From positions 1 to 61,849 of the forward strand of contig NZ_JACJQY010000033.1 of the NCBI RefSeq assembly GCF_014696925.1: a stretch of DNA of 61,849 nt, in the 5' to 3' direction. The notes beneath the pieces are model-generated. The model was given only the letters and a program-made list of their open reading frames with translations. It had not been told where the DNA came from and searched no databases. The translations under genes were made by a program, and so were the position numbers. Shown in pieces: positions 1 through 61,849 of the stretch (positions are counted from its first letter, which is position 1; each line of letters opens with the position of its first letter). The stretch comes from Phormidium tenue FACHB-1050. GTDB lineage: Bacteria; Cyanobacteriota; Cyanobacteriia; Pseudanabaenales; Pseudanabaenaceae.

Positions 1-119
1 GGCATGTTTTCTAGTGCTTCTCGTTCATATTGTGGTGGTTCTTTCATCCCTTTACTTTAACCACTTTGACTCTTTTGTCAATTTCTTACCTGATTCTTTA
101 CGTTCTAAAGTCCATGATT

Positions 120-2510
120 CTACTTTGATTTTCGATTTGGGTTTGATAGCGGTTTTGTTAAACCTAGGCATTTATCCAAACTGTTTTCAATATCACTAAT
201 GGGTGGAGTAAAAATTGAACTAACAAGGGTTTGTTTACCTAATTCGGTACAAGTAGGTTCTGAATCTTTGTCGATTGAACCATACCAGCCACAACGTTTA
301 TTTGTATATTTTCTCCATAAATGCTCAATATCTTTAAATGTTTCACAAGGAAAACGCTCTGCCTCTTCCGCATTGTCAATTGTCCCATTACCGTTCAAAT
401 CAGCTTTAGCACCAAAGTCAGACATTAAAATTTTATAAGTAGTCCGTAATGCACCAGATCGGGCATTTTCAATATCTGTCATAGAAGCATCACCATTAAC
501 TTTCCCAAACATTTTATTATTGAGTTCAACTTCTAATTGTGGAAGCCGAGATTGTCGAATAGTCTCGACAATTCCATCCTCAGCTTTTTTCGCAATTACC
601 CTGATAATTTGCTTATCTTGATTCTGAAACAGTGTAGGAGTGGTTTGAATTGTCTTATTTAGCGAGACTGTATCTGTCAGAATTTTGCGATAGTATGCAA
701 GTGCTAATTGAATGTTTTCTTCTTGTCTAGTAGAGCTTAGCTTATCTGCTTCTTCCAACAAACTAGGCAATTTTTTGAGAAGCTCTTGGCTAGGTGGCTC
801 AATACCGAGTAAGAATGCTTTTTGAGCTTTTTGAGCTTCCTGTTGCTGATGCCATGCAAACAATATAGCTACCAAAGCTGCAACTGATAATACAGCTATT
901 GATATGGCAAGATTTATTCCTAATCGCTGACGAGCTTTATAGGCTTTTTGCCAGTTAGTGCGGTCTTCTACACTTGCCTGAATATATACTTTCTCAGTTT
1001 GGCTTAAGTCAGATTTCTGTTTCAGAAGCCAATCTTCAGCCTCAATCAATGGTTTACCTCTTAACAAAGCTTCGCGATCACATCCATTTATTTCCCACTG
1101 TTTGATAATTATTCGTAAGCGATCGCGCCAATTGAGAAAAATTTGGTTGTTTTCAAGCCAATTTCTCAATAACTGCCAGTGACGAAATAAAGCTTCATGG
1201 GTTATCTCCGCCGTTTCTCCATCTGGTTGAGTAGAGAGAGTAATCAGTCTTACCTTTGGGGCTGCAAAACTACCTATTACTTGTTTAACTTGTTCTGCTG
1301 TCCCCAAAGAAGATACAAGATTTGCAATCATTTCTCTGTGTCGAGTGTATTTGATCGTATCGCCAAGTTTAACCTGTTGCACTAGGATCAAAAAAACTCT
1401 TCGAGCAATTTGCTGCTCAATAGGACTAAATTTCTCATAAATACGTTGTGCTTCACCAGCTAAAGCTCCCCCTACTCCTCCAATTCGCTCTATTGTCGCG
1501 ATTGGAGTTTCTCCTTGCCTCTTACCTTCCCAAATCTGAGATAAAGCAAACTGGAGTAATGGCAAGGCTCCTCCACGACCTTCAGTTTGCTCAATTAAAA
1601 GCTTTACAGTCGCTTCGTCAAGTGGATGTTTCGCCTGTTTTGCTGGCTCTGCGATCGCCTCTTGTAAACACTGCGTATCCATTGTTGGTACTAAGAAACC
1701 TTGCGTTGAGAACAACCGATTTAAAGTCGAATTCTTTTGCGTCTCATTCAAAAAGTCACTACGCATTGTCAGAATAACTGAGACATATTGAGATCTATCA
1801 CTTGCTGCATAGAGCAAGTTGCCAATCATGGCATCTCGTATACTGTCATCTTTGCATTGGGAATAGACTTCTTCAAATTGATCTACCAATATAATTAATG
1901 GTGTTATGTCAATTTCTGGCAAGGCACTAGCGATTCTCTGCAACCCATCATATTGACCTGATTTATTCTTGAGTTTTAACTCTTCTACAAATTCCCTTGT
2001 CTTCTTTACTGGAATTAAGTCATTTTCAGCTATTCGTGCTAGCACTGTAGCTAATGCTTCTAGAGGTTGCGTTTTTGGAACTAATATTGCCACTCTTGCT
2101 TTTTCCTTCACTGGCAAAGGATGGTATCCCAAGTAAGGAATCAGTCCAGCACGAACTAGGGAAGACTTACCTGAACCCGAAGGGCCAAAAATAGGCAACA
2201 AACGAGTCTCTTTGTTTTGTAAGTCACAAAATTGTTCCCATAGATGTTGGATATCTCGCGATCTCCCGAAGAAATTAGCGCTGTCAGATTCCTGAAATGC
2301 CATTAGACCTTTATATGGGTTAGCTCCGATATCTGAAGAACTAGCTTTAGCTACTGGGCTTTCGGTTGTAGGAGGATTTATGATCGCCTGCCCACCACTA
2401 ACATAAACTATGATTCCACCATAAACTTCACCGATCATTTGGCTGCGATCGCCATCTACTCTTTGATTAATCTGAGACAAAACATTCGGATTTAGCAAAT
2501 CATCAGACAT
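120..2510 (-). CDS. STAND (nSTAND1) NTPase with N-terminal amyloid-like motif, membrane segment and EF-hand
   Basis: 796 aa. Residues 13-44 carry a Gln/Asn/Gly-rich motif (QINQ, then G20, SQ24, IG27, GG31-32) that aligns without gaps to the C-terminus of the upstream gene product. A P-loop follows (GPSGSGKSS, 109-117), then a STAND-type ATPase with a winged-helix-like part ending near residue 470. One transmembrane helix lies near 528-552. An EF-hand-like loop (DLNGNG, from D704) precedes a short segment (FPC...LW...YT) that resembles part of GUN4. Known for the family: STAND ATPases sense a trigger, oligomerise and activate an effector. Inferred: this is the sensor half of an amyloid-signalling pair, acting on the neighbour. 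The gap to the upstream gene is 18 bp, so the two are probably co-transcribed. The NTPase call is firm. The EF-hand role is uncertain. Confidence 0.85.
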   Translation of the reverse strand: MSDDLLNPNVLSQINQRVDGDRSQMIGEVYGGIIVYVSGGQAIINPPTTESPVAKASSSDIGANPYKGLMAFQESDSANFFGRSRDIQHLWEQFCDLQNKETRLLPIFGPSGSGKSSLVRAGLIPYLGYHPLPVKEKARVAILVPKTQPLEALATVLARIAENDLIPVKKTREFVEELKLKNKSGQYDGLQRIASALPEIDITPLIILVDQFEEVYSQCKDDSIRDAMIGNLLYAASDRSQYVSVILTMRSDFLNETQKNSTLNRLFSTQGFLVPTMDTQCLQEAIAEPAKQAKHPLDEATVKLLIEQTEGRGGALPLLQFALSQIWEGKRQGETPIATIERIGGVGGALAGEAQRIYEKFSPIEQQIARRVFLILVQQVKLGDTIKYTRHREMIANLVSSLGTAEQVKQVIGSFAAPKVRLITLSTQPDGETAEITHEALFRHWQLLRNWLENNQIFLNWRDRLRIIIKQWEINGCDREALLRGKPLIEAEDWLLKQKSDLSQTEKVYIQASVEDRTNWQKAYKARQRLGINLAISIAVLSVAALVAILFAWHQQQEAQKAQKAFLLGIEPPSQELLKKLPSLLEEADKLSSTRQEENIQLALAYYRKILTDTVSLNKTIQTTPTLFQNQDKQIIRVIAKKAEDGIVETIRQSRLPQLEVELNNKMFGKVNGDASMTDIENARSGALRTTYKILMSDFGAKADLNGNGTIDNAEEAERFPCETFKDIEHLWRKYTNKRCGWYGSIDKDSEPTCTELGKQTLVSSIFTPPISDIENSLDKCLGLTKPLSNPNRKSK

Positions 2511-2528
2511 AGCGCTCGATTCCTTTAT

Positions 2529-2963
2529 TTACTCGCTGATGGTCACATTTCCTTTAACATTTCCAAATACTTTGCCACCTGTAACCTGACCGATGACTTG
2601 GTTTTGGTTACCTGTTACTGTCTGATTAATTTGCAACCCAAATTTGTTATCTGAATCCGTTTCTGCCAGAATTTGGGAAATCTCCTTAGCTAAGTCTGGA
2701 TTTTCCTTAAGTAAGGTTTCCAATTCTTCTTTAAATACCGCTTTACGAGCTTCACTCTCTGGTTTTGCTGCTACTTGTTCCGCAGCAATTTTTGCGTCGT
2801 CTTTTGCTTCTAACTTTGGATGGAGCTTTTCCCAGATTTTCTTAACCATCTCCCAACCATCTGTACCAATCTTGCTAGAGGCACTTTCAACAGCTTTGCC
2901 TCCCAGTTTCATTAAAGAGGGCAAAAATGAACTAAGTAGAGCTGACAATGCTGCGATATCCAT
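2529..2963 (-). CDS. Bell-domain-like effector with C-terminal amyloid signalling motif
   Basis: 144 aa. The N-terminal ~100 residues are predicted helical. They open with an amphipathic/hydrophobic stretch (LLSSFLPSLMKLGGK, 9-23), then a Trp-containing helix (WEMVKKIWEKL), then an acidic helical tail. This resembles the bacterial Bell (HeLo-like) cell-death domain. Residues 111-142 form a motif (QINQ, G118, NQ122, IG125, GG129-130, G138) shared with the N-terminus of the downstream STAND protein. In described bacterial pairs of this kind, the effector carries the motif at its C-terminus and the NLR at its N-terminus, exactly as here. Inferred role: membrane-damaging effector triggered by amyloid templating from the NTPase. 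The Bell assignment is from memory of the family pattern. Confidence 0.7.
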   Translation of the reverse strand: MDIAALSALLSSFLPSLMKLGGKAVESASSKIGTDGWEMVKKIWEKLHPKLEAKDDAKIAAEQVAAKPESEARKAVFKEELETLLKENPDLAKEISQILAETDSDNKFGLQINQTVTGNQNQVIGQVTGGKVFGNVKGNVTISE

Positions 2964-3142
2964 ATGATTCAGCCTAATTATTTAATAGCAATAAAACTAA
3001 ATTCGACGGCTATACAACATTATTACTTGTCGAAATTACTTGTCGAATTATTCTAAATTAAATCATTTAAATTATATGTTTGTTTTATTACTCAAAGAAA
3101 CTTAAAATTTACTGTAATTATTTTGTCACGGTAAATTATTTA

Positions 3143-3240
3143 TATGGATCGCTAGCCGTTACAAACTGCGATCGCCACTGGAGCGGATAGCGTGAGAATA
3201 TTGAGTTATCGACTTTCCCCTAGAACGCAACAAGGAATAC
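3143..3240 (+). repeat. Diverged leader repeat, copy 1
   Basis: The segment leading to the gene at 3244 shares ordered blocks with 5556-5645: TATGGATCGC, GTTACAA, TGCGATC, CGGATAGCGTGA, CTTTCCC and TAGAAC. Part of it (GTGTTACAAGATGCGATC) also recurs near 3748. Both full copies sit just upstream of an open reading frame, so this could be a duplicated promoter/leader. Confidence 0.5.
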
Positions 3241-3243
3241 ACC

Positions 3244-3711
3244 ATGACTGCCAAGCAAATTTTGACCACTGTTGCCTCTGCGATCGCCATGTCACTAATT
3301 GGCAATGTGGCTCAGGCTCAGGCAGATTGTCCCAAGGCTGGGGAGTTAAAGAATTTTGCTCAAATTACGGCACAGGCAGATATTTTTACTGGTTGCGATG
3401 TCACCACAGAGGTCAGTTTTGTAGGCGTTGGGTCGGGGGGATACTATGTATTTTCGGCTTACGAACTTGACGGATTGACCATGTTTCGAGTGATGCCATT
3501 GGGACAGCCGCCGAGCTTTAATCAGTTAGGAGCTTTAGAAGCTTATTCCGTAGTTATTGAACATAAAAAAGCTGATGTAGTTTTTACATTAAAAGCTGGT
3601 GATACTTTGCGTTTGCGGGGAACTATGGACTACAGAAAAGCCAATGGTTATGACACAGGCATTGCCAGCCGTGTTTTCCGTGCCCAATCTGTTGAAGTAG
3701 TGAAAAAGTAG
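3244..3711 (+). CDS. Exported hypothetical protein
   Basis: 155 aa. An N-terminal signal peptide is visible (TAKQILTT, a hydrophobic core, then NVAQAQA with a likely cleavage after Ala, about residue 27). The mature part starts with a Cys-Pro pair and has a second Cys (FTGCDV), which could form one disulfide in the periplasm. The remainder looks beta-rich, ending in a segment (GDTLRLRGTMDY) that reads like a small beta-barrel. The start has an AAGGA-type ribosome site a few bases upstream. I do not recognise the family. No enzymatic motif is seen. Confidence 0.6.
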   Translation: MTAKQILTTVASAIAMSLIGNVAQAQADCPKAGELKNFAQITAQADIFTGCDVTTEVSFVGVGSGGYYVFSAYELDGLTMFRVMPLGQPPSFNQLGALEAYSVVIEHKKADVVFTLKAGDTLRLRGTMDYRKANGYDTGIASRVFRAQSVEVVKK

Positions 3712-3866
3712 TAGTTAAGGGTGGCGATCGCACAGAGGATCGGGTGGTGTTACAAGATGCGATCGTACTGCTGTTAATCGTGCATACTTTTCATGTCTAT
3801 GGTGTTTCTTGGTATGTAGTTTCAACTTATCATGCCGCACCACCGCAGTCCCTATTTTATGAAACA

Positions 3867-4616
3867 ATGCCATTCTCTATTATGTTGAATATCAATCAAG
3901 CTTTGCTGGGTATTGTCACTACTGCTTCTATCTCTATCCTCGCCAATAGTCCTGAAATACAAGCTGTTAAACCACCAAATCCATTAACTGGTATTTGGAT
4001 CTCTGACGATAGTAATTCAGGTGTCTCTAGAATGCGTTTCACCGCAGATGGGCAAGTAATGATTTTGCCAATCGTTGCCTATGAAGACAGAATAGAATCT
4101 GAGAAAATCGCCAAGTATGTTTTTTCTGCTGACGGTAAGAAGTTAGCAGTTACAACTAGCGATCAAGTGACCACAAACTATGACGTTCAAGTGCTGGCAG
4201 GTGGTAAAGCTACTTTATTCAACCCCACAGGATCTTACTATTCCAAAAAGCTTAAATTAAGAAAGGCTTGCGAGACTTCTGAACTAACTTCTTCGCCAAA
4301 AAATCCAGTGCTTGGAACTTGGTTGATGATTGTACCCCGAGCGATGGTAGTGAGAGCAATTTTTACCTCAGACAATAAAATGATTTGGCTATCTATTGAT
4401 GAGACGCAGAATTTTGCGCGTTCTGAATTCCCATATACGATCGCTCAAAACAGTCAATCATTAACAGTGGTAATCTCCGACAAAGAAAAAATCCCCTATG
4501 TTTATGCATTAAAAAACGATCATCAAATGACTTTTGAGGCAAAAACTAGGAGGGAAAAATGGAATCTATTCAAGATCTGTGACTCAACAGCACTACCTGC
4601 CATTCAACCGAAGTAG
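3867..4616 (+). CDS. Exported hypothetical protein with two similar beta-rich halves
   Basis: 249 aa from the ATG at 3867. The frame stays open upstream to a GTG at 3744, but that part runs through the recurring GTGTTACAAGATGCG repeat and is unlikely to be coding. The N-terminus has a hydrophobic stretch (LLGIVTTASISILA) consistent with a signal peptide. Two halves begin similarly: LTGIWISDD... and LGTWLMIVP.... Each is followed by strands ending in a segment like KKLAVTTSD or QSLTVVISD, which suggests an internal duplication. Function unknown. Confidence 0.6.
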   Translation: MPFSIMLNINQALLGIVTTASISILANSPEIQAVKPPNPLTGIWISDDSNSGVSRMRFTADGQVMILPIVAYEDRIESEKIAKYVFSADGKKLAVTTSDQVTTNYDVQVLAGGKATLFNPTGSYYSKKLKLRKACETSELTSSPKNPVLGTWLMIVPRAMVVRAIFTSDNKMIWLSIDETQNFARSEFPYTIAQNSQSLTVVISDKEKIPYVYALKNDHQMTFEAKTRREKWNLFKICDSTALPAIQPK

Positions 4617-4755
4617 TAATGTTATCGTCGGAGAATAGCGATCACACAGAGAATTTCTCAAAACGACCAACCACTGTAAATATTTACGCCTGTTCTGGTA
4701 GAAATTATTGTTTCAATTTTCCACCAGAACAATGATCGCCTAATGTTGCAAAACC

Positions 4756-4830
4756 ATGCCCAAAATCCCCCATTGCGATCGCTGTCTCCACAATGCCTCC
4801 AGTGAATACACTAAGAAGCACCCTAGATAA
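4756..4830 (+). pseudogene. 5-prime remnant of a small Cys-rich (DUF6464-like) gene
   Basis: It encodes MPKIPHCDRCLHNASSEY and then runs out into TKKHPR and a stop. The first 18 residues match the start of the protein at 6327 (MPKIPGCDHCTNNAHSA). Similarity stops where the perfect palindrome 4812-4848 begins, so that hairpin element appears to have truncated the gene. Confidence 0.6.
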
Positions 4831-4848
4831 TGTCTAGGGTGCTTCTTA
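4812..4848. repeat. Perfect 16-bp hairpin
   Basis: Arms TAAGAAGCACCCTAGA (4812-4827) and TCTAGGGTGCTTCTTA (4833-4848) with loop TAATG. No T-run follows, so it is a poor intrinsic terminator. Its position at the breakpoint of a gene remnant suggests a palindromic insertion. Confidence 0.75.
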
Positions 4849-5156
4849 CTATGATGTGAGAATTAAACTTTAGTGCAAAGTCTGCTTGACGATTGGGCTG
4901 AAAGTACTGATCGCAAATTTTGGGGCGATCGTATGTTTCGTAAAATAAGACGAAATTTTATTGCCACATTTTTACAGATCGCCATATCGGAAAAGGACAA
5001 TAGAACGCTATTTATAAAAACCGCAGCGCATTAGATATTCTGATTTTCTCTTTTGGAAATGCTCTTTTTTTGCGAGAAGTCTTGGCGGTAAGTAATGCAA
5101 CAATAAATTTTAAAATCATTTCTTTGCAATCATCTTTCGATTAGTAGAAGCTTGAG

Positions 5157-5351
5157 CTAGATAGATGAAATTAATACTTCCACAACTGATGCAACCACTA
5201 TTGCTGTCAGAGCTAAAGTGAAAAGGCGACCATTAGAGCGTCCTGAACCTAAAAGGCTAGAATTTCTTCCAAACGCAAAAAATAGAGACCAAGCTTGAGA
5301 TTGGCTAATATTTTCAAAGTTGTTGAAGTTAGGAGAAAAAATAGGGGACAT
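5157..5351 (-). CDS. Small hypothetical protein with one membrane segment
   Basis: 64 aa from the ATG at 5351. The frame extends upstream to 5417, but the extra 22 residues (MQNKWHNVKFHY...) look like leader sequence. The C-terminal third is one hydrophobic helix (LFTLALTAIVVASVVEVLI) preceded by SNGR. An NGR just before a helix recalls high-light-inducible (Hlip) proteins, but the Glu and the other conserved residues are absent, so I do not make that call. The stop falls at the end of the helix. Confidence 0.4.
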   Translation of the reverse strand: MSPIFSPNFNNFENISQSQAWSLFFAFGRNSSLLGSGRSNGRLFTLALTAIVVASVVEVLISSI

Positions 5352-5706
5352 AGCAGTTTTTTTGTTTAAGTTCTGTTGCGTGTAATGAAACTTAACATTG
5401 TGCCATTTGTTTTGCAAGCCTTTTTCACGATGAGCTTAATATTTATGTCATTTGAAATAAGTCTTTTGATTAATAAACCCATTATGCTCAAATTAATGAT
5501 GAATTCTTATCTCAAGTCAAATGGTTACTGCACAGATTGAATAAGGTGATTTAGGTATGGATCGCCATGTGTTACAAGATGCGATCTCACTTTGTAACGG
5601 ATAGCGTGACATCCTAATTAATGGCAGCTTTCCCATAGAACAAGTCCCCAAAAACCAGACTTTGCCATAGGATATAAACGTTTGCAACATCCTGAAAATC
5701 CCGTCT
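5352..5706. other. Divergent intergenic region
   Basis: Lies between the leftward small membrane protein and the rightward GUN4 gene. It contains the second leader-repeat copy (5556-5645) and AT-rich sequence likely to hold both promoters. No gene seen. Confidence 0.5.
5556..5645 (+). repeat. Diverged leader repeat, copy 2
   Basis: Shares ordered blocks with 3143-3240 (TATGGATCGC, GTTACAA, TGCGATC, CGGATAGCGTGA, CTTTCCC, TAGAAC). It lies about 60 bp upstream of the GUN4-domain gene. Confidence 0.5.
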
Positions 5707-6237
5707 ATGCTTTACTCTCACCATCAAACGCTGCAAGATCTTCTCGTTGCCCAAAACTGGCGGGAAGCAGATTTAGAAACCAAAAAATTGACTTTTCAAA
5801 TTAACCCAGAAGATCTCAAAATCGATTCTGGTTCAACTGTCAGGAAAGCACTTATTCCAAAAATTAAAGCTTTCTCAACGGAAGAACTAAAAGAAATCGA
5901 TCGCCTTTGGGTCGAGCATAGCAATGGTCATTTTGGCTTTAGTGTCCAATGGCAAATTTATCAAGATATTCTTGCTGAGACAAAAGAGTTAGGGAAGGCA
6001 GTAGTTAAAGAAAAATATCCCATAGTAGGAAAGTGGGTTCCCATGACTGCGCTAGCTATTGTTCTTGGATGGCTAAGTGCAGGTGTTTACGAATGGCGTT
6101 TTGACCGTGAGACATCCTATGCAATTAATGCTCCAAAAGGTCATTTACCCACAGTTGGCAAACAAGAGCTAGGCTGGGTTTTTCATAATGGTTATTTATT
6201 GGGATGGGTTTTTAGTAATCTATACCCTGACTATTAA
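5707..6237 (+). CDS. GUN4 domain-containing protein
   Basis: 176 aa, almost entirely a GUN4 domain: LQDLLVAQNWREADLET at the start, the signature IDRLWVEHSNGHFGFSVQ in the middle, and NAPKGHLP near the C-terminus. Known for the family: GUN4 binds protoporphyrin IX and Mg-protoporphyrin and activates Mg-chelatase, and GUN4 domains are also fused to many cyanobacterial signalling proteins. This is a stand-alone domain without the N-terminal helical extension of true Gun4. Its accessory location suggests a paralogue, not the chlorophyll-pathway gene. Confidence 0.85.
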   Translation: MLYSHHQTLQDLLVAQNWREADLETKKLTFQINPEDLKIDSGSTVRKALIPKIKAFSTEELKEIDRLWVEHSNGHFGFSVQWQIYQDILAETKELGKAVVKEKYPIVGKWVPMTALAIVLGWLSAGVYEWRFDRETSYAINAPKGHLPTVGKQELGWVFHNGYLLGWVFSNLYPDY

Positions 6238-6326
6238 CAAATTTTAAAAGCTGACATCCTAGCCAATCTTGAAAAAATTCCACTAGAAAATTAAGCGATC
6301 GCTATATCTATAAAAGTCAAAAGCCA

Positions 6327-6659
6327 ATGCCTAAAATACCCGGCTGCGATCACTGCACCAACAATGCCCATAGTGCCTGCCTTGTCTGTGCGATCCATCC
6401 AAAAGGTGTTAGCAGTGATTCTTGTCCAGATTTTACAGGCGAAAGAAGCAGGGAAGAATTATGGTGTCCCGATGTTTATACTTTTGACGATCAGCAGCAA
6501 CTCGTAAAATTGCCAGTTACTTATGAAACTGATCATGTTTCTCAATTGACTTGAGTGCAGCAGTATCAAATCTTTATGACTCACCCAATGTTTACGGGGA
6601 TGTGTCCTCAATGTCACTATGTATATGAAGAGAATAGCGATAGCAGTAGCTGGGATTAA
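6327..6659 (+). pseudogene. Small Cys-rich (DUF6464-like) protein interrupted by an in-frame TGA
   Basis: The first frame (75 aa) has CDHC, CLVCAIHPKG and CPDF and ends at TGA 6552-6554. The same frame continues without shift to TAA 6657-6659, encoding THPMFTGMCPQCHYVYEE, the expected C-terminal zinc-knuckle end of this cyanobacterial family. One nonsense substitution (for example CGA to TGA) therefore splits an otherwise intact gene of about 110 codons. Either it is a recent pseudogene or the stop is read through. The family name is from memory. The Cys pattern and the continuing frame are seen directly. Confidence 0.65.
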
Positions 6660-6874
6660 ACCATATGTAGATGGGAAGCTTAAAAATCTAATGTTACTAA
6701 TGTCGATTAGAAGGATCTTAAATTCAGGCATCAGCAACTCTTATCAAAATAGTAGAAACGAGTGATAATAGGGATTGCAATGCAGGTATAACTCAATAAT
6801 TTTGTGAAAAAATGGGCTTGTTAAAGAATTAGCCTAGCGGCTGTACTAGAGAGTATTTAACAGATTCAAACACC

Positions 6875-6912
6875 AAAGCGAGTCAATCCTATCAAGGAGA
6901 TTGACTCGCTTT
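6875..6912 (+). terminator. Terminator-like hairpin in the leader of the next gene
   Basis: Arms AAAGCGAGTCAATC and GATTGACTCGCTTT with a 10-nt loop, followed by a run of T. It ends about 20 bp before the ATG at 6932. It could end a short upstream transcript or act as an attenuator. Confidence 0.65.
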
Positions 6913-6931
6913 TTTAATTGAGAAAAAGCCC

Positions 6932-8071
6932 ATGACTTCATCCCCATTGAAATTCCGCAATATCCTCGGAGAACTGACCGTCTCAAAACTATACGGCGGA
7001 GAGCATTTAGGAGTAACTGCTCCAGCAAACTTTGACTTGAGAGCAGAGATTAGTAAGATTGGAAAAGCGATCGCTAAATTCTATGAACCAGCAGTAACTC
7101 AAACCAAAATAATCCAGATCCCCCCACAGTTACAAAAAGTGCTGCCGAATGCCTTTTGTGAACATGAAGGACAAATCTATCGGCGCACCGACTATCAGCT
7201 AGAACTAGTTGCAAACCAACAACAACGCATTCGCGCCGCCATGTCTGTGGCAAAGATCCTCGACCTAGTGCTGAGAATGCAGCAGTACGAAGACGAAAAA
7301 GAACTAGCCAAACTGCGCCAAATTCTCAATCAAAAATATGATGAGTTCGCAATTAGATTCGGGCATTTCACCAGCAAAGAGAATCTCAGCATCTTCCAAG
7401 AAGACCCCAACTACTATCGATTGAGAGCATTGGAAATTGACCGAGGCAAAGGCAAAAGCCCAGCTAAAGCCCCAATCTTCAATCAAAGAACAGTTAGAGC
7501 GACTCCAAGATATCGAGCAGATAATGCCAAAGATGCTCTAGTCCAGTGTCTGGATGCCAAAAGCTTTATCGACTTAGATTGGATTGCTAACCTCATCGAC
7601 AAAAGCATTAGCACCGTTATTAGTGAACTAGAAGGCGATATCTTCTACAACGGCACAATCCCGCCAGTAACAGTACAAGAAACCATTAATGCTGAATGGA
7701 TCACCAGAGAAGAATTCATCAGTGGCAATGTCGTCGCTCGACTTAATAAGATCGTTGCATGGCAAGAAAGCGGAGTTCCCAATTGGCTGGACATCAACAG
7801 ATACCATAACACCATTAGCAGCAATCAACCTGTCCCTTGTTTACCCGAAACTCCAGACGTAGATATCAAAGTGCGCTGTGCAGTAAAGCTAGGTATTAAT
7901 GTCAATGCGATGACAGCCGAAGAGTTAAAACTGCTATTGCATAACACGATCCGCGTCAGGCTAGGCACAACATGGTTGCCCGAAGATGTAATCAAAGAAT
8001 TTAGCGAACAACTACTGAGTCAGGCAGGAACCAGCACCGTCAAATTTCCTTCTGAGCCTACCAACCAATGA
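6932..8071 (+). CDS. N-terminal-region piece of a methylase/SNF2-helicase-type mobile-element protein
   Basis: 379 aa. From about residue 165 the order of motifs (LRALEIDRG..., KAPIFNQRTVRATP, DALVQCLDAKSFIDLDWIANL, ELEGDIFYN, EFISGNVVARLNKI, and near the end IRVRLGTTWLPEDVI) matches the region upstream of the helicase core in the very large methylase/helicase proteins of plasmids, phages and ICEs (DarB-like). No methylase or helicase core follows. The reading frame ends just after the VRLGTTW block. A possible C-terminal piece of the same protein lies at 10948-11484, beyond an AT-rich two-gene insertion. Inferred: a remnant, or a domain now used alone. The homology is judged by eye. Confidence 0.55.
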   Translation: MTSSPLKFRNILGELTVSKLYGGEHLGVTAPANFDLRAEISKIGKAIAKFYEPAVTQTKIIQIPPQLQKVLPNAFCEHEGQIYRRTDYQLELVANQQQRIRAAMSVAKILDLVLRMQQYEDEKELAKLRQILNQKYDEFAIRFGHFTSKENLSIFQEDPNYYRLRALEIDRGKGKSPAKAPIFNQRTVRATPRYRADNAKDALVQCLDAKSFIDLDWIANLIDKSISTVISELEGDIFYNGTIPPVTVQETINAEWITREEFISGNVVARLNKIVAWQESGVPNWLDINRYHNTISSNQPVPCLPETPDVDIKVRCAVKLGINVNAMTAEELKLLLHNTIRVRLGTTWLPEDVIKEFSEQLLSQAGTSTVKFPSEPTNQ

Positions 8072-8141
8072 GTAAATTTTGCTAAATAAAAAACAAGTTA
8101 ATTGTGTTATTGTGTAAAAATAAGCTAGGTTAAATAAAAAC

Positions 8142-10136
8142 ATGATTTTAAATAAAAACAACATATCAATTCCTGAGTTAAAAACCGAGATCCAAAGTGT
8201 AATCGACAATATCAATGATGATAAAAGCAATGTTTTTGAGCATATACGAAAAAAATCCTTGCTATCTAAACTCAGTCGATTAAATGAAATAAGCAATATT
8301 TTGAATATTGAGAAATATAAAATTGTATTTATCGGTAAAATTGGTGCTGGTAAAACAACAGCTATATGCCATTTGTTTAATCTAGTTCAAGCTATTGATA
8401 AAAACATTGAGACTAAAAAAGGTAAAGTAAGTATAAAAGTTGTAGAACCATTGTTGTCAACTGCATCTGGTAGAACAACAATAAGTGAAGTAATTATTAA
8501 ATCTGCTAAAAATATATACATTGAAATTGACCCTTACGATAGAGAAAAACTAGAACTATTAATTAATGACTTCTGTGATTCTTTTTATTGTGAAAAATCT
8601 AATAATGATGTAATTTCAACTGAAATGGAAAGAGCTCTTCGCTCAATAACAAAACTAAATAAAATCACAAAAAAAATTAAAGAAGAAGATGGAAAAATCA
8701 CTTCCAAAACAGTTGATTTGGCTGAAGAAAAAGCAAAAGAGGTATCTTTAGAAGAATTCAAAAGATATGCCTTTGAAAATGCCGATTTAGATAAACGATG
8801 TTACGACAGAGTAAATAGTCTAATTTTTTGCCCTGAGGTAGTTGATCCTAAACAATGGCTTAAAGAAACTTTTGATAAAGTTAATAAAGCTGATATTCCA
8901 TCTTTGTCTATTCCCAAGACGATATTCATTTACATCAACAATCAAATTTTTGGCTTGTCTGAACTAGACGGTTTTGATTCGGTTATTGATACAAAGGGTA
9001 TAGATGAGAGTCCGATAAGAGCAGATCTTCTAGACTATATTGAAAGAGAAGATGTAATTTGTCTTTTTACTTCTACATATAGCGATTCACCTGAAACCAA
9101 TGTTCGCGAATTGATGAAGTATTTTTTAAGTCAACACTCAAAAAAATATGAAAATAGATTCGTCTCATTTGTCATGCCACGTAAAGGTGAGCCTGAAAAA
9201 GAAAATGATGGAGACGGGACTAGAGAAGTAGGAATAGAAATTAAGAAAGGAATTGTTCAAAGTGTTTTTGATAGGCTAAATCTTAACTTTCTTAAAGATA
9301 ACATCCTGTTTTATGATGCGCTTCAGTGCTATGACGAAAAGGGTAGAATAGAACGAGACTATGATGAGCAAGATGTTCAAGACATGAAAAATGAAGTGGT
9401 TTTCGCTATAAACTATGTCATTGAAAATAGAAAAGATACCTTAATCAATGAAGTATGTGAAATTAGAAATAGCTTTCAGCAAATGCAGGAAGGGAAAACT
9501 TTATCAGAACAAGAAGTTGCGCTAATAGAAATAGCAGTTGCTAAGTTAAAAGATGTCCAAAGTTTAGACAAGCGAATTCCTAGCTTCATTTATGAAGAGT
9601 TTATTGATAAATATGTTGAGTATTACTCAGAAAATTATAAAGCTTGGAATACAAAAGATGCTATTCATAGGAGATTTGGAACTTTTGAGGAAAGAGGATT
9701 TGATACATTCTTTGATGCGAAAATTGTAGCAGAAGGGCTTGATGAGAATGAGATGCTCAAAAAGTTTACAAGGAATTTGAAGAATGATGTTGAACAAATA
9801 ATTAATGAATTAGGTGAATCTCTTAAAGAAATAGATAGCTTGACTCCTGAAATAAAAAGGCAATTTGAAATTCAATATGATGCATTTGTTAGCAGGGTCG
9901 GTCGTCAAATAGAGGGCTTTTTAAGAAGTAATAATGAAAATCAAATTTTTTGGGCAGAATTAATTGATCGAAGGGGAAAAGGGGCTGGATATAATCAAGA
10001 TGTTTGTACAATTTTACGTAGAAAATTAGAAATACTGGATACGGGTGTTTCTGCAAGCAGGTTACTACAAGAGTATTCTGAGAGAGAATGGAAAAACACT
10101 ATACAAATAATTCTAGATTTTTTTGTCTCTAAGTAG
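8142..10136 (+). CDS. P-loop GTPase (dynamin-like / TRAFAC type), candidate defence protein
   Basis: 664 aa. Walker A/G1 is GKIGAGKTT (65-73). A G3-like motif DTKG (283-286) follows LDGFDSVI. A Thr-rich stretch (SGRTTISEVII, about 110-120) could be the switch I/G2 region. The C-terminal half is long, charged and probably helical/coiled, as in dynamin-like and other large GTPases. Codon use is clearly more A/T-rich than in the flanking genes, which suggests recent transfer. Its stop abuts the ATG of a PD-(D/E)xK nuclease-like gene with no gap, so the two are translationally coupled. Inferred: a GTPase-nuclease module analogous in logic to McrB-McrC. No transmembrane helix is seen. Confidence 0.7.
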   Translation: MILNKNNISIPELKTEIQSVIDNINDDKSNVFEHIRKKSLLSKLSRLNEISNILNIEKYKIVFIGKIGAGKTTAICHLFNLVQAIDKNIETKKGKVSIKVVEPLLSTASGRTTISEVIIKSAKNIYIEIDPYDREKLELLINDFCDSFYCEKSNNDVISTEMERALRSITKLNKITKKIKEEDGKITSKTVDLAEEKAKEVSLEEFKRYAFENADLDKRCYDRVNSLIFCPEVVDPKQWLKETFDKVNKADIPSLSIPKTIFIYINNQIFGLSELDGFDSVIDTKGIDESPIRADLLDYIEREDVICLFTSTYSDSPETNVRELMKYFLSQHSKKYENRFVSFVMPRKGEPEKENDGDGTREVGIEIKKGIVQSVFDRLNLNFLKDNILFYDALQCYDEKGRIERDYDEQDVQDMKNEVVFAINYVIENRKDTLINEVCEIRNSFQQMQEGKTLSEQEVALIEIAVAKLKDVQSLDKRIPSFIYEEFIDKYVEYYSENYKAWNTKDAIHRRFGTFEERGFDTFFDAKIVAEGLDENEMLKKFTRNLKNDVEQIINELGESLKEIDSLTPEIKRQFEIQYDAFVSRVGRQIEGFLRSNNENQIFWAELIDRRGKGAGYNQDVCTILRRKLEILDTGVSASRLLQEYSEREWKNTIQIILDFFVSK

Positions 10137-10856
10137 ATGTCTGTAAATTGCTTTGGTAATTCGATTGAAATCTATGAATACTCAATTAATAACATTAGTT
10201 ATACAGACTGTCTAATCCGAAAAAGAAGAGTAGTTTTATACCCAGAAGAAAGAGTAAGGCAAGCATTAATCTTGTATTTAGTTAACTTTACTAATATTAA
10301 TGCTGACAACTATGTAATTAAGGTGGAGTATAAAAATTTAGATATTGCTATATATCAGAAGCATAAAATTAAATATTTTCAGCCTGCCTGTCCTCCAATT
10401 TTAATAATTGAGGTAAAGAATCAATTTGTTGATGTTTTAAATTTTGAATCTCAGTTGCTTAAATATTTAAGCTTAAATTCTTGCAATAATGGTATATTGA
10501 CGAACTGTAGACAGTTGTATATATATTCAAAAAATAATAATTTTATCAAGACTAATTTAACTCTTTGTGAACTAGATAAGGTTTTGATCCAAGATAACTT
10601 TGATAAGGATATAGATCTTTTTGAAGATGCCAGAAATGGCAATATTGATAGCTTTTTGAAGCTAATTGAAAAATATGGAAAATCCAATACTATTACATTT
10701 CAATGTTCTATTTATAAAATGCCAATAGATACTTTTTTCGTGTCACATTCAATGGACTATATTTTCTTTGATTTATGTGGAGTAAAATCAAAGAAAAATC
10801 AACCAAAAATTAGAAAAAATGATTTTATTAAGTTGATTTCAATTTGTGGTCATTAA
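10137..10856 (+). CDS. HSDR_N-like PD-(D/E)xK nuclease-fold protein
   Basis: 239 aa. The arrangement EERVRQALILYL, then E64 in VEYKNLD with D69, then IIEVK (E92, K94), then a QLLKYL helix and a GILTNCRQLYIY strand is that of the type I restriction enzyme R N-terminal (HSDR_N) nuclease domain. D69, E92 and K94 would be the catalytic PD-(D/E)xK residues. No helicase follows, unlike HsdR. It starts on the base after the GTPase stop and is equally A/T-rich, so the pair moved together. Inferred: the nuclease effector of the upstream GTPase. An enzyme-dead regulatory fold is possible but less likely, since all key residues are present. Confidence 0.65.
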   Translation: MSVNCFGNSIEIYEYSINNISYTDCLIRKRRVVLYPEERVRQALILYLVNFTNINADNYVIKVEYKNLDIAIYQKHKIKYFQPACPPILIIEVKNQFVDVLNFESQLLKYLSLNSCNNGILTNCRQLYIYSKNNNFIKTNLTLCELDKVLIQDNFDKDIDLFEDARNGNIDSFLKLIEKYGKSNTITFQCSIYKMPIDTFFVSHSMDYIFFDLCGVKSKKNQPKIRKNDFIKLISICGH

Positions 10857-10947
10857 CTAAGTGTAAAAAAGTGTGAACTAAATTCATCTGACTTTTGTGT
10901 TTGTTATCAGGTTTTGTTTTACTGATCTCTATAATTCACTCTTGTAC

Positions 10948-11484
10948 GTGGTGAGAAATGCGATCGCCGCTAAGCTAACCGCAGCGCAAGAAACTCTCGA
11001 ACGAGATAGACAAGAACTGCCAATTCTCCAAAATCGAGTCAGTCAACCCTTTGATCAAGCACAGGAATACGAGCAGAAATCAAATCGGTTAGGATTCTTG
11101 AAGGAGATGTTTGATGCGATCGCCAATGAATCTCCTGTAGATGATAGTGGAGCCGACTATGCATTAGAGGGAGAAGACTTGGAAGAATCGCGAGAAATCT
11201 TCTGGGAAAGAGACTCTAGGGCATCTCAACTAGAGCCACCATCAACAGCGATCATTGAAGGATTGAGGCAGAGACAGTTTGAGGATTGGGTAGCCCCAGA
11301 CTCAGAAAACTGGCTAGAGCAAATCGCGCAACTTGTCGGAGATCTGGAACTACCCATGAGTAGCGTGAAACTACCAAATTTGACTGAAAGCAAATCAATG
11401 TCTGAATTTACGTTATTAGACAAACAACTTATGATTCCAACAAAGAACACAAAAGAGCAAAGAGAACAATTGACATTGTTCTAA
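10948..11484 (+). CDS. Possible C-terminal piece of the methylase/helicase protein, ending in a clamp-binding-like motif
   Basis: About 178 aa if it starts at the GTG at 10948. The frame is open back to a GTG at 10897 but that part looks non-native. Its charged helices (KLTAAQETLERDRQELP, then QPFDQAQEYEQK) resemble the C-terminal coiled region of large methylase/SNF2 helicases (QPFEHxxxL pattern). It lies just beyond the AT-rich GTPase/nuclease insertion, with the matching N-terminal piece at 6932-8071. The extreme C-terminus, REQLTLF, fits the sliding-clamp-binding consensus QL(S/D)LF. The start codon is uncertain and it may be a pseudogene fragment. Confidence 0.45.
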   Translation: MVRNAIAAKLTAAQETLERDRQELPILQNRVSQPFDQAQEYEQKSNRLGFLKEMFDAIANESPVDDSGADYALEGEDLEESREIFWERDSRASQLEPPSTAIIEGLRQRQFEDWVAPDSENWLEQIAQLVGDLELPMSSVKLPNLTESKSMSEFTLLDKQLMIPTKNTKEQREQLTLF

Positions 11485-11499
11485 ATTAATTAAGGTATT

Positions 11500-11532
11500 G
11501 GAGTAAGTATTTGCTTGGCGGATGCTTACTCC
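11500..11532. terminator. Hairpin after the helicase fragment
   Basis: Arms GGAGTAAG (11500-11507) and CTTACTCC (11525-11532) with a 17-nt loop, just after the stop at 11484. No T-run, so termination is uncertain. Confidence 0.4.
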
Positions 11533-11581
11533 TGTGCTATGACTTTACTAGATAATCCTCAGAACAAGAACCATTCTATTA

Positions 11582-12661
11582 ATGGACAACGCATTACCAA
11601 CTTTGCCTTTAGATATCGATATTGAAAGCAAAGCAGTCTTAAAAAAACTGGCAAAAGCACATCAAGCACTTGCCGAGTTAAAAGGAGTTGCCGCAAGTAT
11701 TCCTAACCAAAGCATCTTGATTAATACTCTATCTTTACAAGAAGCGAAAGATAGCTCAGCAATTGAAAATATCATCACAACCCATGATGATTTGTATCGA
11801 AGCGATAGTCTTGCCGAGCAGTTTGTTAGTCTCGCCGCAAAGGAGGTATATAACTATGCCACAGCCTTACGGAATGGATTTATCCAAGTTAAACAGACGG
11901 GACTATTGACGAACAACGACATTCTCAAAATACACGCTTGTATAGAAGAAAATCGTGCTGGCTACCGCAAACTATCTGGCACTGCATTGAAGAACGATCA
12001 GACAGGAGAGACAGTTTATACACCACCTCAGCACTATGACGAAATAGTAGCGTTGATGAGTAATCTCGAAAAATTTATAAATGATGATATTCTCTGTGAC
12101 TGGGACGAACTCATCAAAATGGCAGTAATCCATCATCAATTTGAAAGCATACATCCGTTTTATGATGGCAATGGCAGAACAGGAAGAATCATCAACATCT
12201 TATATCTGGTCAAGCAAGGCTTACTCGGTAGTCCAGTCCTGTATCTTTCACGCTATATCAACCAATCTAAAACTGAATATTATCGTTTGTTACAAGAGGT
12301 TCGCACTGAAGGAAACTGGGAAGACTGGCTAATATTCATGCTAGAAGGGATTGAGCAGACTTCTCGACAAACCATAGTGTTAATTCACAGCATTAGGGAT
12401 TTGATGCAGCAATACAAAATAAAATTAAGAGGAGAACTACCCAAAATCTATAGTCAAGATTTGCTCAACATTATTTTTAGTCATCCCTACAGCAAAGTAG
12501 AATTTGTCGTCCAAAGTTTACAGGTAACGCGCCTCACTGCAACAAGATACTTAAACGAAATGACCAGAATAGGATTGATGAGTAGGCAAAAACTAGGACG
12601 GGATAACTACTACATTAACATTGCGCTGTTTAACTTATTGAGTAATGTGCATGGAAAGTAA
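11582..12661 (+). CDS. Fic/DOC family AMP-transferase-like protein (class II)
   Basis: 359 aa. The Fic core motif HPFYDGNGRTGR (191-202) is complete, including the catalytic His191 and Asp195. An inhibitory-helix motif of the form S-x3-E-N (S58...E62-N63, in KDSSAIENI) lies N-terminal to it, which defines class II Fic proteins where the inhibitor is built in. The C-terminus has a winged-helix-like region (VVQSLQVTRLTATRYLNEM). Known: such proteins transfer AMP to target proteins when relieved of inhibition. Solitary, with no separate antitoxin gene seen. It ends just before a set of palindromes. Confidence 0.9.
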   Translation: MDNALPTLPLDIDIESKAVLKKLAKAHQALAELKGVAASIPNQSILINTLSLQEAKDSSAIENIITTHDDLYRSDSLAEQFVSLAAKEVYNYATALRNGFIQVKQTGLLTNNDILKIHACIEENRAGYRKLSGTALKNDQTGETVYTPPQHYDEIVALMSNLEKFINDDILCDWDELIKMAVIHHQFESIHPFYDGNGRTGRIINILYLVKQGLLGSPVLYLSRYINQSKTEYYRLLQEVRTEGNWEDWLIFMLEGIEQTSRQTIVLIHSIRDLMQQYKIKLRGELPKIYSQDLLNIIFSHPYSKVEFVVQSLQVTRLTATRYLNEMTRIGLMSRQKLGRDNYYINIALFNLLSNVHGK

Positions 12662-12743
12662 GTTTTCATAATATGTATAGAAAAGCAGGTTTTTCTATAC
12701 ATATTATGAAAACATGTATAGAAAAACCTGCTTTTCTATACAT
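12662..12743. repeat. Nested palindromes (two tandem hairpins, mutually complementary)
   Basis: 12662-12713 is a hairpin with perfect 23-bp arms (GTTTTCATAATATGTATAG... around loop GCAGGT). 12714-12743 is a second hairpin (ATGTATAGAAAA / TTTTCTATACAT around ACCTGC). The 30-bp blocks 12673-12702 and 12714-12743 are also perfect reverse complements. It sits between converging genes and supplies the last codons of the leftward small gene. Confidence 0.8.
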
Positions 12744-12877
12744 GTCAGCTTTAGTTTGACTTTTTCTACTTCATACCTCAGTCGGAAATCAAGACAATCA
12801 TCTCCCATAACATCTTGAGGATGTACTGAGCAACCATTGCGATAAATTTGACAAGTTGGGCATTGAGATAAATTCAT
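12704..12877 (-). CDS. Small Cys-rich (DUF6464-like) protein, C-terminus replaced by palindrome sequence
   Basis: 57 aa from the ATG at 12877, which overlaps the stop of the upstream hydrolase gene (ATGA). It has CPTC, CSVHPQD and CLDF, the same spaced pattern as the 6327 product (CDHC, CAIHPKG, CPDF). After LRYEVEKVKLKLT the frame runs into the palindrome at 12714-12743 and ends CIEKQVFLYMFS. The family C-terminus (THPMFTG.CPQC) is absent, so the palindrome has probably truncated the gene. The product may still be made because of translational coupling. Confidence 0.55.
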   Translation of the reverse strand: MNLSQCPTCQIYRNGCSVHPQDVMGDDCLDFRLRYEVEKVKLKLTCIEKQVFLYMFS

Positions 12878-13749
12878 CCTGATTTTGAGCAATCTCCTAA
12901 CTCACGCTGAATGTTAGATAGAAATTGGAGAATCGCTTCATCAAAAGATTCTGGTGCGACTAAAAAAGCCCAATGGTTTCCATCCACTTTACAGATTTGG
13001 AGATTTGAGCAGTAGATTTTATAGGGTTTAAGCTGCCATTCAGATTGGTTTAGTCCTTGCTTTGGTTGGACAAAAAGAGTTGGTACAGTGATGGATTGGT
13101 TTAGCCCGTCAATTCCTAAAATTGCTTCAAAAATAAGATTTCGTGCATGAACTGGAAACTTACTGCGCCAAGAACCATCTGGTTGCTCGGCAATCGTAGC
13201 CCGAAAGACAGCTTCTTGGAATGGAGTCCAATCACGATATTGCTTAAGGGTTCGAGCAATTTTCTCGGCTTCGGCGTAGGTAGGGAATGTGCCCACAATT
13301 TTTAAGAAAGGTAAGACGCGATAGAAAAGAGGAAAAGTATGTCTTACCCACCAAGGGAAACGTCCCATGAAAAAGGGATCGACAAAAATCAAACTACGAA
13401 AACGTTGTGGTGATTGTTGTGCCCAAAGGGAAACAGTTTTGGCACTCCATGAATGAGCAATAATATGAGCACTTTGCCATCCTAGAGATAGCATTAAGCC
13501 TTCTAAGTCATCAATAATGCTCTCAAAGGAGTAATTATCAGTAGGTTTGGTACTTTCTCCATGTCCACGTAGATCGGGAGCGACAACACAATAGCGATCG
13601 CTTTGAGACGTAACAAACTGCCCAAAATGTGACCAAACTAGACCACAGTCCGCCATGCCATGTAAACATAGAACAGGCTCTTTCCCCTGTCCCCAAGATA
13701 GATATGACAATTGTAAATTTGGCAGTTCAATCGTATGGCGATCGGTCAT
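12874..13749 (-). CDS. Alpha/beta hydrolase
   Basis: 291 aa, normal length for a single-domain alpha/beta hydrolase. Visible are the oxyanion region LHGMADCGLVW, the strand/turn VVAPDLRGHGES, a nucleophile elbow IIAHSWSAKT (Ser of HS; the usual GHSMGG is changed to AHSWSA), and a C-terminal VDGNHWAFL that supplies the catalytic His. Small-molecule ester, lactone or haloalkane-type substrates are typical, and the substrate cannot be told from sequence. It overlaps the downstream Cys-rich gene by ATGA. No signal peptide, so cytoplasmic. Confidence 0.85.
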   Translation of the reverse strand: MTDRHTIELPNLQLSYLSWGQGKEPVLCLHGMADCGLVWSHFGQFVTSQSDRYCVVAPDLRGHGESTKPTDNYSFESIIDDLEGLMLSLGWQSAHIIAHSWSAKTVSLWAQQSPQRFRSLIFVDPFFMGRFPWWVRHTFPLFYRVLPFLKIVGTFPTYAEAEKIARTLKQYRDWTPFQEAVFRATIAEQPDGSWRSKFPVHARNLIFEAILGIDGLNQSITVPTLFVQPKQGLNQSEWQLKPYKIYCSNLQICKVDGNHWAFLVAPESFDEAILQFLSNIQRELGDCSKSG

Positions 13750-13955
13750 AATGCGTCATCAATATTTGAGTAGACTACAGGCTAAAAAACTTTTCAGGTA
13801 CTTAAGAAAATAAAGCAAAGCTGTAACTCAATCTTAGCTTATGCAAATTCTTCCGAGTTCGCATCATAATTTTGAAGGCTTTCAGAAAAATGCGCTATCG
13901 CTAAAAGTCTGTGAAGATTTGAGATGTAAAAATGAACAAAGAAAATTGCCAAATG

Positions 13956-14108
13956 TCACTATATAAAAATAGCAAATATAGCAACGTAAGAGATAGCTCG
14001 GACAAAAATCAAAACCCAAAAGAAGAGGGGCGGCGCGAAGCGCCGCCCCTCTTCTTTTGGGTTTTATGTCCTAAGCAAAACTTACATTGCTATATTATGT
14101 AATAGTGA
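13956..14108. mobile_element. MITE-like palindromic element with 26-bp perfect central hairpin
   Basis: Centre: arms 14011-14036 and 14040-14065 (AAAACCCAAAAGAAGAGGGG then CGGCGC, loop GAA). Outer arms are imperfect inverted repeats: TATAGCAACGTAAG (13977-13990) against CTTACATTGCTATA (14081-14094), and TCACTAT (13956-13962) against ATAGTGA (14102-14108). No transposase is encoded. The total length of about 153 bp and the layered symmetry fit a non-autonomous element. Confidence 0.7.
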
Positions 14109-14296
14109 GTTTCAAGTTATCAATAAAAAAGATAGCATCTAGGCTCAAAGACTATTATGGGTGCAAAATTATCGAATGCAATCGAGATGCAGTGGCTTTC
14201 TTGCCTTCAAAATCTGGAACAATTCAGCAAATGCTAGAAAGTGGAAAAATACAAGACTGCACTGAAAAATTTAAACATATAAACCAGTGCAATTGA
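14105..14296 (+). pseudogene. Small hypothetical frame, 5-prime end overwritten by the MITE-like element
   Basis: The frame runs from a TTG at 14087 inside the repeat, or a GTG at 14105, to 14296. About 63 residues (FKLSIKKIASRLKDYYG, then NRDAVAFLPSKSG, ending NQCN). There is no ATG and the beginning coincides with the right arm of the element, so the true start was probably lost. Family not recognised. Confidence 0.35.
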
Positions 14297-14411
14297 ACTA
14301 AACTTGCCCATTCTACTACAAGAGTATGGGTAAGCTAATTTTCTATCACAAAGGTCTGTCAAAAGTCCTTAGCAGGAGTTTCGTGACGAATATAAGGAGT
14401 AGAGCCAAGTA

Positions 14412-14882
14412 ATGGTGTGGAAATATAATGCATCTGACTTACCCAGTGGCAGCGAATCGCGGCAAAGCCATGTGGAATTCATTCGTGTAAACCTTGAACT
14501 ACTGCTAGCAGTAGCATGGCACGGCTATGAAAGCGAAGGAAGAGGAGCGATCATCATCGATGTCAGCAAATCGAAAGAATCGCAAATCGGCATCAGCCCC
14601 TATCAAAAATGGCTGAACTCCGAAAGCTATGGCTGCTATCTAAGCCAAGCCACAGCAGATCGCATTGCCAAAGAATCGGGATATCCCAACCCATTCCAAA
14701 AGGAAGAGAAGAGACAGATCAGGGAATATAAACCTGACAACCAAGTTGTAGTCTGCTTTATCCGCACCGATGGCGGATTTAGCTCCTATGTGATCGCACA
14801 TCCATTCCTGACCGCTAAACAAGCCTATGAAGTCAATAAAAACAGACTGCAAGCAGAATTTGCCGTAGATAAGCCAGACTAA
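14412..14882 (+). CDS. Hypothetical protein, first gene of a plasmid/phage-type module
   Basis: 156 aa, soluble, no membrane segment. Trp/Tyr-rich (VWKYNASDLP, AVAWHGYESEGRG, SPYQKWLNSESYG), with central VVVCFIRTDGGFSSYVIAHPF. I do not recognise a family. It precedes a 57-aa gene and the DUF6744-like gene in the same direction, and is followed by a short hairpin (arms AGCCTCC/GGAGGCT, 14910-14935). Its GC-balanced, HIP1-poor style matches the following genes, so it probably belongs with them. Confidence 0.6.
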   Translation: MVWKYNASDLPSGSESRQSHVEFIRVNLELLLAVAWHGYESEGRGAIIIDVSKSKESQIGISPYQKWLNSESYGCYLSQATADRIAKESGYPNPFQKEEKRQIREYKPDNQVVVCFIRTDGGFSSYVIAHPFLTAKQAYEVNKNRLQAEFAVDKPD

Positions 14883-14943
14883 ATCCAATCCCAATATGCA
14901 ACATCCAAAAGCCTCCCGATGTAAATCAGGAGGCTAATTTGTT

Positions 14944-15117
14944 ATGGAGTCAAATATGACCACCAAAAGATACAAAAGCATCCTGTGCGGACGATTGCGA
15001 CTAGAGATCGCTGTCCAACCAGAACAGCATAATTCAGAAAAAAAGTACCCAAAAATCATCCACAAGCAACTCCGTCGCCAATTTAGAAGAAGGAAGCAAT
15101 TAGCGCTTAGCGCTTAG
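14944..15117 (+). CDS. Small basic protein (57 aa)
   Basis: ATG 14944 to TAG 15115-15117. It is strongly basic at the C-terminus (KQLRRQFRRRKQL), with an N-terminal TTKRYKSILCGRLRLEIAV that looks like one or two beta strands. It sits 58 bp before the DUF6744-like gene and after a hairpin. An internal ATG at 14956 is an alternative start. The high Arg/Lys content suggests nucleic-acid contact. Unknown family, modest confidence that it is translated. Confidence 0.4.
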   Translation: MESNMTTKRYKSILCGRLRLEIAVQPEQHNSEKKYPKIIHKQLRRQFRRRKQLALSA

Positions 15118-15174
15118 TTCAGCCTCAATCTACAACATCCCAAAAGCCAAAAGCTAACAGTCAAAAAAAAAGCC

Positions 15175-16233
15175 ATGAACACAGCCACCATGATCGCCAC
15201 GCAGCAAGCATTGATTGACAAAGGAGCCGAATATTTAGGCGACCTCATCGCATGGTCAATCAGTGCTGAAACCAGACTCAGTGAAACCACTCTGAAACTT
15301 GCCGCCGAGCAAGTAAATCTTGACTTCAGCTACCTCCCCGAAAGCCCAAATAAGCTGAGTGCATTTAAAAATGCCCGCACCAAAACCCAGACCCAACTGA
15401 GTAACCACAATCTCCTTATTCGTCAAATCTCCAATAATGGCGTACTAGTCTATGGATTTGTCTTAGAGAACAAAAACGAGAAAGACAAAAAGCTGCGCTA
15501 TAACCAACTTGCGTCCTATAGCTTCGATAAGAGTAACGAGACAACCAATTGGAACCGAGAAGACTGGAGTAGTGACAATGAATCCCTGATCGACATCGCC
15601 AGAACCACCTTCGACAAATGGTACACATGGAGCCAAGAAATCACTAGCAAAGAAATCCGTGCCATGCTGACCGAATTTGTCAAAAAATCAGGAGTGCCAT
15701 TTCGAGAACGAGGCGGCACATACTTTGTGGCAAGAAGCTATCGGTTAGAATTAACCGCCTTTCGCGAACTGCTACCCCTAATTCACCGCGAAAACAACAT
15801 CCGCTGGATGCCGATCGCAGGCATCGGTGACATGGACATCATCGCGAGGCAATCCCTTGAAAAGGAAGTGCAGTCGATGTCCAGTTACCTAGACGAACTG
15901 CTAGATCCTCAAAAAGTATCAGAGACCAAAGGTAGCACCCTGAAGAACCAACTCAAGGTATATCGGGAAGTAGAAGACAAAACCAAAATGCTGTCTGAAC
16001 TATTGCAGTTTCGCTCCGATGCTCTGACCGACAAACTCGCCAAACTGCGCCAACGTTGCCTGAACGTATTGGATGAAATTGCGACAAATACAGCAGTTGA
16101 AAGTCCAGAAGCGCAATCCCATCAAGCAGAAGCAAGTATCTGTGAATCAGAAGAAACCTACTCCATTGAAACCAGCCTAATTCCTGAAACAACAGAAGAG
16201 AACCCAGACAACCTATTCGATCTCGGCTTCTAG
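15175..16233 (+). CDS. DUF6744-like protein, partner of MoxR/VWA genes
   Basis: 352 aa. N-terminal two-thirds: a region with NNGVLVYGFVLENKNE, a Trp/Asn-rich central part (WNREDWSSDN), then FRERGGTYFVARSYRLEL followed by IRWMPIAGIGDMD, which resembles DUF6744 proteins seen with plasmid/phage MoxR modules. The C-terminus is helical (LRQRCLNVLDEI) and then acidic and low-complexity. It is upstream of a MoxR ATPase and a VWA protein in the same direction and probably works with them. Biochemical role unknown. Confidence 0.5.
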   Translation: MNTATMIATQQALIDKGAEYLGDLIAWSISAETRLSETTLKLAAEQVNLDFSYLPESPNKLSAFKNARTKTQTQLSNHNLLIRQISNNGVLVYGFVLENKNEKDKKLRYNQLASYSFDKSNETTNWNREDWSSDNESLIDIARTTFDKWYTWSQEITSKEIRAMLTEFVKKSGVPFRERGGTYFVARSYRLELTAFRELLPLIHRENNIRWMPIAGIGDMDIIARQSLEKEVQSMSSYLDELLDPQKVSETKGSTLKNQLKVYREVEDKTKMLSELLQFRSDALTDKLAKLRQRCLNVLDEIATNTAVESPEAQSHQAEASICESEETYSIETSLIPETTEENPDNLFDLGF

Positions 16234-16244
16234 CGAAGGATCTC

Positions 16245-16268
16245 GGGAGTAGCCAACGCGCTACTCCC
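16245..16268. terminator. Hairpin between the DUF6744-like and MoxR genes
   Basis: Arms GGGAGTAG (16245-16252) and CTACTCCC (16261-16268), loop of 8 nt, no T-run. Possible transcript end or processing signal. Confidence 0.4.
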
Positions 16269-16301
16269 TATTCAATATCAAATATCAAGAGGAACTCAAC
16301 A

Positions 16302-17519
16302 ATGATAGCTACCGAAATCGCCCAGAACAATGGACATATCACCGCATTGACCGTAACCAATAAATCGCCTTTGGAGAAATTACAACAACTGCGAGAACAA
16401 TTGCAAAACGTTTACCTAGACCGCAGCGAAGCGATCGACCTGATCATGGTGGGACTGCTATCGAAAATGCATATTTTCTTAGGAGGAAAACCAGGCACAG
16501 GCAAAACTGAACTTGCGAAAGCCGTCTCTGATGCAATCACAGGAACCACCTTCTTTCATTACCTGATGACTAAAACCACCGTCGCCGAAGAAGTGTTAGG
16601 AGCACCCGACCTCGCCGAACTGCAAAAAGGCAAATTCGTGCGCGACACCGAAGCAATGTTACCCGAAGCGCACCTAGCGTTAATGGATGAAATCGGCAAA
16701 GCAAATAGCATTGTCCGTAACTCCGCACTAGGACTAATGAATGAACGAGAATTTCTCAACGGCAAAACCAAACTCCAGTCACCATTAATCACCATGATTG
16801 GCTGCTCCAACGAACTCCTAGATGGAGAAGAAGACGGAGCATTCTGGGATCGGCTGAGCCTGCGGTACATGGTGGATTACTTGGGCGATGAAGATCTGCG
16901 AATACTGCTGCTTCGCAAGACTGGCAACATCTACTCACCCAAAATCACCACCATGCTGAGCCTAGCCGAACTAGAGCAAATGCAAACCGATGTGAAAAAC
17001 GTGACATTTCCTGCCCCAGTGATCGACTCCCTGATCGACCTGCAACGAGAACTAAAGAAAGAAAACTACATCGTCAGCACCAGAAAATACGTGCAGATTG
17101 TCACCATTCTCAAAGCCTATGCTTATTTGCAAGAAGAACCCGAAGTCAGCGAAGACAGCTTTGAAATTCTCAACCATGTAATCTGGAACCATCCCAGAGA
17201 GCAAGCACTGATCAGAAAAATCGTTGCCAAAGTTGGCAATCCCGTGAATATCCAAGCTCAAGAAATCCTCGCCGCCATCACCGAAAAGCTGTCCGACTTG
17301 GGAAACTGTCCCACCTATGGCACAAAGAAACAGCAAGATGATTGGGCAACCGAAGGCTCAGGAGTATTGTCCGATATGCGAAACATGATCGACAGACTGC
17401 AAAGCCTGATTGCTCAACACCCAAACAGGGCAAAGAAAGCCCAACAAGCGATCGCCGAAATCGAATCCAAGAAGAAACCATTACTAGCGAAAGTCAGTGA
17501 AATCATGTACGGCGCGTAG
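16302..17519 (+). CDS. MoxR-family AAA+ ATPase
   Basis: 405 aa. Walker A GGKPGTGKT (61-69), Walker B LALMDEIGK (D129-E130), then a sensor-1 strand TMIGCSNE and the arginine-finger region FWDRLSLRYMV, as in MoxR/RavA ATPases. The C-terminal ~110 residues form a helical extension. Known: MoxR ATPases act as chaperones that remodel or insert cofactors, with a VWA partner encoded next door, as here. An AGAGG ribosome site lies upstream of the ATG. The module context (Sak4-like ATPase, SSB) suggests a plasmid or phage role and not a metabolic one. Confidence 0.9.
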   Translation: MIATEIAQNNGHITALTVTNKSPLEKLQQLREQLQNVYLDRSEAIDLIMVGLLSKMHIFLGGKPGTGKTELAKAVSDAITGTTFFHYLMTKTTVAEEVLGAPDLAELQKGKFVRDTEAMLPEAHLALMDEIGKANSIVRNSALGLMNEREFLNGKTKLQSPLITMIGCSNELLDGEEDGAFWDRLSLRYMVDYLGDEDLRILLLRKTGNIYSPKITTMLSLAELEQMQTDVKNVTFPAPVIDSLIDLQRELKKENYIVSTRKYVQIVTILKAYAYLQEEPEVSEDSFEILNHVIWNHPREQALIRKIVAKVGNPVNIQAQEILAAITEKLSDLGNCPTYGTKKQQDDWATEGSGVLSDMRNMIDRLQSLIAQHPNRAKKAQQAIAEIESKKKPLLAKVSEIMYGA

Positions 17520-17583
17520 AGAACCAACCAAGAGAGAGCAGATAATCTGCTCTCTTAAATTATCCAGATTCTAGAGAACAAAA

Positions 17584-19041
17584 ATGCAAGAACCATTAGT
17601 GTATGTAATCCCCAAATGGACAGAGTTATGTATAGATGATTTTAAAGAAAAGTCACCCAGACTGAATGATGTTATCGAAGAAGGCGATCTCAAAATCTAC
17701 AACTTTGAAACCTTTGTTAGCGAAACCTATCATCGGCTGTACGATCGCCAACCCAACCGACTCGAAGATAGCGCCATCAAACCCGAAAACAAAATCTGGA
17801 TCGCCATCCACCAACAGATGAGCGAACTAGAAGTATTCCAACAATTTAGCAACCGCCTGAACGGAGATGAATTCCTCTCAGGTATTGGCACAACCGCCCT
17901 ATGCATTGTGATCGTCGAAATGTTGCCAGAACCAGCCGAGCCATTAGAAGACCCAGAAGTAATCAGAAAACAACTGCGGGGCATCTTTGAAGCTTTGCAA
18001 GGGCAGACACCCAATGCAGCACTGATGCTAAAAATTCAACAGTTAAAACAACAAGGTCTAGAAGTCCGACTTGCTTGTGAAGCCTACGCCGACTCAATTA
18101 GCAATGCCGAAATCGAAACCGCATTAATCGCAGGAATTAGAAAAGCCGAAGCCGAAATGCAAGCCATTGCTGAGAGCTTATCAGCCTTCAGTGGAGGCAA
18201 CAATTACAGCAACGAAACCCAACTAAAAATTGCCGACAAAATCCAATTAGCCCAGAGAATTCAAGCATCGCCAAAACTGCAAGTAATCGCCGAACTCGCA
18301 GGAAAGAAAATCGCGATCGCTGCCAAGATACAACGCAGCAAAGTCAAAGAAGGACGCACCGAAATAGTAGGAGTAACCACAGGCAACGACCTAACCCGCT
18401 TACTGCCTTGTGAGTTAGTCAAACTCACCCAACCCGCACTATTTCCGATATTTGCCCAAGGCTATATCGAGCGATCGCTCCTGCAACGAGAACTAATCAG
18501 CAGAGAACCCCTAGCCAGAGGACCAATCATTATTTGTCTAGATTCGAGTGGATCGATGCAAGGTCAAGCAGAAATCTGGAGCAAAGCAATCGCCCTCGCG
18601 CTATTGAGTATCGCCGTCAGTCAAAAGCGCCATTGCCGCATCTTGCACTTCACAGATGTAGTGGAGCGGATCGACGACTTTGCAGGCGAAATCCCCGATA
18701 CCAATCGCGTGATTGACTGCATCGAAAAGTTCTACAACGGCGGCAGTACAAGTTTTACATCCGCCCTAACGGGAGCATTAGCATCAATCCAACAGCACGA
18801 ACAAACCAAGAAAGCCGACGTGGTGTTAATCACCGATGGACTAGACAACCCATCATCCATATTCATGGAGCAATGGCAAGCAGACAGGAAAAAGTATGAA
18901 TTTAGCTGCTATGGCATCTTGATTACCTGTGGCAACCTTAGCAACTACGAAAGCACGATCAACAAATTATGCGATCGCTATGTGGAAATAGAAGATCTCA
19001 CAGACGACAGCGAAGTATCCGACTGTCTATACAGCATCTAA
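17584..19041 (+). CDS. VWA-domain protein (ViaA/CobT-like partner of MoxR)
   Basis: 485 aa. The N-terminal half is helical (EMQAIAESLSAF and other long helices). The C-terminal VWA domain has an intact MIDAS: DSSGS at D320-x-S322-x-S324, a later Thr in GGSTSF, and the Asp of VVLITDGLDNPS. Known: such VWA proteins recruit a MoxR ATPase to a substrate in a Mg-dependent way. The stop is followed by a perfect GC-rich hairpin at 19052-19096. The MoxR gene ends 64 bp upstream. Confidence 0.88.
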   Translation: MQEPLVYVIPKWTELCIDDFKEKSPRLNDVIEEGDLKIYNFETFVSETYHRLYDRQPNRLEDSAIKPENKIWIAIHQQMSELEVFQQFSNRLNGDEFLSGIGTTALCIVIVEMLPEPAEPLEDPEVIRKQLRGIFEALQGQTPNAALMLKIQQLKQQGLEVRLACEAYADSISNAEIETALIAGIRKAEAEMQAIAESLSAFSGGNNYSNETQLKIADKIQLAQRIQASPKLQVIAELAGKKIAIAAKIQRSKVKEGRTEIVGVTTGNDLTRLLPCELVKLTQPALFPIFAQGYIERSLLQRELISREPLARGPIIICLDSSGSMQGQAEIWSKAIALALLSIAVSQKRHCRILHFTDVVERIDDFAGEIPDTNRVIDCIEKFYNGGSTSFTSALTGALASIQQHEQTKKADVVLITDGLDNPSSIFMEQWQADRKKYEFSCYGILITCGNLSNYESTINKLCDRYVEIEDLTDDSEVSDCLYSI

Positions 19042-19051
19042 ACAAACATTT

Positions 19052-19096
19052 AAAAGCCAGAATAGGCGGCGCATCGCGCCGCCTATTCTGGCTTTT
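19052..19096. terminator. Perfect 21-bp GC-rich hairpin
   Basis: Arms AAAAGCCAGAATAGGCGGCG plus C (19052-19072) and its complement (19076-19096), loop ATC. The right arm ends in TTTT, so it may terminate. Its core (GGCGGCGC-NNN-GCGCCGCC) is the same as that of the MITE-like element at 13956-14108, so it is probably a member of that repeat family. Confidence 0.75.
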
Positions 19097-19154
19097 CCTC
19101 TAGCGAGGCTCGCAAGGAAAAACCAAATTATTTACTCAACATGGAGAAATATCT

Positions 19155-20327
19155 ATGACCTACTTATTTCAGAAAGCAACGAAAGAAAACATCAAACTTC
19201 GCATGGCACTGTACGGACCACCAGGCTGTGGCAAAACCTACACTGCCCTGCAACTAGCATCAATATTGGGCAAAAAGATTGGACTGATTGATACCGAATA
19301 TGGCTCTAGCCGTAAATATGCCAACCTGTTTGACTTCAAATCACTAGAACTAACCAAATTTGGTCCCAGCCAATATTACAACGCCATTGAAAGCGCCGAA
19401 GAATCAGGATTTGATTACCTAATTATCGACTCCCTATCCCATGCATGGTATGCCGAACTAGACGCAGTGGGAAGTGACGTGAGGAACTGGGCAAAAGTCC
19501 GTCCTATCGAACGCCAACTATGGGATAAAATCATCAGCTCAAGCTGTCACATCATTGCCACAATGAGATCGAAGATCGAGTATGACTTTAACACTGCTGA
19601 AGTTGGTGGCAAGCAGAAAATCACCAGTGTCCGCAAGATTGGCACAGCACCAATTCAAAAGGAAGGCAGCGAATATGAACTGGACATCTGTGGCTTACTA
19701 GATGACCAGAACACACTCACAATCTCCAAAAGCCGATGTCCCGAAATTAGTAATGGTATTTTTCCAAAACCAGGGAAGAAGTTTGCCGAAATGATTCAGA
19801 CATGGCTTAGTGATGACACTCCAGCCAACAAAAATGCTTTTATCCCAGCGATCGCTGTACCTGTAAGTTCAGTTATCCAGCAACCACAGGTACAGCCTGA
19901 GCTAGCCGCCGTTGCCAGCAGCAATGGTCATGTATCTCAAATTGCTAGTACCAATGGTCATGTAGCAACAGCCGTGGAGACTAAGCCAATTGCCAATCCT
20001 CAAACTAATTCCAGCAAACCTGATAACCCCGCCAAAGCTGCTTTCAAAGCATTACTTGCCATTACCCAACAAAACATCAGCAAAGTGATTGAAGCTAGCA
20101 TTGACCTATATGGAGCCGATGAAAGTGGCACAAAGCCAAAATTCAACAGTGAAAACATGACCGCTGAGCAGATCAAAGCCGTCTGTGAAGCACTGATGCG
20201 GGAATGGTTAGGGCTGAAAGGATACACCACCGAACTAGCCCAGAATCTGATCGACATTTCGACATCGCGGCATCCAGGACAATATGCCGCGATCGCCAAA
20301 GATATCGCCAACCAACTGGAATTCTAG
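19155..20327 (+). CDS. Sak4-like / phage nucleotide-binding RecA-fold ATPase
   Basis: 390 aa. Walker A GPPGCGKT (21-28) near the N-terminus, IGLIDTEYGSSRKYA as the next strand, Walker B YLIIDSLSHAWYAE, and a Ser/Arg sensor CHIIATMRSKIEYD. This is the AAA_24/Sak4 architecture of single-strand-annealing phage recombinases. The C-terminal half is a low-complexity linker (repeats SNGHV...TNGHV) followed by a small helical domain. Known: Sak4 proteins act with a cognate SSB in homologous recombination, and the next gene is an SSB. A TGGAGA ribosome site precedes the start. Confidence 0.75.
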   Translation: MTYLFQKATKENIKLRMALYGPPGCGKTYTALQLASILGKKIGLIDTEYGSSRKYANLFDFKSLELTKFGPSQYYNAIESAEESGFDYLIIDSLSHAWYAELDAVGSDVRNWAKVRPIERQLWDKIISSSCHIIATMRSKIEYDFNTAEVGGKQKITSVRKIGTAPIQKEGSEYELDICGLLDDQNTLTISKSRCPEISNGIFPKPGKKFAEMIQTWLSDDTPANKNAFIPAIAVPVSSVIQQPQVQPELAAVASSNGHVSQIASTNGHVATAVETKPIANPQTNSSKPDNPAKAAFKALLAITQQNISKVIEASIDLYGADESGTKPKFNSENMTAEQIKAVCEALMREWLGLKGYTTELAQNLIDISTSRHPGQYAAIAKDIANQLEF

Positions 20328-20333
20328 CAAACA

Positions 20334-20373
20334 CAAAAACAATAATTCTCTATCTAAATTGGATGAGAGAGTT
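20334..20373 (+). terminator. Intrinsic terminator after the Sak4-like gene
   Basis: Inverted repeat AAAAACAATAA...TCTCT against AGAGA.TTATTGTTTTTT with a loop of about 14 nt and a T-run in the right arm. Confidence 0.6.
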
Positions 20374-20442
20374 ATTGTTTTTTAAAGATACGCTATCGCG
20401 TAGAAGTCCGTGACCTGATTCCTAAATAGAAGGAAAAAACTC

Positions 20443-20850
20443 ATGTGTAATTCTACTAATCTCGTAGTTCTCTCTGGCTATGTCGGCAACGTATCTGAAG
20501 TACGTCAAACTAAGACCAGCGGCAAAGACGTACTAGACTTCAGCCTCGCTGTACAGCCCAAACCTCGTCGCGACAATAATGGTAATTGGATCAACCAAGA
20601 ACCGCTTTGGGTGAAGGTAGTCTGCTGGAATGGAACTGCGGAATATGCCGAAGAACGTGCAGAATCTGGACGCTTCGTCGAAGTTACGGGAGTTCTGACT
20701 CAGCCTGAAGAGTATAAGTCCAAGAAAGACAAGAAGCATCATGCGCGGACTGTGATTCATGCCCAATCTCTAAACTTCATTGATGTTGTGAAGAAGTCTG
20801 CCGAAGACGAAGAGTATCAAGAATCAACCCCTTTCTATGATGACTTCTAG
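20443..20850 (+). CDS. ssb: Single-stranded DNA-binding protein
   Basis: 135 aa, OB fold: NLVVLSGYVGNVSEVRQT, then DVLDFSLAVQP, WVKVVCWNGTAEYA, RFVEVTGVL and ARTVIHAQSLNF, the standard SSB order. The tail is acidic but short and ends PFYDDF instead of the usual DDIPF, so partner docking may differ. A GAAGGA ribosome site lies upstream. It follows the Sak4-like ATPase, making a recombination pair, and is a mobile-element SSB in addition to whatever chromosomal copy exists. Confidence 0.9.
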   Translation: MCNSTNLVVLSGYVGNVSEVRQTKTSGKDVLDFSLAVQPKPRRDNNGNWINQEPLWVKVVCWNGTAEYAEERAESGRFVEVTGVLTQPEEYKSKKDKKHHARTVIHAQSLNFIDVVKKSAEDEEYQESTPFYDDF

Positions 20851-20859
20851 TTGAACAAA

Positions 20860-20889
20860 CAGAGAGCAATATTGCTCTCTGCTTTTTTT
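20860..20889 (+). terminator. Intrinsic terminator after ssb
   Basis: Arms CAGAGAGCAAT (20860-20870) and ATTGCTCTCTG (20871-20881), then C and seven T. Confidence 0.8.
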
Positions 20890-20940
20890 AGTCGCTATCG
20901 CTCAAGGCTCTTGACCAGCTAAGAAAAATAGAAATTAACT

Positions 20941-21378
20941 ATGATTTACACTCACAAAGGCTATCAAGGTTTGCTATCGACTCGAACCACCCGTCGAGGA
21001 ACCGAATGGGTAGCTCAAGCCAAGAGATATTCATTCAGCATCGAGCAGAAAGCATTCTTCCAATGGTGTGGTTTAGAATTGATTACTAGTTTTGACATTG
21101 AACAGACCAAACAACACTTTGTTGAGATTGTGGAATTATTCTTGCAAGAACATGAGGAAATATTCCCACTGTATCCCCGCCCAGAATTACCAGATGCGAC
21201 TATTGAAGCAATTCTGGATGAGCGAGTATACCTGACAGTCAACAATAGCGGTAGACATCACACCGCCAAGTTTCGAGTGTTTACAGAAGAACGTCTGCGA
21301 GTATTCCCAGCACGTATCCCGATTCCCGTAGGCATCAAACCTAACGTGAAACCAAGATACAGGCAACTTGTTGCTTAA
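20941..21378 (+). CDS. Hypothetical protein, last gene of the recombination module
   Basis: 145 aa, soluble. N-terminal beta-like region (YTHKGYQGLL, GTEWVAQAKRYSF), then helix EQTKQHFVEIVELFLQEHEEIF, ending in a Pro/Arg-rich tail (PARIPIPVGIKPNVKPRYRQ). Family not recognised. It has its own terminator (21391-21431), so it closes the 14.4-21.4 kb block. Confidence 0.55.
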   Translation: MIYTHKGYQGLLSTRTTRRGTEWVAQAKRYSFSIEQKAFFQWCGLELITSFDIEQTKQHFVEIVELFLQEHEEIFPLYPRPELPDATIEAILDERVYLTVNNSGRHHTAKFRVFTEERLRVFPARIPIPVGIKPNVKPRYRQLVA

Positions 21379-21390
21379 TCGGCAATCTCT

Positions 21391-21431
21391 ACAAAAAGTA
21401 AAATCTTCCTTGTGAAGGTTTTACTTTTTTG
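21391..21431 (+). terminator. Intrinsic terminator
   Basis: Arms ACAAAAAGTAAAATCTTC and GAAGGTTTTACTTTTTTG with a 5-nt loop (one bulge), ending in a T-run just after the stop at 21378. Confidence 0.75.
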
Positions 21432-21569
21432 TCAAATCTATCTATTCAGTCAGGATGTAACCTGTCTTTTTGATGTCTGTTATTGAGTTATTGGCTTTAG
21501 ATCCTGCATTGCGCTGATAGGCGATCGCACTTCGGAGGAGGTTGATGTTATAGTATTTCCTTGCTTTTT

Positions 21570-22150
21570 TTACATTATGTTTTGATTATTCTGGAGTTCT
21601 TTTAACATTGACACAGAGATGGGTAGCCCCTGCTTTAACAGAATTTCTAAGTATTCATTGCTAGTTTTGGGTTGCTTTTTTAAGCGTTGCCGACAAGTCT
21701 CAACTGCTGCCATAACTTTGAAAGGATTTAAGCCAATCAAATCGGCAATAAAATCATCTGGATGCTTTGCTGTGATTCCATACTGACTGATATTCAGATC
21801 GGGAAAATCTTTTAGATTAAAGGTGACAATAACATCAGCTTCAGCCACAATTGCTGCCGCCAGAATATGGCGATCGTTAGGATCGGGTAATGTTAAGGAT
21901 GGAATTAGTTGTTCAAAATCAGTCACTAAACTGTCTCGAACTTGACTATTCATCAAATCTTTGACTTGATTTAGCTTTTCCTTTGTTAAATCAGGACGAT
22001 TTTCGATGAGATTGCGAATCCATTCGTCATGGATTAAGTTAGTCCATTTAGCTCTAAAGAGATCGGCGATCGCTAATTGAATGAGAATATCTCTAAGATA
22101 GTTAGGATAAAGGACACAGGCATGTATATTACTGTAAACTTGCTAGTCAT
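21570..22150 (-). pseudogene. PIN-domain toxin (PF13470-like), frameshifted near the N-terminus
   Basis: The ATG at 22150 overlaps the antitoxin stop and encodes MTSKFTVIY. The expected next residues (D)ACVLYPNYLRDILIQLA are in another frame, reached by restoring one base between 22124 and 22123 (TAC-ATGCC to TAC-GATGCC). The rest of the PIN fold is intact: HDEWIRNLIENRPDLT, then LPDPNDRHILAAAI and ADVIVTFNLKDFP. The missing base removes the first catalytic Asp codon. Either a dead toxin retained beside its antitoxin, or a sequencing error. Confidence 0.75.
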
Positions 22151-22598
22151 ATAGTCCTAGCTCTTCAGATATTGCCACAATCTCATCTAAAACTTTGCTT
22201 CTAGCGGCATCAATATTGGTTTTGTATTCCATTAAGTCAGTAAAACGAACTCGGCGATGCTTGCCCACTTTGTGATAGGGAATTAAGCCTTCTTCTAGTT
22301 GTTTGATTAGGAAAGGACGTGAGACATTGATTAAATCTGCGGCTTCTTGGGTAGTGAGTTCGGCATGGATGGGAATGATTGTTACGGCGTTGCCTTGGGA
22401 CATCTGGGTCAAAATGTCTATAAATAGGCGATAGGCTGCCGCAGGGATTGTGGCTGTTTCTTCACTGCCATCAGCTTCTACGATTTTGAGATGACAGACA
22501 CCTTCGCTAATATGCGAAGCAAGAATACGGCTGCTTTCTTTAGAAATTTCGGTTTCTTCTTCGGTAGGAATGTGTAAAGACTGGGTTATGGCAACCAT
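22143..22598 (-). CDS. Excisionase-type HTH antitoxin
   Basis: 151 aa. An HTH_17/excisionase domain in the C-terminal half: LTTQEAADLINVSRPFLIK then LEEGLIPYHKVGKHRRV. The N-terminal part has ATIPAAAYRLFIDILTQM, usual for cyanobacterial antitoxins paired with PIN proteins. Its stop codon overlaps the toxin start (ATGAC-TAG), the classic toxin-antitoxin arrangement. It probably represses its own promoter in the 264-bp gap to 22863. Here it is intact while the toxin frame is broken. Confidence 0.8.
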   Translation of the reverse strand: MVAITQSLHIPTEEETEISKESSRILASHISEGVCHLKIVEADGSEETATIPAAAYRLFIDILTQMSQGNAVTIIPIHAELTTQEAADLINVSRPFLIKQLEEGLIPYHKVGKHRRVRFTDLMEYKTNIDAARSKVLDEIVAISEELGLYD

Positions 22599-22862
22599 CG
22601 GGCAACCTCAGATAGTTTTGTATTTAGATTGCTTGAATTTTGCTTAAAGTCTAACATATTAAACGCAATAAACGAAATGATGATTGCCATGCAAGGCGAT
22701 CGCACCATTTTTTACAAGTTGCAGTTAAACAATCATAATTTTATACTTCCAAAAAACTTAATAAAAACATTACTGCGAAGGTCAAGATAAATCGACTGAA
22801 AATTAAATAAGGCTAGCGCTCGTGCTGATGGAGAAAAACATAATTCCATTAGCGAAAAAGCC

Positions 22863-23174
22863 ATGACCAACCCAGCAATCGACTTAGATAAAGACAGACT
22901 AAAGCTGTGCCTTGAAATATTGCCAGAAGCCGACTCAACCGAGAGAATGGTCATAATTTCTATTTGCCGAGAGCAGGGAATGCCCTTGATTCGGACGATA
23001 AGCTTGAATGAACTAGCACCAATCCCATTACCTTTAGCCGAGGTAATCCAAGCCTATGCCGCCAGTGAGTTGGCAAATCAAATCCCGACCATTGAAGAAG
23101 AAAACCTAGAACCGATCGCTATCACCAAGAGATCTTTAGTATCCTCAAAACCAGAACAGATGACCTTACTATGA
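22863..23174 (+). CDS. Small hypothetical protein ending in a clamp-binding-like motif
   Basis: 103 aa, acidic. It starts TNPAIDLDKDRLKLCLEI and has LNELAPIPLPLAEVIQAYAASELA in the middle. The last five residues, QMTLL, resemble the MutS-type sliding-clamp-binding peptide (QMSLL). Its stop overlaps the next start (ATGA). First of three overlapping small genes that probably form one transcript. Family not recognised; a component of a PRTRC-like plasmid cassette is possible from context only. Confidence 0.5.
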   Translation: MTNPAIDLDKDRLKLCLEILPEADSTERMVIISICREQGMPLIRTISLNELAPIPLPLAEVIQAYAASELANQIPTIEEENLEPIAITKRSLVSSKPEQMTLL

Positions 23175-23383
23175 GGGAAACAACAGTGAACTATAACATC
23201 AAGATTGAAGGACAGACAATTCCCGTACCACCTGAAATCGGCAGTAGCGATGAGCAAATTAGGGCAACTCTCAGCCTGTATTTTGAAGGAATCAAGAACT
23301 CGAAAATCGAAAGAACCGTGCAAGCCAACGGCGATATCCTTGTGGATGTCTGTAAACTCGCAGGGACAAAAGGCATAACATGA
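23171..23383 (+). CDS. PRTRC protein C-like small protein
   Basis: 70 aa. The pattern G-Q-x-I-P-V-P-P-E near the start, S-x-E-Q-I-R in the middle and a terminal AGTKG resembles PRTRC system protein C (which ends in RAxGTKG and has a YNGxxLPDPxP start). PRTRC genes occur as plasmid/ICE cassettes with ParB- and ThiF-related proteins, none of which is seen in this window. It overlaps its neighbours at both ends by ATGA, so it is translationally coupled. The assignment is from a short pattern only. Confidence 0.4.
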   Translation: MRETTVNYNIKIEGQTIPVPPEIGSSDEQIRATLSLYFEGIKNSKIERTVQANGDILVDVCKLAGTKGIT

Positions 23384-23631
23384 GCGAGACAGCGATCGCT
23401 AGTTTGATGAAAGCTCCAGAAGAAATCAACCCCTTGCTAGAGATACTCTGGGAAATTGAGAAGTACCAACAGCAAGGGACTCAATTAATCGAGCTAAGTG
23501 AAATCGGGTTAGAGGACTTTGACGAAACAAGCAAAGAATTACAAAAATATAGTCTATGCATTCAAAGGACAATCGACAACCTGAAAAAAGCTAGCCCGAT
23601 CGCCGCGCCGATGACGATCCGAGGATTTTGA
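23380..23631 (+). CDS. Small hypothetical protein (83 aa)
   Basis: Helical, acidic: EINPLLEILWEIEKYQQQGT, then LEDFDETSKELQKYSLCIQR and a C-terminal APMTIRGF. No known family recognised. It starts inside the stop of the PRTRC-C-like gene (ATGA). It is the last of the three-gene overlapping set, followed by about 200 bp before hsdM. Confidence 0.5.
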   Translation: MSETAIASLMKAPEEINPLLEILWEIEKYQQQGTQLIELSEIGLEDFDETSKELQKYSLCIQRTIDNLKKASPIAAPMTIRGF

Positions 23632-23828
23632 GAAAAATTAGAAGAGATCGCGCCAGTAGCCTATTACAAAGCCAAGGGACTAAGAGCAACATCAGTATAG
23701 TTATTGGAATAATTATTTAAGTTTAATTTCGTTATATTTACAGTTTTACTGTAACTGAAGCGTGAATAATCAAAATTAATGCTCATAGGCTAAAATTATG
23801 GGCTAAGAAAAGGTTAAAATCTCAGCCT

Positions 23829-25286
23829 ATGAGTACTGTCACCCACGATATTGTCGCGAAGCTTTGGAATCTCTGTAACATCCTTAAGGATGACGGAGTC
23901 ACTTACTATCAGTATGTGATTGAGCTTACTTATCTACTGTTTTTAAAAATGGCGAAAGAAACTAATACAGAGGATAAGCTTCCTGATGGTTATCGGTGGG
24001 ATGATTTAAAGGCACAAGATGAGGATAATCGGCTTAAGTTTTATAAAAATATCCTGAGTCATATTGGTGTTTATGGCTCTCCACTGGCTAAAGAAATTTT
24101 TGGTGATGCTAACTCTTTGATTAGAAAAGCTACAACGCTTTTTATGTTAGTCGATGAAATAGATAAATTAGATTGGTACAGCACTAAGAAAGAAGAGTTA
24201 GGTGATGTATATGAGGGTTTGATAGAGAAAAATGCTAGTGAAACGAAATCTGGCGCGGGGCAGTACTTTACGCCTCGACCATTGATTGACAGTATGGTTC
24301 ATCTAATGCGTCCTAGTCTAGAAGATATTATTCAAGATCCAGCATCAGGAACAGGCGGATTTTTGATTGCAGCTAATCGATATATTCAAGAACATAGCGA
24401 TTCAAGTAAATGGACGGAGAGACAAAAGCGTAAGTATCGGTCTAATACGTTTTATGGGATGGAGATTAACCAAGATACCCATCGTTTAGCATTAATGAAT
24501 TTAATGTTGCATGGATTGGATTTTGATCCCCAGGGTGCAGGTATCCATTATGGTGATACGCTTTCACTAAATGGAGAAAGTTTACCAAAAGCTTCTTTAA
24601 TTTTGACAAATCCTCCATTTGGCAGCAAAAAAGGAGGGGGAATACCAGAGCGCTCAGATTTTCAATTTCCGACTAGTAACAAGCAGCTTTGTTTTTTACA
24701 GCATATTTATCTTGGGCTTAAGGCTGGTGGTCGTGCTGCTGTAGTTTTACCTGATAATGTATTGTTTGAAAATAATGTAGGAAAGTCAATTCGTACTGAA
24801 TTGATGGATAAATGTAATCTTCATACCGTTTTGCGGTTACCATCTGGAATTTTTTATGCTCAGGGTGTAAAGACAAATGTATTATTTTTTACTCGTGGTA
24901 AAAAGGATAAAGGGAATACTAAAGAGGTTTGGGTATATGATTTACGATCAAATGTACCTTCATTTGGAAAACGGACATCTTTGATGCGATCGCATTTTTC
25001 TGAGTTTGAGCAAGCTTTTGGTGATGATGCTTTAGGCGATTCAATAAGTCTTGCTAAACGTGTTGATACTGGTGAAGACGGTCGTTTTAGAAGGTTTTCG
25101 CGTGATTGGATTACTGAACGTGGTGATAATTTGGATATTTCTTGGCTAAAAGATGAAAATGCAGATAATAATGGTGATTTACCTGAACCTGCAATTTTAG
25201 CTCAGGAGGCAATAAGCGAATTGGAGGCAGCATTGGGTGAATTGCGAGAAATTTTGAAAGAGTTAGGCACGGAAGTGTTTGTATGA
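23829..25286 (+). CDS. hsdM: Type I DNA methyltransferase subunit HsdM
   Basis: 485 aa, typical HsdM length. The N-terminal HsdM_N helical region (LWNLCNILKDDGVTYYQYV) is followed by SAM-binding motif I DPASGTGG (from D170) and catalytic motif IV NPPF (N261-F264), which indicates N6-adenine methylation. Known: two HsdM and one HsdS form the methylase, and HsdR adds restriction. Its stop overlaps a 58-aa PIN remnant (ATGA), which in turn overlaps hsdS. No hsdR gene is found in the window. Confidence 0.95.
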   Translation: MSTVTHDIVAKLWNLCNILKDDGVTYYQYVIELTYLLFLKMAKETNTEDKLPDGYRWDDLKAQDEDNRLKFYKNILSHIGVYGSPLAKEIFGDANSLIRKATTLFMLVDEIDKLDWYSTKKEELGDVYEGLIEKNASETKSGAGQYFTPRPLIDSMVHLMRPSLEDIIQDPASGTGGFLIAANRYIQEHSDSSKWTERQKRKYRSNTFYGMEINQDTHRLALMNLMLHGLDFDPQGAGIHYGDTLSLNGESLPKASLILTNPPFGSKKGGGIPERSDFQFPTSNKQLCFLQHIYLGLKAGGRAAVVLPDNVLFENNVGKSIRTELMDKCNLHTVLRLPSGIFYAQGVKTNVLFFTRGKKDKGNTKEVWVYDLRSNVPSFGKRTSLMRSHFSEFEQAFGDDALGDSISLAKRVDTGEDGRFRRFSRDWITERGDNLDISWLKDENADNNGDLPEPAILAQEAISELEAALGELREILKELGTEVFV

Positions 25287-25459
25287 TTGTGGAGTTTAGA
25301 ACTATGGAAAGCGCCAAAAAACCTCACCCTATTGGTCAAGATGATTTGCAAGTTACTGCGATCACTTTAGCAAACAATCTAACTCTAGTTACTCATAGCA
25401 CACGAGAGGTTGAGAATGTGCAGGGATTGCAACTTGAAGATTGGGAGGTTGCGGTGTGA
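25283..25459 (+). pseudogene. Orphan C-terminal half of a VapC-type PIN toxin, coupled between hsdM and hsdS
   Basis: 58 aa from ATG 25283 (overlapping the hsdM stop) to TGA 25457-25459 (overlapping the GTG of hsdS). Residues 17-56 (IGQDDLQVTAITLANNLTLV, then THSTREVENV and GLQLEDWEV) match the C-terminal end of VapC toxins. The N-terminal half with the first catalytic Asp is missing. Inferred: left by deletion of a vapBC pair from an hsdM-vapBC-hsdS operon, or kept to couple hsdS translation. Confidence 0.6.
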
Positions 25460-28400
25460 TTAATATACCTTTGGGATGGTCAACAGCCACGATCTCAGAT
25501 ATTACTGAATATATATCTCGGGGTAAGCAGCCAAAGTATACTAATTATAGTACTCTTCCAGTTATCAACCAAAGAGCAATTCGGTGGACAGGAATTCAAA
25601 ATGAATATCTAAAATATGTTGATCCTCTTCAATTTGATTTATGGGAACCAGAAAAATTTATTCAAGTTGGAGATATACTTTGGAATAGTACAGGTACTGG
25701 AACACTTGGAAGAGCATATTTGGTAACAGAGCGAGATTTAGAACCACCAAAAGTTGTAGATAGTCATGTCACAATACTTAGACCTAATAAGACTGCTATC
25801 GATCCACGATACCTATTCTTTTGGATTCAAAGCTCTGAAGTACAGGACAATATTGTAAGCTTTGCTACAGGGGCAACGAATCAAATTGAGCTTAGTAGAG
25901 CAGTGATCGCTTCTATAAGTATTCCAATTGCCCCTCTAAGTGAACAAAAAAGGATTGTTGATAAACTTGATTCGTTACTTGCACGAGTTGATGCTTGTCG
26001 TGATCGGCTTAATAGAGTATCAGTCATCATTAAAAATTTTCGCCAAGCAGTTCTTACTGCTGCAACATCTGGAAAACTGACTGAAGTTTGGAGAAATGAT
26101 AATAAAAATACGGACTTAGATGATGATATAGACGAAGAATTAACTAAATTTAGCTTTGTAGATGAACATTGCTTTGGTGATTTTAGATTTCCGTCAAGCT
26201 GGAATATTTCTCCATTAGGAGGAATTTCAGAAATTGTTGGTGGAATTACGAAAGACTCAAAAAAGCAAGATCCAGCATATGAGGAGTTGCCATATTTGAG
26301 AGTTGCTAATGTGCAGCGAGGCTTCCTAGATTTGAAAGAGATAAAAACTATACGAGTACCCCAACAACGAGTTGAAAGATTTTTACTTAAGCGAGGTGAT
26401 ATTCTCTTTAACGAAGGTGGCGATATTGACAAACTGGGTAGAGGCTGGGTTTGGAACGAAGAAATTGAACGATGTACATTCCAGAATCATGTGTTTCGAG
26501 TTCGTCTTCATGATGAATCATTTGAACCTAAGTTTTTTTCTTGGTATGGTAATTTACGTGGAGCAGATTATTTTCTCTCGGTTGGGAAGCAAACAACTAA
26601 TCTTGCATCTATCAATAAATCCCTCTTATCTGCGTTACCAGTAGTAATTCCACCTGTGGCAGAACAACAAGAAATAGTTCGTCGTGTTGACGAATTATTT
26701 GCATATGCAGATCTCATTGAATCTCGCTACCAAGAAGCTTTGCTAAAAGTAGAACAGTTAGTGCCTGTGATACTGAATAAAGCTTTTCGTGGTGAGTTAG
26801 TACCTCAAGATCCAGATGAAGAATCTGTTTCTGATCTTCTAGCAAGGATTCGTCATGAGAAAGTTCGTATCGATTTCGAGAAAAAAAATATACCCATTGT
26901 TCGACGCTCCACAAAAGCCAATAGAAAAGTTCTTATGAAACATTTATCAGATTATTCATCGGCTCTCAACTCTGCATTTAGCAACTTAGAAAATCAAGTA
27001 GATGCTCGTCAACTTTTTGATCAAGCTGGATTTAACTCCGAAGAGGTTGTACAGTTTTACGAAGGGATTCGTTCAATCCCAAAATTACTTATAGCTTTCA
27101 GGAAAACTAGACAAGAAAACTCTCCACAAGAACGAGTAGCAAAGGCTAAGAGCATAGATAAGGACATATCAAAGCAAGGACGTTTTCGATTACTAGAGCT
27201 TTGGTTAGAAGACTTTAAAAATCTGACTGACTATACAGTACGATTTGATCCTTCTCATGGCATAGATGTTGTACTCGGCTGGAATGGAACAGGTAAATCG
27301 AACCTTTTTGAAGCATTAGTTATCATTTTTCGAGATTTACATAAATGGTGGGAAAAGAATCAGTGGACAGATAAGCCAATGAAAGGCTATCGGCTGCGTT
27401 ATTTAATCAACGAGAAAATCATTGAGATTCTTTGGCAACCCCAAGAGATGAAACGTCCAAAGTTAAGGGTAGTGACATTTAAAGACGGCATAGAGGAATT
27501 AGATAAATTTCAAAATCTTACTCGTGATAAGCTTCCACTGCCTCGATTTATCTTTGGTTATTATTCAGGTCCAACGAATAGATTAGCTGAACATTTTTTG
27601 CCTATGAAGCAAGATCACTACAATCGCTTACGAGATGCAACATCCGATGATCCAACAACTCTTGCTAATCTTTTAGAAAAGCGCCGTTTCTTCTGCGCCG
27701 AAAACCATCATGCAAAATATGTGCTGCTTGCCTTTTTTCATAAAGAAGATCCAGCTATTAATCAATTTCTTGAAGACCGACTACGAATTGTTGGGTTTGA
27801 GTCGGCATTATTTGTTATTCGTAAACCTCGATGGGCAAAAAAAGGGCAATCTGCTGAAGATTTTTGGGGTGCGCGGGGTGTCATGCGCCGTGTTATGGAG
27901 CGATTAAGGCAATTTGCTATTGCGCCAATGGTAGTTGAACAGACTGTAAGCGAGGGGTATAACTCAAGGCGTGAAGATCATTACTACTTTTTTCTACCTG
28001 ACTTACAGAGCCTACACGCTTTTGCTGCCGAATATCAAGATGCTCGAACATTCTTTATTGCTCTTGAAAGTACAGACTTCTCAGAGTTGATATATGACGT
28101 AAAAATTCAGGTTCGGGTACAATCAACTAAAACAGAGCAAGTAGCAATTACATTTCATGAGTTAAGTGAAGGTGAGCAGCAACTACTTATGGTATTAGGC
28201 TTAATGCGCTTTACAAAATCCCATCAATCATTAGTACTACTTGATGAACCAGATACACATCTCAATCCTCATTGGAGTGTAGACTATCTGAAATTACTAA
28301 CTCGTGTAATGAGTGAGAGTAATAGTGATTCAGAAGAGCAACAAACAAGCCAAATTCTTATGTCCACTCATGATCCTTTAGTTATTGCAAGTCTCCTTAA

Positions 28401-28836
28401 AGAGCAAATTCATTTACTTAAACGAGATTGGCAAACTGGTATTTGTAAATGGGAGCAGCCCACAGTAAACCCACGCGGACTTGGATTCACTGGCATTCTT
28501 ACAAGTGAAATGTTTGGTATGCGAAGTGATCTAGATGAGGAAACACTTGCAGACTTAGATACTAAAGTTCGCATTGTTGCTAAGGAAGATAATTTAACTC
28601 CAGAAGATGTACTAGAACTTGAGGAAATCAATAAACGGCTAGAAGATGCTGGATTTCAAAAAGCATTCAGCGACCCTTATTATGCCGCTTTTATAAAGGC
28701 TTGGGGACAAAGACATAGAGACTTTATGGCGGGAGTTCAATTTGTCAATCCCGAACAACAACAAGAAATTGATCGGATTGCTCGTCAAGTTCTAGAAGAG
28801 GTTTTAGCAGAATTACAATCAGAGGGTGTTAACTAA
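25456..28836 (+). CDS. HsdS specificity subunit fused to an SMC/ABC-type AAA ATPase (PtuA-like)
   Basis: 1126 aa from the GTG at 25456, chosen because it overlaps the preceding stop. Residues 1-~440 are HsdS: a target-recognition domain from GWSTATISDITEYI, the coiled conserved region LDSLLARVDACRDRL, a second TRD (WNISPLGGISEIVGG), and a second conserved region VDELFAYADLIESRYQ. After a linker comes an ABC-type ATPase: Walker A GWNGTGKS (608-615), signature LSEGEQQ (903-909), Walker B LLDEP (D930-E931) and switch His972 in STHDPL. This ATPase resembles PtuA of Septu. The HNH gene follows with a TAATG overlap. Inferred: sequence recognition and effector control are joined in one protein. Confidence 0.85.
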   Translation: MINIPLGWSTATISDITEYISRGKQPKYTNYSTLPVINQRAIRWTGIQNEYLKYVDPLQFDLWEPEKFIQVGDILWNSTGTGTLGRAYLVTERDLEPPKVVDSHVTILRPNKTAIDPRYLFFWIQSSEVQDNIVSFATGATNQIELSRAVIASISIPIAPLSEQKRIVDKLDSLLARVDACRDRLNRVSVIIKNFRQAVLTAATSGKLTEVWRNDNKNTDLDDDIDEELTKFSFVDEHCFGDFRFPSSWNISPLGGISEIVGGITKDSKKQDPAYEELPYLRVANVQRGFLDLKEIKTIRVPQQRVERFLLKRGDILFNEGGDIDKLGRGWVWNEEIERCTFQNHVFRVRLHDESFEPKFFSWYGNLRGADYFLSVGKQTTNLASINKSLLSALPVVIPPVAEQQEIVRRVDELFAYADLIESRYQEALLKVEQLVPVILNKAFRGELVPQDPDEESVSDLLARIRHEKVRIDFEKKNIPIVRRSTKANRKVLMKHLSDYSSALNSAFSNLENQVDARQLFDQAGFNSEEVVQFYEGIRSIPKLLIAFRKTRQENSPQERVAKAKSIDKDISKQGRFRLLELWLEDFKNLTDYTVRFDPSHGIDVVLGWNGTGKSNLFEALVIIFRDLHKWWEKNQWTDKPMKGYRLRYLINEKIIEILWQPQEMKRPKLRVVTFKDGIEELDKFQNLTRDKLPLPRFIFGYYSGPTNRLAEHFLPMKQDHYNRLRDATSDDPTTLANLLEKRRFFCAENHHAKYVLLAFFHKEDPAINQFLEDRLRIVGFESALFVIRKPRWAKKGQSAEDFWGARGVMRRVMERLRQFAIAPMVVEQTVSEGYNSRREDHYYFFLPDLQSLHAFAAEYQDARTFFIALESTDFSELIYDVKIQVRVQSTKTEQVAITFHELSEGEQQLLMVLGLMRFTKSHQSLVLLDEPDTHLNPHWSVDYLKLLTRVMSESNSDSEEQQTSQILMSTHDPLVIASLLKEQIHLLKRDWQTGICKWEQPTVNPRGLGFTGILTSEMFGMRSDLDEETLADLDTKVRIVAKEDNLTPEDVLELEEINKRLEDAGFQKAFSDPYYAAFIKAWGQRHRDFMAGVQFVNPEQQQEIDRIARQVLEEVLAELQSEGVN

Positions 28837-29747
28837 TGCGTTGGGTTGATATAGATCAATTAGAGATTCCAGATGGATGGCAAGCACGAGCTGATAATGC
28901 TCTTAATGATTTGAGAAAAGAAATACATAAAGCTGAGCAAGATGCCAAGTCTAATGGAGGAGATGTTTTTGCTGCTAGAAAAAAAGTGATTTCAGAAGAA
29001 TTAGACAAAAGTTCACGCACACAAATTTGGCGCGATTTAGCCCCAAATCTAGCTGAACTTCATAATGGTAAATGTTGGTATTCAGAAAGCTTAAATTCAG
29101 GATCTGATAAGAATGTTGATCATTTTCGTCCAAAGAAGCGTGTAGCTGAAGATTCCAGTCATGAGGGATATTGGTGGCTTGCTTTCGATTGGCATAACTA
29201 CCGTTACTCTTGTCAGTGGTGCAATCAGCGTCGAATAAGTCGAATAGATACTACAGATGGGGGGAAGTGGGATTATTTCCCTGTTTTTGGGCATTTTAGA
29301 GCTATGCAAGAGTCGGATAAACTTGAGATGGAAGAAGTATGTTTACTTGATCCCGTTGATCCTGATGATTGGAAACTTCTTACATTTCGATCTGATGGTA
29401 TGCCTACTCCTTCAAGTTCTATAGGCACAAAAGAATACGAAAGAGCTGCGCTTTCAATTAAAATATTTCACCTTGACTATAAAGAATTTGTCGATGCTCG
29501 TAGGGCTTTGGCGGGGAAAGTTCAAAGATTAGTTCAAAATATGGAGATGCTTTTCCCTAAAATCACAGATCTAAGCATGAGATGTCTTTATAAAAATCAA
29601 CAGAAAGAACTTCTTAGATTGATTAGTCATAGTTCTGAGTATTCAGCCGCAGCATTAGCTTATGCAAAAGCTGAAGTCTATAAAATTGAACGAGGACATC
29701 AAGTAAAACGCTTATGGCTTGAACAAATTTTGAACTCAAATTCGTAA
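28836..29747 (+). CDS. HNH nuclease, PtuB-like
   Basis: 303 aa. HNH/His-Me finger pattern: KCWYSE (C80, with Ser83 where a second Cys is usual), VDHFRPK (D95-H96), GYWWLAFDWHNYRYSC (H120, N121, C126) and CNQRR (C129-N130). The HFRPK and WLAFDW features match HNH proteins that partner ABC-type ATPases, such as PtuB in Septu and Retron-Eco7. It starts on the last base of the hsdS-ATPase stop, so it is coupled to it. Inferred: the effector nuclease that replaces HsdR in this operon. One zinc ligand of the usual four is Ser instead of Cys. Confidence 0.8.
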   Translation: MRWVDIDQLEIPDGWQARADNALNDLRKEIHKAEQDAKSNGGDVFAARKKVISEELDKSSRTQIWRDLAPNLAELHNGKCWYSESLNSGSDKNVDHFRPKKRVAEDSSHEGYWWLAFDWHNYRYSCQWCNQRRISRIDTTDGGKWDYFPVFGHFRAMQESDKLEMEEVCLLDPVDPDDWKLLTFRSDGMPTPSSSIGTKEYERAALSIKIFHLDYKEFVDARRALAGKVQRLVQNMEMLFPKITDLSMRCLYKNQQKELLRLISHSSEYSAAALAYAKAEVYKIERGHQVKRLWLEQILNSNS

Positions 29748-29853
29748 GCGCTAGTATAAGTTATGTAATTATCAATTTGTTGAAAGTAAAATGAGATAGA
29801 AAGATCAAAAAAACATTAAGTTTAAAATTCTATTCCATAATGAGGAGAAGTGA

Positions 29854-30987
29854 ATGAGTAAGCAGAAAATAGATAAAAAGAAGCCCTCAAGAGTAATGCC
29901 CGATGTATCAGAGTATATCAGGCTGTACAAAGAAGAAAACTACCCGATTCGAGACATAGCAAAACACTATCAGGTATCGGTTTCGACGGTATATAACGCA
30001 ATGATCGCATCAGGGTTTAGTGAATTTAGACCCAAACATGCGCGAATGAGCCACACGAGGATGTCAAAAGAAGAACAGGCGATCGCCTTATACCAAACAG
30101 GATTGACAAGGACAGCCGTAGTCCACAAGCTCAATATCTCAGCTAAGACCCTCAACCAAGTCCTAGAAAAGCATGGAATCCCCATTCGTCGAGGGATCGA
30201 TTTAGTCACCTCCGCCAATCGCGCCGCCCAGTATCACAAAGCCTATAACGATCACCACTTAACCCTAAGAGAAACCGCAGAACTATTTGGAGTCTCCCAC
30301 CCAATTATCCTGCGAGAACTCAAGCGCAATGGCTACCCAATTAGGCAGAGCGTAGACTCCAAAAATCGTCCCACCTTTAAGCTAAAACACAAACTGGGAG
30401 GCATAGTAGGCTTACCCACACCGAAACTAACACCCAAACAAAAAGAGCGTCGTCAGATCTTGATGCGGATCAGGCAGAGACGCGAAGATAACCAAAAACT
30501 CAAGCGCCTTAAGAACTACAACCGTGCCAAAGAATATTGGCAACTGATAAATGAAGGCGGGTTAGACTTTGAGGAAGTGGGTAAACTATTTGACCTGTCA
30601 GGTAAAACCATAGAACGGGTAATTGTCCGAGCAGGAATCGACATTTCCGAAATAGCCCGCAGAGAAAAAGCCGCCGCCTTCAAAGAAGAACAAGCGATCG
30701 CCCAGAAATATTGGGAGCTATATAGCAAGCCAATGAGCCTAGACGAAGTGGGAGCAGTCTTTGGTCTTAGCGATTCCACGATCCGAGCCATGTTACTAAG
30801 ACATGGGTATGAAATCAGGAAGCGAGGAAGAATTGAGAACAGCGATCGCAATCAGTCGAAGCCGAGGCAGCCAAAACCCAGAAAAATCAAGCAACCAGAA
30901 GCTATCCCAGCCAAAACAATAGAGGCGACGGGACAAGCATTAAATTTGCTAATTTCAAATATAAAGGTCAAGGAATCTGCATTGTAA
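29854..30987 (+). CDS. Protein with five helix-turn-helix units
   Basis: 377 aa, very basic. Five similar HTH repeats of about 40 residues: YPIRDIAKHYQVSVSTVYN, LTRTAVVHKLNISAKTLNQ, LTLRETAELFGVSHPIILR, LDFEEVGKLFDLSGKTIER and MSLDEVGAVFGLSDSTIRA, each followed by a helix and G-(Y/I)-x-I-R-x. A linker rich in Lys/Arg (about 185-220) separates units 3 and 4, and a basic tail ends the protein. The ribosome site GAGGAG precedes ATG 29854. Known: single units of this kind occur in resolvases and transposases. No catalytic domain is seen here, so DNA binding (structural, regulatory or host-factor) is the likely role. Confidence 0.65.
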   Translation: MSKQKIDKKKPSRVMPDVSEYIRLYKEENYPIRDIAKHYQVSVSTVYNAMIASGFSEFRPKHARMSHTRMSKEEQAIALYQTGLTRTAVVHKLNISAKTLNQVLEKHGIPIRRGIDLVTSANRAAQYHKAYNDHHLTLRETAELFGVSHPIILRELKRNGYPIRQSVDSKNRPTFKLKHKLGGIVGLPTPKLTPKQKERRQILMRIRQRREDNQKLKRLKNYNRAKEYWQLINEGGLDFEEVGKLFDLSGKTIERVIVRAGIDISEIARREKAAAFKEEQAIAQKYWELYSKPMSLDEVGAVFGLSDSTIRAMLLRHGYEIRKRGRIENSDRNQSKPRQPKPRKIKQPEAIPAKTIEATGQALNLLISNIKVKESAL

Positions 30988-31214
30988 CTAAGCCAGATAG
31001 TAAATGTTACTGATTTTTAAAAACAAAATAATCAAGTCATTGGCTATAGTGTTTTTTTGATCAAGGATTTGTTTTAATCAAGCGTCAAATTTTGTAGAGC
31101 GATCGCCAGAGCATCTTGCAGTTTAAGGGATAAGAATTTAATTTGCTAATTGAAAACATCCAAATCAACTTTCTGAGATGGATTTAGAGAAAGAATACAT
31201 GAATGCTTACACAT

Positions 31215-32831
31215 CTAAAAGCATCGTTTTTCTAAAGCTTGAAATTGAGACGATCGCACAATCAAGATAACCAGTAGAGCAGGGAATAAAGCCATCCGAG
31301 CGAGTAGACTTATGGCAACGATCGCATATTCCATAGAGACAGTTCCCATTCTTGCCTGTTGAATGAGAACGATCGCTAAAACTAAACTGAGTCCGCCTAG
31401 CAATTGCAGAGATTTCTTACTGGGACGATCTACTTTTGCTAGTTTTAGTGGTTGGCGTAGCCATCTGACCAACCATGCAGCCGATCTAGTCCCAACGCTT
31501 AAAATTACACTGGGATAAATCAGTTCGGGCAAAAAGAGAAGGGAAAGCTGCCAACTAGGAACAAGTCCATTGCTATAGACAGGAAATATAGCCGCATTCA
31601 ATTCTTGAACCCTCGAATAAATCATCGCCACAGGAAGTTGGACAAGGAACTGAGGTAATCCTAATAAATATGCAGGATGGGTCAAAAACTCTTGCCAACG
31701 CATGACAAGGGAGACGATCGCGTAGGCTATCAGGATAGTACCAACATAAAGTCCGCACAGTTGCAAAAATGATGTCAGTTTCTTTGGTTGATTGATGGCA
31801 TAGGTACTGATAGGCAAAACTGCTGCCACTAGAAAGACTAAACTGGTTGCCATTCTGCTAGGTATCGCTCCCATCATACCCAAACAGAGAAAAATCGCAG
31901 CGATCGCCACCATTGCCACCGTTAATAAGCGCAATTTTGTCCTTAAGAAATTAAGCTCACGTAGACCATAACCAATACTTAAAACTGAACCGATGAAGAT
32001 TAGAAACCATCCCCACATGACAAATGGCATCGTTAAAAGTACCAACCTCTCAGTTAAACCAAAAGCTTTCACAGCCCAAACTACAGCTTCTTGAATTAAG
32101 GTGGGGTCAAAAGGCTCAATCAAATGGTTAGAGGTACTGGAAATGACCAGTTTTCTGGCGGAACCATTTTGAAAATCTCCTTTGAGTTGAAATTCCTGAG
32201 TTGCTTCACCAGTTCCCTGTAGTAAAGTTTCGCGCATGGCTGCGGGACTATGCAGCTCTTCGTACAATCCAATACCCATTAAGAGGTTAGCAGGGCTTGT
32301 GCGGCTAATCTCCGCACTCATACCGAGGGCGATGGTAACGCGAATTTGATCTGAACTTGCTGTTTCTGAACCAAAGGCGATCGCTGTGGCGGCTCCCATG
32401 GAATGACCGCCCATGCCAAAATGTAATCGGTCAAAGCGTTCGGGATGTTGTTTTACATAATCAAATACCACACCTGCATCCTTGAGATTTTCTTCTGAGC
32501 TAAATGGTCTGGCATAGGATTCTCCAAATCCGCCAGCATCAAAGGCTATAGCGGCAATACCTTGTCGGGCTAGTTCTACTGCAAGTGGTTCCATCATTTC
32601 TTTAGAAGAGCTTACGCCATGCCAGAGAATGATCGTGGGATAGGGAGTTTTTGTTTGATTGGGAATATATAGCCTGCCGACAAGGGGACGATCTCGATCT
32701 CGTTTTAGGTTAATTGTTTCGGTGGCGATATTATGAGGATAAAAGCTCTGATGGAGCAATAACCCAGCAATCAAGGCGATCGCTCCCAGCCAAATACCCA
32801 GTTTGCTAAAAATAAACTTCGCTCTTTGCAT
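31215..32831 (-). CDS. Membrane-bound alpha/beta hydrolase
   Basis: 538 aa. An N-terminal membrane helix (LGIWLGAIALIAGLLLH), then an alpha/beta-hydrolase domain with ILWHGVSSSKEMME, IAAIAFDAGGFGES and nucleophile GGHSMGAA (Ser144). From about residue 250 it has some eight hydrophobic helices. The combination is unusual but found in cyanobacterial and Gram-positive hydrolases. Substrate unknown. It stands alone between genes of other functions, with no operon partner within 100 bp. Confidence 0.75.
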   Translation of the reverse strand: MQRAKFIFSKLGIWLGAIALIAGLLLHQSFYPHNIATETINLKRDRDRPLVGRLYIPNQTKTPYPTIILWHGVSSSKEMMEPLAVELARQGIAAIAFDAGGFGESYARPFSSEENLKDAGVVFDYVKQHPERFDRLHFGMGGHSMGAATAIAFGSETASSDQIRVTIALGMSAEISRTSPANLLMGIGLYEELHSPAAMRETLLQGTGEATQEFQLKGDFQNGSARKLVISSTSNHLIEPFDPTLIQEAVVWAVKAFGLTERLVLLTMPFVMWGWFLIFIGSVLSIGYGLRELNFLRTKLRLLTVAMVAIAAIFLCLGMMGAIPSRMATSLVFLVAAVLPISTYAINQPKKLTSFLQLCGLYVGTILIAYAIVSLVMRWQEFLTHPAYLLGLPQFLVQLPVAMIYSRVQELNAAIFPVYSNGLVPSWQLSLLFLPELIYPSVILSVGTRSAAWLVRWLRQPLKLAKVDRPSKKSLQLLGGLSLVLAIVLIQQARMGTVSMEYAIVAISLLARMALFPALLVILIVRSSQFQALEKRCF

Positions 32832-32941
32832 ATTCTCTACAATTCCCCTCTAAGGGAAATAGCCCATACTGAGCCACACTATACCTGTTAGCAATAATCT
32901 ATCTAACTCTTTACATGAAACTTCATCACTAGCAATCAGGA

Positions 32942-35140
32942 TTACGGCTCGGCAAACTTTGCTAAACGTTTCGCGAGATAAGTATATCTATGCCGATCGC
33001 TAACTTGTCTGACCGCCAGCCCGATCGCCTTCGACTCCCCGACAATGATGGCAAGCTTTCGCGCACGAGTCAGCCCAGTGTAGAAAAGATTACGAGAAAG
33101 CATCAGAAAATGCTGCATAAACAGAGGCATAATCACCACAGGATATTCGCTGCCCTGTGCCTTATGGATTGTCGTCGCTCTAGCAAGAGCAATCTCATTG
33201 AGATCGGCGTAATCATAGACCACTTGCCGATCGCCAAATACAACCGTGACTTCCCGCTCCTCCAAATCCACACCCGTAATCGAACCAATGTCCCCATTGA
33301 ACACCTCACGGTTATAGTCATTCACCTGCTGCATAATGCGATCGCCCAGACGAAAGATCGTATTGCCATACTTGAGTTCAGGCTTCATGGCATCAGGCGG
33401 ATTGAGTAACTGTTGCAGTACAGCATTGAGATTGCGCGTACCCACATCACCTCTAGTCATCGGACAGAGAACCTGCATATCTTGCTGAGGGTCAAAGCCC
33501 AGACTCGGTAACAACTCCGTAATAATGTCACAAATACCCTGCTGACCCGCTTCAGCATTAGGCATTTCTAACCAGAGGCAATCGGATTGGGGCTGGTTAG
33601 AGACTTTTTCCATGTTTGGAAACTTACCCGTATTGATACGGTGAGCATTCTGGATGATTTGACTTGCCTGAGCCTGACGAAATACCTCAGTGAGGGTGAT
33701 TACAGGGACTTGCTGAGAATCAATTAAATCTTTGAGAACATTACCTGCCCCGACACTAGGAAGTTGATCGGTATCCCCGACAAGAAGCAGTTGAGCGCCC
33801 AAGGGAATCGCCTTCACCAGAGAAAAAGCCAGAAATAGATCCAACATTGAGGCTTCATCAATGGCGATCGCTTGAGCGGTCAGAGGATATTCCTGATTAC
33901 GTTTAAAGCCCATTGATTTTGGGTCAAACTCTAGAAAACGGTGAATTGTCTTAGCTTCACAGCCCGTGACTTCCTGTAATCGTTGAGCCGCCCGACCCGT
34001 CGGCGAAGCGAGAGCAATCTCCTTACCCATCGCTTTCCAGAGTGCGACAATCGTGCGGGTGGTGGTAGTCTTTCCTGTCCCCGGTCCACCTGTGAGAATA
34101 AGTACCGACGAAGTTGCCGCCATTTCCACGGCTTCGCGTTGTTTGGGAGAGAGTTGGATATTTCTTTGGGTGGTGTAGCGATCGATCCAAGCCTTGACTC
34201 GTTCAGGATCTGGATGATGTTTGTGTTGCAATAATTGATAAACCCGTTCGGCTAAATTTTGTTCGGTGTGAAAATAAGTTGGCTTATAGCAGATGAACTC
34301 TCCTTGTAAACCTTGCATCACCAAGCGATCATTGATAGAGAGACTTAGAACAATTTTAGAGATAGTTTCAGGATCTGGCTGATAGTCTTCGATGGCAAGC
34401 AGTTTAATCGCTTTCTCTTCTAGTTCAGGGCGCGGTAAATAGCAATGACCATCTTCGGCAGCTTCTCCTAAACAGTGGAAGATTCCCGCAATGCTGCGAA
34501 ACTCTGAACTAACTTCAATGCCAATATTCCGAGCAATCTGATCGGCAGTAAAGAAACCAATGCCATAGATATCTGTTGCTAGTTGATAGGGATTTTCGGA
34601 AACTGTCTGAATGGAATCATTGCCATAGTGCTTGAAAATCTTGACTGCATAGGTGGTGGATACTCCATGTCCTTGTAGGAATACCATGACCTCCTTAATT
34701 GCCTTTTGCGTTTCCCAAGCAGTTTTGATCATCTTCACCCGTTTCTTGGCAATGCCAGGAACTTCAATGAGACGGTCAATCTCATTTTCAATAATGTCAA
34801 GGGTATCTAAGCCAAAATGAGTGACGATACGTTTAGCAGTGACTGGTCCCACGCCTTTAATCAAACCACTGCCCAGATATTTCTCAATTCCCGTAATCGT
34901 GGCGGGTTTAGTTTCACGGTATTGAGTGACTTGGAATTGGTCGCCAAACTTGGGATGCGATCGCCATGTGCCTTCTAGGGCAAGAGTCTGTCCTGCTTGG
35001 ATATTGGCAAAGTTACCGACTACGGTGATTAAGTCTTGAGCCTTGGGGACTTTTAGCCGCGCTACGGTATAGCCTGTCTCTTCGGAGTGAAAGGTGAGGC
35101 GTTCGATGATGCCTTGGAGGTAGTCGATGTTGTCAGGCAT
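32942..35140 (-). CDS. recD2: RecD2-type SF1 DNA helicase
   Basis: 732 aa, the RecD2 length. An N-terminal OB/HhH region (ITGIEKYLGSGLIKGVGPVTAKRIV), Walker A GGPGTGKTT (351-359), Walker B IDEASML, motif III LLVGDTDQLPSVGAG and a C-terminal UvrD-like part TTIHKAQGSEYPVV. Known: RecD2 unwinds DNA 5-prime to 3-prime without RecBC. It may be chromosomal cargo or part of the mobile element. Adjacent genes are unrelated in function. Confidence 0.9.
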   Translation of the reverse strand: MPDNIDYLQGIIERLTFHSEETGYTVARLKVPKAQDLITVVGNFANIQAGQTLALEGTWRSHPKFGDQFQVTQYRETKPATITGIEKYLGSGLIKGVGPVTAKRIVTHFGLDTLDIIENEIDRLIEVPGIAKKRVKMIKTAWETQKAIKEVMVFLQGHGVSTTYAVKIFKHYGNDSIQTVSENPYQLATDIYGIGFFTADQIARNIGIEVSSEFRSIAGIFHCLGEAAEDGHCYLPRPELEEKAIKLLAIEDYQPDPETISKIVLSLSINDRLVMQGLQGEFICYKPTYFHTEQNLAERVYQLLQHKHHPDPERVKAWIDRYTTQRNIQLSPKQREAVEMAATSSVLILTGGPGTGKTTTTRTIVALWKAMGKEIALASPTGRAAQRLQEVTGCEAKTIHRFLEFDPKSMGFKRNQEYPLTAQAIAIDEASMLDLFLAFSLVKAIPLGAQLLLVGDTDQLPSVGAGNVLKDLIDSQQVPVITLTEVFRQAQASQIIQNAHRINTGKFPNMEKVSNQPQSDCLWLEMPNAEAGQQGICDIITELLPSLGFDPQQDMQVLCPMTRGDVGTRNLNAVLQQLLNPPDAMKPELKYGNTIFRLGDRIMQQVNDYNREVFNGDIGSITGVDLEEREVTVVFGDRQVVYDYADLNEIALARATTIHKAQGSEYPVVIMPLFMQHFLMLSRNLFYTGLTRARKLAIIVGESKAIGLAVRQVSDRHRYTYLAKRLAKFAEP

Positions 35141-35253
35141 AAGCCAAAGGGATGGATAAATGTAGCGATCGCTTTACCATTATTGGCTAAAAACGTGGAA
35201 GTACCATAATTGATTGGTGAGGGAGATATCATCCTTGTGGAGTAAGGCACGAA

Positions 35254-36225
35254 TCACATAGCGATCGCAATTTTACCCATTACCTGACGCTGTTCAAGTG
35301 CAGAAATCGCAGTGGGAACTTCGCTCAAGTTATATCGTTGAGAAATGAAGGGAGAGATTTTGCCAGATTCAAGGAGATTACTCAAAATGGTGAGATCCTT
35401 CTGATTGGGTTTTGAAGATAGACATTTGACATTGCGTCGGCTGATTTTTGAAATCAAAGCTCCAAAGAACATTATTTGAAAGAGTCGCATAATAGAACCA
35501 CCGACTAGAACGTAACTTCCATGACTACTCAATATAGGTAAATAGTGGAAGACAGAGCGATAAGCGGCAGCATCCAAAATTAGGTCGTAACGCTCTCCAC
35601 TTTTAGTGACATCTACTTGTGTGTAATCGATGACGTGATCAGCACCGAGCGATTGTACCATCGCCATTTTTTTAGTACTACATAGAGCAGTCACCTCAGC
35701 ACCAAATGCTTTGGCAATCTGCACTGCAAACGAACCTACGCCCCCCGATGCACCATTAATCAACACCTTCTGTCCTGATTGGATCTGTCCCAAGTCACGC
35801 AATCCTTGTAAAGCGGCAAGAGCAGCAGCAGGAACGGTAGCTGCTTTCTCAAATGAGGTGTTGCTAGGTTTTAAGACTAAGGCGGATTCATCGGCGCAGA
35901 CATACTCGGCAAATGCCCCGAAACCACATCCAGAGATGTCACCAAAGACCTCATCATTAATCTGAAACTGGGTGACATCTTTACCTACAGCCTCAACTCG
36001 TCCTGCCACGTCCATACCAAGGGTCTTGATTTTGGGCTTAAGTATGCCGCCAAACATTAGTCTGCTTAGGAAAGGTGTACCGCGCATAAGATGCCAGTCA
36101 CCAGAATTGACAGAGGCAGCCTGAACTTTTATCAGCACACCTTTGTCCGTAACTACAGGCTTATCAACTTCTTGCAGACTCAACATATCTGTTGAGCCAT
36201 AATTGCTCTGAGAGATTGCTTTCAT
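35254..36225 (-). CDS. NAD(P)-dependent MDR-family oxidoreductase (quinone reductase-like)
   Basis: 323 aa. Begins MKAISQSNYGSTDMLSL and has the GroES-like part VKVQAASVNSGDWHLMRG and the Rossmann motif INGASGGVGSFAVQIAKAFG, as in zinc-free quinone oxidoreductases. No zinc-ligand Cys cluster. Divergently transcribed from a TetR regulator, with a paired-palindrome operator just upstream (36247-36279). Inferred: detoxification of a small electrophile, repressed by the TetR protein. Confidence 0.88.
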   Translation of the reverse strand: MKAISQSNYGSTDMLSLQEVDKPVVTDKGVLIKVQAASVNSGDWHLMRGTPFLSRLMFGGILKPKIKTLGMDVAGRVEAVGKDVTQFQINDEVFGDISGCGFGAFAEYVCADESALVLKPSNTSFEKAATVPAAALAALQGLRDLGQIQSGQKVLINGASGGVGSFAVQIAKAFGAEVTALCSTKKMAMVQSLGADHVIDYTQVDVTKSGERYDLILDAAAYRSVFHYLPILSSHGSYVLVGGSIMRLFQIMFFGALISKISRRNVKCLSSKPNQKDLTILSNLLESGKISPFISQRYNLSEVPTAISALEQRQVMGKIAIAM

Positions 36226-36246
36226 ACTATTATTTACTTTATAATG

Positions 36247-36279
36247 ACTTACAGCGTAAGTATAACTTACGCTGTAAGT
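36247..36279. promoter_or_regulatory. TetR-type operator
   Basis: Perfect inverted repeat ACTTACAGCGTAAGT (36247-36261) and ACTTACGCTGTAAGT (36265-36279), spacer ATA. Each half is itself nearly palindromic (ACTTAC...GTAAGT). It lies 21 bp before the oxidoreductase start and about 105 bp before the divergent tetR-family gene. Confidence 0.75.
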
Positions 36280-36385
36280 TTGTCAAGATCGCAAGCAGAT
36301 TGGATTGCTATATGTGAATCTTGGGATTAGCTGCGTCCATACTCAGTAGCAACAAGAAAAAGCTTAAATAGTTCAAATAGTGTAG

Positions 36386-37042
36386 ATGACTAAACCAACC
36401 AACTCAGATCCCTTGTCCCATATACCATTGAGTCGGGAACGGATTTTACGTGCTGCCATAGACTTGGCTGACAAGGATGGTATTGAGTCACTCTCAATGC
36501 GGAAACTTGCACAGGAAATGGGTGTTAAAGCGATGTCACTGTATAACCATGTCACTAACAAAGATGACATGCTAGATAGCATTGTTGATATTGTAGTTAG
36601 CGAGATTGAGTTACCTAAGATTGGCGGTGATTGGAGAGACGCGATGCGGCGGCGGGCGATATCGGCGTATAAAATTCTGTTGCGACACCCTTGGGCGGCG
36701 ATGGCATTGATGTCACGGATGAATGTTGGTTCTGCCATGTTGAAATATATCGATATGACTCTGGGCTGTCTGTATGAAGCGGGATTTTCCTTCGAGATGG
36801 CGGATCATGCTACAAATGTGATTGATAGTTATATTTATGGGTTCACTCTTCAAAAACTAAACTTTCCAATTAATGAGTCAGATTATTCTGAAGCGGCGGT
36901 GCAGGGTCTTCCAATTATTCCTGCTGATAAATATCCCTATCTCAACAAACTTACACATCAAGTTATAGAGGGAAGCTATGACGGTATTCATAACTTTGGG
37001 TTTGGACTAGAGTTAATTCTTAATGGATTGGAACCAATTTAA
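36386..37042 (+). CDS. TetR family transcriptional repressor
   Basis: 218 aa. TetR_N helix-turn-helix: ILRAAIDLADKDGIESLSMRKLAQ then MGVKAMSLYNHVTNKDDML. The C-terminal part resembles the TetR class C domain (RRAISAYKILLRHPWAAMAL...). Divergent to the MDR oxidoreductase, with the operator 36247-36279 between the two. Inferred: represses that gene, and perhaps itself, until a small ligand binds. Confidence 0.9.
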   Translation: MTKPTNSDPLSHIPLSRERILRAAIDLADKDGIESLSMRKLAQEMGVKAMSLYNHVTNKDDMLDSIVDIVVSEIELPKIGGDWRDAMRRRAISAYKILLRHPWAAMALMSRMNVGSAMLKYIDMTLGCLYEAGFSFEMADHATNVIDSYIYGFTLQKLNFPINESDYSEAAVQGLPIIPADKYPYLNKLTHQVIEGSYDGIHNFGFGLELILNGLEPI

Positions 37043-37285
37043 GAAATGCTTTTAATCAGAAGTATCAGTTTCACATAAATTTTGATTAATCCTAATTTCG
37101 ATCATCATAGTCATGTGTGGAGATATTAACTTCATAAAATAGCAATTAATTAGATAAAATTCTGTTTTAAGTAACCGTCAAATTTTGCAGAGCGATCGCC
37201 ATTAGATTTACTAAAAACTAAAACAGCGATTTATATAGGGTAATATATAGCTAGTAAACACTTGAGATCTTTTAGGAGTTGCAAA

Positions 37286-37636
37286 ATGAACCAGAAAAGA
37301 ATTACAGATCTAACCATAGAAGATCTCAAGGTAGTGATTACTGAAGTAGTAGTTACGCAGCTACAGCAATGGTTTGGTAAACCAAACTCATCTATTATCA
37401 CAGTCAAACCAGAGCCAACCATCCCTACCAATCAGCCCTATGTTAATGCTGAAGGCGTTTACATATTGCCAACAAGGACACCCGAAGAACAGATGCAGCG
37501 TAATCTAGCCCTAATAGCGCTTCTCGATGAATGGGTAGAAGAAGGCGATGCTGAAGAACAACGTGAAACCTACGAATGTCTTCAACAAAATTTACCTGAA
37601 AATCAACAACATAGCCGACCATTGCAAGCCGCTTAA
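37286..37636 (+). CDS. Antitoxin-like protein upstream of a PIN toxin
   Basis: 116 aa from ATG 37286, preceded by a good AGGAG ribosome site. The frame also opens at 37262 but without a ribosome site. N-terminal KRITDLTIEDLKVVITEVV is a short helical region, with a Pro/Thr-rich middle and an acidic helix LLDEWVEEGDAEEQRETYE. The stop abuts the toxin ATG. This is a common cyanobacterial arrangement. No clear DNA-binding fold is visible. Confidence 0.65.
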   Translation: MNQKRITDLTIEDLKVVITEVVVTQLQQWFGKPNSSIITVKPEPTIPTNQPYVNAEGVYILPTRTPEEQMQRNLALIALLDEWVEEGDAEEQRETYECLQQNLPENQQHSRPLQAA

Positions 37637-38089
37637 ATGATAATTTTACTTGATGCTGGCCCTTTGGGAATTTTGACAAACCCTAAAGCTAGACCACTAA
37701 ATTTAGAATGTCGGCAATGGATGAAAGAATTGCTTTTAAAGAATTACCGCGTAATTTTGCCAGAAATTGCTGATTATGAAGTTAGAAGAGAATTGATCAG
37801 AGCTAAGCGTTTAGAGGGCATACAGAGATTAGATGACTGGAAATCACGGCTCGAATATCAACCCCTGACCACGGCAACAATGTTGAAAGCTGCTGAATTT
37901 TGGGCAGAAGCAAGACAGACAGGTAAACCAACAGCTAGTCCAGAAGCCCTAGATGGAGATGTCATCCTTGCTGCCCAAGCATCACTAATTGCCGAATCCC
38001 AAGGCGATCGCATGGTCGTAGTAGCCACAACAAATGTGGGGCATTTGGAAAGATTTGTAAATGCCAAATATTGGCAAGCGATCGCCTAA
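37637..38089 (+). CDS. PIN-domain (VapC-like) toxin
   Basis: 150 aa. PIN landmarks: first Asp in MIILLDAGPLG, the acidic pair in EIADYEVRREL, the Asp in ALDGDVILAAQA, and a terminal VVATTNVGHLERF. All four acidic sites look intact, unlike the frameshifted PIN gene at 21570. Known: VapC proteins are RNases neutralised by a cognate antitoxin. It starts directly after the antitoxin stop (TAAATG). Likely an active maintenance or phage-defence pair. Confidence 0.85.
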   Translation: MIILLDAGPLGILTNPKARPLNLECRQWMKELLLKNYRVILPEIADYEVRRELIRAKRLEGIQRLDDWKSRLEYQPLTTATMLKAAEFWAEARQTGKPTASPEALDGDVILAAQASLIAESQGDRMVVVATTNVGHLERFVNAKYWQAIA

Positions 38090-38095
38090 AACAGT

Positions 38096-38725
38096 CTACT
38101 TATGCGCCATCCATAGGGAATCAGTAAGGCTCAAATACTCAAATGTAGCTGTAAAAGAAGAATCAAGAGGACTACAGGCATAGATACCAAATCGCACGGG
38201 TTGAGCAAATATTTCTGTGGGTGCAAGTTGAGCCGCAGTTGCATCCGTGTCACCAAGGGCAGACAGATGGAAAATTCGCATCTGTTTAAATTCTTTTCCA
38301 TTGAAAGAATGTTCAATTAAAAAATCAGCGTTTCGGCGACTCAGACGATACCAAATGGAAGGGGTTGTCGAAATATCCGTAGTTGCCCAATCTGAATATC
38401 CTTGATTAGTGACAACACTGCCTAAACGCGACACATCAGTATTTTCGTACTCAACGGAAGCCTTGAACCAATTGTCATGATCAATATAAATCAAGACACC
38501 AGCTTGATCAAATCTCGCTTGGTAATTAAAGGAAACTTTAGTGGTAAATGAGAAATTGAGGTCACTGGTTAGTAAAATTGCAGGAGCATTATCATGCTGA
38601 AATCCATAATATGTGCGCTGCCACAGGTCAGTATTGGGTTCCGTGGTGAGCGTTATTGACTCACGACTTACAGTGAAGTGCTGCGGCTGATTAATCCATT
38701 GTACTTTCTCAAAGTTGATGTTCAT
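38096..38725 (-). CDS. DUF1349 family (concanavalin A-like) protein
   Basis: 209 aa. Beta-rich: WINQPQHFTVSRESITLTTEPNT (read in two parts), TDLWQRTYYGFQHDNAPAIL, FDQAGVLIYIDHDNWFKASV, SVEYENTDVSRLGSVVTNQG, the usual DUF1349 order. Known: a lectin/glucanase-like fold of unclear activity. It is 58 bp downstream of the MFS gene, same strand, and could be the end of that transporter operon. Confidence 0.8.
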   Translation of the reverse strand: MNINFEKVQWINQPQHFTVSRESITLTTEPNTDLWQRTYYGFQHDNAPAILLTSDLNFSFTTKVSFNYQARFDQAGVLIYIDHDNWFKASVEYENTDVSRLGSVVTNQGYSDWATTDISTTPSIWYRLSRRNADFLIEHSFNGKEFKQMRIFHLSALGDTDATAAQLAPTEIFAQPVRFGIYACSPLDSSFTATFEYLSLTDSLWMAHK

Positions 38726-38783
38726 AGGAATAAGCTATTGATTAATGATTGCTTGTAAGCTTTTGCTAGTAATGCGGTCGAGC

Positions 38784-39968
38784 TTAGTGGACTAAGTTTT
38801 TAGAAAGATAATTTGAACAATGTAGAACTATCATCGCAATCGCTAAGGGTAGCATTAACAAAGGAATAACGCTTAAGCTCGACCAACTTGCAATCCAACC
38901 CACACCAGAGGGGATTAGCGCTGCACCAACACTCGCGGCACTTGTCGCAAAGCTGACGGCGGCAGGAACTAAACTGGTGGGTAACTGCTTGGGAATTAGC
39001 CAGATGGTAGCAGGAAAGATCGGCGCAAGGGCAAACCCAATCATCGGTAAACTAATCCATTGCTCAGGTAATTGCCACCAAGCTAACAGCCCGATCAGCA
39101 GCAGGACGAGGGACATACTAATCGTTTTTACGGCTCCAAGCGATCGCAAAAAGTAGCCAAGTATAAACCGACCAACGGTCAAGCCTAACCAGTAAGCACT
39201 AATGCTATACCCTGCAACTAATGCAGGAATTTGGCGATCGCTGACTTGAACAATATAAGCCCAGTTACTAATCGAAGCTTCTAAACCTACATAAATGAGC
39301 AGCATTAAGCCTGTGATTAACACTAGAGGCATTTGCAGCGATCGTCCTAGATTTTGCCAAGCGGGAGCAGGTGATGCAGCTTTGCTTTTGGTCATAGATG
39401 GATAGCGATAAATAATTGCTGTCAGCACACTCATCATCAATAAACTGACGATCGCTGCCAATACTCCATAGACCTGTCGCCAGTTCATGCCGATCGCCAA
39501 TAAAGTTGTAGCGATCGCCGCACCTGATAGCGCACCAATGCCATAGAATCCATGTAGTAATCCAATTAGATTTGTGCTGCGATCATCCTGTGCGATCGCA
39601 GTATTAATACCCGCGTCAATCAGTCCAACCCCTAAACCAAAGAGAGTTCCCGCCGCAACCATTAGCAACCAAGTGGGTGATAGAGCATAGATAACTAGTG
39701 CTATTGTCAGCATACTGGCAGCAGAGAAAAGCATTTTTCCCAATCCCAAACAGCTATTGACGACGCTACTGGTCAAGGCGGCAAGAATATATCCACTAAT
39801 CTGACTGACAAAAAGAAGGGTGATGGTAGCTGGGGTGAGATTATATTCCAGCAAAATGGAAGCAAGTAAAACCCCTAAACTCGCTTCGGCAATACCAATC
39901 GCAATGAAGGCGTAAAAGGAAATAGCTACGCCAATCCATCTTGGAGGTGAGGTTTTGGGAGTAATCAT
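38784..39968 (-). CDS. MFS transporter
   Basis: 394 aa with about 12 hydrophobic helices. N-terminal IGVAISFYAFIAIGIAEASL. The loop between helices 2 and 3 is degenerate, and GLGVGLIDAGINTAIAQ is the helix-4 region, as in fucose-permease-like MFS members. The start overlaps the end of the YdcZ-family gene (ATGA), so it is the third gene of an operon that starts at 40957. Substrate unknown. It lies under the probable MarR operator 41018-41057. Confidence 0.85.
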   Translation of the reverse strand: MITPKTSPPRWIGVAISFYAFIAIGIAEASLGVLLASILLEYNLTPATITLLFVSQISGYILAALTSSVVNSCLGLGKMLFSAASMLTIALVIYALSPTWLLMVAAGTLFGLGVGLIDAGINTAIAQDDRSTNLIGLLHGFYGIGALSGAAIATTLLAIGMNWRQVYGVLAAIVSLLMMSVLTAIIYRYPSMTKSKAASPAPAWQNLGRSLQMPLVLITGLMLLIYVGLEASISNWAYIVQVSDRQIPALVAGYSISAYWLGLTVGRFILGYFLRSLGAVKTISMSLVLLLIGLLAWWQLPEQWISLPMIGFALAPIFPATIWLIPKQLPTSLVPAAVSFATSAASVGAALIPSGVGWIASWSSLSVIPLLMLPLAIAMIVLHCSNYLSKNLVH

Positions 39969-40435
39969 AGGGTATTGCGGCGATGATCTCGATCAAATTG
40001 GGTGAGGGCAACGGCAATTAATAACAACACAATTGCCACAATTCTGGAAGGACTAATGGGATGAGGTGTCACTCCAAACCAGCCCCATTGATCGATCAAC
40101 AGAGAACCAGTCATCTGGCTACATACCACAGCTAGAGCCGTTGTCGTTAGACCTAATTTGGGAATGATGATCGTGTTTAAGGTTACATAAACAGCACCGA
40201 GTAAACCGCTTAAAAATGCCCACCAAGGAACTTGAGTTAACCGATCCATATGTTGAGTACCAAAAATCCCCAATAGAATGAGAAGGGTCAGAGTTAGCGA
40301 ACCCACCATGAAATTGATAGTTGCGGCAGCAATGGCAGACTGCAAAGTTGTTCGCAATCGTGCGTTTGCGGCTGCACCAATCGCTAAAAAGCTACCTCCC
40401 GAACTCGCACCAATCAAAGCAATGAGCGTATCCAT
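39965..40435 (-). CDS. DMT transporter, YdcZ (DUF606) family, first partner
   Basis: 156 aa, five hydrophobic helices. ALIGASSGGSFLAIGAAANARL at the start and VPWWAFLSGLLGAVYVTLNT in the middle are DUF606 landmarks. Encoded as an adjacent pair with a similar gene (40466-40957), as usual for this family, where two half-size proteins form one transporter. The stop overlaps the MFS start (ATGA). Confidence 0.88.
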   Translation of the reverse strand: MDTLIALIGASSGGSFLAIGAAANARLRTTLQSAIAAATINFMVGSLTLTLLILLGIFGTQHMDRLTQVPWWAFLSGLLGAVYVTLNTIIIPKLGLTTTALAVVCSQMTGSLLIDQWGWFGVTPHPISPSRIVAIVLLLIAVALTQFDRDHRRNTL

Positions 40436-40465
40436 AATATTTACCTGAATTATTTGCTAGCAGTA

Positions 40466-40957
40466 TTAAGGTTGAGCAAGAAAGAAGATAGCGACGATTA
40501 ATAAACCGATCGCAAAGCGGCGATTGCGCGTAAGTCGATGTTTGGGCAAGTCCAACCAACCATAATGATCGACGATGATGCCAGCGAGTGACTGTCCGCC
40601 GACCACTAATCCCAAAGTCAGCGTAGTCCCTAGCATCGAGGTGAAGTAAGTACTAGAACAGATATACCAAGTACCTAGCACCCCACCGATCAGACTCCAT
40701 TTTGGAGCTTTGACGATCGCTGACCAATCAGGATGACCAAATTTTTGCGTCGCGATTAGTGCTAGCAAAACCAATGTGCCGACAATATAGGAAATATCCG
40801 CCGCCAAGGGAACAGAATTTAGCGATCGGGCTAATTGAGCATTACAACTAGCTTGAATGGGGAGCAGTACGCCACTCAAGAGCGCGAGTAGTAAATACAA
40901 ATAGATTTGATATCGAGATGCGAACAAATGTAGATTTTTTAAAGGAAGGGAAGTCAT
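40466..40957 (-). CDS. DMT transporter, YdcZ (DUF606) family, second partner
   Basis: 163 aa, five hydrophobic helices. LLSGVLLPIQASCNAQLARSL and PKWSLIGGVLGTWYICSSTY match DUF606. First gene of the leftward operon. The ATG lies 134 bp from the divergent marR-family start with a 40-bp palindrome between them. Forms a pair with the 39965-40435 product. Confidence 0.88.
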   Translation of the reverse strand: MTSLPLKNLHLFASRYQIYLYLLLALLSGVLLPIQASCNAQLARSLNSVPLAADISYIVGTLVLLALIATQKFGHPDWSAIVKAPKWSLIGGVLGTWYICSSTYFTSMLGTTLTLGLVVGGQSLAGIIVDHYGWLDLPKHRLTRNRRFAIGLLIVAIFFLAQP

Positions 40958-41017
40958 AGCAAAACAAGGGTGAATGTTGAAAATGCAGTAGATAGAAGCC
41001 TTGTTCTGGTAAATAGT

Positions 41018-41057
41018 TTGACATCATTTATCTTTATATAAAGATAAATGATGTCAA
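41018..41057. promoter_or_regulatory. 40-bp perfect palindrome, probable MarR operator
   Basis: TTGACATCATTTATCTTTAT on the left is followed directly by its exact complement, with the axis at 41037/41038. It sits in the divergent promoter region between the YdcZ/MFS operon and the marR-type gene. The left end TTGACA could also serve as a -35 box. Confidence 0.75.
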
Positions 41058-41090
41058 GGCAATTGTCAACTATCTCGACATCAAGATATA

Positions 41091-41603
41091 ATGCCCGCTA
41101 TGGAACAAGATAAGATTGACTTTATTTGCGAGCAATGGCGACAGGAATCGCCGCCATTAGACACTTCTCCACTGGGCATAGTTGGGCGAGTGCTAAGGAT
41201 TGCCCGTCTGCTCGAAAAACATCGCGAAATGGTTCTGGCGGAATATGGGTTGAGCGTCTGGTCATTTGATGTGGTCACAACACTACGGCGGCAGGGAAAG
41301 CCCTATCAACTCAAGCCCACCGACTTGTATAGTTTGCTCATGCTCTCATCAGGAGCAACTACTAACCGCATCGATCGCTTAGAACAGGATGGCATTGTCA
41401 TCCGTCTCCGAGATCCTAGCGATCGCCGCAGTGTGATCGTGCAATTGACCTCTAAAGGAGTTCAACTAGCTGATTTAGTAATTCCAAAATTATTGAAAAG
41501 TGAGCAGGATTTACTCAGTCAGTTTGCTAATCCTGATGAAAGGGAATCTTTCATAAAGATGCTACGACAATTGCTAATATCCCTCGACAACAATCTGGAG
41601 TAG
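41091..41603 (+). CDS. MarR family transcriptional regulator
   Basis: 170 aa. Winged helix: LKPTDLYSLLMLSSGATTNR then RLEQDGIVIRLRDPSDRRSV, the MarR wing with its conserved D-x-R-S. N-terminal dimerisation helices (RVLRIARLLEKHREMVLAEY). Two ATGs (41091, 41100) are possible. Divergent to the transporter operon and next to its palindrome. Inferred: represses the operon and itself. Confidence 0.9.
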   Translation: MPAMEQDKIDFICEQWRQESPPLDTSPLGIVGRVLRIARLLEKHREMVLAEYGLSVWSFDVVTTLRRQGKPYQLKPTDLYSLLMLSSGATTNRIDRLEQDGIVIRLRDPSDRRSVIVQLTSKGVQLADLVIPKLLKSEQDLLSQFANPDERESFIKMLRQLLISLDNNLE

Positions 41604-41760
41604 AAGAGTATGGATCAAGCTACTATCTTTCAACCGTTCTTTGCGACTATGCCGTACATTGCTCCTTTAACTTTATTCCCCTCAGATTCATTCTGTACGT
41701 GATTGCTGCGGGGTCGCTCTGGTTCATGTTTTTAAGGGCTGTCATTGCGGCATTATTTCC

Positions 41761-42708
41761 TTACCATTCCTGATAAAGTTTCTTCGCGTGAAGCATAATT
41801 TCTTCGTTGGGTAAGCGAATCTTAGCTGTCTGGCGTGGATAGGAAGTAGTGATCGCGTTTGAATCCTGCTCTACGATTGTTGCCACGGCACTCAAGATTG
41901 ATTGATGCAAAAGCGGCTGATATATCTTTCTCTTGAATCTCACATAGACCAGCACAAAGGTTTTGGTCTGGGTCGCAGTTTCAGGATAAAGAACATGTAC
42001 TTGCAAAAGCTCACCCCAAGGAAACTCAGTTCTAAAGGTAGTTAGAGATGGAAAAGCATACTCCAAAATCCCTGTGTAGATTTTGGGAGCAAGCAGAATT
42101 GCGGGATTGCGGCGAATATCAGCAAAGGTAACATCGGCGCGATCAAGTTCTTGGACAACCTTAGCCCAATAGCCATTCTGCTCAAACAAGGGAATGCGAT
42201 TTGCCTTAATACCAAATAACTCGCGATGCGTACCATTCTGATGGTTGTAATCATAGTTAATTAGCAGATTATGCAAAAACTCCCCTTGAATACTCGATTC
42301 TCCCGCAGCACCCAAAAAAGTCATGCGATCGCTCAAATTTTCGATTAAGTCAGGCACAGGAATTTTGGCTTCCATATTTCCGTAAGTCCAAATGCAGTCT
42401 CCTTTGACCTCTAGCTTTAAAGGAGTTGCGATCGGCTGAGCCGATTCTTTCCCAGCTTGATATAGCCGTCCCTGACCGTCAAATGCCAAGGCATGAAAAG
42501 GACAGACAAGGCGCTGTTCGCAAATCCAACCATTCGACAATGGAGCCTGCATATGAGGACAGATGTTATTAAGAGCAAATACTTCTCCCTGCTGATTTTG
42601 CCAGAGAACATAATCCTGACCATTCAGAGAAACTTTATAGGGTTTGTCAATTCCCAACATTGAGCGATGGGCAATCAACCAAGGTGCGCCAAGCAAGATC
42701 GGTGACAT
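41761..42708 (-). CDS. Rieske [2Fe-2S] ring-hydroxylating oxygenase
   Basis: 315 aa. Rieske ligands C50-x-H52 and C69-x2-H72 (CPHM...CPFH), in the order typical of oxygenase alpha subunits. The C-terminal catalytic part has NYDYNHQNGTHRELFG, with the His residues for the mononuclear iron. Resembles cyanobacterial Rieske oxygenases related to pheophorbide a oxygenase. The substrate is unknown and no dedicated reductase is next to it. Divergent to a TetR-type gene. Confidence 0.85.
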   Translation of the reverse strand: MSPILLGAPWLIAHRSMLGIDKPYKVSLNGQDYVLWQNQQGEVFALNNICPHMQAPLSNGWICEQRLVCPFHALAFDGQGRLYQAGKESAQPIATPLKLEVKGDCIWTYGNMEAKIPVPDLIENLSDRMTFLGAAGESSIQGEFLHNLLINYDYNHQNGTHRELFGIKANRIPLFEQNGYWAKVVQELDRADVTFADIRRNPAILLAPKIYTGILEYAFPSLTTFRTEFPWGELLQVHVLYPETATQTKTFVLVYVRFKRKIYQPLLHQSILSAVATIVEQDSNAITTSYPRQTAKIRLPNEEIMLHAKKLYQEW

Positions 42709-42730
42709 AGGTTAAAATGTGATTAATTAT

Positions 42731-42773
42731 TCATGTTTGATATTTAAAATACGACAGTTTTTTCATGTTTGTC
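42731..42773. promoter_or_regulatory. Possible TetR operator region
   Basis: Direct repeat TCATGTTTG at 42731-42739 and 42763-42771, plus a weak inverted repeat GACA (42753-42756)...TGTC (42770-42773). It lies in the short gap between the divergent Rieske and TetR genes. Confidence 0.3.
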
Positions 42774-42808
42774 AAGCATCTATTTCGAGGATATTTTTTT
42801 AGCAACCT

Positions 42809-43597
42809 ATGACCGAATCACCGCAACTCAAAACACAACTTCGCCGCAAACCTCAACAAAAACGCAGCCAGCAAAGGGTTGAACAAATCTTAAAAGCCGC
42901 CGCAGAGGTGTTTGATGATCTTGGCTACGAAGCCGCCACAACGCATATGATTGCCGCAAGATCGGGGACGGCGATCGGTTCTCTGTACCAGTTCTTCCCC
43001 GATAAGCTCGCCATATTTCATTCCTTAGAGGCGCGTCACATGGAGCGCGTCATGGCGATTAATGGGGCGCTTTTGCAGTCTGCTGATCCGCAACGTCCAT
43101 TTGCCGAATTTATGGATCGGATGGTCGAGGCTCATGTTACTTATTTTCAAGACCCGATGCCCCGTGTCGTCTATCTTCAGTATTTTGTAGCGCCCCAAAT
43201 ATTTGTACTTTTTAATGAAACCTTTAACCAACAGTTAATTCAGCAGTATGGCGCTCTTTTGCAACGATGGAATCCAGAACTGGTGGCAGAAAAAAGTGAG
43301 CGCCTTGCGGAGACTGTTCACCATTGTTACAATGCTCTGCTACTGCAAGCCTTGAGAGGCGAAGAGAGCAAGCGACAGGCTCGTTATGAGGAACTCAAAT
43401 CTTTAGTGGTTGCGTACCTCACCCCCCATCTAGAGTCAACAGGAGGAAAAGTAATGAAAGTAATGAAATGTCTATACTGCCATTCCTCCCATTTATCTAA
43501 AAATGGGCATCGTCACAACAAGCAACGATATCTCTGCAAGGATTGCGGCAAACAGTTCTTAGAACGCGATCGCGAATGTAAAGACTCAGTTTCATAG
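42809..43597 (+). CDS. TetR-family regulator with a C-terminal zinc ribbon like that of IS1-type transposases
   Basis: 262 aa. Residues about 10-210 are TetR/AcrR: QRVEQILKAAAEVFDDLGYE, then TAIGSLYQFFPDKLAIFHSL. From Met216 there is a zinc ribbon, MKCLYCHSSHLSKNGHR then QRYLCKDCGKQF, almost identical in pattern to the N-terminus of IS1/IS1595 transposases (InsA). An ideal ribosome site AGGAGG (43441-43446) lies 7 nt before the ATG at 43454, so the 47-residue ribbon may also be made alone. No transposase catalytic part follows. Either an IS remnant fused to the regulator by chance, or a real fusion. Confidence 0.8.
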   Translation: MTESPQLKTQLRRKPQQKRSQQRVEQILKAAAEVFDDLGYEAATTHMIAARSGTAIGSLYQFFPDKLAIFHSLEARHMERVMAINGALLQSADPQRPFAEFMDRMVEAHVTYFQDPMPRVVYLQYFVAPQIFVLFNETFNQQLIQQYGALLQRWNPELVAEKSERLAETVHHCYNALLLQALRGEESKRQARYEELKSLVVAYLTPHLESTGGKVMKVMKCLYCHSSHLSKNGHRHNKQRYLCKDCGKQFLERDRECKDSVS

Positions 43598-43624
43598 AAT
43601 AATGAACAACCAATACTGCTATCC

Positions 43625-43882
43625 TCAACTGCCACCGATGCCATGCAAAACCAAACCAGCTAGAAAATGGGAGAGAATTGCATATTCTAAGCCCCAGTAC
43701 CAGTAAAGATAGCCAAAGGCTACGCCTAACGTGGAATTAAGTAAAATCGTGCGGATAATTACAATCGGTGTTAGTGTCCAGATGCTTGCGGCAACAGGTA
43801 AATGCGCGATCTCCAAGCCCGAAACCAGACCCGCCGCTAAGCCAATCATCAACATCCCCGCACAGAATCCAATAAAGGGCAA
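43625..43882 (-). pseudogene. C-terminal remnant of a CPBP-type intramembrane protease
   Basis: 85 aa, three hydrophobic helices. FGYLYWYWGLEYAILSHFL and AGLVLH match the last conserved motif of CPBP proteases (helix with H-F-x-x-x). The N-terminal EExxxR active-site motif is absent and sequence upstream of the ATG at 43882 does not continue the family. A truncated gene in a decayed stretch. Confidence 0.6.
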
Positions 43883-44557
43883 GCTAATCGCCCGTCAATA
43901 ACCTTGGGATTCCTGATACTGTTTGTTTTTGATGATATTAGCGATCGCCTGACTAATCGCCACCTCCTGTTCCTTAACCGCAGTCTCGCGTAGAGTTGTC
44001 AGAAAGTCACGAAATTTCTAGATATTGAGATAGAAGCTTTGATTTAAAAAAAATATTAAGGGAATGTTTAAGAAATGAAATAGAATGGAGTCAACAATTC
44101 TTTCGTGTATTAATAACATGAGTGGAAGTTCAATAATTAGCGAATATGACGATTGAAAACTTCATTGGAGAAAGACCATATTTTCTCTCTTGAACATTAT
44201 TTTACAAAAAATCAGTAAGGCAAATATTTCGTGTTGTCAGATATCGACTGCCAATTCAAGGATGAAATGCAACAATAAATATAATGATAATGCGATCGCT
44301 TTACCATTTATATAGCAATTTTGATTTTGGTGTGGGTAAACGGCGATCACCTCAAATTCACCAATAAGCGATCGCAAGTTTTCTAACATTGTTATTTCCA
44401 ATAGATTTAAAATTTAGCGGATTAGCGTTTTTTGAATCTAAAACAATCAAGTTTACTGCTAGTATTGATGTAAATAATAGACTTAAATGTATCAGGGTAG
44501 ACTAATCTATAGTAAAAGGTGCTCATCTTGAAAGTAAATGAAAATAGGGTTATTTAA
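43883..44557. other. Decayed stretch, no intact gene
   Basis: About 675 bp. A leftward frame 44017-43895 (FRDFLTTLRETAVKEQEVAI to a stop) lacks an ATG and looks like the C-terminal end of a lost gene. The rest is AT-rich with a few GCGATCGC sites. The promoter of the NACHT gene is expected in the last 150 bp. Confidence 0.5.
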
Positions 44558-47464
44558 ATGGAATTAGGTGAATTTACACTTGGTATAATTACCAACCTGT
44601 TATCGAGCATAATTTACGATGGAATTAAATCTCAACCTTATTTTCAGCGCCGCAAGATTGAAAGACGAGTTGAGGATGCTACAGCCGAGATTGTTGAGCC
44701 TTTATTACCATTCCTTAAAAATGAGGGTATTTCAGAAGATAAACAACGTCGCCTAATTCAAACTTGTGTTGATGAATTAAGCCCGTTAGCGAAAAATCCT
44801 GAGTTGTTATTTCAAGGCTCTCTCAATGGACAAAAGATTTTTGAGGATTTGTATACTAATCGTGATTTGCCACAAGTGGTGGTTGAAGATGGATTGAAAG
44901 ATGTTTATACACTTTTATGTCCTCGTATTGCTACTCTTATCTGTAAAATACCTGCTGCCGTAAAAGACTGGGAAAATGAAGCTTGGTCTGAAAATTTTCG
45001 CCGTTTTGATGAGATTACAGATCAATTACGTACTCTCTTTCACAAAGTTGATGAACTCGCAACATCTTCCTCTCAAGATACAGATGCATTACTTACTCGT
45101 GTTAGACAGGTACTCGCACAAAAGATTAGATTCAATCTAGATCTTACAGGATTGAGGGGAGATAGTCCTAGCATAGGTAAATTTGATGATTTTTTTATTC
45201 ATCCTCAAATAATTCATCCTCAAATAAGAGAAGCAGTAAACGTTGTGGACAGTACAGATGAAAGTTTTAATCTGTTTACTTCTAGTGGTCAGAGAGCAAT
45301 TGTAATTGGTCAAGCAGGAGCAGGAAAATCAACTTGGGCAAAGTGGTTACAGAGAGAGGCTTTAAGTACTCGTTGGACTGGTCTTTGTATTCGCGTTGAG
45401 TTACGACGTTTTGGTAATGAACCTTTGTTATCACTGCATCAACTAGTTCAAGAGGCGGCAGGGCAGCACCTCGCCGATGAACTCACACCAGAGCGTATAG
45501 GAATATGGCTAAGAACAAGTAGAGTGGTTCTGATACTTGATGGTTTTGATGAAATCCGTCCGTGCGATCGAGATAGGATATGTGAATGGATTGTAGATCT
45601 AAATCCAGCATTGCAAAAATGTCCTTTTATAATTACATCCCGTTACCTAACTACTGATCATCTAGCACAATTTAGTGGAAGTTGGCATTCTTGGATTATA
45701 GAACCATTTGATACAGTAAGGATAATTGATTATATTCAACGTTGGTATGCACATATGCCTTTACTTGCAGAGGGTAGTCATACAGTTGAGGCTGAAGCAC
45801 TGGCTCAGAGTTGGCTAAGAGATCCTACGATTGGTCACCTTACAGGTAACCCACTTCTACTCTCAACTCTTTTAATGGTTCATCATTTAGATGGTAGTCT
45901 CCCTAATGGTAGATCGGCGTTGTATCAACGATATGTTTCAGGTATGCTTGGTTTATGGGATGATCGTCGAAAGGTAGCAGCAACAAGCATTTCACTTTCT
46001 TTAGATCAAAAGAAAGAAATCATGAGAGGCTTTGCTTTACAAATGTTTCTTCAACAAAAAGATCAGCTTGACGAGAATAATGCATTAGAGCTAATGCATG
46101 GATTACTTCAAAGGTTAAATATTTCTTTGCCAGAAGAAGAAGTTCTTGGAAGTCTAAGAGAGAGATCAGGATTGATTATTGGACCTGGTATTTATAGCTT
46201 TGTACACAAGACTGTTTTAGAATATTTAGTCTCTGAATCTATCTTGCAAGGCGATCAACGAGATGAATTTGGACGTAGAATAGATCGGCTTTCTCTACTT
46301 GAGCATCGCAATGATGATCGGTGGAATACTGTGACTTTTCTTTGGGCAGGACTTGCTCCAGTATCTGATGTAGAATCATTTATTGAAGCATGTATAGATG
46401 CTAGAGCACTGGATTTAGCCTGTGGGATTCTATACGATCAATATAGTAAATTTAAACTGGAAATACGTCGTCGATTATTACTTAGTACAATTTGTGTAGA
46501 GGATGATGATATATTTAATTCCAAGATTATCTTTCTGACATCATATATAAAGGAAGAACTTATAAACGATAAAGTAAGACTTGAATTATCCTCTTTCTCT
46601 CTCCGAAGTCTCACATCCTCATCTAGACCAATTATAATTCTTATGGTTTCTGCTGTAGAAGATGGAACACTAAATTGGTTAGATAATGTTTCAAGTAAAG
46701 GAAGCATGAGACATATTCTATGGATTGTTTGTGCAACGAGAATTAAAGATCTTGAAGTATGGGGAAATTGCATAGCAAATAGTCCAGCTTCAGATAATGA
46801 TATGGACTGTGCTTGGTCAAATTTTATTTTGCAGGCTGCTTTTACGACCATATTAAAAGGAGAGAATCCGACAATTGAATTAGAAGAGGTTATAATGATT
46901 TATCAATCTACACGTCCCCAATTCGTTTCACTGATTCCGATTGCACTAATCTCTACTGGGCTGAGTTTTGTACGATCAGTAAATAGTGCCTACCGTAATG
47001 ATATTTATGCTTATCTCACAAATATATTTGAAAAAATATTGCAAGTTTTACCTAATAGTAATAATGATCAAATCAACGAAAAACTTCTATTGGGCACACG
47101 TGAATGGAATCTACTTTCTCAACCTGGAACAATAACAACAAGTGTAGCTAGATTAACAGCACCAAGACGAAAAGTACCGAGTCGCCCCATACGTCCGACA
47201 GAACCTACAACTATGATAGAACCTACAACGAGATTAGTACTTCCACCTAGTCAAACCCTATCTACTAGTCAAACCCTACCCACAGATCTGCTGAAACGTT
47301 TCATAGAGACAGTAGAAGTATTGACAGAGAAAGGAAGACTAAAGAAAGATGCAACATATGAACGTGCTATAAATTTTGTTAATGAGTTGGTACAAATTAG
47401 AGAGTCTCTAGCAGTCAGTCAAACTGCAATAGAACCAACGACATCAATTTCCGACAATATTTAG
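44558..47464 (+). CDS. NACHT-domain NTPase, bacterial NLR-like defence protein
   Basis: 968 aa. NACHT: Walker A GQAGAGKST (251-259), Walker B LILDGFDE (D328...D331-E332), followed by WIVDLNPALQKCPFIITSRY (sensor Arg) and a winged-helix part near 470-560. The N-terminal ~230 residues are helical (QRRKIERRVEDATAEIVEPL...) and form an unassigned N-terminal domain. No TIR or nuclease motif is visible. The C-terminus has no leucine-rich or WD repeats; instead there is a Pro/Thr/Ser linker with short repeats (EPTT, SQTL) before a last helical segment. Known: bacterial NACHT proteins sense phage and trigger cell death. The effector here is unidentified. Confidence 0.85.
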   Translation: MELGEFTLGIITNLLSSIIYDGIKSQPYFQRRKIERRVEDATAEIVEPLLPFLKNEGISEDKQRRLIQTCVDELSPLAKNPELLFQGSLNGQKIFEDLYTNRDLPQVVVEDGLKDVYTLLCPRIATLICKIPAAVKDWENEAWSENFRRFDEITDQLRTLFHKVDELATSSSQDTDALLTRVRQVLAQKIRFNLDLTGLRGDSPSIGKFDDFFIHPQIIHPQIREAVNVVDSTDESFNLFTSSGQRAIVIGQAGAGKSTWAKWLQREALSTRWTGLCIRVELRRFGNEPLLSLHQLVQEAAGQHLADELTPERIGIWLRTSRVVLILDGFDEIRPCDRDRICEWIVDLNPALQKCPFIITSRYLTTDHLAQFSGSWHSWIIEPFDTVRIIDYIQRWYAHMPLLAEGSHTVEAEALAQSWLRDPTIGHLTGNPLLLSTLLMVHHLDGSLPNGRSALYQRYVSGMLGLWDDRRKVAATSISLSLDQKKEIMRGFALQMFLQQKDQLDENNALELMHGLLQRLNISLPEEEVLGSLRERSGLIIGPGIYSFVHKTVLEYLVSESILQGDQRDEFGRRIDRLSLLEHRNDDRWNTVTFLWAGLAPVSDVESFIEACIDARALDLACGILYDQYSKFKLEIRRRLLLSTICVEDDDIFNSKIIFLTSYIKEELINDKVRLELSSFSLRSLTSSSRPIIILMVSAVEDGTLNWLDNVSSKGSMRHILWIVCATRIKDLEVWGNCIANSPASDNDMDCAWSNFILQAAFTTILKGENPTIELEEVIMIYQSTRPQFVSLIPIALISTGLSFVRSVNSAYRNDIYAYLTNIFEKILQVLPNSNNDQINEKLLLGTREWNLLSQPGTITTSVARLTAPRRKVPSRPIRPTEPTTMIEPTTRLVLPPSQTLSTSQTLPTDLLKRFIETVEVLTEKGRLKKDATYERAINFVNELVQIRESLAVSQTAIEPTTSISDNI

Positions 47465-47489
47465 TTTGTCTAAGTATTTAACCTCTACT

Positions 47490-50400
47490 TTATAAAAAAC
47501 AGCCCAACCACTCAATCAAGAAATGCACCTGCTTATCCCCAGGTAGAAGAGCCAGACTCGTAATCTTAATTCTCCCCTTCTCGAAAGAGAAACGATAATA
47601 GAACTCAATCGGGATCTTTGCATGAAGTAACTCCCAAAGCGAATCCGTAAGCTTCGATTCTAGAAACAGATCGCGCCCATCCTCCGACGCATAAATGCGA
47701 AACACCCCAACCTGACGCGCCACCAACTTTAATTCCATCACCCTGAGTAACACCTGAGTTTCTTCAGGCAAAGCCCCATACAGACCATCCCAAACCGCAG
47801 CCAACTTGACAATCTCTTCCTTCGACTTCACCTTCGCCAAAGTCAAATAAGCATTAATCTTCGTCTCATTGTCTTCGATGTAACTATCAGGAATAAAGGC
47901 AACCAAGCGCGGCAACTGAAGCTCAGTATCCGCAACTTCAGGCAGAATCTTCCCCCGTAACTCATTAATATATTCCTGAAGCAAATCCATATACAGCGCA
48001 AAACCAATCACATCCGCCTGACCCGACTGCTCCTCACCCAAGAGATCTCCTAACCCACGAATCTCCATATCGCGCATCGCCAGTTGATAACCCGATCCAA
48101 GCTGACTAAACTCCTGAATTGCTTCTAATCTTCTCTTAGCTGAATCTGTGAATTCAAGATTAGGCGGATATAGCAAATAAGCATGAGCCTGAATCCCCGC
48201 CCGACCAACGCGACCACGCAATTGATACAATTGTGCCAACCCCAACTTATGAGCATCCTCAATCACAATCGTATTCACACGCGGAATATCCAAACCCGAC
48301 TCAATAATCGTGGTACAGAGGAGAATATCCGCCTCATTGTTATTAAAAGCAACCATCGCTGCCTCTAACTCTGACTCTTGCATCTGTCCATGCGCGATCG
48401 CTAATCTCACATTCGGCAACATTGTTTGCAAAGAAACAGCGATCGCCTCAATGCCCTCAATACGCGGCACAACATAAAATACCTGACCACCACGATCTAA
48501 CTCATGACGAATCGCTGTTTTCACTAGAGACACATCATAGGCAGACAAATGGGTTTGAATCGATCGCCTTGAGGGAGGAGGAGTGGCAATCACACTCATT
48601 TCCCGTACCCCAGAAAGAGCCGCATAGAGGGTACGGGGAATCGGCGTAGCACTCAAAGTCAATAAATCCACATTCCCCTTCATCGCCTTGATTTTCTCTT
48701 TCTGCAAAGTCCCAAAGCGTTGCTCCTCATCAATCACCAGTAAACCCAAATCGTGAAACTCAACATCCTTAGACAAAAGTTGATGCGTACCAACGATCAC
48801 TTGTACCTTACCATCCGCAACCTGTTGCAAAACCTGTTTGCGCTCCTTAGTAGGGCGAAACCGATTCACGATATCCACAGTAAAAGGATAAGCCGCAAAC
48901 CGAGTTTGGAACGTATGAAAATGCTGTTGCGCCAGAATCGTCGTCGGAGCTAACAAAGCCACTTGCTTACCCGCACAAACCGCCTTAAAAATTGCCCTCA
49001 CCGCCACCTCAGTTTTACCAAAGCCAACATCACCGCAAACCAGCCGATCCATCGGGCGATCGCTCTCCATGTCTTGCTTCACATCCTGAACAGCCTTGAC
49101 CTGATCTGGTGTCAGTTGATAGGGAAAAGAATCCTCCATCTCCTGTTGCCAATCGGTATCAGGTGGAAAAGCATAGCCGACTAAATTGGCGCGGCGAACA
49201 TAGAGTTGCAATAAATCCCTTGCTAACTTGTAAATCTCCTTTTGGCATTTGCTGAGCGCGTTATCCCATCCCTTTGTATTAGCAATGCTATGTAACTTAG
49301 GAGGCTGATTAGAAGCACTGCGATAGCGGGAGAGGCTCTTCTCATTTTCTGGTGCGATCGCCACCGCAGTTTTACCATCAGCAAACTCAACGATGTAATG
49401 CGGTTGCTTTTCTCCCTTCACTTCAATGGTTTCAAAGCGCGTAAACTTGCCAATCCCATACTTACGATGCACCACATAATCACCCACATTTAGCTCGTCA
49501 GGATTAATCGACTTAGCTGTATTCATCCGTGAGGGATGTACAAAAGTTGGTGAGGCTAGTAATTGCTGTCCGAATAACTCGCGATCGGTCAATAGGGCAA
49601 GCTTACAACTAGGCAAAACAAAGCCTTGCATCTCCATCAGTCCCGAATATTTCAAAATGACGGATTTACCAGCTTTCTGAATACGCGCAATTGACTGTAA
49701 ATCGTCAGGATCACTGACAAAGTTAGCAATGCAGTCATATTCCTTGAGCAGAGTTGCCACACGCAGAGGTTGCGCCGAAATGAGGGTGACTTGATATTCC
49801 GATTTGAGATATTCACGAATGAGCGCTGCAATCTGGTCAAACTGATGGGGAACTATGGGAATAGAAGCACTGGCAAAATCAAAAATATTGGATTTAGGTT
49901 TAAGCGATCGCTCGGTAAGCTGAAACATCTGAAATTTCTTTGCCTCAGTCATGCACTTAGCAAAGTCCCAATGCAGTTTCGGTGTATCGGCTTGAGAATA
50001 TTGATTTTGATAAAGTTCTTCCGCAGCTTCGTACCAGCGATCGCCATAGCTCTGACATTGTTCGGGTTCATCAATGGCGACAATAAAGTTCTTGGGTAAA
50101 TAATTTAGCAATGTGTTTTTGTGAGCAGAAACAAACTCATGCAAATCGACAGGGGCGATCGCGATGCTGGATAGGTCAGTGAAGCTTTTGGGATTAGTGG
50201 GGTCAAACTCTCTGATTTTCTCGACAGTGCCGCGATTGCAGCTTAGGCGCACGGGTAGATTTCGATTCACTGGAAATACTTCAAAACTAAATCCTTTGCG
50301 ACTCCATTGTTTTAGTTCCTTTACTTCTTTGACTTCTTCATATCCTAATCTTGCCAGAGCTTCGGCAAGTAATTTAACCGATTGCGAATCGCCGATATTG

Positions 50401-50840
50401 AGATAGATGCTATGTTTTTGGAAGACTTGAGTGGATGGTAGATGGGGCTGTAGGGCGTTAATGGTGGTAGCGATCGCTAAGTTATGCTGTGGTTTGGCAA
50501 GCAATTCCGCTAATATCTCAACCCTTGTCCAAGTGGTTTCTAAATCGATTTGCGCTGATTCGTAGGGAAATGTATCAAGTGGTTGATATAGATAGACGTG
50601 CCATGACATGGACTGGAGTTGGAAAGCCCATCGGGTTGCTTCTTCGACGGTGGCGGTGACGATGAGTAATGGTTTGGCTTGTTGTTGGTATAGGTGGGTG
50701 CTAATCAGTCCTTTGCCTAAGCGTGATAGACCTGATAGGGATATGCTTTTGGCTGTTGTCAGTTTCTCGCCTATTTTTGTGGCGATAGGCGATCGGGCTA
50801 TATTCTCTAGGACTGATGTGAAGGTCATGGGTATAGTCAT
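47490..50840 (-). CDS. mfd: Transcription-repair coupling factor
   Basis: 1116 aa, close to usual Mfd length. N-terminal UvrB-like part ([19 protein letters not shown]), RNA-polymerase-interaction domain [19 protein letters not shown], Walker A GDVGFGKT (603-610), DEEQRFG, and the TRG motif region ending at the C-terminal domain. Known: removes stalled RNA polymerase and recruits UvrA. The start overlaps the upstream DUF4926-like gene (ATGA). Position among mobile genes is noted: it may be a chromosomal anchor next to an integrated element or a second copy. Confidence 0.95.
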
Positions 50841-51079
50841 GAATAGACTAATTCAGGTTCATTGATAAGGCGTAATAGCTTGACAGGTTCGATTGTTTCC
50901 ATAGCGAAGGTATTGCCTTTTTTATCGGTAAAGTCGATTAGGAATGCTTTGTCATCAAAGGACATTAAAACTGTTCCCATTTGTCCTCGTCGCAGTAGGA
51001 TTTGCTGATGAATGACTTTATGAGTAGCGATAGCATTTTCTGTTAAAGCAACAAGGTCATATTCTTGGATTTCGTTCAT
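50837..51079 (-). CDS. DUF4926-like small protein
   Basis: 80 aa from the ATG at 51079; a longer frame starts at 51097, adding six residues. YDLVALTENAIATHKV, then LRRGQMGTVLMSF and FLIDFTDKKGNTFAM match the short beta-barrel pattern of DUF4926. It is coupled to mfd by an ATGA overlap. Function unknown. It may only be a leader that couples mfd translation. Confidence 0.7.
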   Translation of the reverse strand: MNEIQEYDLVALTENAIATHKVIHQQILLRRGQMGTVLMSFDDKAFLIDFTDKKGNTFAMETIEPVKLLRLINEPELVYS

Positions 51080-51206
51080 AGTTGTTTTTTTAATCAATAG
51101 GCTAATTGCATTGGCTATGATTTAAGGGTCGCGGATTGTGTTTATTGTGGCAATAGTTTTCTCTAAAAGCTTTTGGTAAGAAATCAGGAAGAGATTTTAC
51201 GTTATG

Positions 51207-52670
51207 TTAAGAGTCTCTGAATTTGCCCCCTACAGACTTTATATATTCTTTTGTTTCTAGCGAAATTCCCTTATTATCACGGAATTTAGTTCCGTTGAAT
51301 TTAGTTCCAGTTACATTGTTTTTTGTAAATCCAGTGAGGTCTGCATATTCAAGATTTGCTTCAGTTAAATTTGCATTAAAGATTTGGGTATAGATCAATT
51401 TAGCTCTAGTAAGGTTAGCTTTAGTAAGATTAGCGCCAATAAGCTTAGTATCATAAAGATTAGCATCAATGAGCTTAGCACCACTAAGATCAGCACTACT
51501 AAGATTAGCTTTTTGAAAATTTACTTCGCTAAGATTAGCTCCACTAAGGTTAGCTCCCTCAAAATCAGCTTCTAGAAAATTGGCTTTGGTTAAATTTGCG
51601 TTGGTTAGGATTGCTCCCTTAAAGTTTACCAATTCATCTTCAGGGATTACACCTTTCAATTCCATATTAGTGTTTGCTTTCTCAAACTTTGCTTTGTCAA
51701 GAGTGGCATTACTAAAATTAGCTCCAATAATTATTGTTTCAGATAGATTAGCTTCAGACAGATTGGCTTTAGAGAGATTAGCTTTAGTCAGATCTGCGAA
51801 ACTAAAATTTGATTCAGATAGTTCTGACTCAGAGAAATTGCTCTTAATTAATTCGGCAAAAGTAAAAATACTTTTTTGTAGATCGGTTTTGCTAAAATTA
51901 GTATAATTTAGTTTAGCAAGTGAAAAGTTTGCTTCCGAAAGGTCAGTTTCAGATAGATCCACTTTAGATAGATCAACACCTTGAAAGTCAGCATTTAAGA
52001 GACAGGATTCAGATAGACTAATATGCAATTTACCTTCAGTTAAAAATTGGGCAGAGTATAAAAAAATAATTACGCTTTCTCTAAGATAATCCTTATCATC
52101 TTGTATTCTTATAAGAACTGATAGAGTTTTGGCTCTAATTACATTTAATGCGGCTTTAAGAGAAGGATTATCCTCTTCTATATTGAGTAAATCTTTCTCA
52201 AGTAATATACCTGAAACCCTATCAAAATAAGCTTCTGTTGCATCTGCCCTTTGTGCCTTCTCGATTTTAAATTTCTCGGATTTTTCCTTAGCTTCACGAA
52301 TTTTTTCCTGTGAAGACTGAAAGCCAAATCCAACAATAAATAAAGTCAAGGGGGCAAGAAACAAGCTCATCCAATCCCATAGGGTCTTCGCCGAATCAAA
52401 CTTAGTAGTGGTAGTAGTTTTTGTGACTTTCCCACTTATCATTTCAACTGTCTCTAATGATTTTTGACTACTTGTCCCCATTCCTGCCCACTCCCATGGA
52501 GGTGGAAAAGCTATAGCCAAGCTAATAATAATAACGATAATTCCTATAAGAACAGAGGGTATTAGCCATATCATCTTTTTGTTATTAATATCACGGGTTA
52601 ATTCTAAAGCAACTTTTGAATGAGATTGTTTAAGGTTTTTTCTTTGCTTGTCAATATTTTTGCTACTCAT
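51207..52670 (-). CDS. Membrane-anchored pentapeptide-repeat protein
   Basis: 487 aa from the ATG at 52670. The frame extends to 52880 but that overlaps the HNH gene and lacks a ribosome site. Two membrane helices near the N-terminus (MIWLIPSVLIGIIVIIISLA and LFLAPLTLFIVGFGF), a coiled region, then about 230 residues of A(N/D)LxxA pentapeptide repeats (ANLSEANLSE, ANLTKANF, ADLSGAKLID). Known: such repeats form a right-handed beta-helix. A cytoplasmic or periplasmic scaffold is likely. Confidence 0.85.
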   Translation of the reverse strand: MSSKNIDKQRKNLKQSHSKVALELTRDINNKKMIWLIPSVLIGIIVIIISLAIAFPPPWEWAGMGTSSQKSLETVEMISGKVTKTTTTTKFDSAKTLWDWMSLFLAPLTLFIVGFGFQSSQEKIREAKEKSEKFKIEKAQRADATEAYFDRVSGILLEKDLLNIEEDNPSLKAALNVIRAKTLSVLIRIQDDKDYLRESVIIFLYSAQFLTEGKLHISLSESCLLNADFQGVDLSKVDLSETDLSEANFSLAKLNYTNFSKTDLQKSIFTFAELIKSNFSESELSESNFSFADLTKANLSKANLSEANLSETIIIGANFSNATLDKAKFEKANTNMELKGVIPEDELVNFKGAILTNANLTKANFLEADFEGANLSGANLSEVNFQKANLSSADLSGAKLIDANLYDTKLIGANLTKANLTRAKLIYTQIFNANLTEANLEYADLTGFTKNNVTGTKFNGTKFRDNKGISLETKEYIKSVGGKFRDS

Positions 52671-52806
52671 ATTTTTATCTCTATAGGTGCAAAAATTATA
52701 CTTGAACAGAACTTGTTTAATATAATTTAAAGCGATAGTCATTGATTGCTTACAGGAAGTTGGATAGGTGAACGCTGTTTGAATCGAGATTAGGAGCAAT
52801 TTTGCC

Positions 52807-53238
52807 TTAATCTTTCGGCGGATGCCAACCCGCTTGTACCCAATAACTCCGAACCTCCAAAGCATCAAAATCACTATCAAGACTCAAAGCCTTTACCGTT
52901 GCCCGTCCCGTTGGAGTCTTACCGAGAATACAAATACCATCCTCAGCCCAAGCAAAATGCTCCACCCAAACTTGAGTACGCGGATTGAATAGCGCCACAA
53001 CCTCATTCGTAACTGGATCGATCGCCACAATCTTGCCAGCTTTATGACTATTGCAAATAGGGCAAGCTAACCAAAGATTCGACTCTTCACTGCTGCCACC
53101 CTTAGAAACAGGAATGATATGCTCAATCTCTAGACGTGCCATGACTAACTTTTGAGGACTAAGGCAATAGCCACATCGGTTCTTAGCCATACTACGAACA
53201 TTGCGATCAACCTCAACCGAAATATAAAGACGACTCAT
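52807..53238 (-). CDS. HNH endonuclease
   Basis: 143 aa. HNH core with zinc ligands C22-x2-C25 (CGYC) and C59-x2-C62 (CPIC), catalytic LEIEHIIPVSKGG (H40) and SNLWLACPICNSHK. The ATG overlaps the stop of the upstream RHH-like gene (ATGA). This pair recurs in cyanobacteria and may be a toxin-antitoxin-like or self-limiting nuclease unit; I cannot tell which. Confidence 0.85.
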   Translation of the reverse strand: MSRLYISVEVDRNVRSMAKNRCGYCLSPQKLVMARLEIEHIIPVSKGGSSEESNLWLACPICNSHKAGKIVAIDPVTNEVVALFNPRTQVWVEHFAWAEDGICILGKTPTGRATVKALSLDSDFDALEVRSYWVQAGWHPPKD

Positions 53239-53606
53239 GAGGTAGTATTCAAAGCAGGGATTAATCCACGCATCACCGCAACCTGCATTGCCTTAGCTTT
53301 CCGTACCGAACCATGACGATAAACCTGCATTAACTCATTCAGCTTCTTAACTTCCTGTGCATTAAGCAACCCTACACTATTTCGAGCTTGTAAATCGCTA
53401 AAAACCCTTTGCTGCTGTTCACCCATTTGCAAATTACAAAGAGCCAGAACCTGTTCATCAGGCAAAGTATCTATGGGAATCTCATTAATAGTGCGATCGA
53501 TCCATTCAATCAGCATTTCTTCAATCCCCTGACGATTGAGCGCAGCAATTTCCTTAACTTTTTTTACCAAAGGTTCGGGAAGTTCTAAGGTGATCGACTC
53601 AGACAT
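53235..53606 (-). CDS. Helical protein upstream of an HNH nuclease, possible RHH-type partner
   Basis: 123 aa. The N-terminus MSESITLELPEPLVKKVKEIAAL has the strand-helix start of ribbon-helix-helix proteins. The rest is helical (EQVLALCNLQMGEQQQRVF, QEVKKLNELMQVYRHG). Coupled to the HNH gene by ATGA. Inferred: DNA-binding partner or antidote. Confidence 0.55.
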   Translation of the reverse strand: MSESITLELPEPLVKKVKEIAALNRQGIEEMLIEWIDRTINEIPIDTLPDEQVLALCNLQMGEQQQRVFSDLQARNSVGLLNAQEVKKLNELMQVYRHGSVRKAKAMQVAVMRGLIPALNTTS

Positions 53607-53676
53607 ATTGCCTCGTAGACAACACTAAATTTTGATTGATTAAATACAGTATAACCCTATCGAATCTCAATGCTTA

Positions 53677-55944
53677 TCAAGACAACTTTTTAGGGCTAGG
53701 CTTAGCTACTTTACTCGATCGCTTTGGCTTCCCCTGAGAAGATTTCTTCTCCTTCGCAGTAGCAGTCTTACCCAAATTCGGCTTAGCCGCCTCATCCAGA
53801 TCGCCAAACTTCTTCGACCACCACTTCTCCTGAGAAGACCAGAAAAAGACCACATCCGCATGATCCTTGCGCTGCCGAGCCTGAACATCCCCACACTTCA
53901 ACATCACTTTATCCACACCATCCTTAGTATAGGGAAACTTAGCCAAAGGCTTACCACAGACAGGACAAGCAAAACTAGTCACCTCTGCCGTCACTGCATT
54001 CTCACCCTTCGGTTGAGGAATCTCCCACTGATTACGGCGATCGCTCCAAAACATCACCAGATTCTCACAGCCATGCTCACACTTGAGAAAATGCCCACCA
54101 CTCACTTTCTTAGAAGGAATCTTACTGAGAGGCTGATTACAAACAGGACAATCCACATCCGAAAGCTCATTTTTGCGATTACTTGGTTGTAAATCTGCGC
54201 CGAGATTCGTATAAGCACGCGCCAACATCGGCTGAAAATAGGACTGATGCCAACCAATCAAATAGCTTTGCCACTCCAACTTACCTACCGAGATTTCATC
54301 CAAAGTCGTCTCCATCCCTGCGGTAAAATCGGCTCTGAGCAAATCAGGGAAAGTTTTATGCAACACATCATCCGTAGACATTCCTAAAGCCGAAGGTTCC
54401 AGAACCTTACCCTTGAGTAACACATAGGTGCGCTCCTTCAGCGTCTTAACGATCGCTGCAAACGTACTCGGTCTACCCACACCCTGACGCTCTAGCACCT
54501 GTACTAACTTTGCCTCGCTATACCGCGCAGGAGGTTGAGTTTGTTTCTGCGTAAAACCTGCATTCGCCAAAGCTAAAGTCTGACTGCTCGTTAAAGCAGG
54601 AATATGTTTATCCTTACTCAAATCATTCCAATAGCGCGTATACCCCGCAAAGGTGAGAATACTACCCCTAGTTTGCCAGAGCGTCGAACCAGCCTGAATA
54701 ATCACCCGACTTTTCTGAATCAAAGCATTCGCACATTGAGAAGCAACGGCTCTACGCCAGATTAACTCATAGAGTTGATGCTGTTTGGCACTGAGATGGT
54801 CTCTAACCGTTTTCGGCGTAATACTCAAATAGGTAGGACGAATCGCTTCATGGGCGGATTGAGCAGTTGCCTGTTCGCGATAACGAGTAGTTTTCTTAGG
54901 GACGTTATCAGGATCATGCTTTGATAGCCATTCTTTTACCTCAGCACAAAACTCAGGCGCGAGACTAGTACTATCAGTGCGATGATAGGTAATCAAACCC
55001 TTGCGACCTTGAGGTAAATCGACACCCTCAAACAACTCTTGAGCCACCTTCATCGTCTCTTCAGGCGATAGCCCTAATCTCACCGAGGCAGCTTGCTGGA
55101 GCGAACTGGTGATGAAAGGTGGTAGTGGTGATTTCTGAGCAGTAACACCCGTAGCTTCGCGAACGACATGGGGATGATTACGGGCAACTTGAATAATTCT
55201 GGTAGCTTCCGCTTCTGACAATACCCGTTTTGACTCCACCGTAGATTCCGTATTCACCTCCGCCGCATCATCGGTGACATCGTTATCCTCAAGCACAGGC
55301 TCAATCTCACTACTACCCGCATAAAAAGCAATGAAGCCTTCAGCATATTCCGTCCATACCGACCAGTAAGTAATCGGCACAAAAGCATTAATCTCCCGTT
55401 CACGCTGACAGACGATATGCAAAGCCACCGACTGCACCCGACCTGCCGAGCTACCGCCACTTGTCCGACGTACAAGGGGTGAAACCTTAAACCCAATCAA
55501 CCGATCCAAGCATTGTCTAGCGCGTTGTGCGGAAATCAGGTTTAAATCTAACTGATGAGCATTGGCGATCGCTGCCTTAACCGCCGTAGGCGTAATCTGG
55601 TTATAGACAGCGCGTTTGGGATTACGAAGATGAAGTTGCTGCTGTAAATGCCAAGCAATTCCCTCACCCTCGCGATCGCCATCGGTAGCCAGCACCACCT
55701 CTGATGCATTCTTCACCGCCGCCCGAAGTTTAGCGACTACCTGTTGACCTCTACCTTCGGTCAATTGGTAGCGACATTCAATTTTGTTGGTATCTTTGTG
55801 CATGGTAAAGCCCAAGCTATCTTCACCATCTTTGGCTAGTTCCGTAAAGTGACCAAAGGAAGCTTCCACTTGCCATTCACTGCCAAGGATTGCTTGGATG
55901 GTTTTGCATTTAGATGGAGATTCAACGAGTAACAGCTTTTTCAT
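53677..55944 (-). CDS. topA: DNA topoisomerase I (type IA)
   Basis: 755 aa. TOPRIM KKLLLVESPSKCKTIQAIL with acidic ATDGDREGEGIAWHL, catalytic Tyr320 in GLITYHRTDST, and two C-terminal zinc-ribbon units (CPVC...C and CPVCGKPL...CG) before a Lys-rich tail. Known: relaxes negative supercoils. Last gene of the leftward transfer operon, 37 bp behind its neighbour, so probably the mobile element copy and not the sole chromosomal enzyme. Confidence 0.93.
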   Translation of the reverse strand: MKKLLLVESPSKCKTIQAILGSEWQVEASFGHFTELAKDGEDSLGFTMHKDTNKIECRYQLTEGRGQQVVAKLRAAVKNASEVVLATDGDREGEGIAWHLQQQLHLRNPKRAVYNQITPTAVKAAIANAHQLDLNLISAQRARQCLDRLIGFKVSPLVRRTSGGSSAGRVQSVALHIVCQREREINAFVPITYWSVWTEYAEGFIAFYAGSSEIEPVLEDNDVTDDAAEVNTESTVESKRVLSEAEATRIIQVARNHPHVVREATGVTAQKSPLPPFITSSLQQAASVRLGLSPEETMKVAQELFEGVDLPQGRKGLITYHRTDSTSLAPEFCAEVKEWLSKHDPDNVPKKTTRYREQATAQSAHEAIRPTYLSITPKTVRDHLSAKQHQLYELIWRRAVASQCANALIQKSRVIIQAGSTLWQTRGSILTFAGYTRYWNDLSKDKHIPALTSSQTLALANAGFTQKQTQPPARYSEAKLVQVLERQGVGRPSTFAAIVKTLKERTYVLLKGKVLEPSALGMSTDDVLHKTFPDLLRADFTAGMETTLDEISVGKLEWQSYLIGWHQSYFQPMLARAYTNLGADLQPSNRKNELSDVDCPVCNQPLSKIPSKKVSGGHFLKCEHGCENLVMFWSDRRNQWEIPQPKGENAVTAEVTSFACPVCGKPLAKFPYTKDGVDKVMLKCGDVQARQRKDHADVVFFWSSQEKWWSKKFGDLDEAAKPNLGKTATAKEKKSSQGKPKRSSKVAKPSPKKLS

Positions 55945-55981
55945 GTTTTTGTACCTGTGTAAACTTTACCACCAAACAGAC

Positions 55982-56689
55982 TTACTTATAATTTTCAATA
56001 GGTTTAGATTGTTGTACGTTTAACATCTCCACAGCCCTAGCTATATTTACAGCATCAAGATCGGTAACATGGGACTCTAAGACTTTCCCCTGTGACTCCA
56101 CAAGGATCGGATTAACAGGACGATCCCTTGCATTCAATGTCATCGTATCCGATGCTCTCTCTAAACTAAATTTGTAATTCCCCTTGCCATCAGGACGCTC
56201 AAAGATAAGATTATTACCATCATCTTTACCCTTTACCTGTAGTAATTCGCGACAATCCCGCGCCAGTTTCAGATCTCGCTCTGCATCAGTAATTTGACTA
56301 GGAGAACTGGGCATAGCAGCAGTTGCAGTATCTTCAGACTTACCGTCTGATTGATCTTTACGCAGATTACTCAACCCATCAAACATTGACAGCGCCAAAT
56401 TCTGAATCTGCGTTGCATAATCGCTCTGGTTTTGTTCTGGAATAACAGCATTCACCTGTTGAGCATCATTACCACCCGAATTAGAATCGCTACCCTTGCC
56501 CCGTACCTGCGATGGTTGCCACTCTTCATCAAATACATCATCTTTATCGATCATCGTTAAATCCTTAATACTAATGGAAGACATTTCTCGTTCAGCGATC
56601 GCTAAAATATGGACACTATGCAGTTCCACAACTTGGTTAAACACCGCCATAAATTGAGCCATATCCAGATCTGGATTTGCAGTAAGCAT
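55982..56689 (-). CDS. Hypothetical protein of the transfer operon
   Basis: 235 aa, acidic with a low-complexity middle (GGNDAQQ, SDGKSEDT). The N-terminus is helical (MAQFMAVFNQVVELHSVHIL). The C-terminal ~80 residues (GNYKFSLERASDTMTLNARD, ending DAVNIARAVEMLN) resemble the C-terminal module of the next protein. Between the EF-hand protein and TopA, with 9 bp to the former. Function unknown. Confidence 0.55.
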   Translation of the reverse strand: MLTANPDLDMAQFMAVFNQVVELHSVHILAIAEREMSSISIKDLTMIDKDDVFDEEWQPSQVRGKGSDSNSGGNDAQQVNAVIPEQNQSDYATQIQNLALSMFDGLSNLRKDQSDGKSEDTATAAMPSSPSQITDAERDLKLARDCRELLQVKGKDDGNNLIFERPDGKGNYKFSLERASDTMTLNARDRPVNPILVESQGKVLESHVTDLDAVNIARAVEMLNVQQSKPIENYK

Positions 56690-56698
56690 TGCCTTTAC

Positions 56699-57943
56699 CT
56701 AACGCTCTAAATCTGGACTAGCTAGACTAGATTGCTCTAGCACTGGTTGAGGTGAATTCATGCGTTGAAATGCTTGCTGAAAGTTGTTTAGATCAGTCGG
56801 AGTCATCGCATTCAGAGAGATTTGCCCTTGCGTAGTCCGCAAAATATCTTCACCAGTATGGTTATTGACAATGGCGATATCACTATCCTGATTCCTTTGG
56901 AAATTGTAATACTCACCCTTGAAAGACTCCTGACCAGTCTCATTAAGGACATTTTCCACGACCACCACACCCCTAGCCCCAGCAGGAGCTAGGTCTCCCA
57001 GCTTATCGATTGCCGCGAGATAACCCTGATTTTGAGTCAAACTAGAAATATCCACAGTGCTTGTTTTGAAAGCAGTTTTCGTAAAGTCAACCTGTTGATT
57101 AACAGTAGTTCTATCCTCAATAAACACAGCCCGATCGCTCTGCAATTCAAACTTAGCGATCGCTTCACCATCAAGATTAGAAATCTCATAGAAATTATCC
57201 TGCGACTGAATGCAATAGTTTTCCGATTCATACTTGCCATCGACACCCAATTTTGCAACTAGGGCAACCGACACCGCCGCCATCACCTGTTGTCTGAAGT
57301 CATCAAAAGATAGAGGATTAGAACGTCCTAACTCATCGCGATCGCTGATACCATCGCCATCAGTATCAATGCTGCGAGGATTGAGTCCCATCCGCAGTTC
57401 ATCGACATCAGTAATCCCATCCCCATCCAAATCGCGCCGTAGTAGCTCGGCTAACTCTATTTTGGGGAGTTCTCGCCATTCCACATCGATATAGTTCTCT
57501 TCCGTAAAAGTGGGCAATGATGACTGCGATGACTCAGGCAATGGCGGTAGATTACTACCAGATAGAGGTGATGGCTGAATGGGTGCATTGGGAAGCATCG
57601 CAAAATCTGGATCGCCTTTATCGCGAGGATTACTCAAAGTCACAGTCAAAGCCAGTGAAGTCTCAGGAGCAGCAGAGCGATCTGGTGCAGCCTGATATCT
57701 GCGCCACCAGTCATCCATGATGTCCTGATCCCATTGCTGGGATACCCGATCCCACTCCGCATCACTGAATCCCGATGATGGAGCATCAGGCTGTTGCGTA
57801 TTTCCATCTTTCTCTTGCAATAACTCTTCCTGCTTACCTAACAATTGCCTTAGTAGTTCTGCCAGAGCTTCAATCGTAGTTTGCGCGATCGCCAATTGCT
57901 GAGCATTAGCCTGAGATGCTTCCGATGTCTGCATAAAAACCAT
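56699..57943 (-). CDS. Calcium-binding-repeat protein of the transfer operon
   Basis: 414 aa. Near residue 180 it has two TSP3/EF-hand-like loops: DLDGDGITDVDEL and DTDGDGISDRDEL. The N-terminus is helical and Gln-rich (NAQQLAIAQTTIEALAELLR). The C-terminus (YYNFQRNQDSDIAIV, then LNNFQQAFQRMN) matches the end of the following gene product. No signal peptide is seen, so calcium binding would be cytoplasmic unless exported by the T4SS itself. 9 bp after the coupling protein gene. Confidence 0.6.
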   Translation of the reverse strand: MVFMQTSEASQANAQQLAIAQTTIEALAELLRQLLGKQEELLQEKDGNTQQPDAPSSGFSDAEWDRVSQQWDQDIMDDWWRRYQAAPDRSAAPETSLALTVTLSNPRDKGDPDFAMLPNAPIQPSPLSGSNLPPLPESSQSSLPTFTEENYIDVEWRELPKIELAELLRRDLDGDGITDVDELRMGLNPRSIDTDGDGISDRDELGRSNPLSFDDFRQQVMAAVSVALVAKLGVDGKYESENYCIQSQDNFYEISNLDGEAIAKFELQSDRAVFIEDRTTVNQQVDFTKTAFKTSTVDISSLTQNQGYLAAIDKLGDLAPAGARGVVVVENVLNETGQESFKGEYYNFQRNQDSDIAIVNNHTGEDILRTTQGQISLNAMTPTDLNNFQQAFQRMNSPQPVLEQSSLASPDLER

Positions 57944-57952
57944 AATTTACCT

Positions 57953-59884
57953 CTATAAACCTTCAGCCCAAGCAGGAACAGTGGACTTAGGAGCATTGGG
58001 AGCATCTTTGGCTGGTAAAGGAAAATGTTCTTGAAAGTAATCCTTACGGGAAGCGATCGCAGCGTCCGTAATCGGTACTTGACTACCAGATTTAGCCAAC
58101 CTAACTTTTAAGGACTCCCATTTAAACTTACTCTTATCAGCCCTTTCTGCATCAACTTTGGGGATTTTGATATGGCAACGCCGAGGCACATTTGCTTCTT
58201 TCTTGGAGCTATAGCCTGGGGAGATGAGAATACAATTACCTTGCGGTAACTTGAGAAAATCCTCTGGAGCAAATAGTTTGCGTGTACGTTCCTGATCCGA
58301 TGTACTGGTGCTAGTCCTACCACCACCCGAACTACGGGATTTAGATTTGTACTTCAAATGCTCATCGCCAAGATAATCAGAGAAAATCTTCGCTGATTCA
58401 GGTTCAAGGGGATTAAAGATCGCCTTAGTTGCACAGCCACCAAAGATCGCTCTTGACACCTCCTTGCCATAGGTTTCTTCAAGCTGTACGAGATTCTGGA
58501 AACCCAACATACAGGACAAGCCATCCTCACGGTGAACGTTCAGCCATTGGACAAGGCTCGGCAAATACAAAGTTGGCAGTTCATCGATCGCGACTAGTAA
58601 CGGATCTTCTCGTTTAGTAGACACCACATTACGGGTGACAATCATATGCAAAACCGTCGCCAACAATGGTGCAACCACATCCTGCTTTTCGCGCTTCATG
58701 CCGATAATCAGCAATTGCTTGCCTTTTAACTGCAAGGGAATCGTCGTCTTGCCACAGAACACGCTGAGGATATCAGGGGACATAAACCGACTGAAGAGAA
58801 TACTTGCCGTCGAGATTACAGAAGCAACAGTTTTCTCAGAATCCGCCATCGAAATCAACTGCCCAAAGCTAGTTTCTACCCAAGTTGGTAAATGAGCATT
58901 CTGGACTCTGGCAGGAAGATTATTCGCACCCAATGCCTTAGCACAGAAAATAATATCGGGATAGGGAGTTGTCTTCGCCAGCAGCAGCACCGCTTGAATC
59001 AGTTGGTCGCCACTATTGGTAAAGAAAGGATCTTCACTACCTTTGCCACCAGACTTGAAGTTGCGATTCAGGACGATCGCTACCTGTCGCGCCATATCCA
59101 CATCCGCAGCATCACGAATGAAATCGAGGGGATTGCAAATACCACTTTCAGGAAAACTTGGAGCAAAGATGCTGACTTGATAGCCTGCTGCCGCCGCCAC
59201 GCCTGCAATCCGTGACGACTGTTCGGCATATTTGTAATCGTAGAGAATAATCGGAAACCCCTGATCGATCGCACTACGAATCGCAGGATCGATCACGCCA
59301 TAGGTTTTACCCGAACCCGTACCACCGAGTACAGCAATGCCACGATTAGCATCAGGTAGCCAAATCGTCCGATCCGCTTGCGATACCTGAATCACTTTGG
59401 GCTTTTGTCCCGCAATAGGTAGTTCGTGATTGGGTGTAGCTACCCCTGGACGAGAAATCAATTCGGGCGGGAAAATCAATTTAGGCTTAACGATAAACAG
59501 AGACAGCTTATTGCGTTCGCGGCGATTAATCTGTTCCTTAGCCTTTTTCCTTGCCGCCGCAATCTCTGCACCATTTGCCCAATGAGCATTAGCCAACTTA
59601 TTTTTACTATTGCCGCCACCGTTCGTGCTCAAGAAAACCATGCCGATCGCACAGGCAGCAATAATCCCACCCGTGGGAGTAAATAGCTGATTAATAATGG
59701 AAGCAAATTCAGGAGGCAAGCTATTGGCTGGAGACTTCTCCTCTGCGGAGTTCGCAGAATTGTCTATCTCCTGTGAATGCGACATCTCTACAGGAAATAA
59801 GCAAGTTATCAAAATAGCGATCGCCAGCAAAAATAGTCTCTTAGGGAGTTTATTCTGGCTAAACCAAAGCATCAAAAAATTCAT
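57953..59884 (-). CDS. Type IV coupling protein (VirD4/TraD-like)
   Basis: 643 aa. Two N-terminal membrane helices (LFLLAIAILITCLFP and IIAACAIGMVFLS). Walker A GGTGSGKT (187-194) and Walker B LLVAIDELPTLYLPSLVQWL. ATP-driven substrate delivery to a conjugation channel. In tight spacing with its neighbours (6 and 9 bp), so one operon. The lack of an adjacent relaxase in the window leaves the transfer origin unknown. Confidence 0.88.
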   Translation of the reverse strand: MNFLMLWFSQNKLPKRLFLLAIAILITCLFPVEMSHSQEIDNSANSAEEKSPANSLPPEFASIINQLFTPTGGIIAACAIGMVFLSTNGGGNSKNKLANAHWANGAEIAAARKKAKEQINRRERNKLSLFIVKPKLIFPPELISRPGVATPNHELPIAGQKPKVIQVSQADRTIWLPDANRGIAVLGGTGSGKTYGVIDPAIRSAIDQGFPIILYDYKYAEQSSRIAGVAAAAGYQVSIFAPSFPESGICNPLDFIRDAADVDMARQVAIVLNRNFKSGGKGSEDPFFTNSGDQLIQAVLLLAKTTPYPDIIFCAKALGANNLPARVQNAHLPTWVETSFGQLISMADSEKTVASVISTASILFSRFMSPDILSVFCGKTTIPLQLKGKQLLIIGMKREKQDVVAPLLATVLHMIVTRNVVSTKREDPLLVAIDELPTLYLPSLVQWLNVHREDGLSCMLGFQNLVQLEETYGKEVSRAIFGGCATKAIFNPLEPESAKIFSDYLGDEHLKYKSKSRSSGGGRTSTSTSDQERTRKLFAPEDFLKLPQGNCILISPGYSSKKEANVPRRCHIKIPKVDAERADKSKFKWESLKVRLAKSGSQVPITDAAIASRKDYFQEHFPLPAKDAPNAPKSTVPAWAEGL

Positions 59885-59890
59885 GGCAAT

Positions 59891-61165
59891 CTATTTGCTA
59901 AAAGGTTTGCTAGTGGAAATAGATGAATTAACCGCCGCATTACTGGGACCTGCATAGGGAATCGCGCTTTTTTCTTGGAGAACAACCAAGGGCAAAGGAG
60001 GCGTAATGTAAGGAGTACAACCTAAATCCACAAACCAAGATCGCTGACACCAGCGAAACCGCAGACCGAGGTTAATTGTGCCTGAAGCCTCATCTAAAGA
60101 TTCAATGGTGACGCGAAAAGCATCGCCAAAGGGATGATTGCCTGCGGGTCCGCGATTGCCAAATAGACCACCTAGAAAGCCATAACCATCGGGGACTTGT
60201 TGCGATGCAGTCATCCATTGTTTGCCAGTATAGTAACCACCCGCGAAGTCCGTAACCTCAATATGCGGGCAATCATTATTACCATCGCAACCCACCGCTT
60301 GAAATCCTGACTCGGTAACGCCACCGCTAATCGGATTGATGCGATTCTTCTCCTTATTGCCAAGAGCAATATCCACCATGCCAAACCTGACATTGGGTAG
60401 TAACGCTGGAGCATTGGGAAATTGGGAAAGACTGAGTTTCCCCAATCCCGTAGCATTCAAATCCGATAAAACCACGCTCGATGCACCCTGAATATTGCCT
60501 AAAGGCAACTGAGCAAAGCCCGCAAGCGATTCAAGGCTATAGCTATTAAGCTGTTCCCCAAGACTGCCCAAGGGTAAATTGCCAAGATCTGGAAAAGCGT
60601 TAACTAACTGCCCCACGGTAATACCAGACATTTCATCACTCAGACTAGCGAGATTGGCAACTCCAGATTTCTGGGTAACCAGATCGAGAATGGGTTTAAC
60701 TTGACTCAAAGGCTGATTATGCAGATCTGGCAGCGACTGCAACAAACTATTAATCGTCTGCTGTGATGTGAGTTCGCCTAGTTGACCGAGACTGACATTG
60801 TTGAGAGAAACACCAGCACGACTAGCGATCGCCTGTAAGCTCATTTGCTCCAGTCCCAGAGACTGAAGTGAACCTACTGTCAGGTACTGATCTGGGCTAA
60901 CAAAACTACCAATGACCAGATTGGTTAAGGCATTTGGAGAAAGTAGTTGCGATAGCTGTTGCTGCAATTGGGCGGTAACTTGGATTTTCGGTAAATTCTC
61001 GAAACTGATTTGCGTAAAATCAGGAATCATCACCGATTGAGAATTCCCAATCGGCTGTGAGGACATGGGCAAAGACTGAGCCGTAGCAAAATCAGGATTG
61101 AAAATAGAGATCGCCGCAGAGGAGATCGCTAACGCCGTTATTTGGATGATACGTTTATACAACAT
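59891..61165 (-). CDS. Exported transfer-operon protein with short Leu-rich repeats
   Basis: 424 aa. Signal peptide (RIIQITALAISSAAISIF, cleavage after FATAQ). The middle carries degenerate Leu-rich repeats (LSQVKPILDL, LGNLPLGSLGEQ, FAQLPLGNIQG). The C-terminal part has four Cys (CDGNNDC and CQRSWFVDLGC), probably disulfides in the periplasm. This gene type accompanies T4SS operons on cyanobacterial plasmids, in my recollection. Role unknown. Confidence 0.6.
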   Translation of the reverse strand: MLYKRIIQITALAISSAAISIFNPDFATAQSLPMSSQPIGNSQSVMIPDFTQISFENLPKIQVTAQLQQQLSQLLSPNALTNLVIGSFVSPDQYLTVGSLQSLGLEQMSLQAIASRAGVSLNNVSLGQLGELTSQQTINSLLQSLPDLHNQPLSQVKPILDLVTQKSGVANLASLSDEMSGITVGQLVNAFPDLGNLPLGSLGEQLNSYSLESLAGFAQLPLGNIQGASSVVLSDLNATGLGKLSLSQFPNAPALLPNVRFGMVDIALGNKEKNRINPISGGVTESGFQAVGCDGNNDCPHIEVTDFAGGYYTGKQWMTASQQVPDGYGFLGGLFGNRGPAGNHPFGDAFRVTIESLDEASGTINLGLRFRWCQRSWFVDLGCTPYITPPLPLVVLQEKSAIPYAGPSNAAVNSSISTSKPFSK

Positions 61166-61167
61166 GA

Positions 61168-61743
61168 TTAGAAATCCAACGAGGTTTTATTCGTTTGAGT
61201 AGGAGCAGTTGGTGTAAGCGGAGCAAGGCGAGGGATTTGAGCATCGGGGACGACTTCCAAAATGCTGTAGGCAGGAGTGGGGACATTCAGAACTAATTGA
61301 AACTGATAGAGATTTCTCAGTCCCCCTGCGCCCGTAGTGATCACAGTTAGGGAGGTGAGATTTCCCCTTGCCGAGGCAGATAGATTCATATCCAAGTCAA
61401 GGGGTTGAGCAAGTTGCCGCAGATTAATTACCGTTGCCCCGCAATTGCTATCGTTCGCACCGTCCTTACAGAGAGGACTGTCATAGTCCATCACCACCTT
61501 AGAAGGATTGCCCAACCACACCTTTTTGATAATCTCGCCTGTCTTGATGAAGCTAATATTTAACGACTGCATCGGCGATAGGCTAACTACCGAGGTCACG
61601 CCGCTTACACCCATCGCCTGACTGACACCAATCTGCCGCTTGGCAGGAAAGATCTGCTCGGCATGAGCGATCGCGGGTAGAGACAAGACTAGAAAAGCAA
61701 ATGTCCCTGAGATGGCATATTTTCGACATGGTAAAAAGTTCAT
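61168..61743 (-). CDS. Exported TraK/VirB9-like transfer protein
   Basis: 191 aa. Signal peptide (FAFLVLSLPAIAHAEQIF, cleavage after HAE). Beta-rich mature part with LNISFIKTGEIIKKVWLGNP then VVMDYDS and LTSLTVITTGAGG, as in the N-terminal domain of VirB9/TraK secretins' partner proteins. 2 bp from the downstream gene. First visible gene of the operon, whose other T4SS genes lie beyond the window. Confidence 0.5.
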   Translation of the reverse strand: MNFLPCRKYAISGTFAFLVLSLPAIAHAEQIFPAKRQIGVSQAMGVSGVTSVVSLSPMQSLNISFIKTGEIIKKVWLGNPSKVVMDYDSPLCKDGANDSNCGATVINLRQLAQPLDLDMNLSASARGNLTSLTVITTGAGGLRNLYQFQLVLNVPTPAYSILEVVPDAQIPRLAPLTPTAPTQTNKTSLDF

Positions 61744-61849
61744 AACTATATAGCAATCCTAAATGAGTTGTGGAAAAATAGAGAAGAAGAAATCAAAGAA
61801 AAGACTTGGAAGAATTAACTGAATTTATAGAGAGTAACCCCAAGAGCAA

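Follow-up and report, generated by a model that had tools for sequence, protein, structure and literature searches.

A TetR-type regulator fused to an IS1-type zinc ribbon in cyanobacteria and a nucleotide-conserved element at the joint

The fusion gene and its surroundings

The window, i.e., the whole stretch of 61,849 nucleotides from Phormidium tenue FACHB-1050 that was analysed, is a complete contig of this genome and carries a single ORF in which a TetR regulator continues in frame into a zinc ribbon of the IS1/InsA type (Table 1). The initial annotation had described this fusion from the letters, and Pfam and NCBIfam profile matches bear it out. The nearest named relatives of the genome are Pseudanabaena. 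Both TetR domains, TetR_N and TetR_C_15, were matched above their cut-offs. The ribbon matched the NCBIfam model IS1_IS1595_Zn (NF050000) at 2.2e-13, with 50.5 bits against a cut-off of 28, and the Pfam InsA ribbon model below threshold (0.57 for the whole protein, 0.047 for the ribbon alone). All four ribbon cysteines of the search pattern used are present in the window protein.

Table 1. Features of the TetR-ribbon locus in the window
Feature	Position	Strand	Basis
Divergent Rieske [2Fe-2S] oxygenase-like gene, a probable partner	41761..42708	-	Divergent at 31/39 long-flank ribbon loci
Conserved intergenic block with a candidate TetR operator	42730..42776	.	Upstream-region consensus
TetR-ribbon fusion ORF, 262 aa	42809..43597	+	ORF and domain matches
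TetR N-terminal HTH domain, residues 27-72	42887..43024	+	PF00440, 7.5e-12
TetR C-terminal ligand/dimer domain, residues 97-204	43097..43420	+	PF17918, 2.2e-17
AGGAGG, Shine-Dalgarno-like, before an internal Met	43441..43446	+	Conserved in close kin only (3/112)
GTAATGAAAGTAATG, nucleotide-conserved joint element coding VMKVM, residues 215-219	43451..43465	+	
IS1/InsA-type zinc ribbon CLYC...CKDC, residues 221-252	43469..43564	+	NCBIfam; pLDDT 81-87

An AlphaFold model of the fusion, built on five sequences, is weak overall (mean pLDDT 69.3, pTM 0.54). It places helices at residues 66-208, and the ribbon forms a well-scored block behind a low-confidence linker (pLDDT below 50 at 211-217). In a search of solved structures, the TetR part matched many entries; the ribbon matched eukaryotic fingers and ribosomal proteins only, which is taken as general finger likeness.

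The divergent Rieske gene is a usual companion of the fusion at the loci with long flanks. In the held-out set described below, it was found at 13 of 14 ribbon loci and at 13 of 14 loci of the winged-helix type (29 of the 61 genes checked). Clustering of the 39 ribbon loci yielded no conserved downstream gene. A consensus of 85 upstream regions shows the intergenic block to be conserved. One and the same palindrome scored best in only 4 of the 11 upstream regions scanned, and another one scored best in the window; as an operator palindrome, the block is no more than suggestive. Further downstream, the plus strand of the window (44558-47464) encodes a 968-aa NACHT protein (PF05729, 2.1e-14; NACHT N-terminal helical domain below threshold), possibly a defence-type NLR-like ATPase.

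Relatives and the origin of the ribbon

The TetR part was searched at the protein level in 388 genomes of the class, and 138 of them gave a match at E 1e-15 or better. Tails were classified at the 81 best places (E to about 1e-40): 64 carried a ribbon, spread over 61 genomes, 13 a winged-helix-like tail and 4 neither. These places and the gene L047 make up a first set of 82 distinct genes (65 ribbon, 13 winged-helix-like, 4 neither). The held-out set was drawn from 291 genomes of another order, searched at the protein level with no motif steering, and from a Nostoc sp. C052 plasmid gene; it comprises 61 new genes (42 ribbon, 15 winged-helix-like, 4 other). With five further genes and the winged-helix-type L185, the total is 149 distinct genes, of which 98 code for TetR and ribbon, 14 for TetR, ribbon and an IS1 HTH, 30 for a winged-helix-like tail and 7 for neither. 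The search for the fusion in other genomes, proposed with the initial annotation, recovered the same join in 112 of the 149 relatives (in frame in all 112 as a consequence of gene selection). The recurrence of the join in many other genomes rules out an assembly artefact. The ribbon-only form extends over 21 or more family-level groups within the class.

The winged-helix-like tail, with the signature SRRTLQRDLK, is present in 30 of the 149 genes (L067-L073, L082, L130, L137, L192-L194, L204-L213 and others); its label rests on sub-threshold matches (best 0.0014). Two unlike second DNA-binding modules thus seem, from the tail sequences, to have been put on one TetR core. In the tree, the winged-helix-type genes have ribbon-bearing genes to either side. 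Three genomes (G019, G102, G236) have two ribbon-bearing TetR genes each, and the copies of G019 belong to different clades. Plasmid-borne pairs of Rieske and TetR-ribbon genes also occur in cyanobacteria (L184, AP018275.1; L186, NZ_CP040276.1); in the Nostoc record, the TetR-ribbon ORF has no listed gene in the incomplete plasmid gene table. A search of viral contigs gave a single match, to a different protein.

An HTH is kept behind the ribbon in 14 of the 112 ribbon genes, of the type ...GYPPEIKQQCLALHQQGMSFRQIERQTGVSHNTVINWV. Against the NCBIfam IS1 transposase model (NF033558, 199 positions), the tail of L217 aligns over positions 1-81 at 2.9e-26 and that of L195 over positions 1-78 at 2.6e-24. 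Their scores of 92.6 and 86.3 bits lie slightly under the whole-protein cut-off of 100, as expected for half a protein. By these profile matches, the tail of the ribbon and HTH relatives is the DNA-binding half of InsA. In IS1 of E. coli, InsA is a repressor, and its zinc finger and HTH are both required to bind the IS ends (PMC12428005).

The initial annotation had suspected the capture of an IS end by a regulator. An IS1-type ribbon was indeed taken up, as the 14 relatives with ribbon and HTH indicate, but the spread over so many family-level groups argues against a recent or local event. From its distribution, the fusion is read here as a transposase DNA-binding module that was domesticated long ago. 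The window gene lacks the HTH behind the ribbon, as do 98 of the 112 ribbon genes. In the tree, which does not fix the root or the order of events, genes with ribbon and HTH stand near ribbon-only clades at several places. This placement tentatively suggests an early fusion with the whole InsA half and a later loss of the HTH. No convincing HTH remnants were detected behind the ribbon stop of the 98 ribbon-only genes; a weak match with an internal stop in G040 failed on reading. No frameshifted catalytic part follows either, as the ORF stops at 43597 and the plus strand has no further ORF of at least 60 aa before 44558.

The initial annotation had proposed a look for IS1-family termini near 43440 and 43600. 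Five ends taken from multi-copy cyanobacterial IS1 were tried at 43380-43750, and none was found beyond control level: the best reached 19 of 30 letters, as did 3 of 200 control windows, and the results of the other four were reached by 44-191 of 200. Repeats around the ribbon were limited to one direct repeat and one distant inverted pair, each of 9 nt. A TetR gene that stops short of the ribbon and has an IS inserted at that point, the case which the initial annotation had set against its own reading, was not seen as stated among the relatives. Seven of the 149 genes are without either tail, and no IS1 was present on the four 3' sides examined (L066, L133, L227, L238). L121 (G213:C215) is a second TetR-ribbon copy into which a transposase gene unlike IS1 has been inserted about 40 nt before the ribbon; the joint element and the ribbon behind it are intact.

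A nucleotide-conserved element at the joint

The joint of almost every ribbon-only gene reads GTA-ATG-NNN-GTA-ATG (VMxVM) and is conserved in nucleotides. With the genes chosen through the motif excluded, the two valine codons are GTA in 94 of 95 and 95 of 96 cases. In the first 65 ribbon genes, the corresponding counts are 62 of 63 and 63 of 64, and GTA makes up 298 of the 1200 valine codons of these genes overall. The held-out set has GTA in 31 of 31 cases at both positions. On a tree of 70 genes, 1 synonymous change was counted per joint valine codon versus 14-32 at 45 other fourfold columns, and the count repeated without the four motif-found genes gave the same result. The middle codon is variable (AAA, AAT, AAG, GAT, AGT, GAA, AAC), so the protein is free at that position, whereas the flanking letters are not.

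Adjacent bases are also biased. Where the codon preceding the first GTA ends in Y, the base is T in 51 of 52 cases. Isoleucine after the second methionine is coded by ATA in 37 genes, by ATT in 13 and by ATC in none; elsewhere, ATA accounts for 59 of 859 isoleucine codons. The same letters of the element are kept in genes of 41-64 % GC. As controls, the Rieske genes with 43 fourfold columns had no comparable column (best 0.77), and neither had 14 winged-helix-type genes with 28 columns (best 0.85). Judging by these codon counts, the joint element is under selection on its DNA or RNA letters, and the conserved stretch probably has a second job besides protein coding. The existence of the fusion and of the nucleotide constraint is firm; the mechanism is not. 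With two codons frozen across a class-wide sample and freely variable neighbours, the element is among the clearest examples of synonymous letters under selection to be had from a survey of this kind.

The full element is present in 93 of the 98 ribbon-only genes versus none of the 14 genes with ribbon and HTH. Three of the five ribbon-only genes lacking it retain one half, and the Rieske neighbour is present at three of the four element-less ribbon loci checked. In the genes with ribbon and HTH, 6 of the 7 valine codons remaining at the joint positions are still GTA. The association of element and HTH loss comes down to three independent pairs and is not significant (sign test, p 0.25-1).

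Several explanations for the element were tried and rejected. An overlapping reading frame does not account for it, as the open +1 and +2 frames upstream are mostly short, with medians of 11 and 18 codons. The exact 15-mer occurs at 51 places in the 388 genomes, 46 of them in a TetR-ribbon gene (one interrupted copy). The five places elsewhere compare with about four expected under equal base use, which leaves no room for a regulon-wide operator. GTAATGAAAGTAATG reads identically backwards, so that a reversed-pattern control equals the pattern itself and is uninformative. GTAATG or CATTAC is found upstream in part of the loci, mostly within the Rieske gene and with no codon excess, and a promoter copy of the element was discarded. 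Nor does it belong to a downstream gene, no such neighbour being conserved at the 39 ribbon loci. By eye only, the element shows a one-gap resemblance to inner parts of IS1 ends.

Possible roles of the element and known systems

The initial annotation had suggested that the ribbon may give the TetR regulator an extra DNA contact, a plausible idea that is also part of the mechanism proposed here. A TetR-type repressor would have been fused early in cyanobacterial evolution to the InsA DNA-binding half (zinc ribbon and HTH), of which most lineages, including that of the window, would now retain the ribbon only. The dimer most likely occupies the conserved intergenic block and keeps both its own gene and the Rieske gene repressed, and ligand binding would release it from the DNA. 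Two presumably zinc-binding ribbons on flexible linkers may supply added DNA contacts. GTAATG-NNN-GTAATG in the joint would be a cis element of the gene itself and, as a best guess, an operator-like site touched by the ribbons about 650-700 bp from the promoter block, leading to auto-control. As a whole explanation, a repressor with a captured InsA half and an operator-like intragenic element is given slightly less than an even chance.

Several observations stand against this explanation. The InsA finger acts jointly with an HTH which the window protein lacks; hence, DNA binding by the ribbon alone may be poor or absent. The half-sites of the element are direct repeats 9 nt apart, although a symmetric dimer would call for an inverted repeat. 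The distances from the promoter half-site to the element (652-704 nt in 62 genes) reveal no single helical phase. The ribbon genes that lack the full element, most of which kept the Rieske neighbour among the loci checked, and the differing best palindrome of the window also count against it. The narrower proposal of a fixed 15-20 nt site in the gene's own reading frame, located at the fusion seam and recognised by the ribbon of the product, is a rather unlikely one. If true, loss of the HTH would have tied the ribbon to the intragenic site, and domain and target would evolve as one piece of DNA. The question whether a captured domain reads a site in its own gene is testable.

The main rival is a role of the element in the mRNA, as an internal start or as the site of an RNA-binding protein, a small RNA or a nuclease, which would yield free ribbon or a dosed fusion. 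The initial annotation had proposed a free ribbon made from an internal start. The AGGAGG it reported does stand 7 nt upstream of the ATG at 43454, a good spacing, and by the letters such a product is possible. With AGGAG or GGAGG in the 18 nt preceding the methionine as the criterion, however, a ribosome site is present in only 3 of the 112 ribbon genes (three of the 70 outside the held-out set, none of the 42 within it), and the three carriers are all Pseudanabaena. As a conserved feature, the site is ruled out; since the window shares its AGGAGG with two close relatives only, a regulated free ribbon is unsupported by conservation. The element coincides with the start codon of InsA, as IS1 of the relatives begins with ATGAAAxACAATGAAATGTCC or close to it. 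Two ATGs are kept, TAATG precedes the second in nearly all ribbon-only genes, and the element is somewhat more open than the remaining mRNA (mean percentile 0.72, 70 genes). Yet 109 of the 112 genes are without a Shine-Dalgarno sequence and the upstream bases are unconserved, an internal start needs the ATG and not the preceding GTA, and a separate pair of TetR and ribbon was not noticed among the 149 genes. A role in the mRNA is possible but doubtful, and the intragenic operator-like site touched by the ribbon is favoured over it, both being candidates.

Slow codons at the domain border could also let TetR fold ahead of the ribbon. The element does lie within the low-confidence linker, and ATA, a rare isoleucine codon here, is its usual next codon. 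GTA, however, is not rare in these genes and other rare codons would do. The fixed T before the first GTA and the letters unchanged between 41 and 64 % GC also argue against translation speed, which is an improbable explanation. Still less probable is that a young ribbon end exchanged between genes by recombination accounts for the conserved letters. The position of ribbon-bearing genes on either side of the winged-helix-type genes would fit such an exchange, but the synonymous sites of the ribbon right after the element are as diverged as those of other parts of the gene; the top codon reaches 42 % at Gly233 and 31 % at Ser230. That a recent IS1 insertion gave TetR its ribbon and the fusion is a functionless accident has next to no probability left despite the IS1-type ribbon and the IS1 copies common in these genomes, as it is refuted by relatives from 21 or more family-level groups, which carry the same in-frame fusion and have kept the cysteines, and as no IS1 ends were found at 43380-43750.

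Among the papers listed by literature searches, none containing the 15-mer was found, and no report of this TetR-ribbon fusion was recognised, judging by titles and abstract openings. The favoured repressor with its captured InsA half resembles TetR/AcrR repressors with TetR_N and TetR_C_15 domains in its N-terminal HTH, its all-helical C-terminal domain and its divergent target gene with a conserved intergenic block. Unlike them, it bears a C-terminal IS1-type zinc ribbon on a linker and a nucleotide-conserved element in that linker. With the N-terminal half of InsA and the IS1 transposase (NF033558, NF050000), it has in common the four-cysteine ribbon and, in 14 relatives, the collinear order of ribbon and HTH. 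In contrast to InsA and IS1, the fusion has no catalytic part, frameshift partner or IS ends and sits behind TetR, and the window form is without the HTH. Transposase DNA-binding domains have been domesticated in host regulators as a general class, in which a transposon module serves a host transcription factor. Unlike this class in general, the present fusion is bacterial, IS1-derived and joined to TetR, and intermediate forms are still present. The series of TetR alone, TetR with InsA ribbon and HTH, TetR with ribbon and TetR with another tail illustrates how a bacterial regulator acquires a transposase DNA-binding module.
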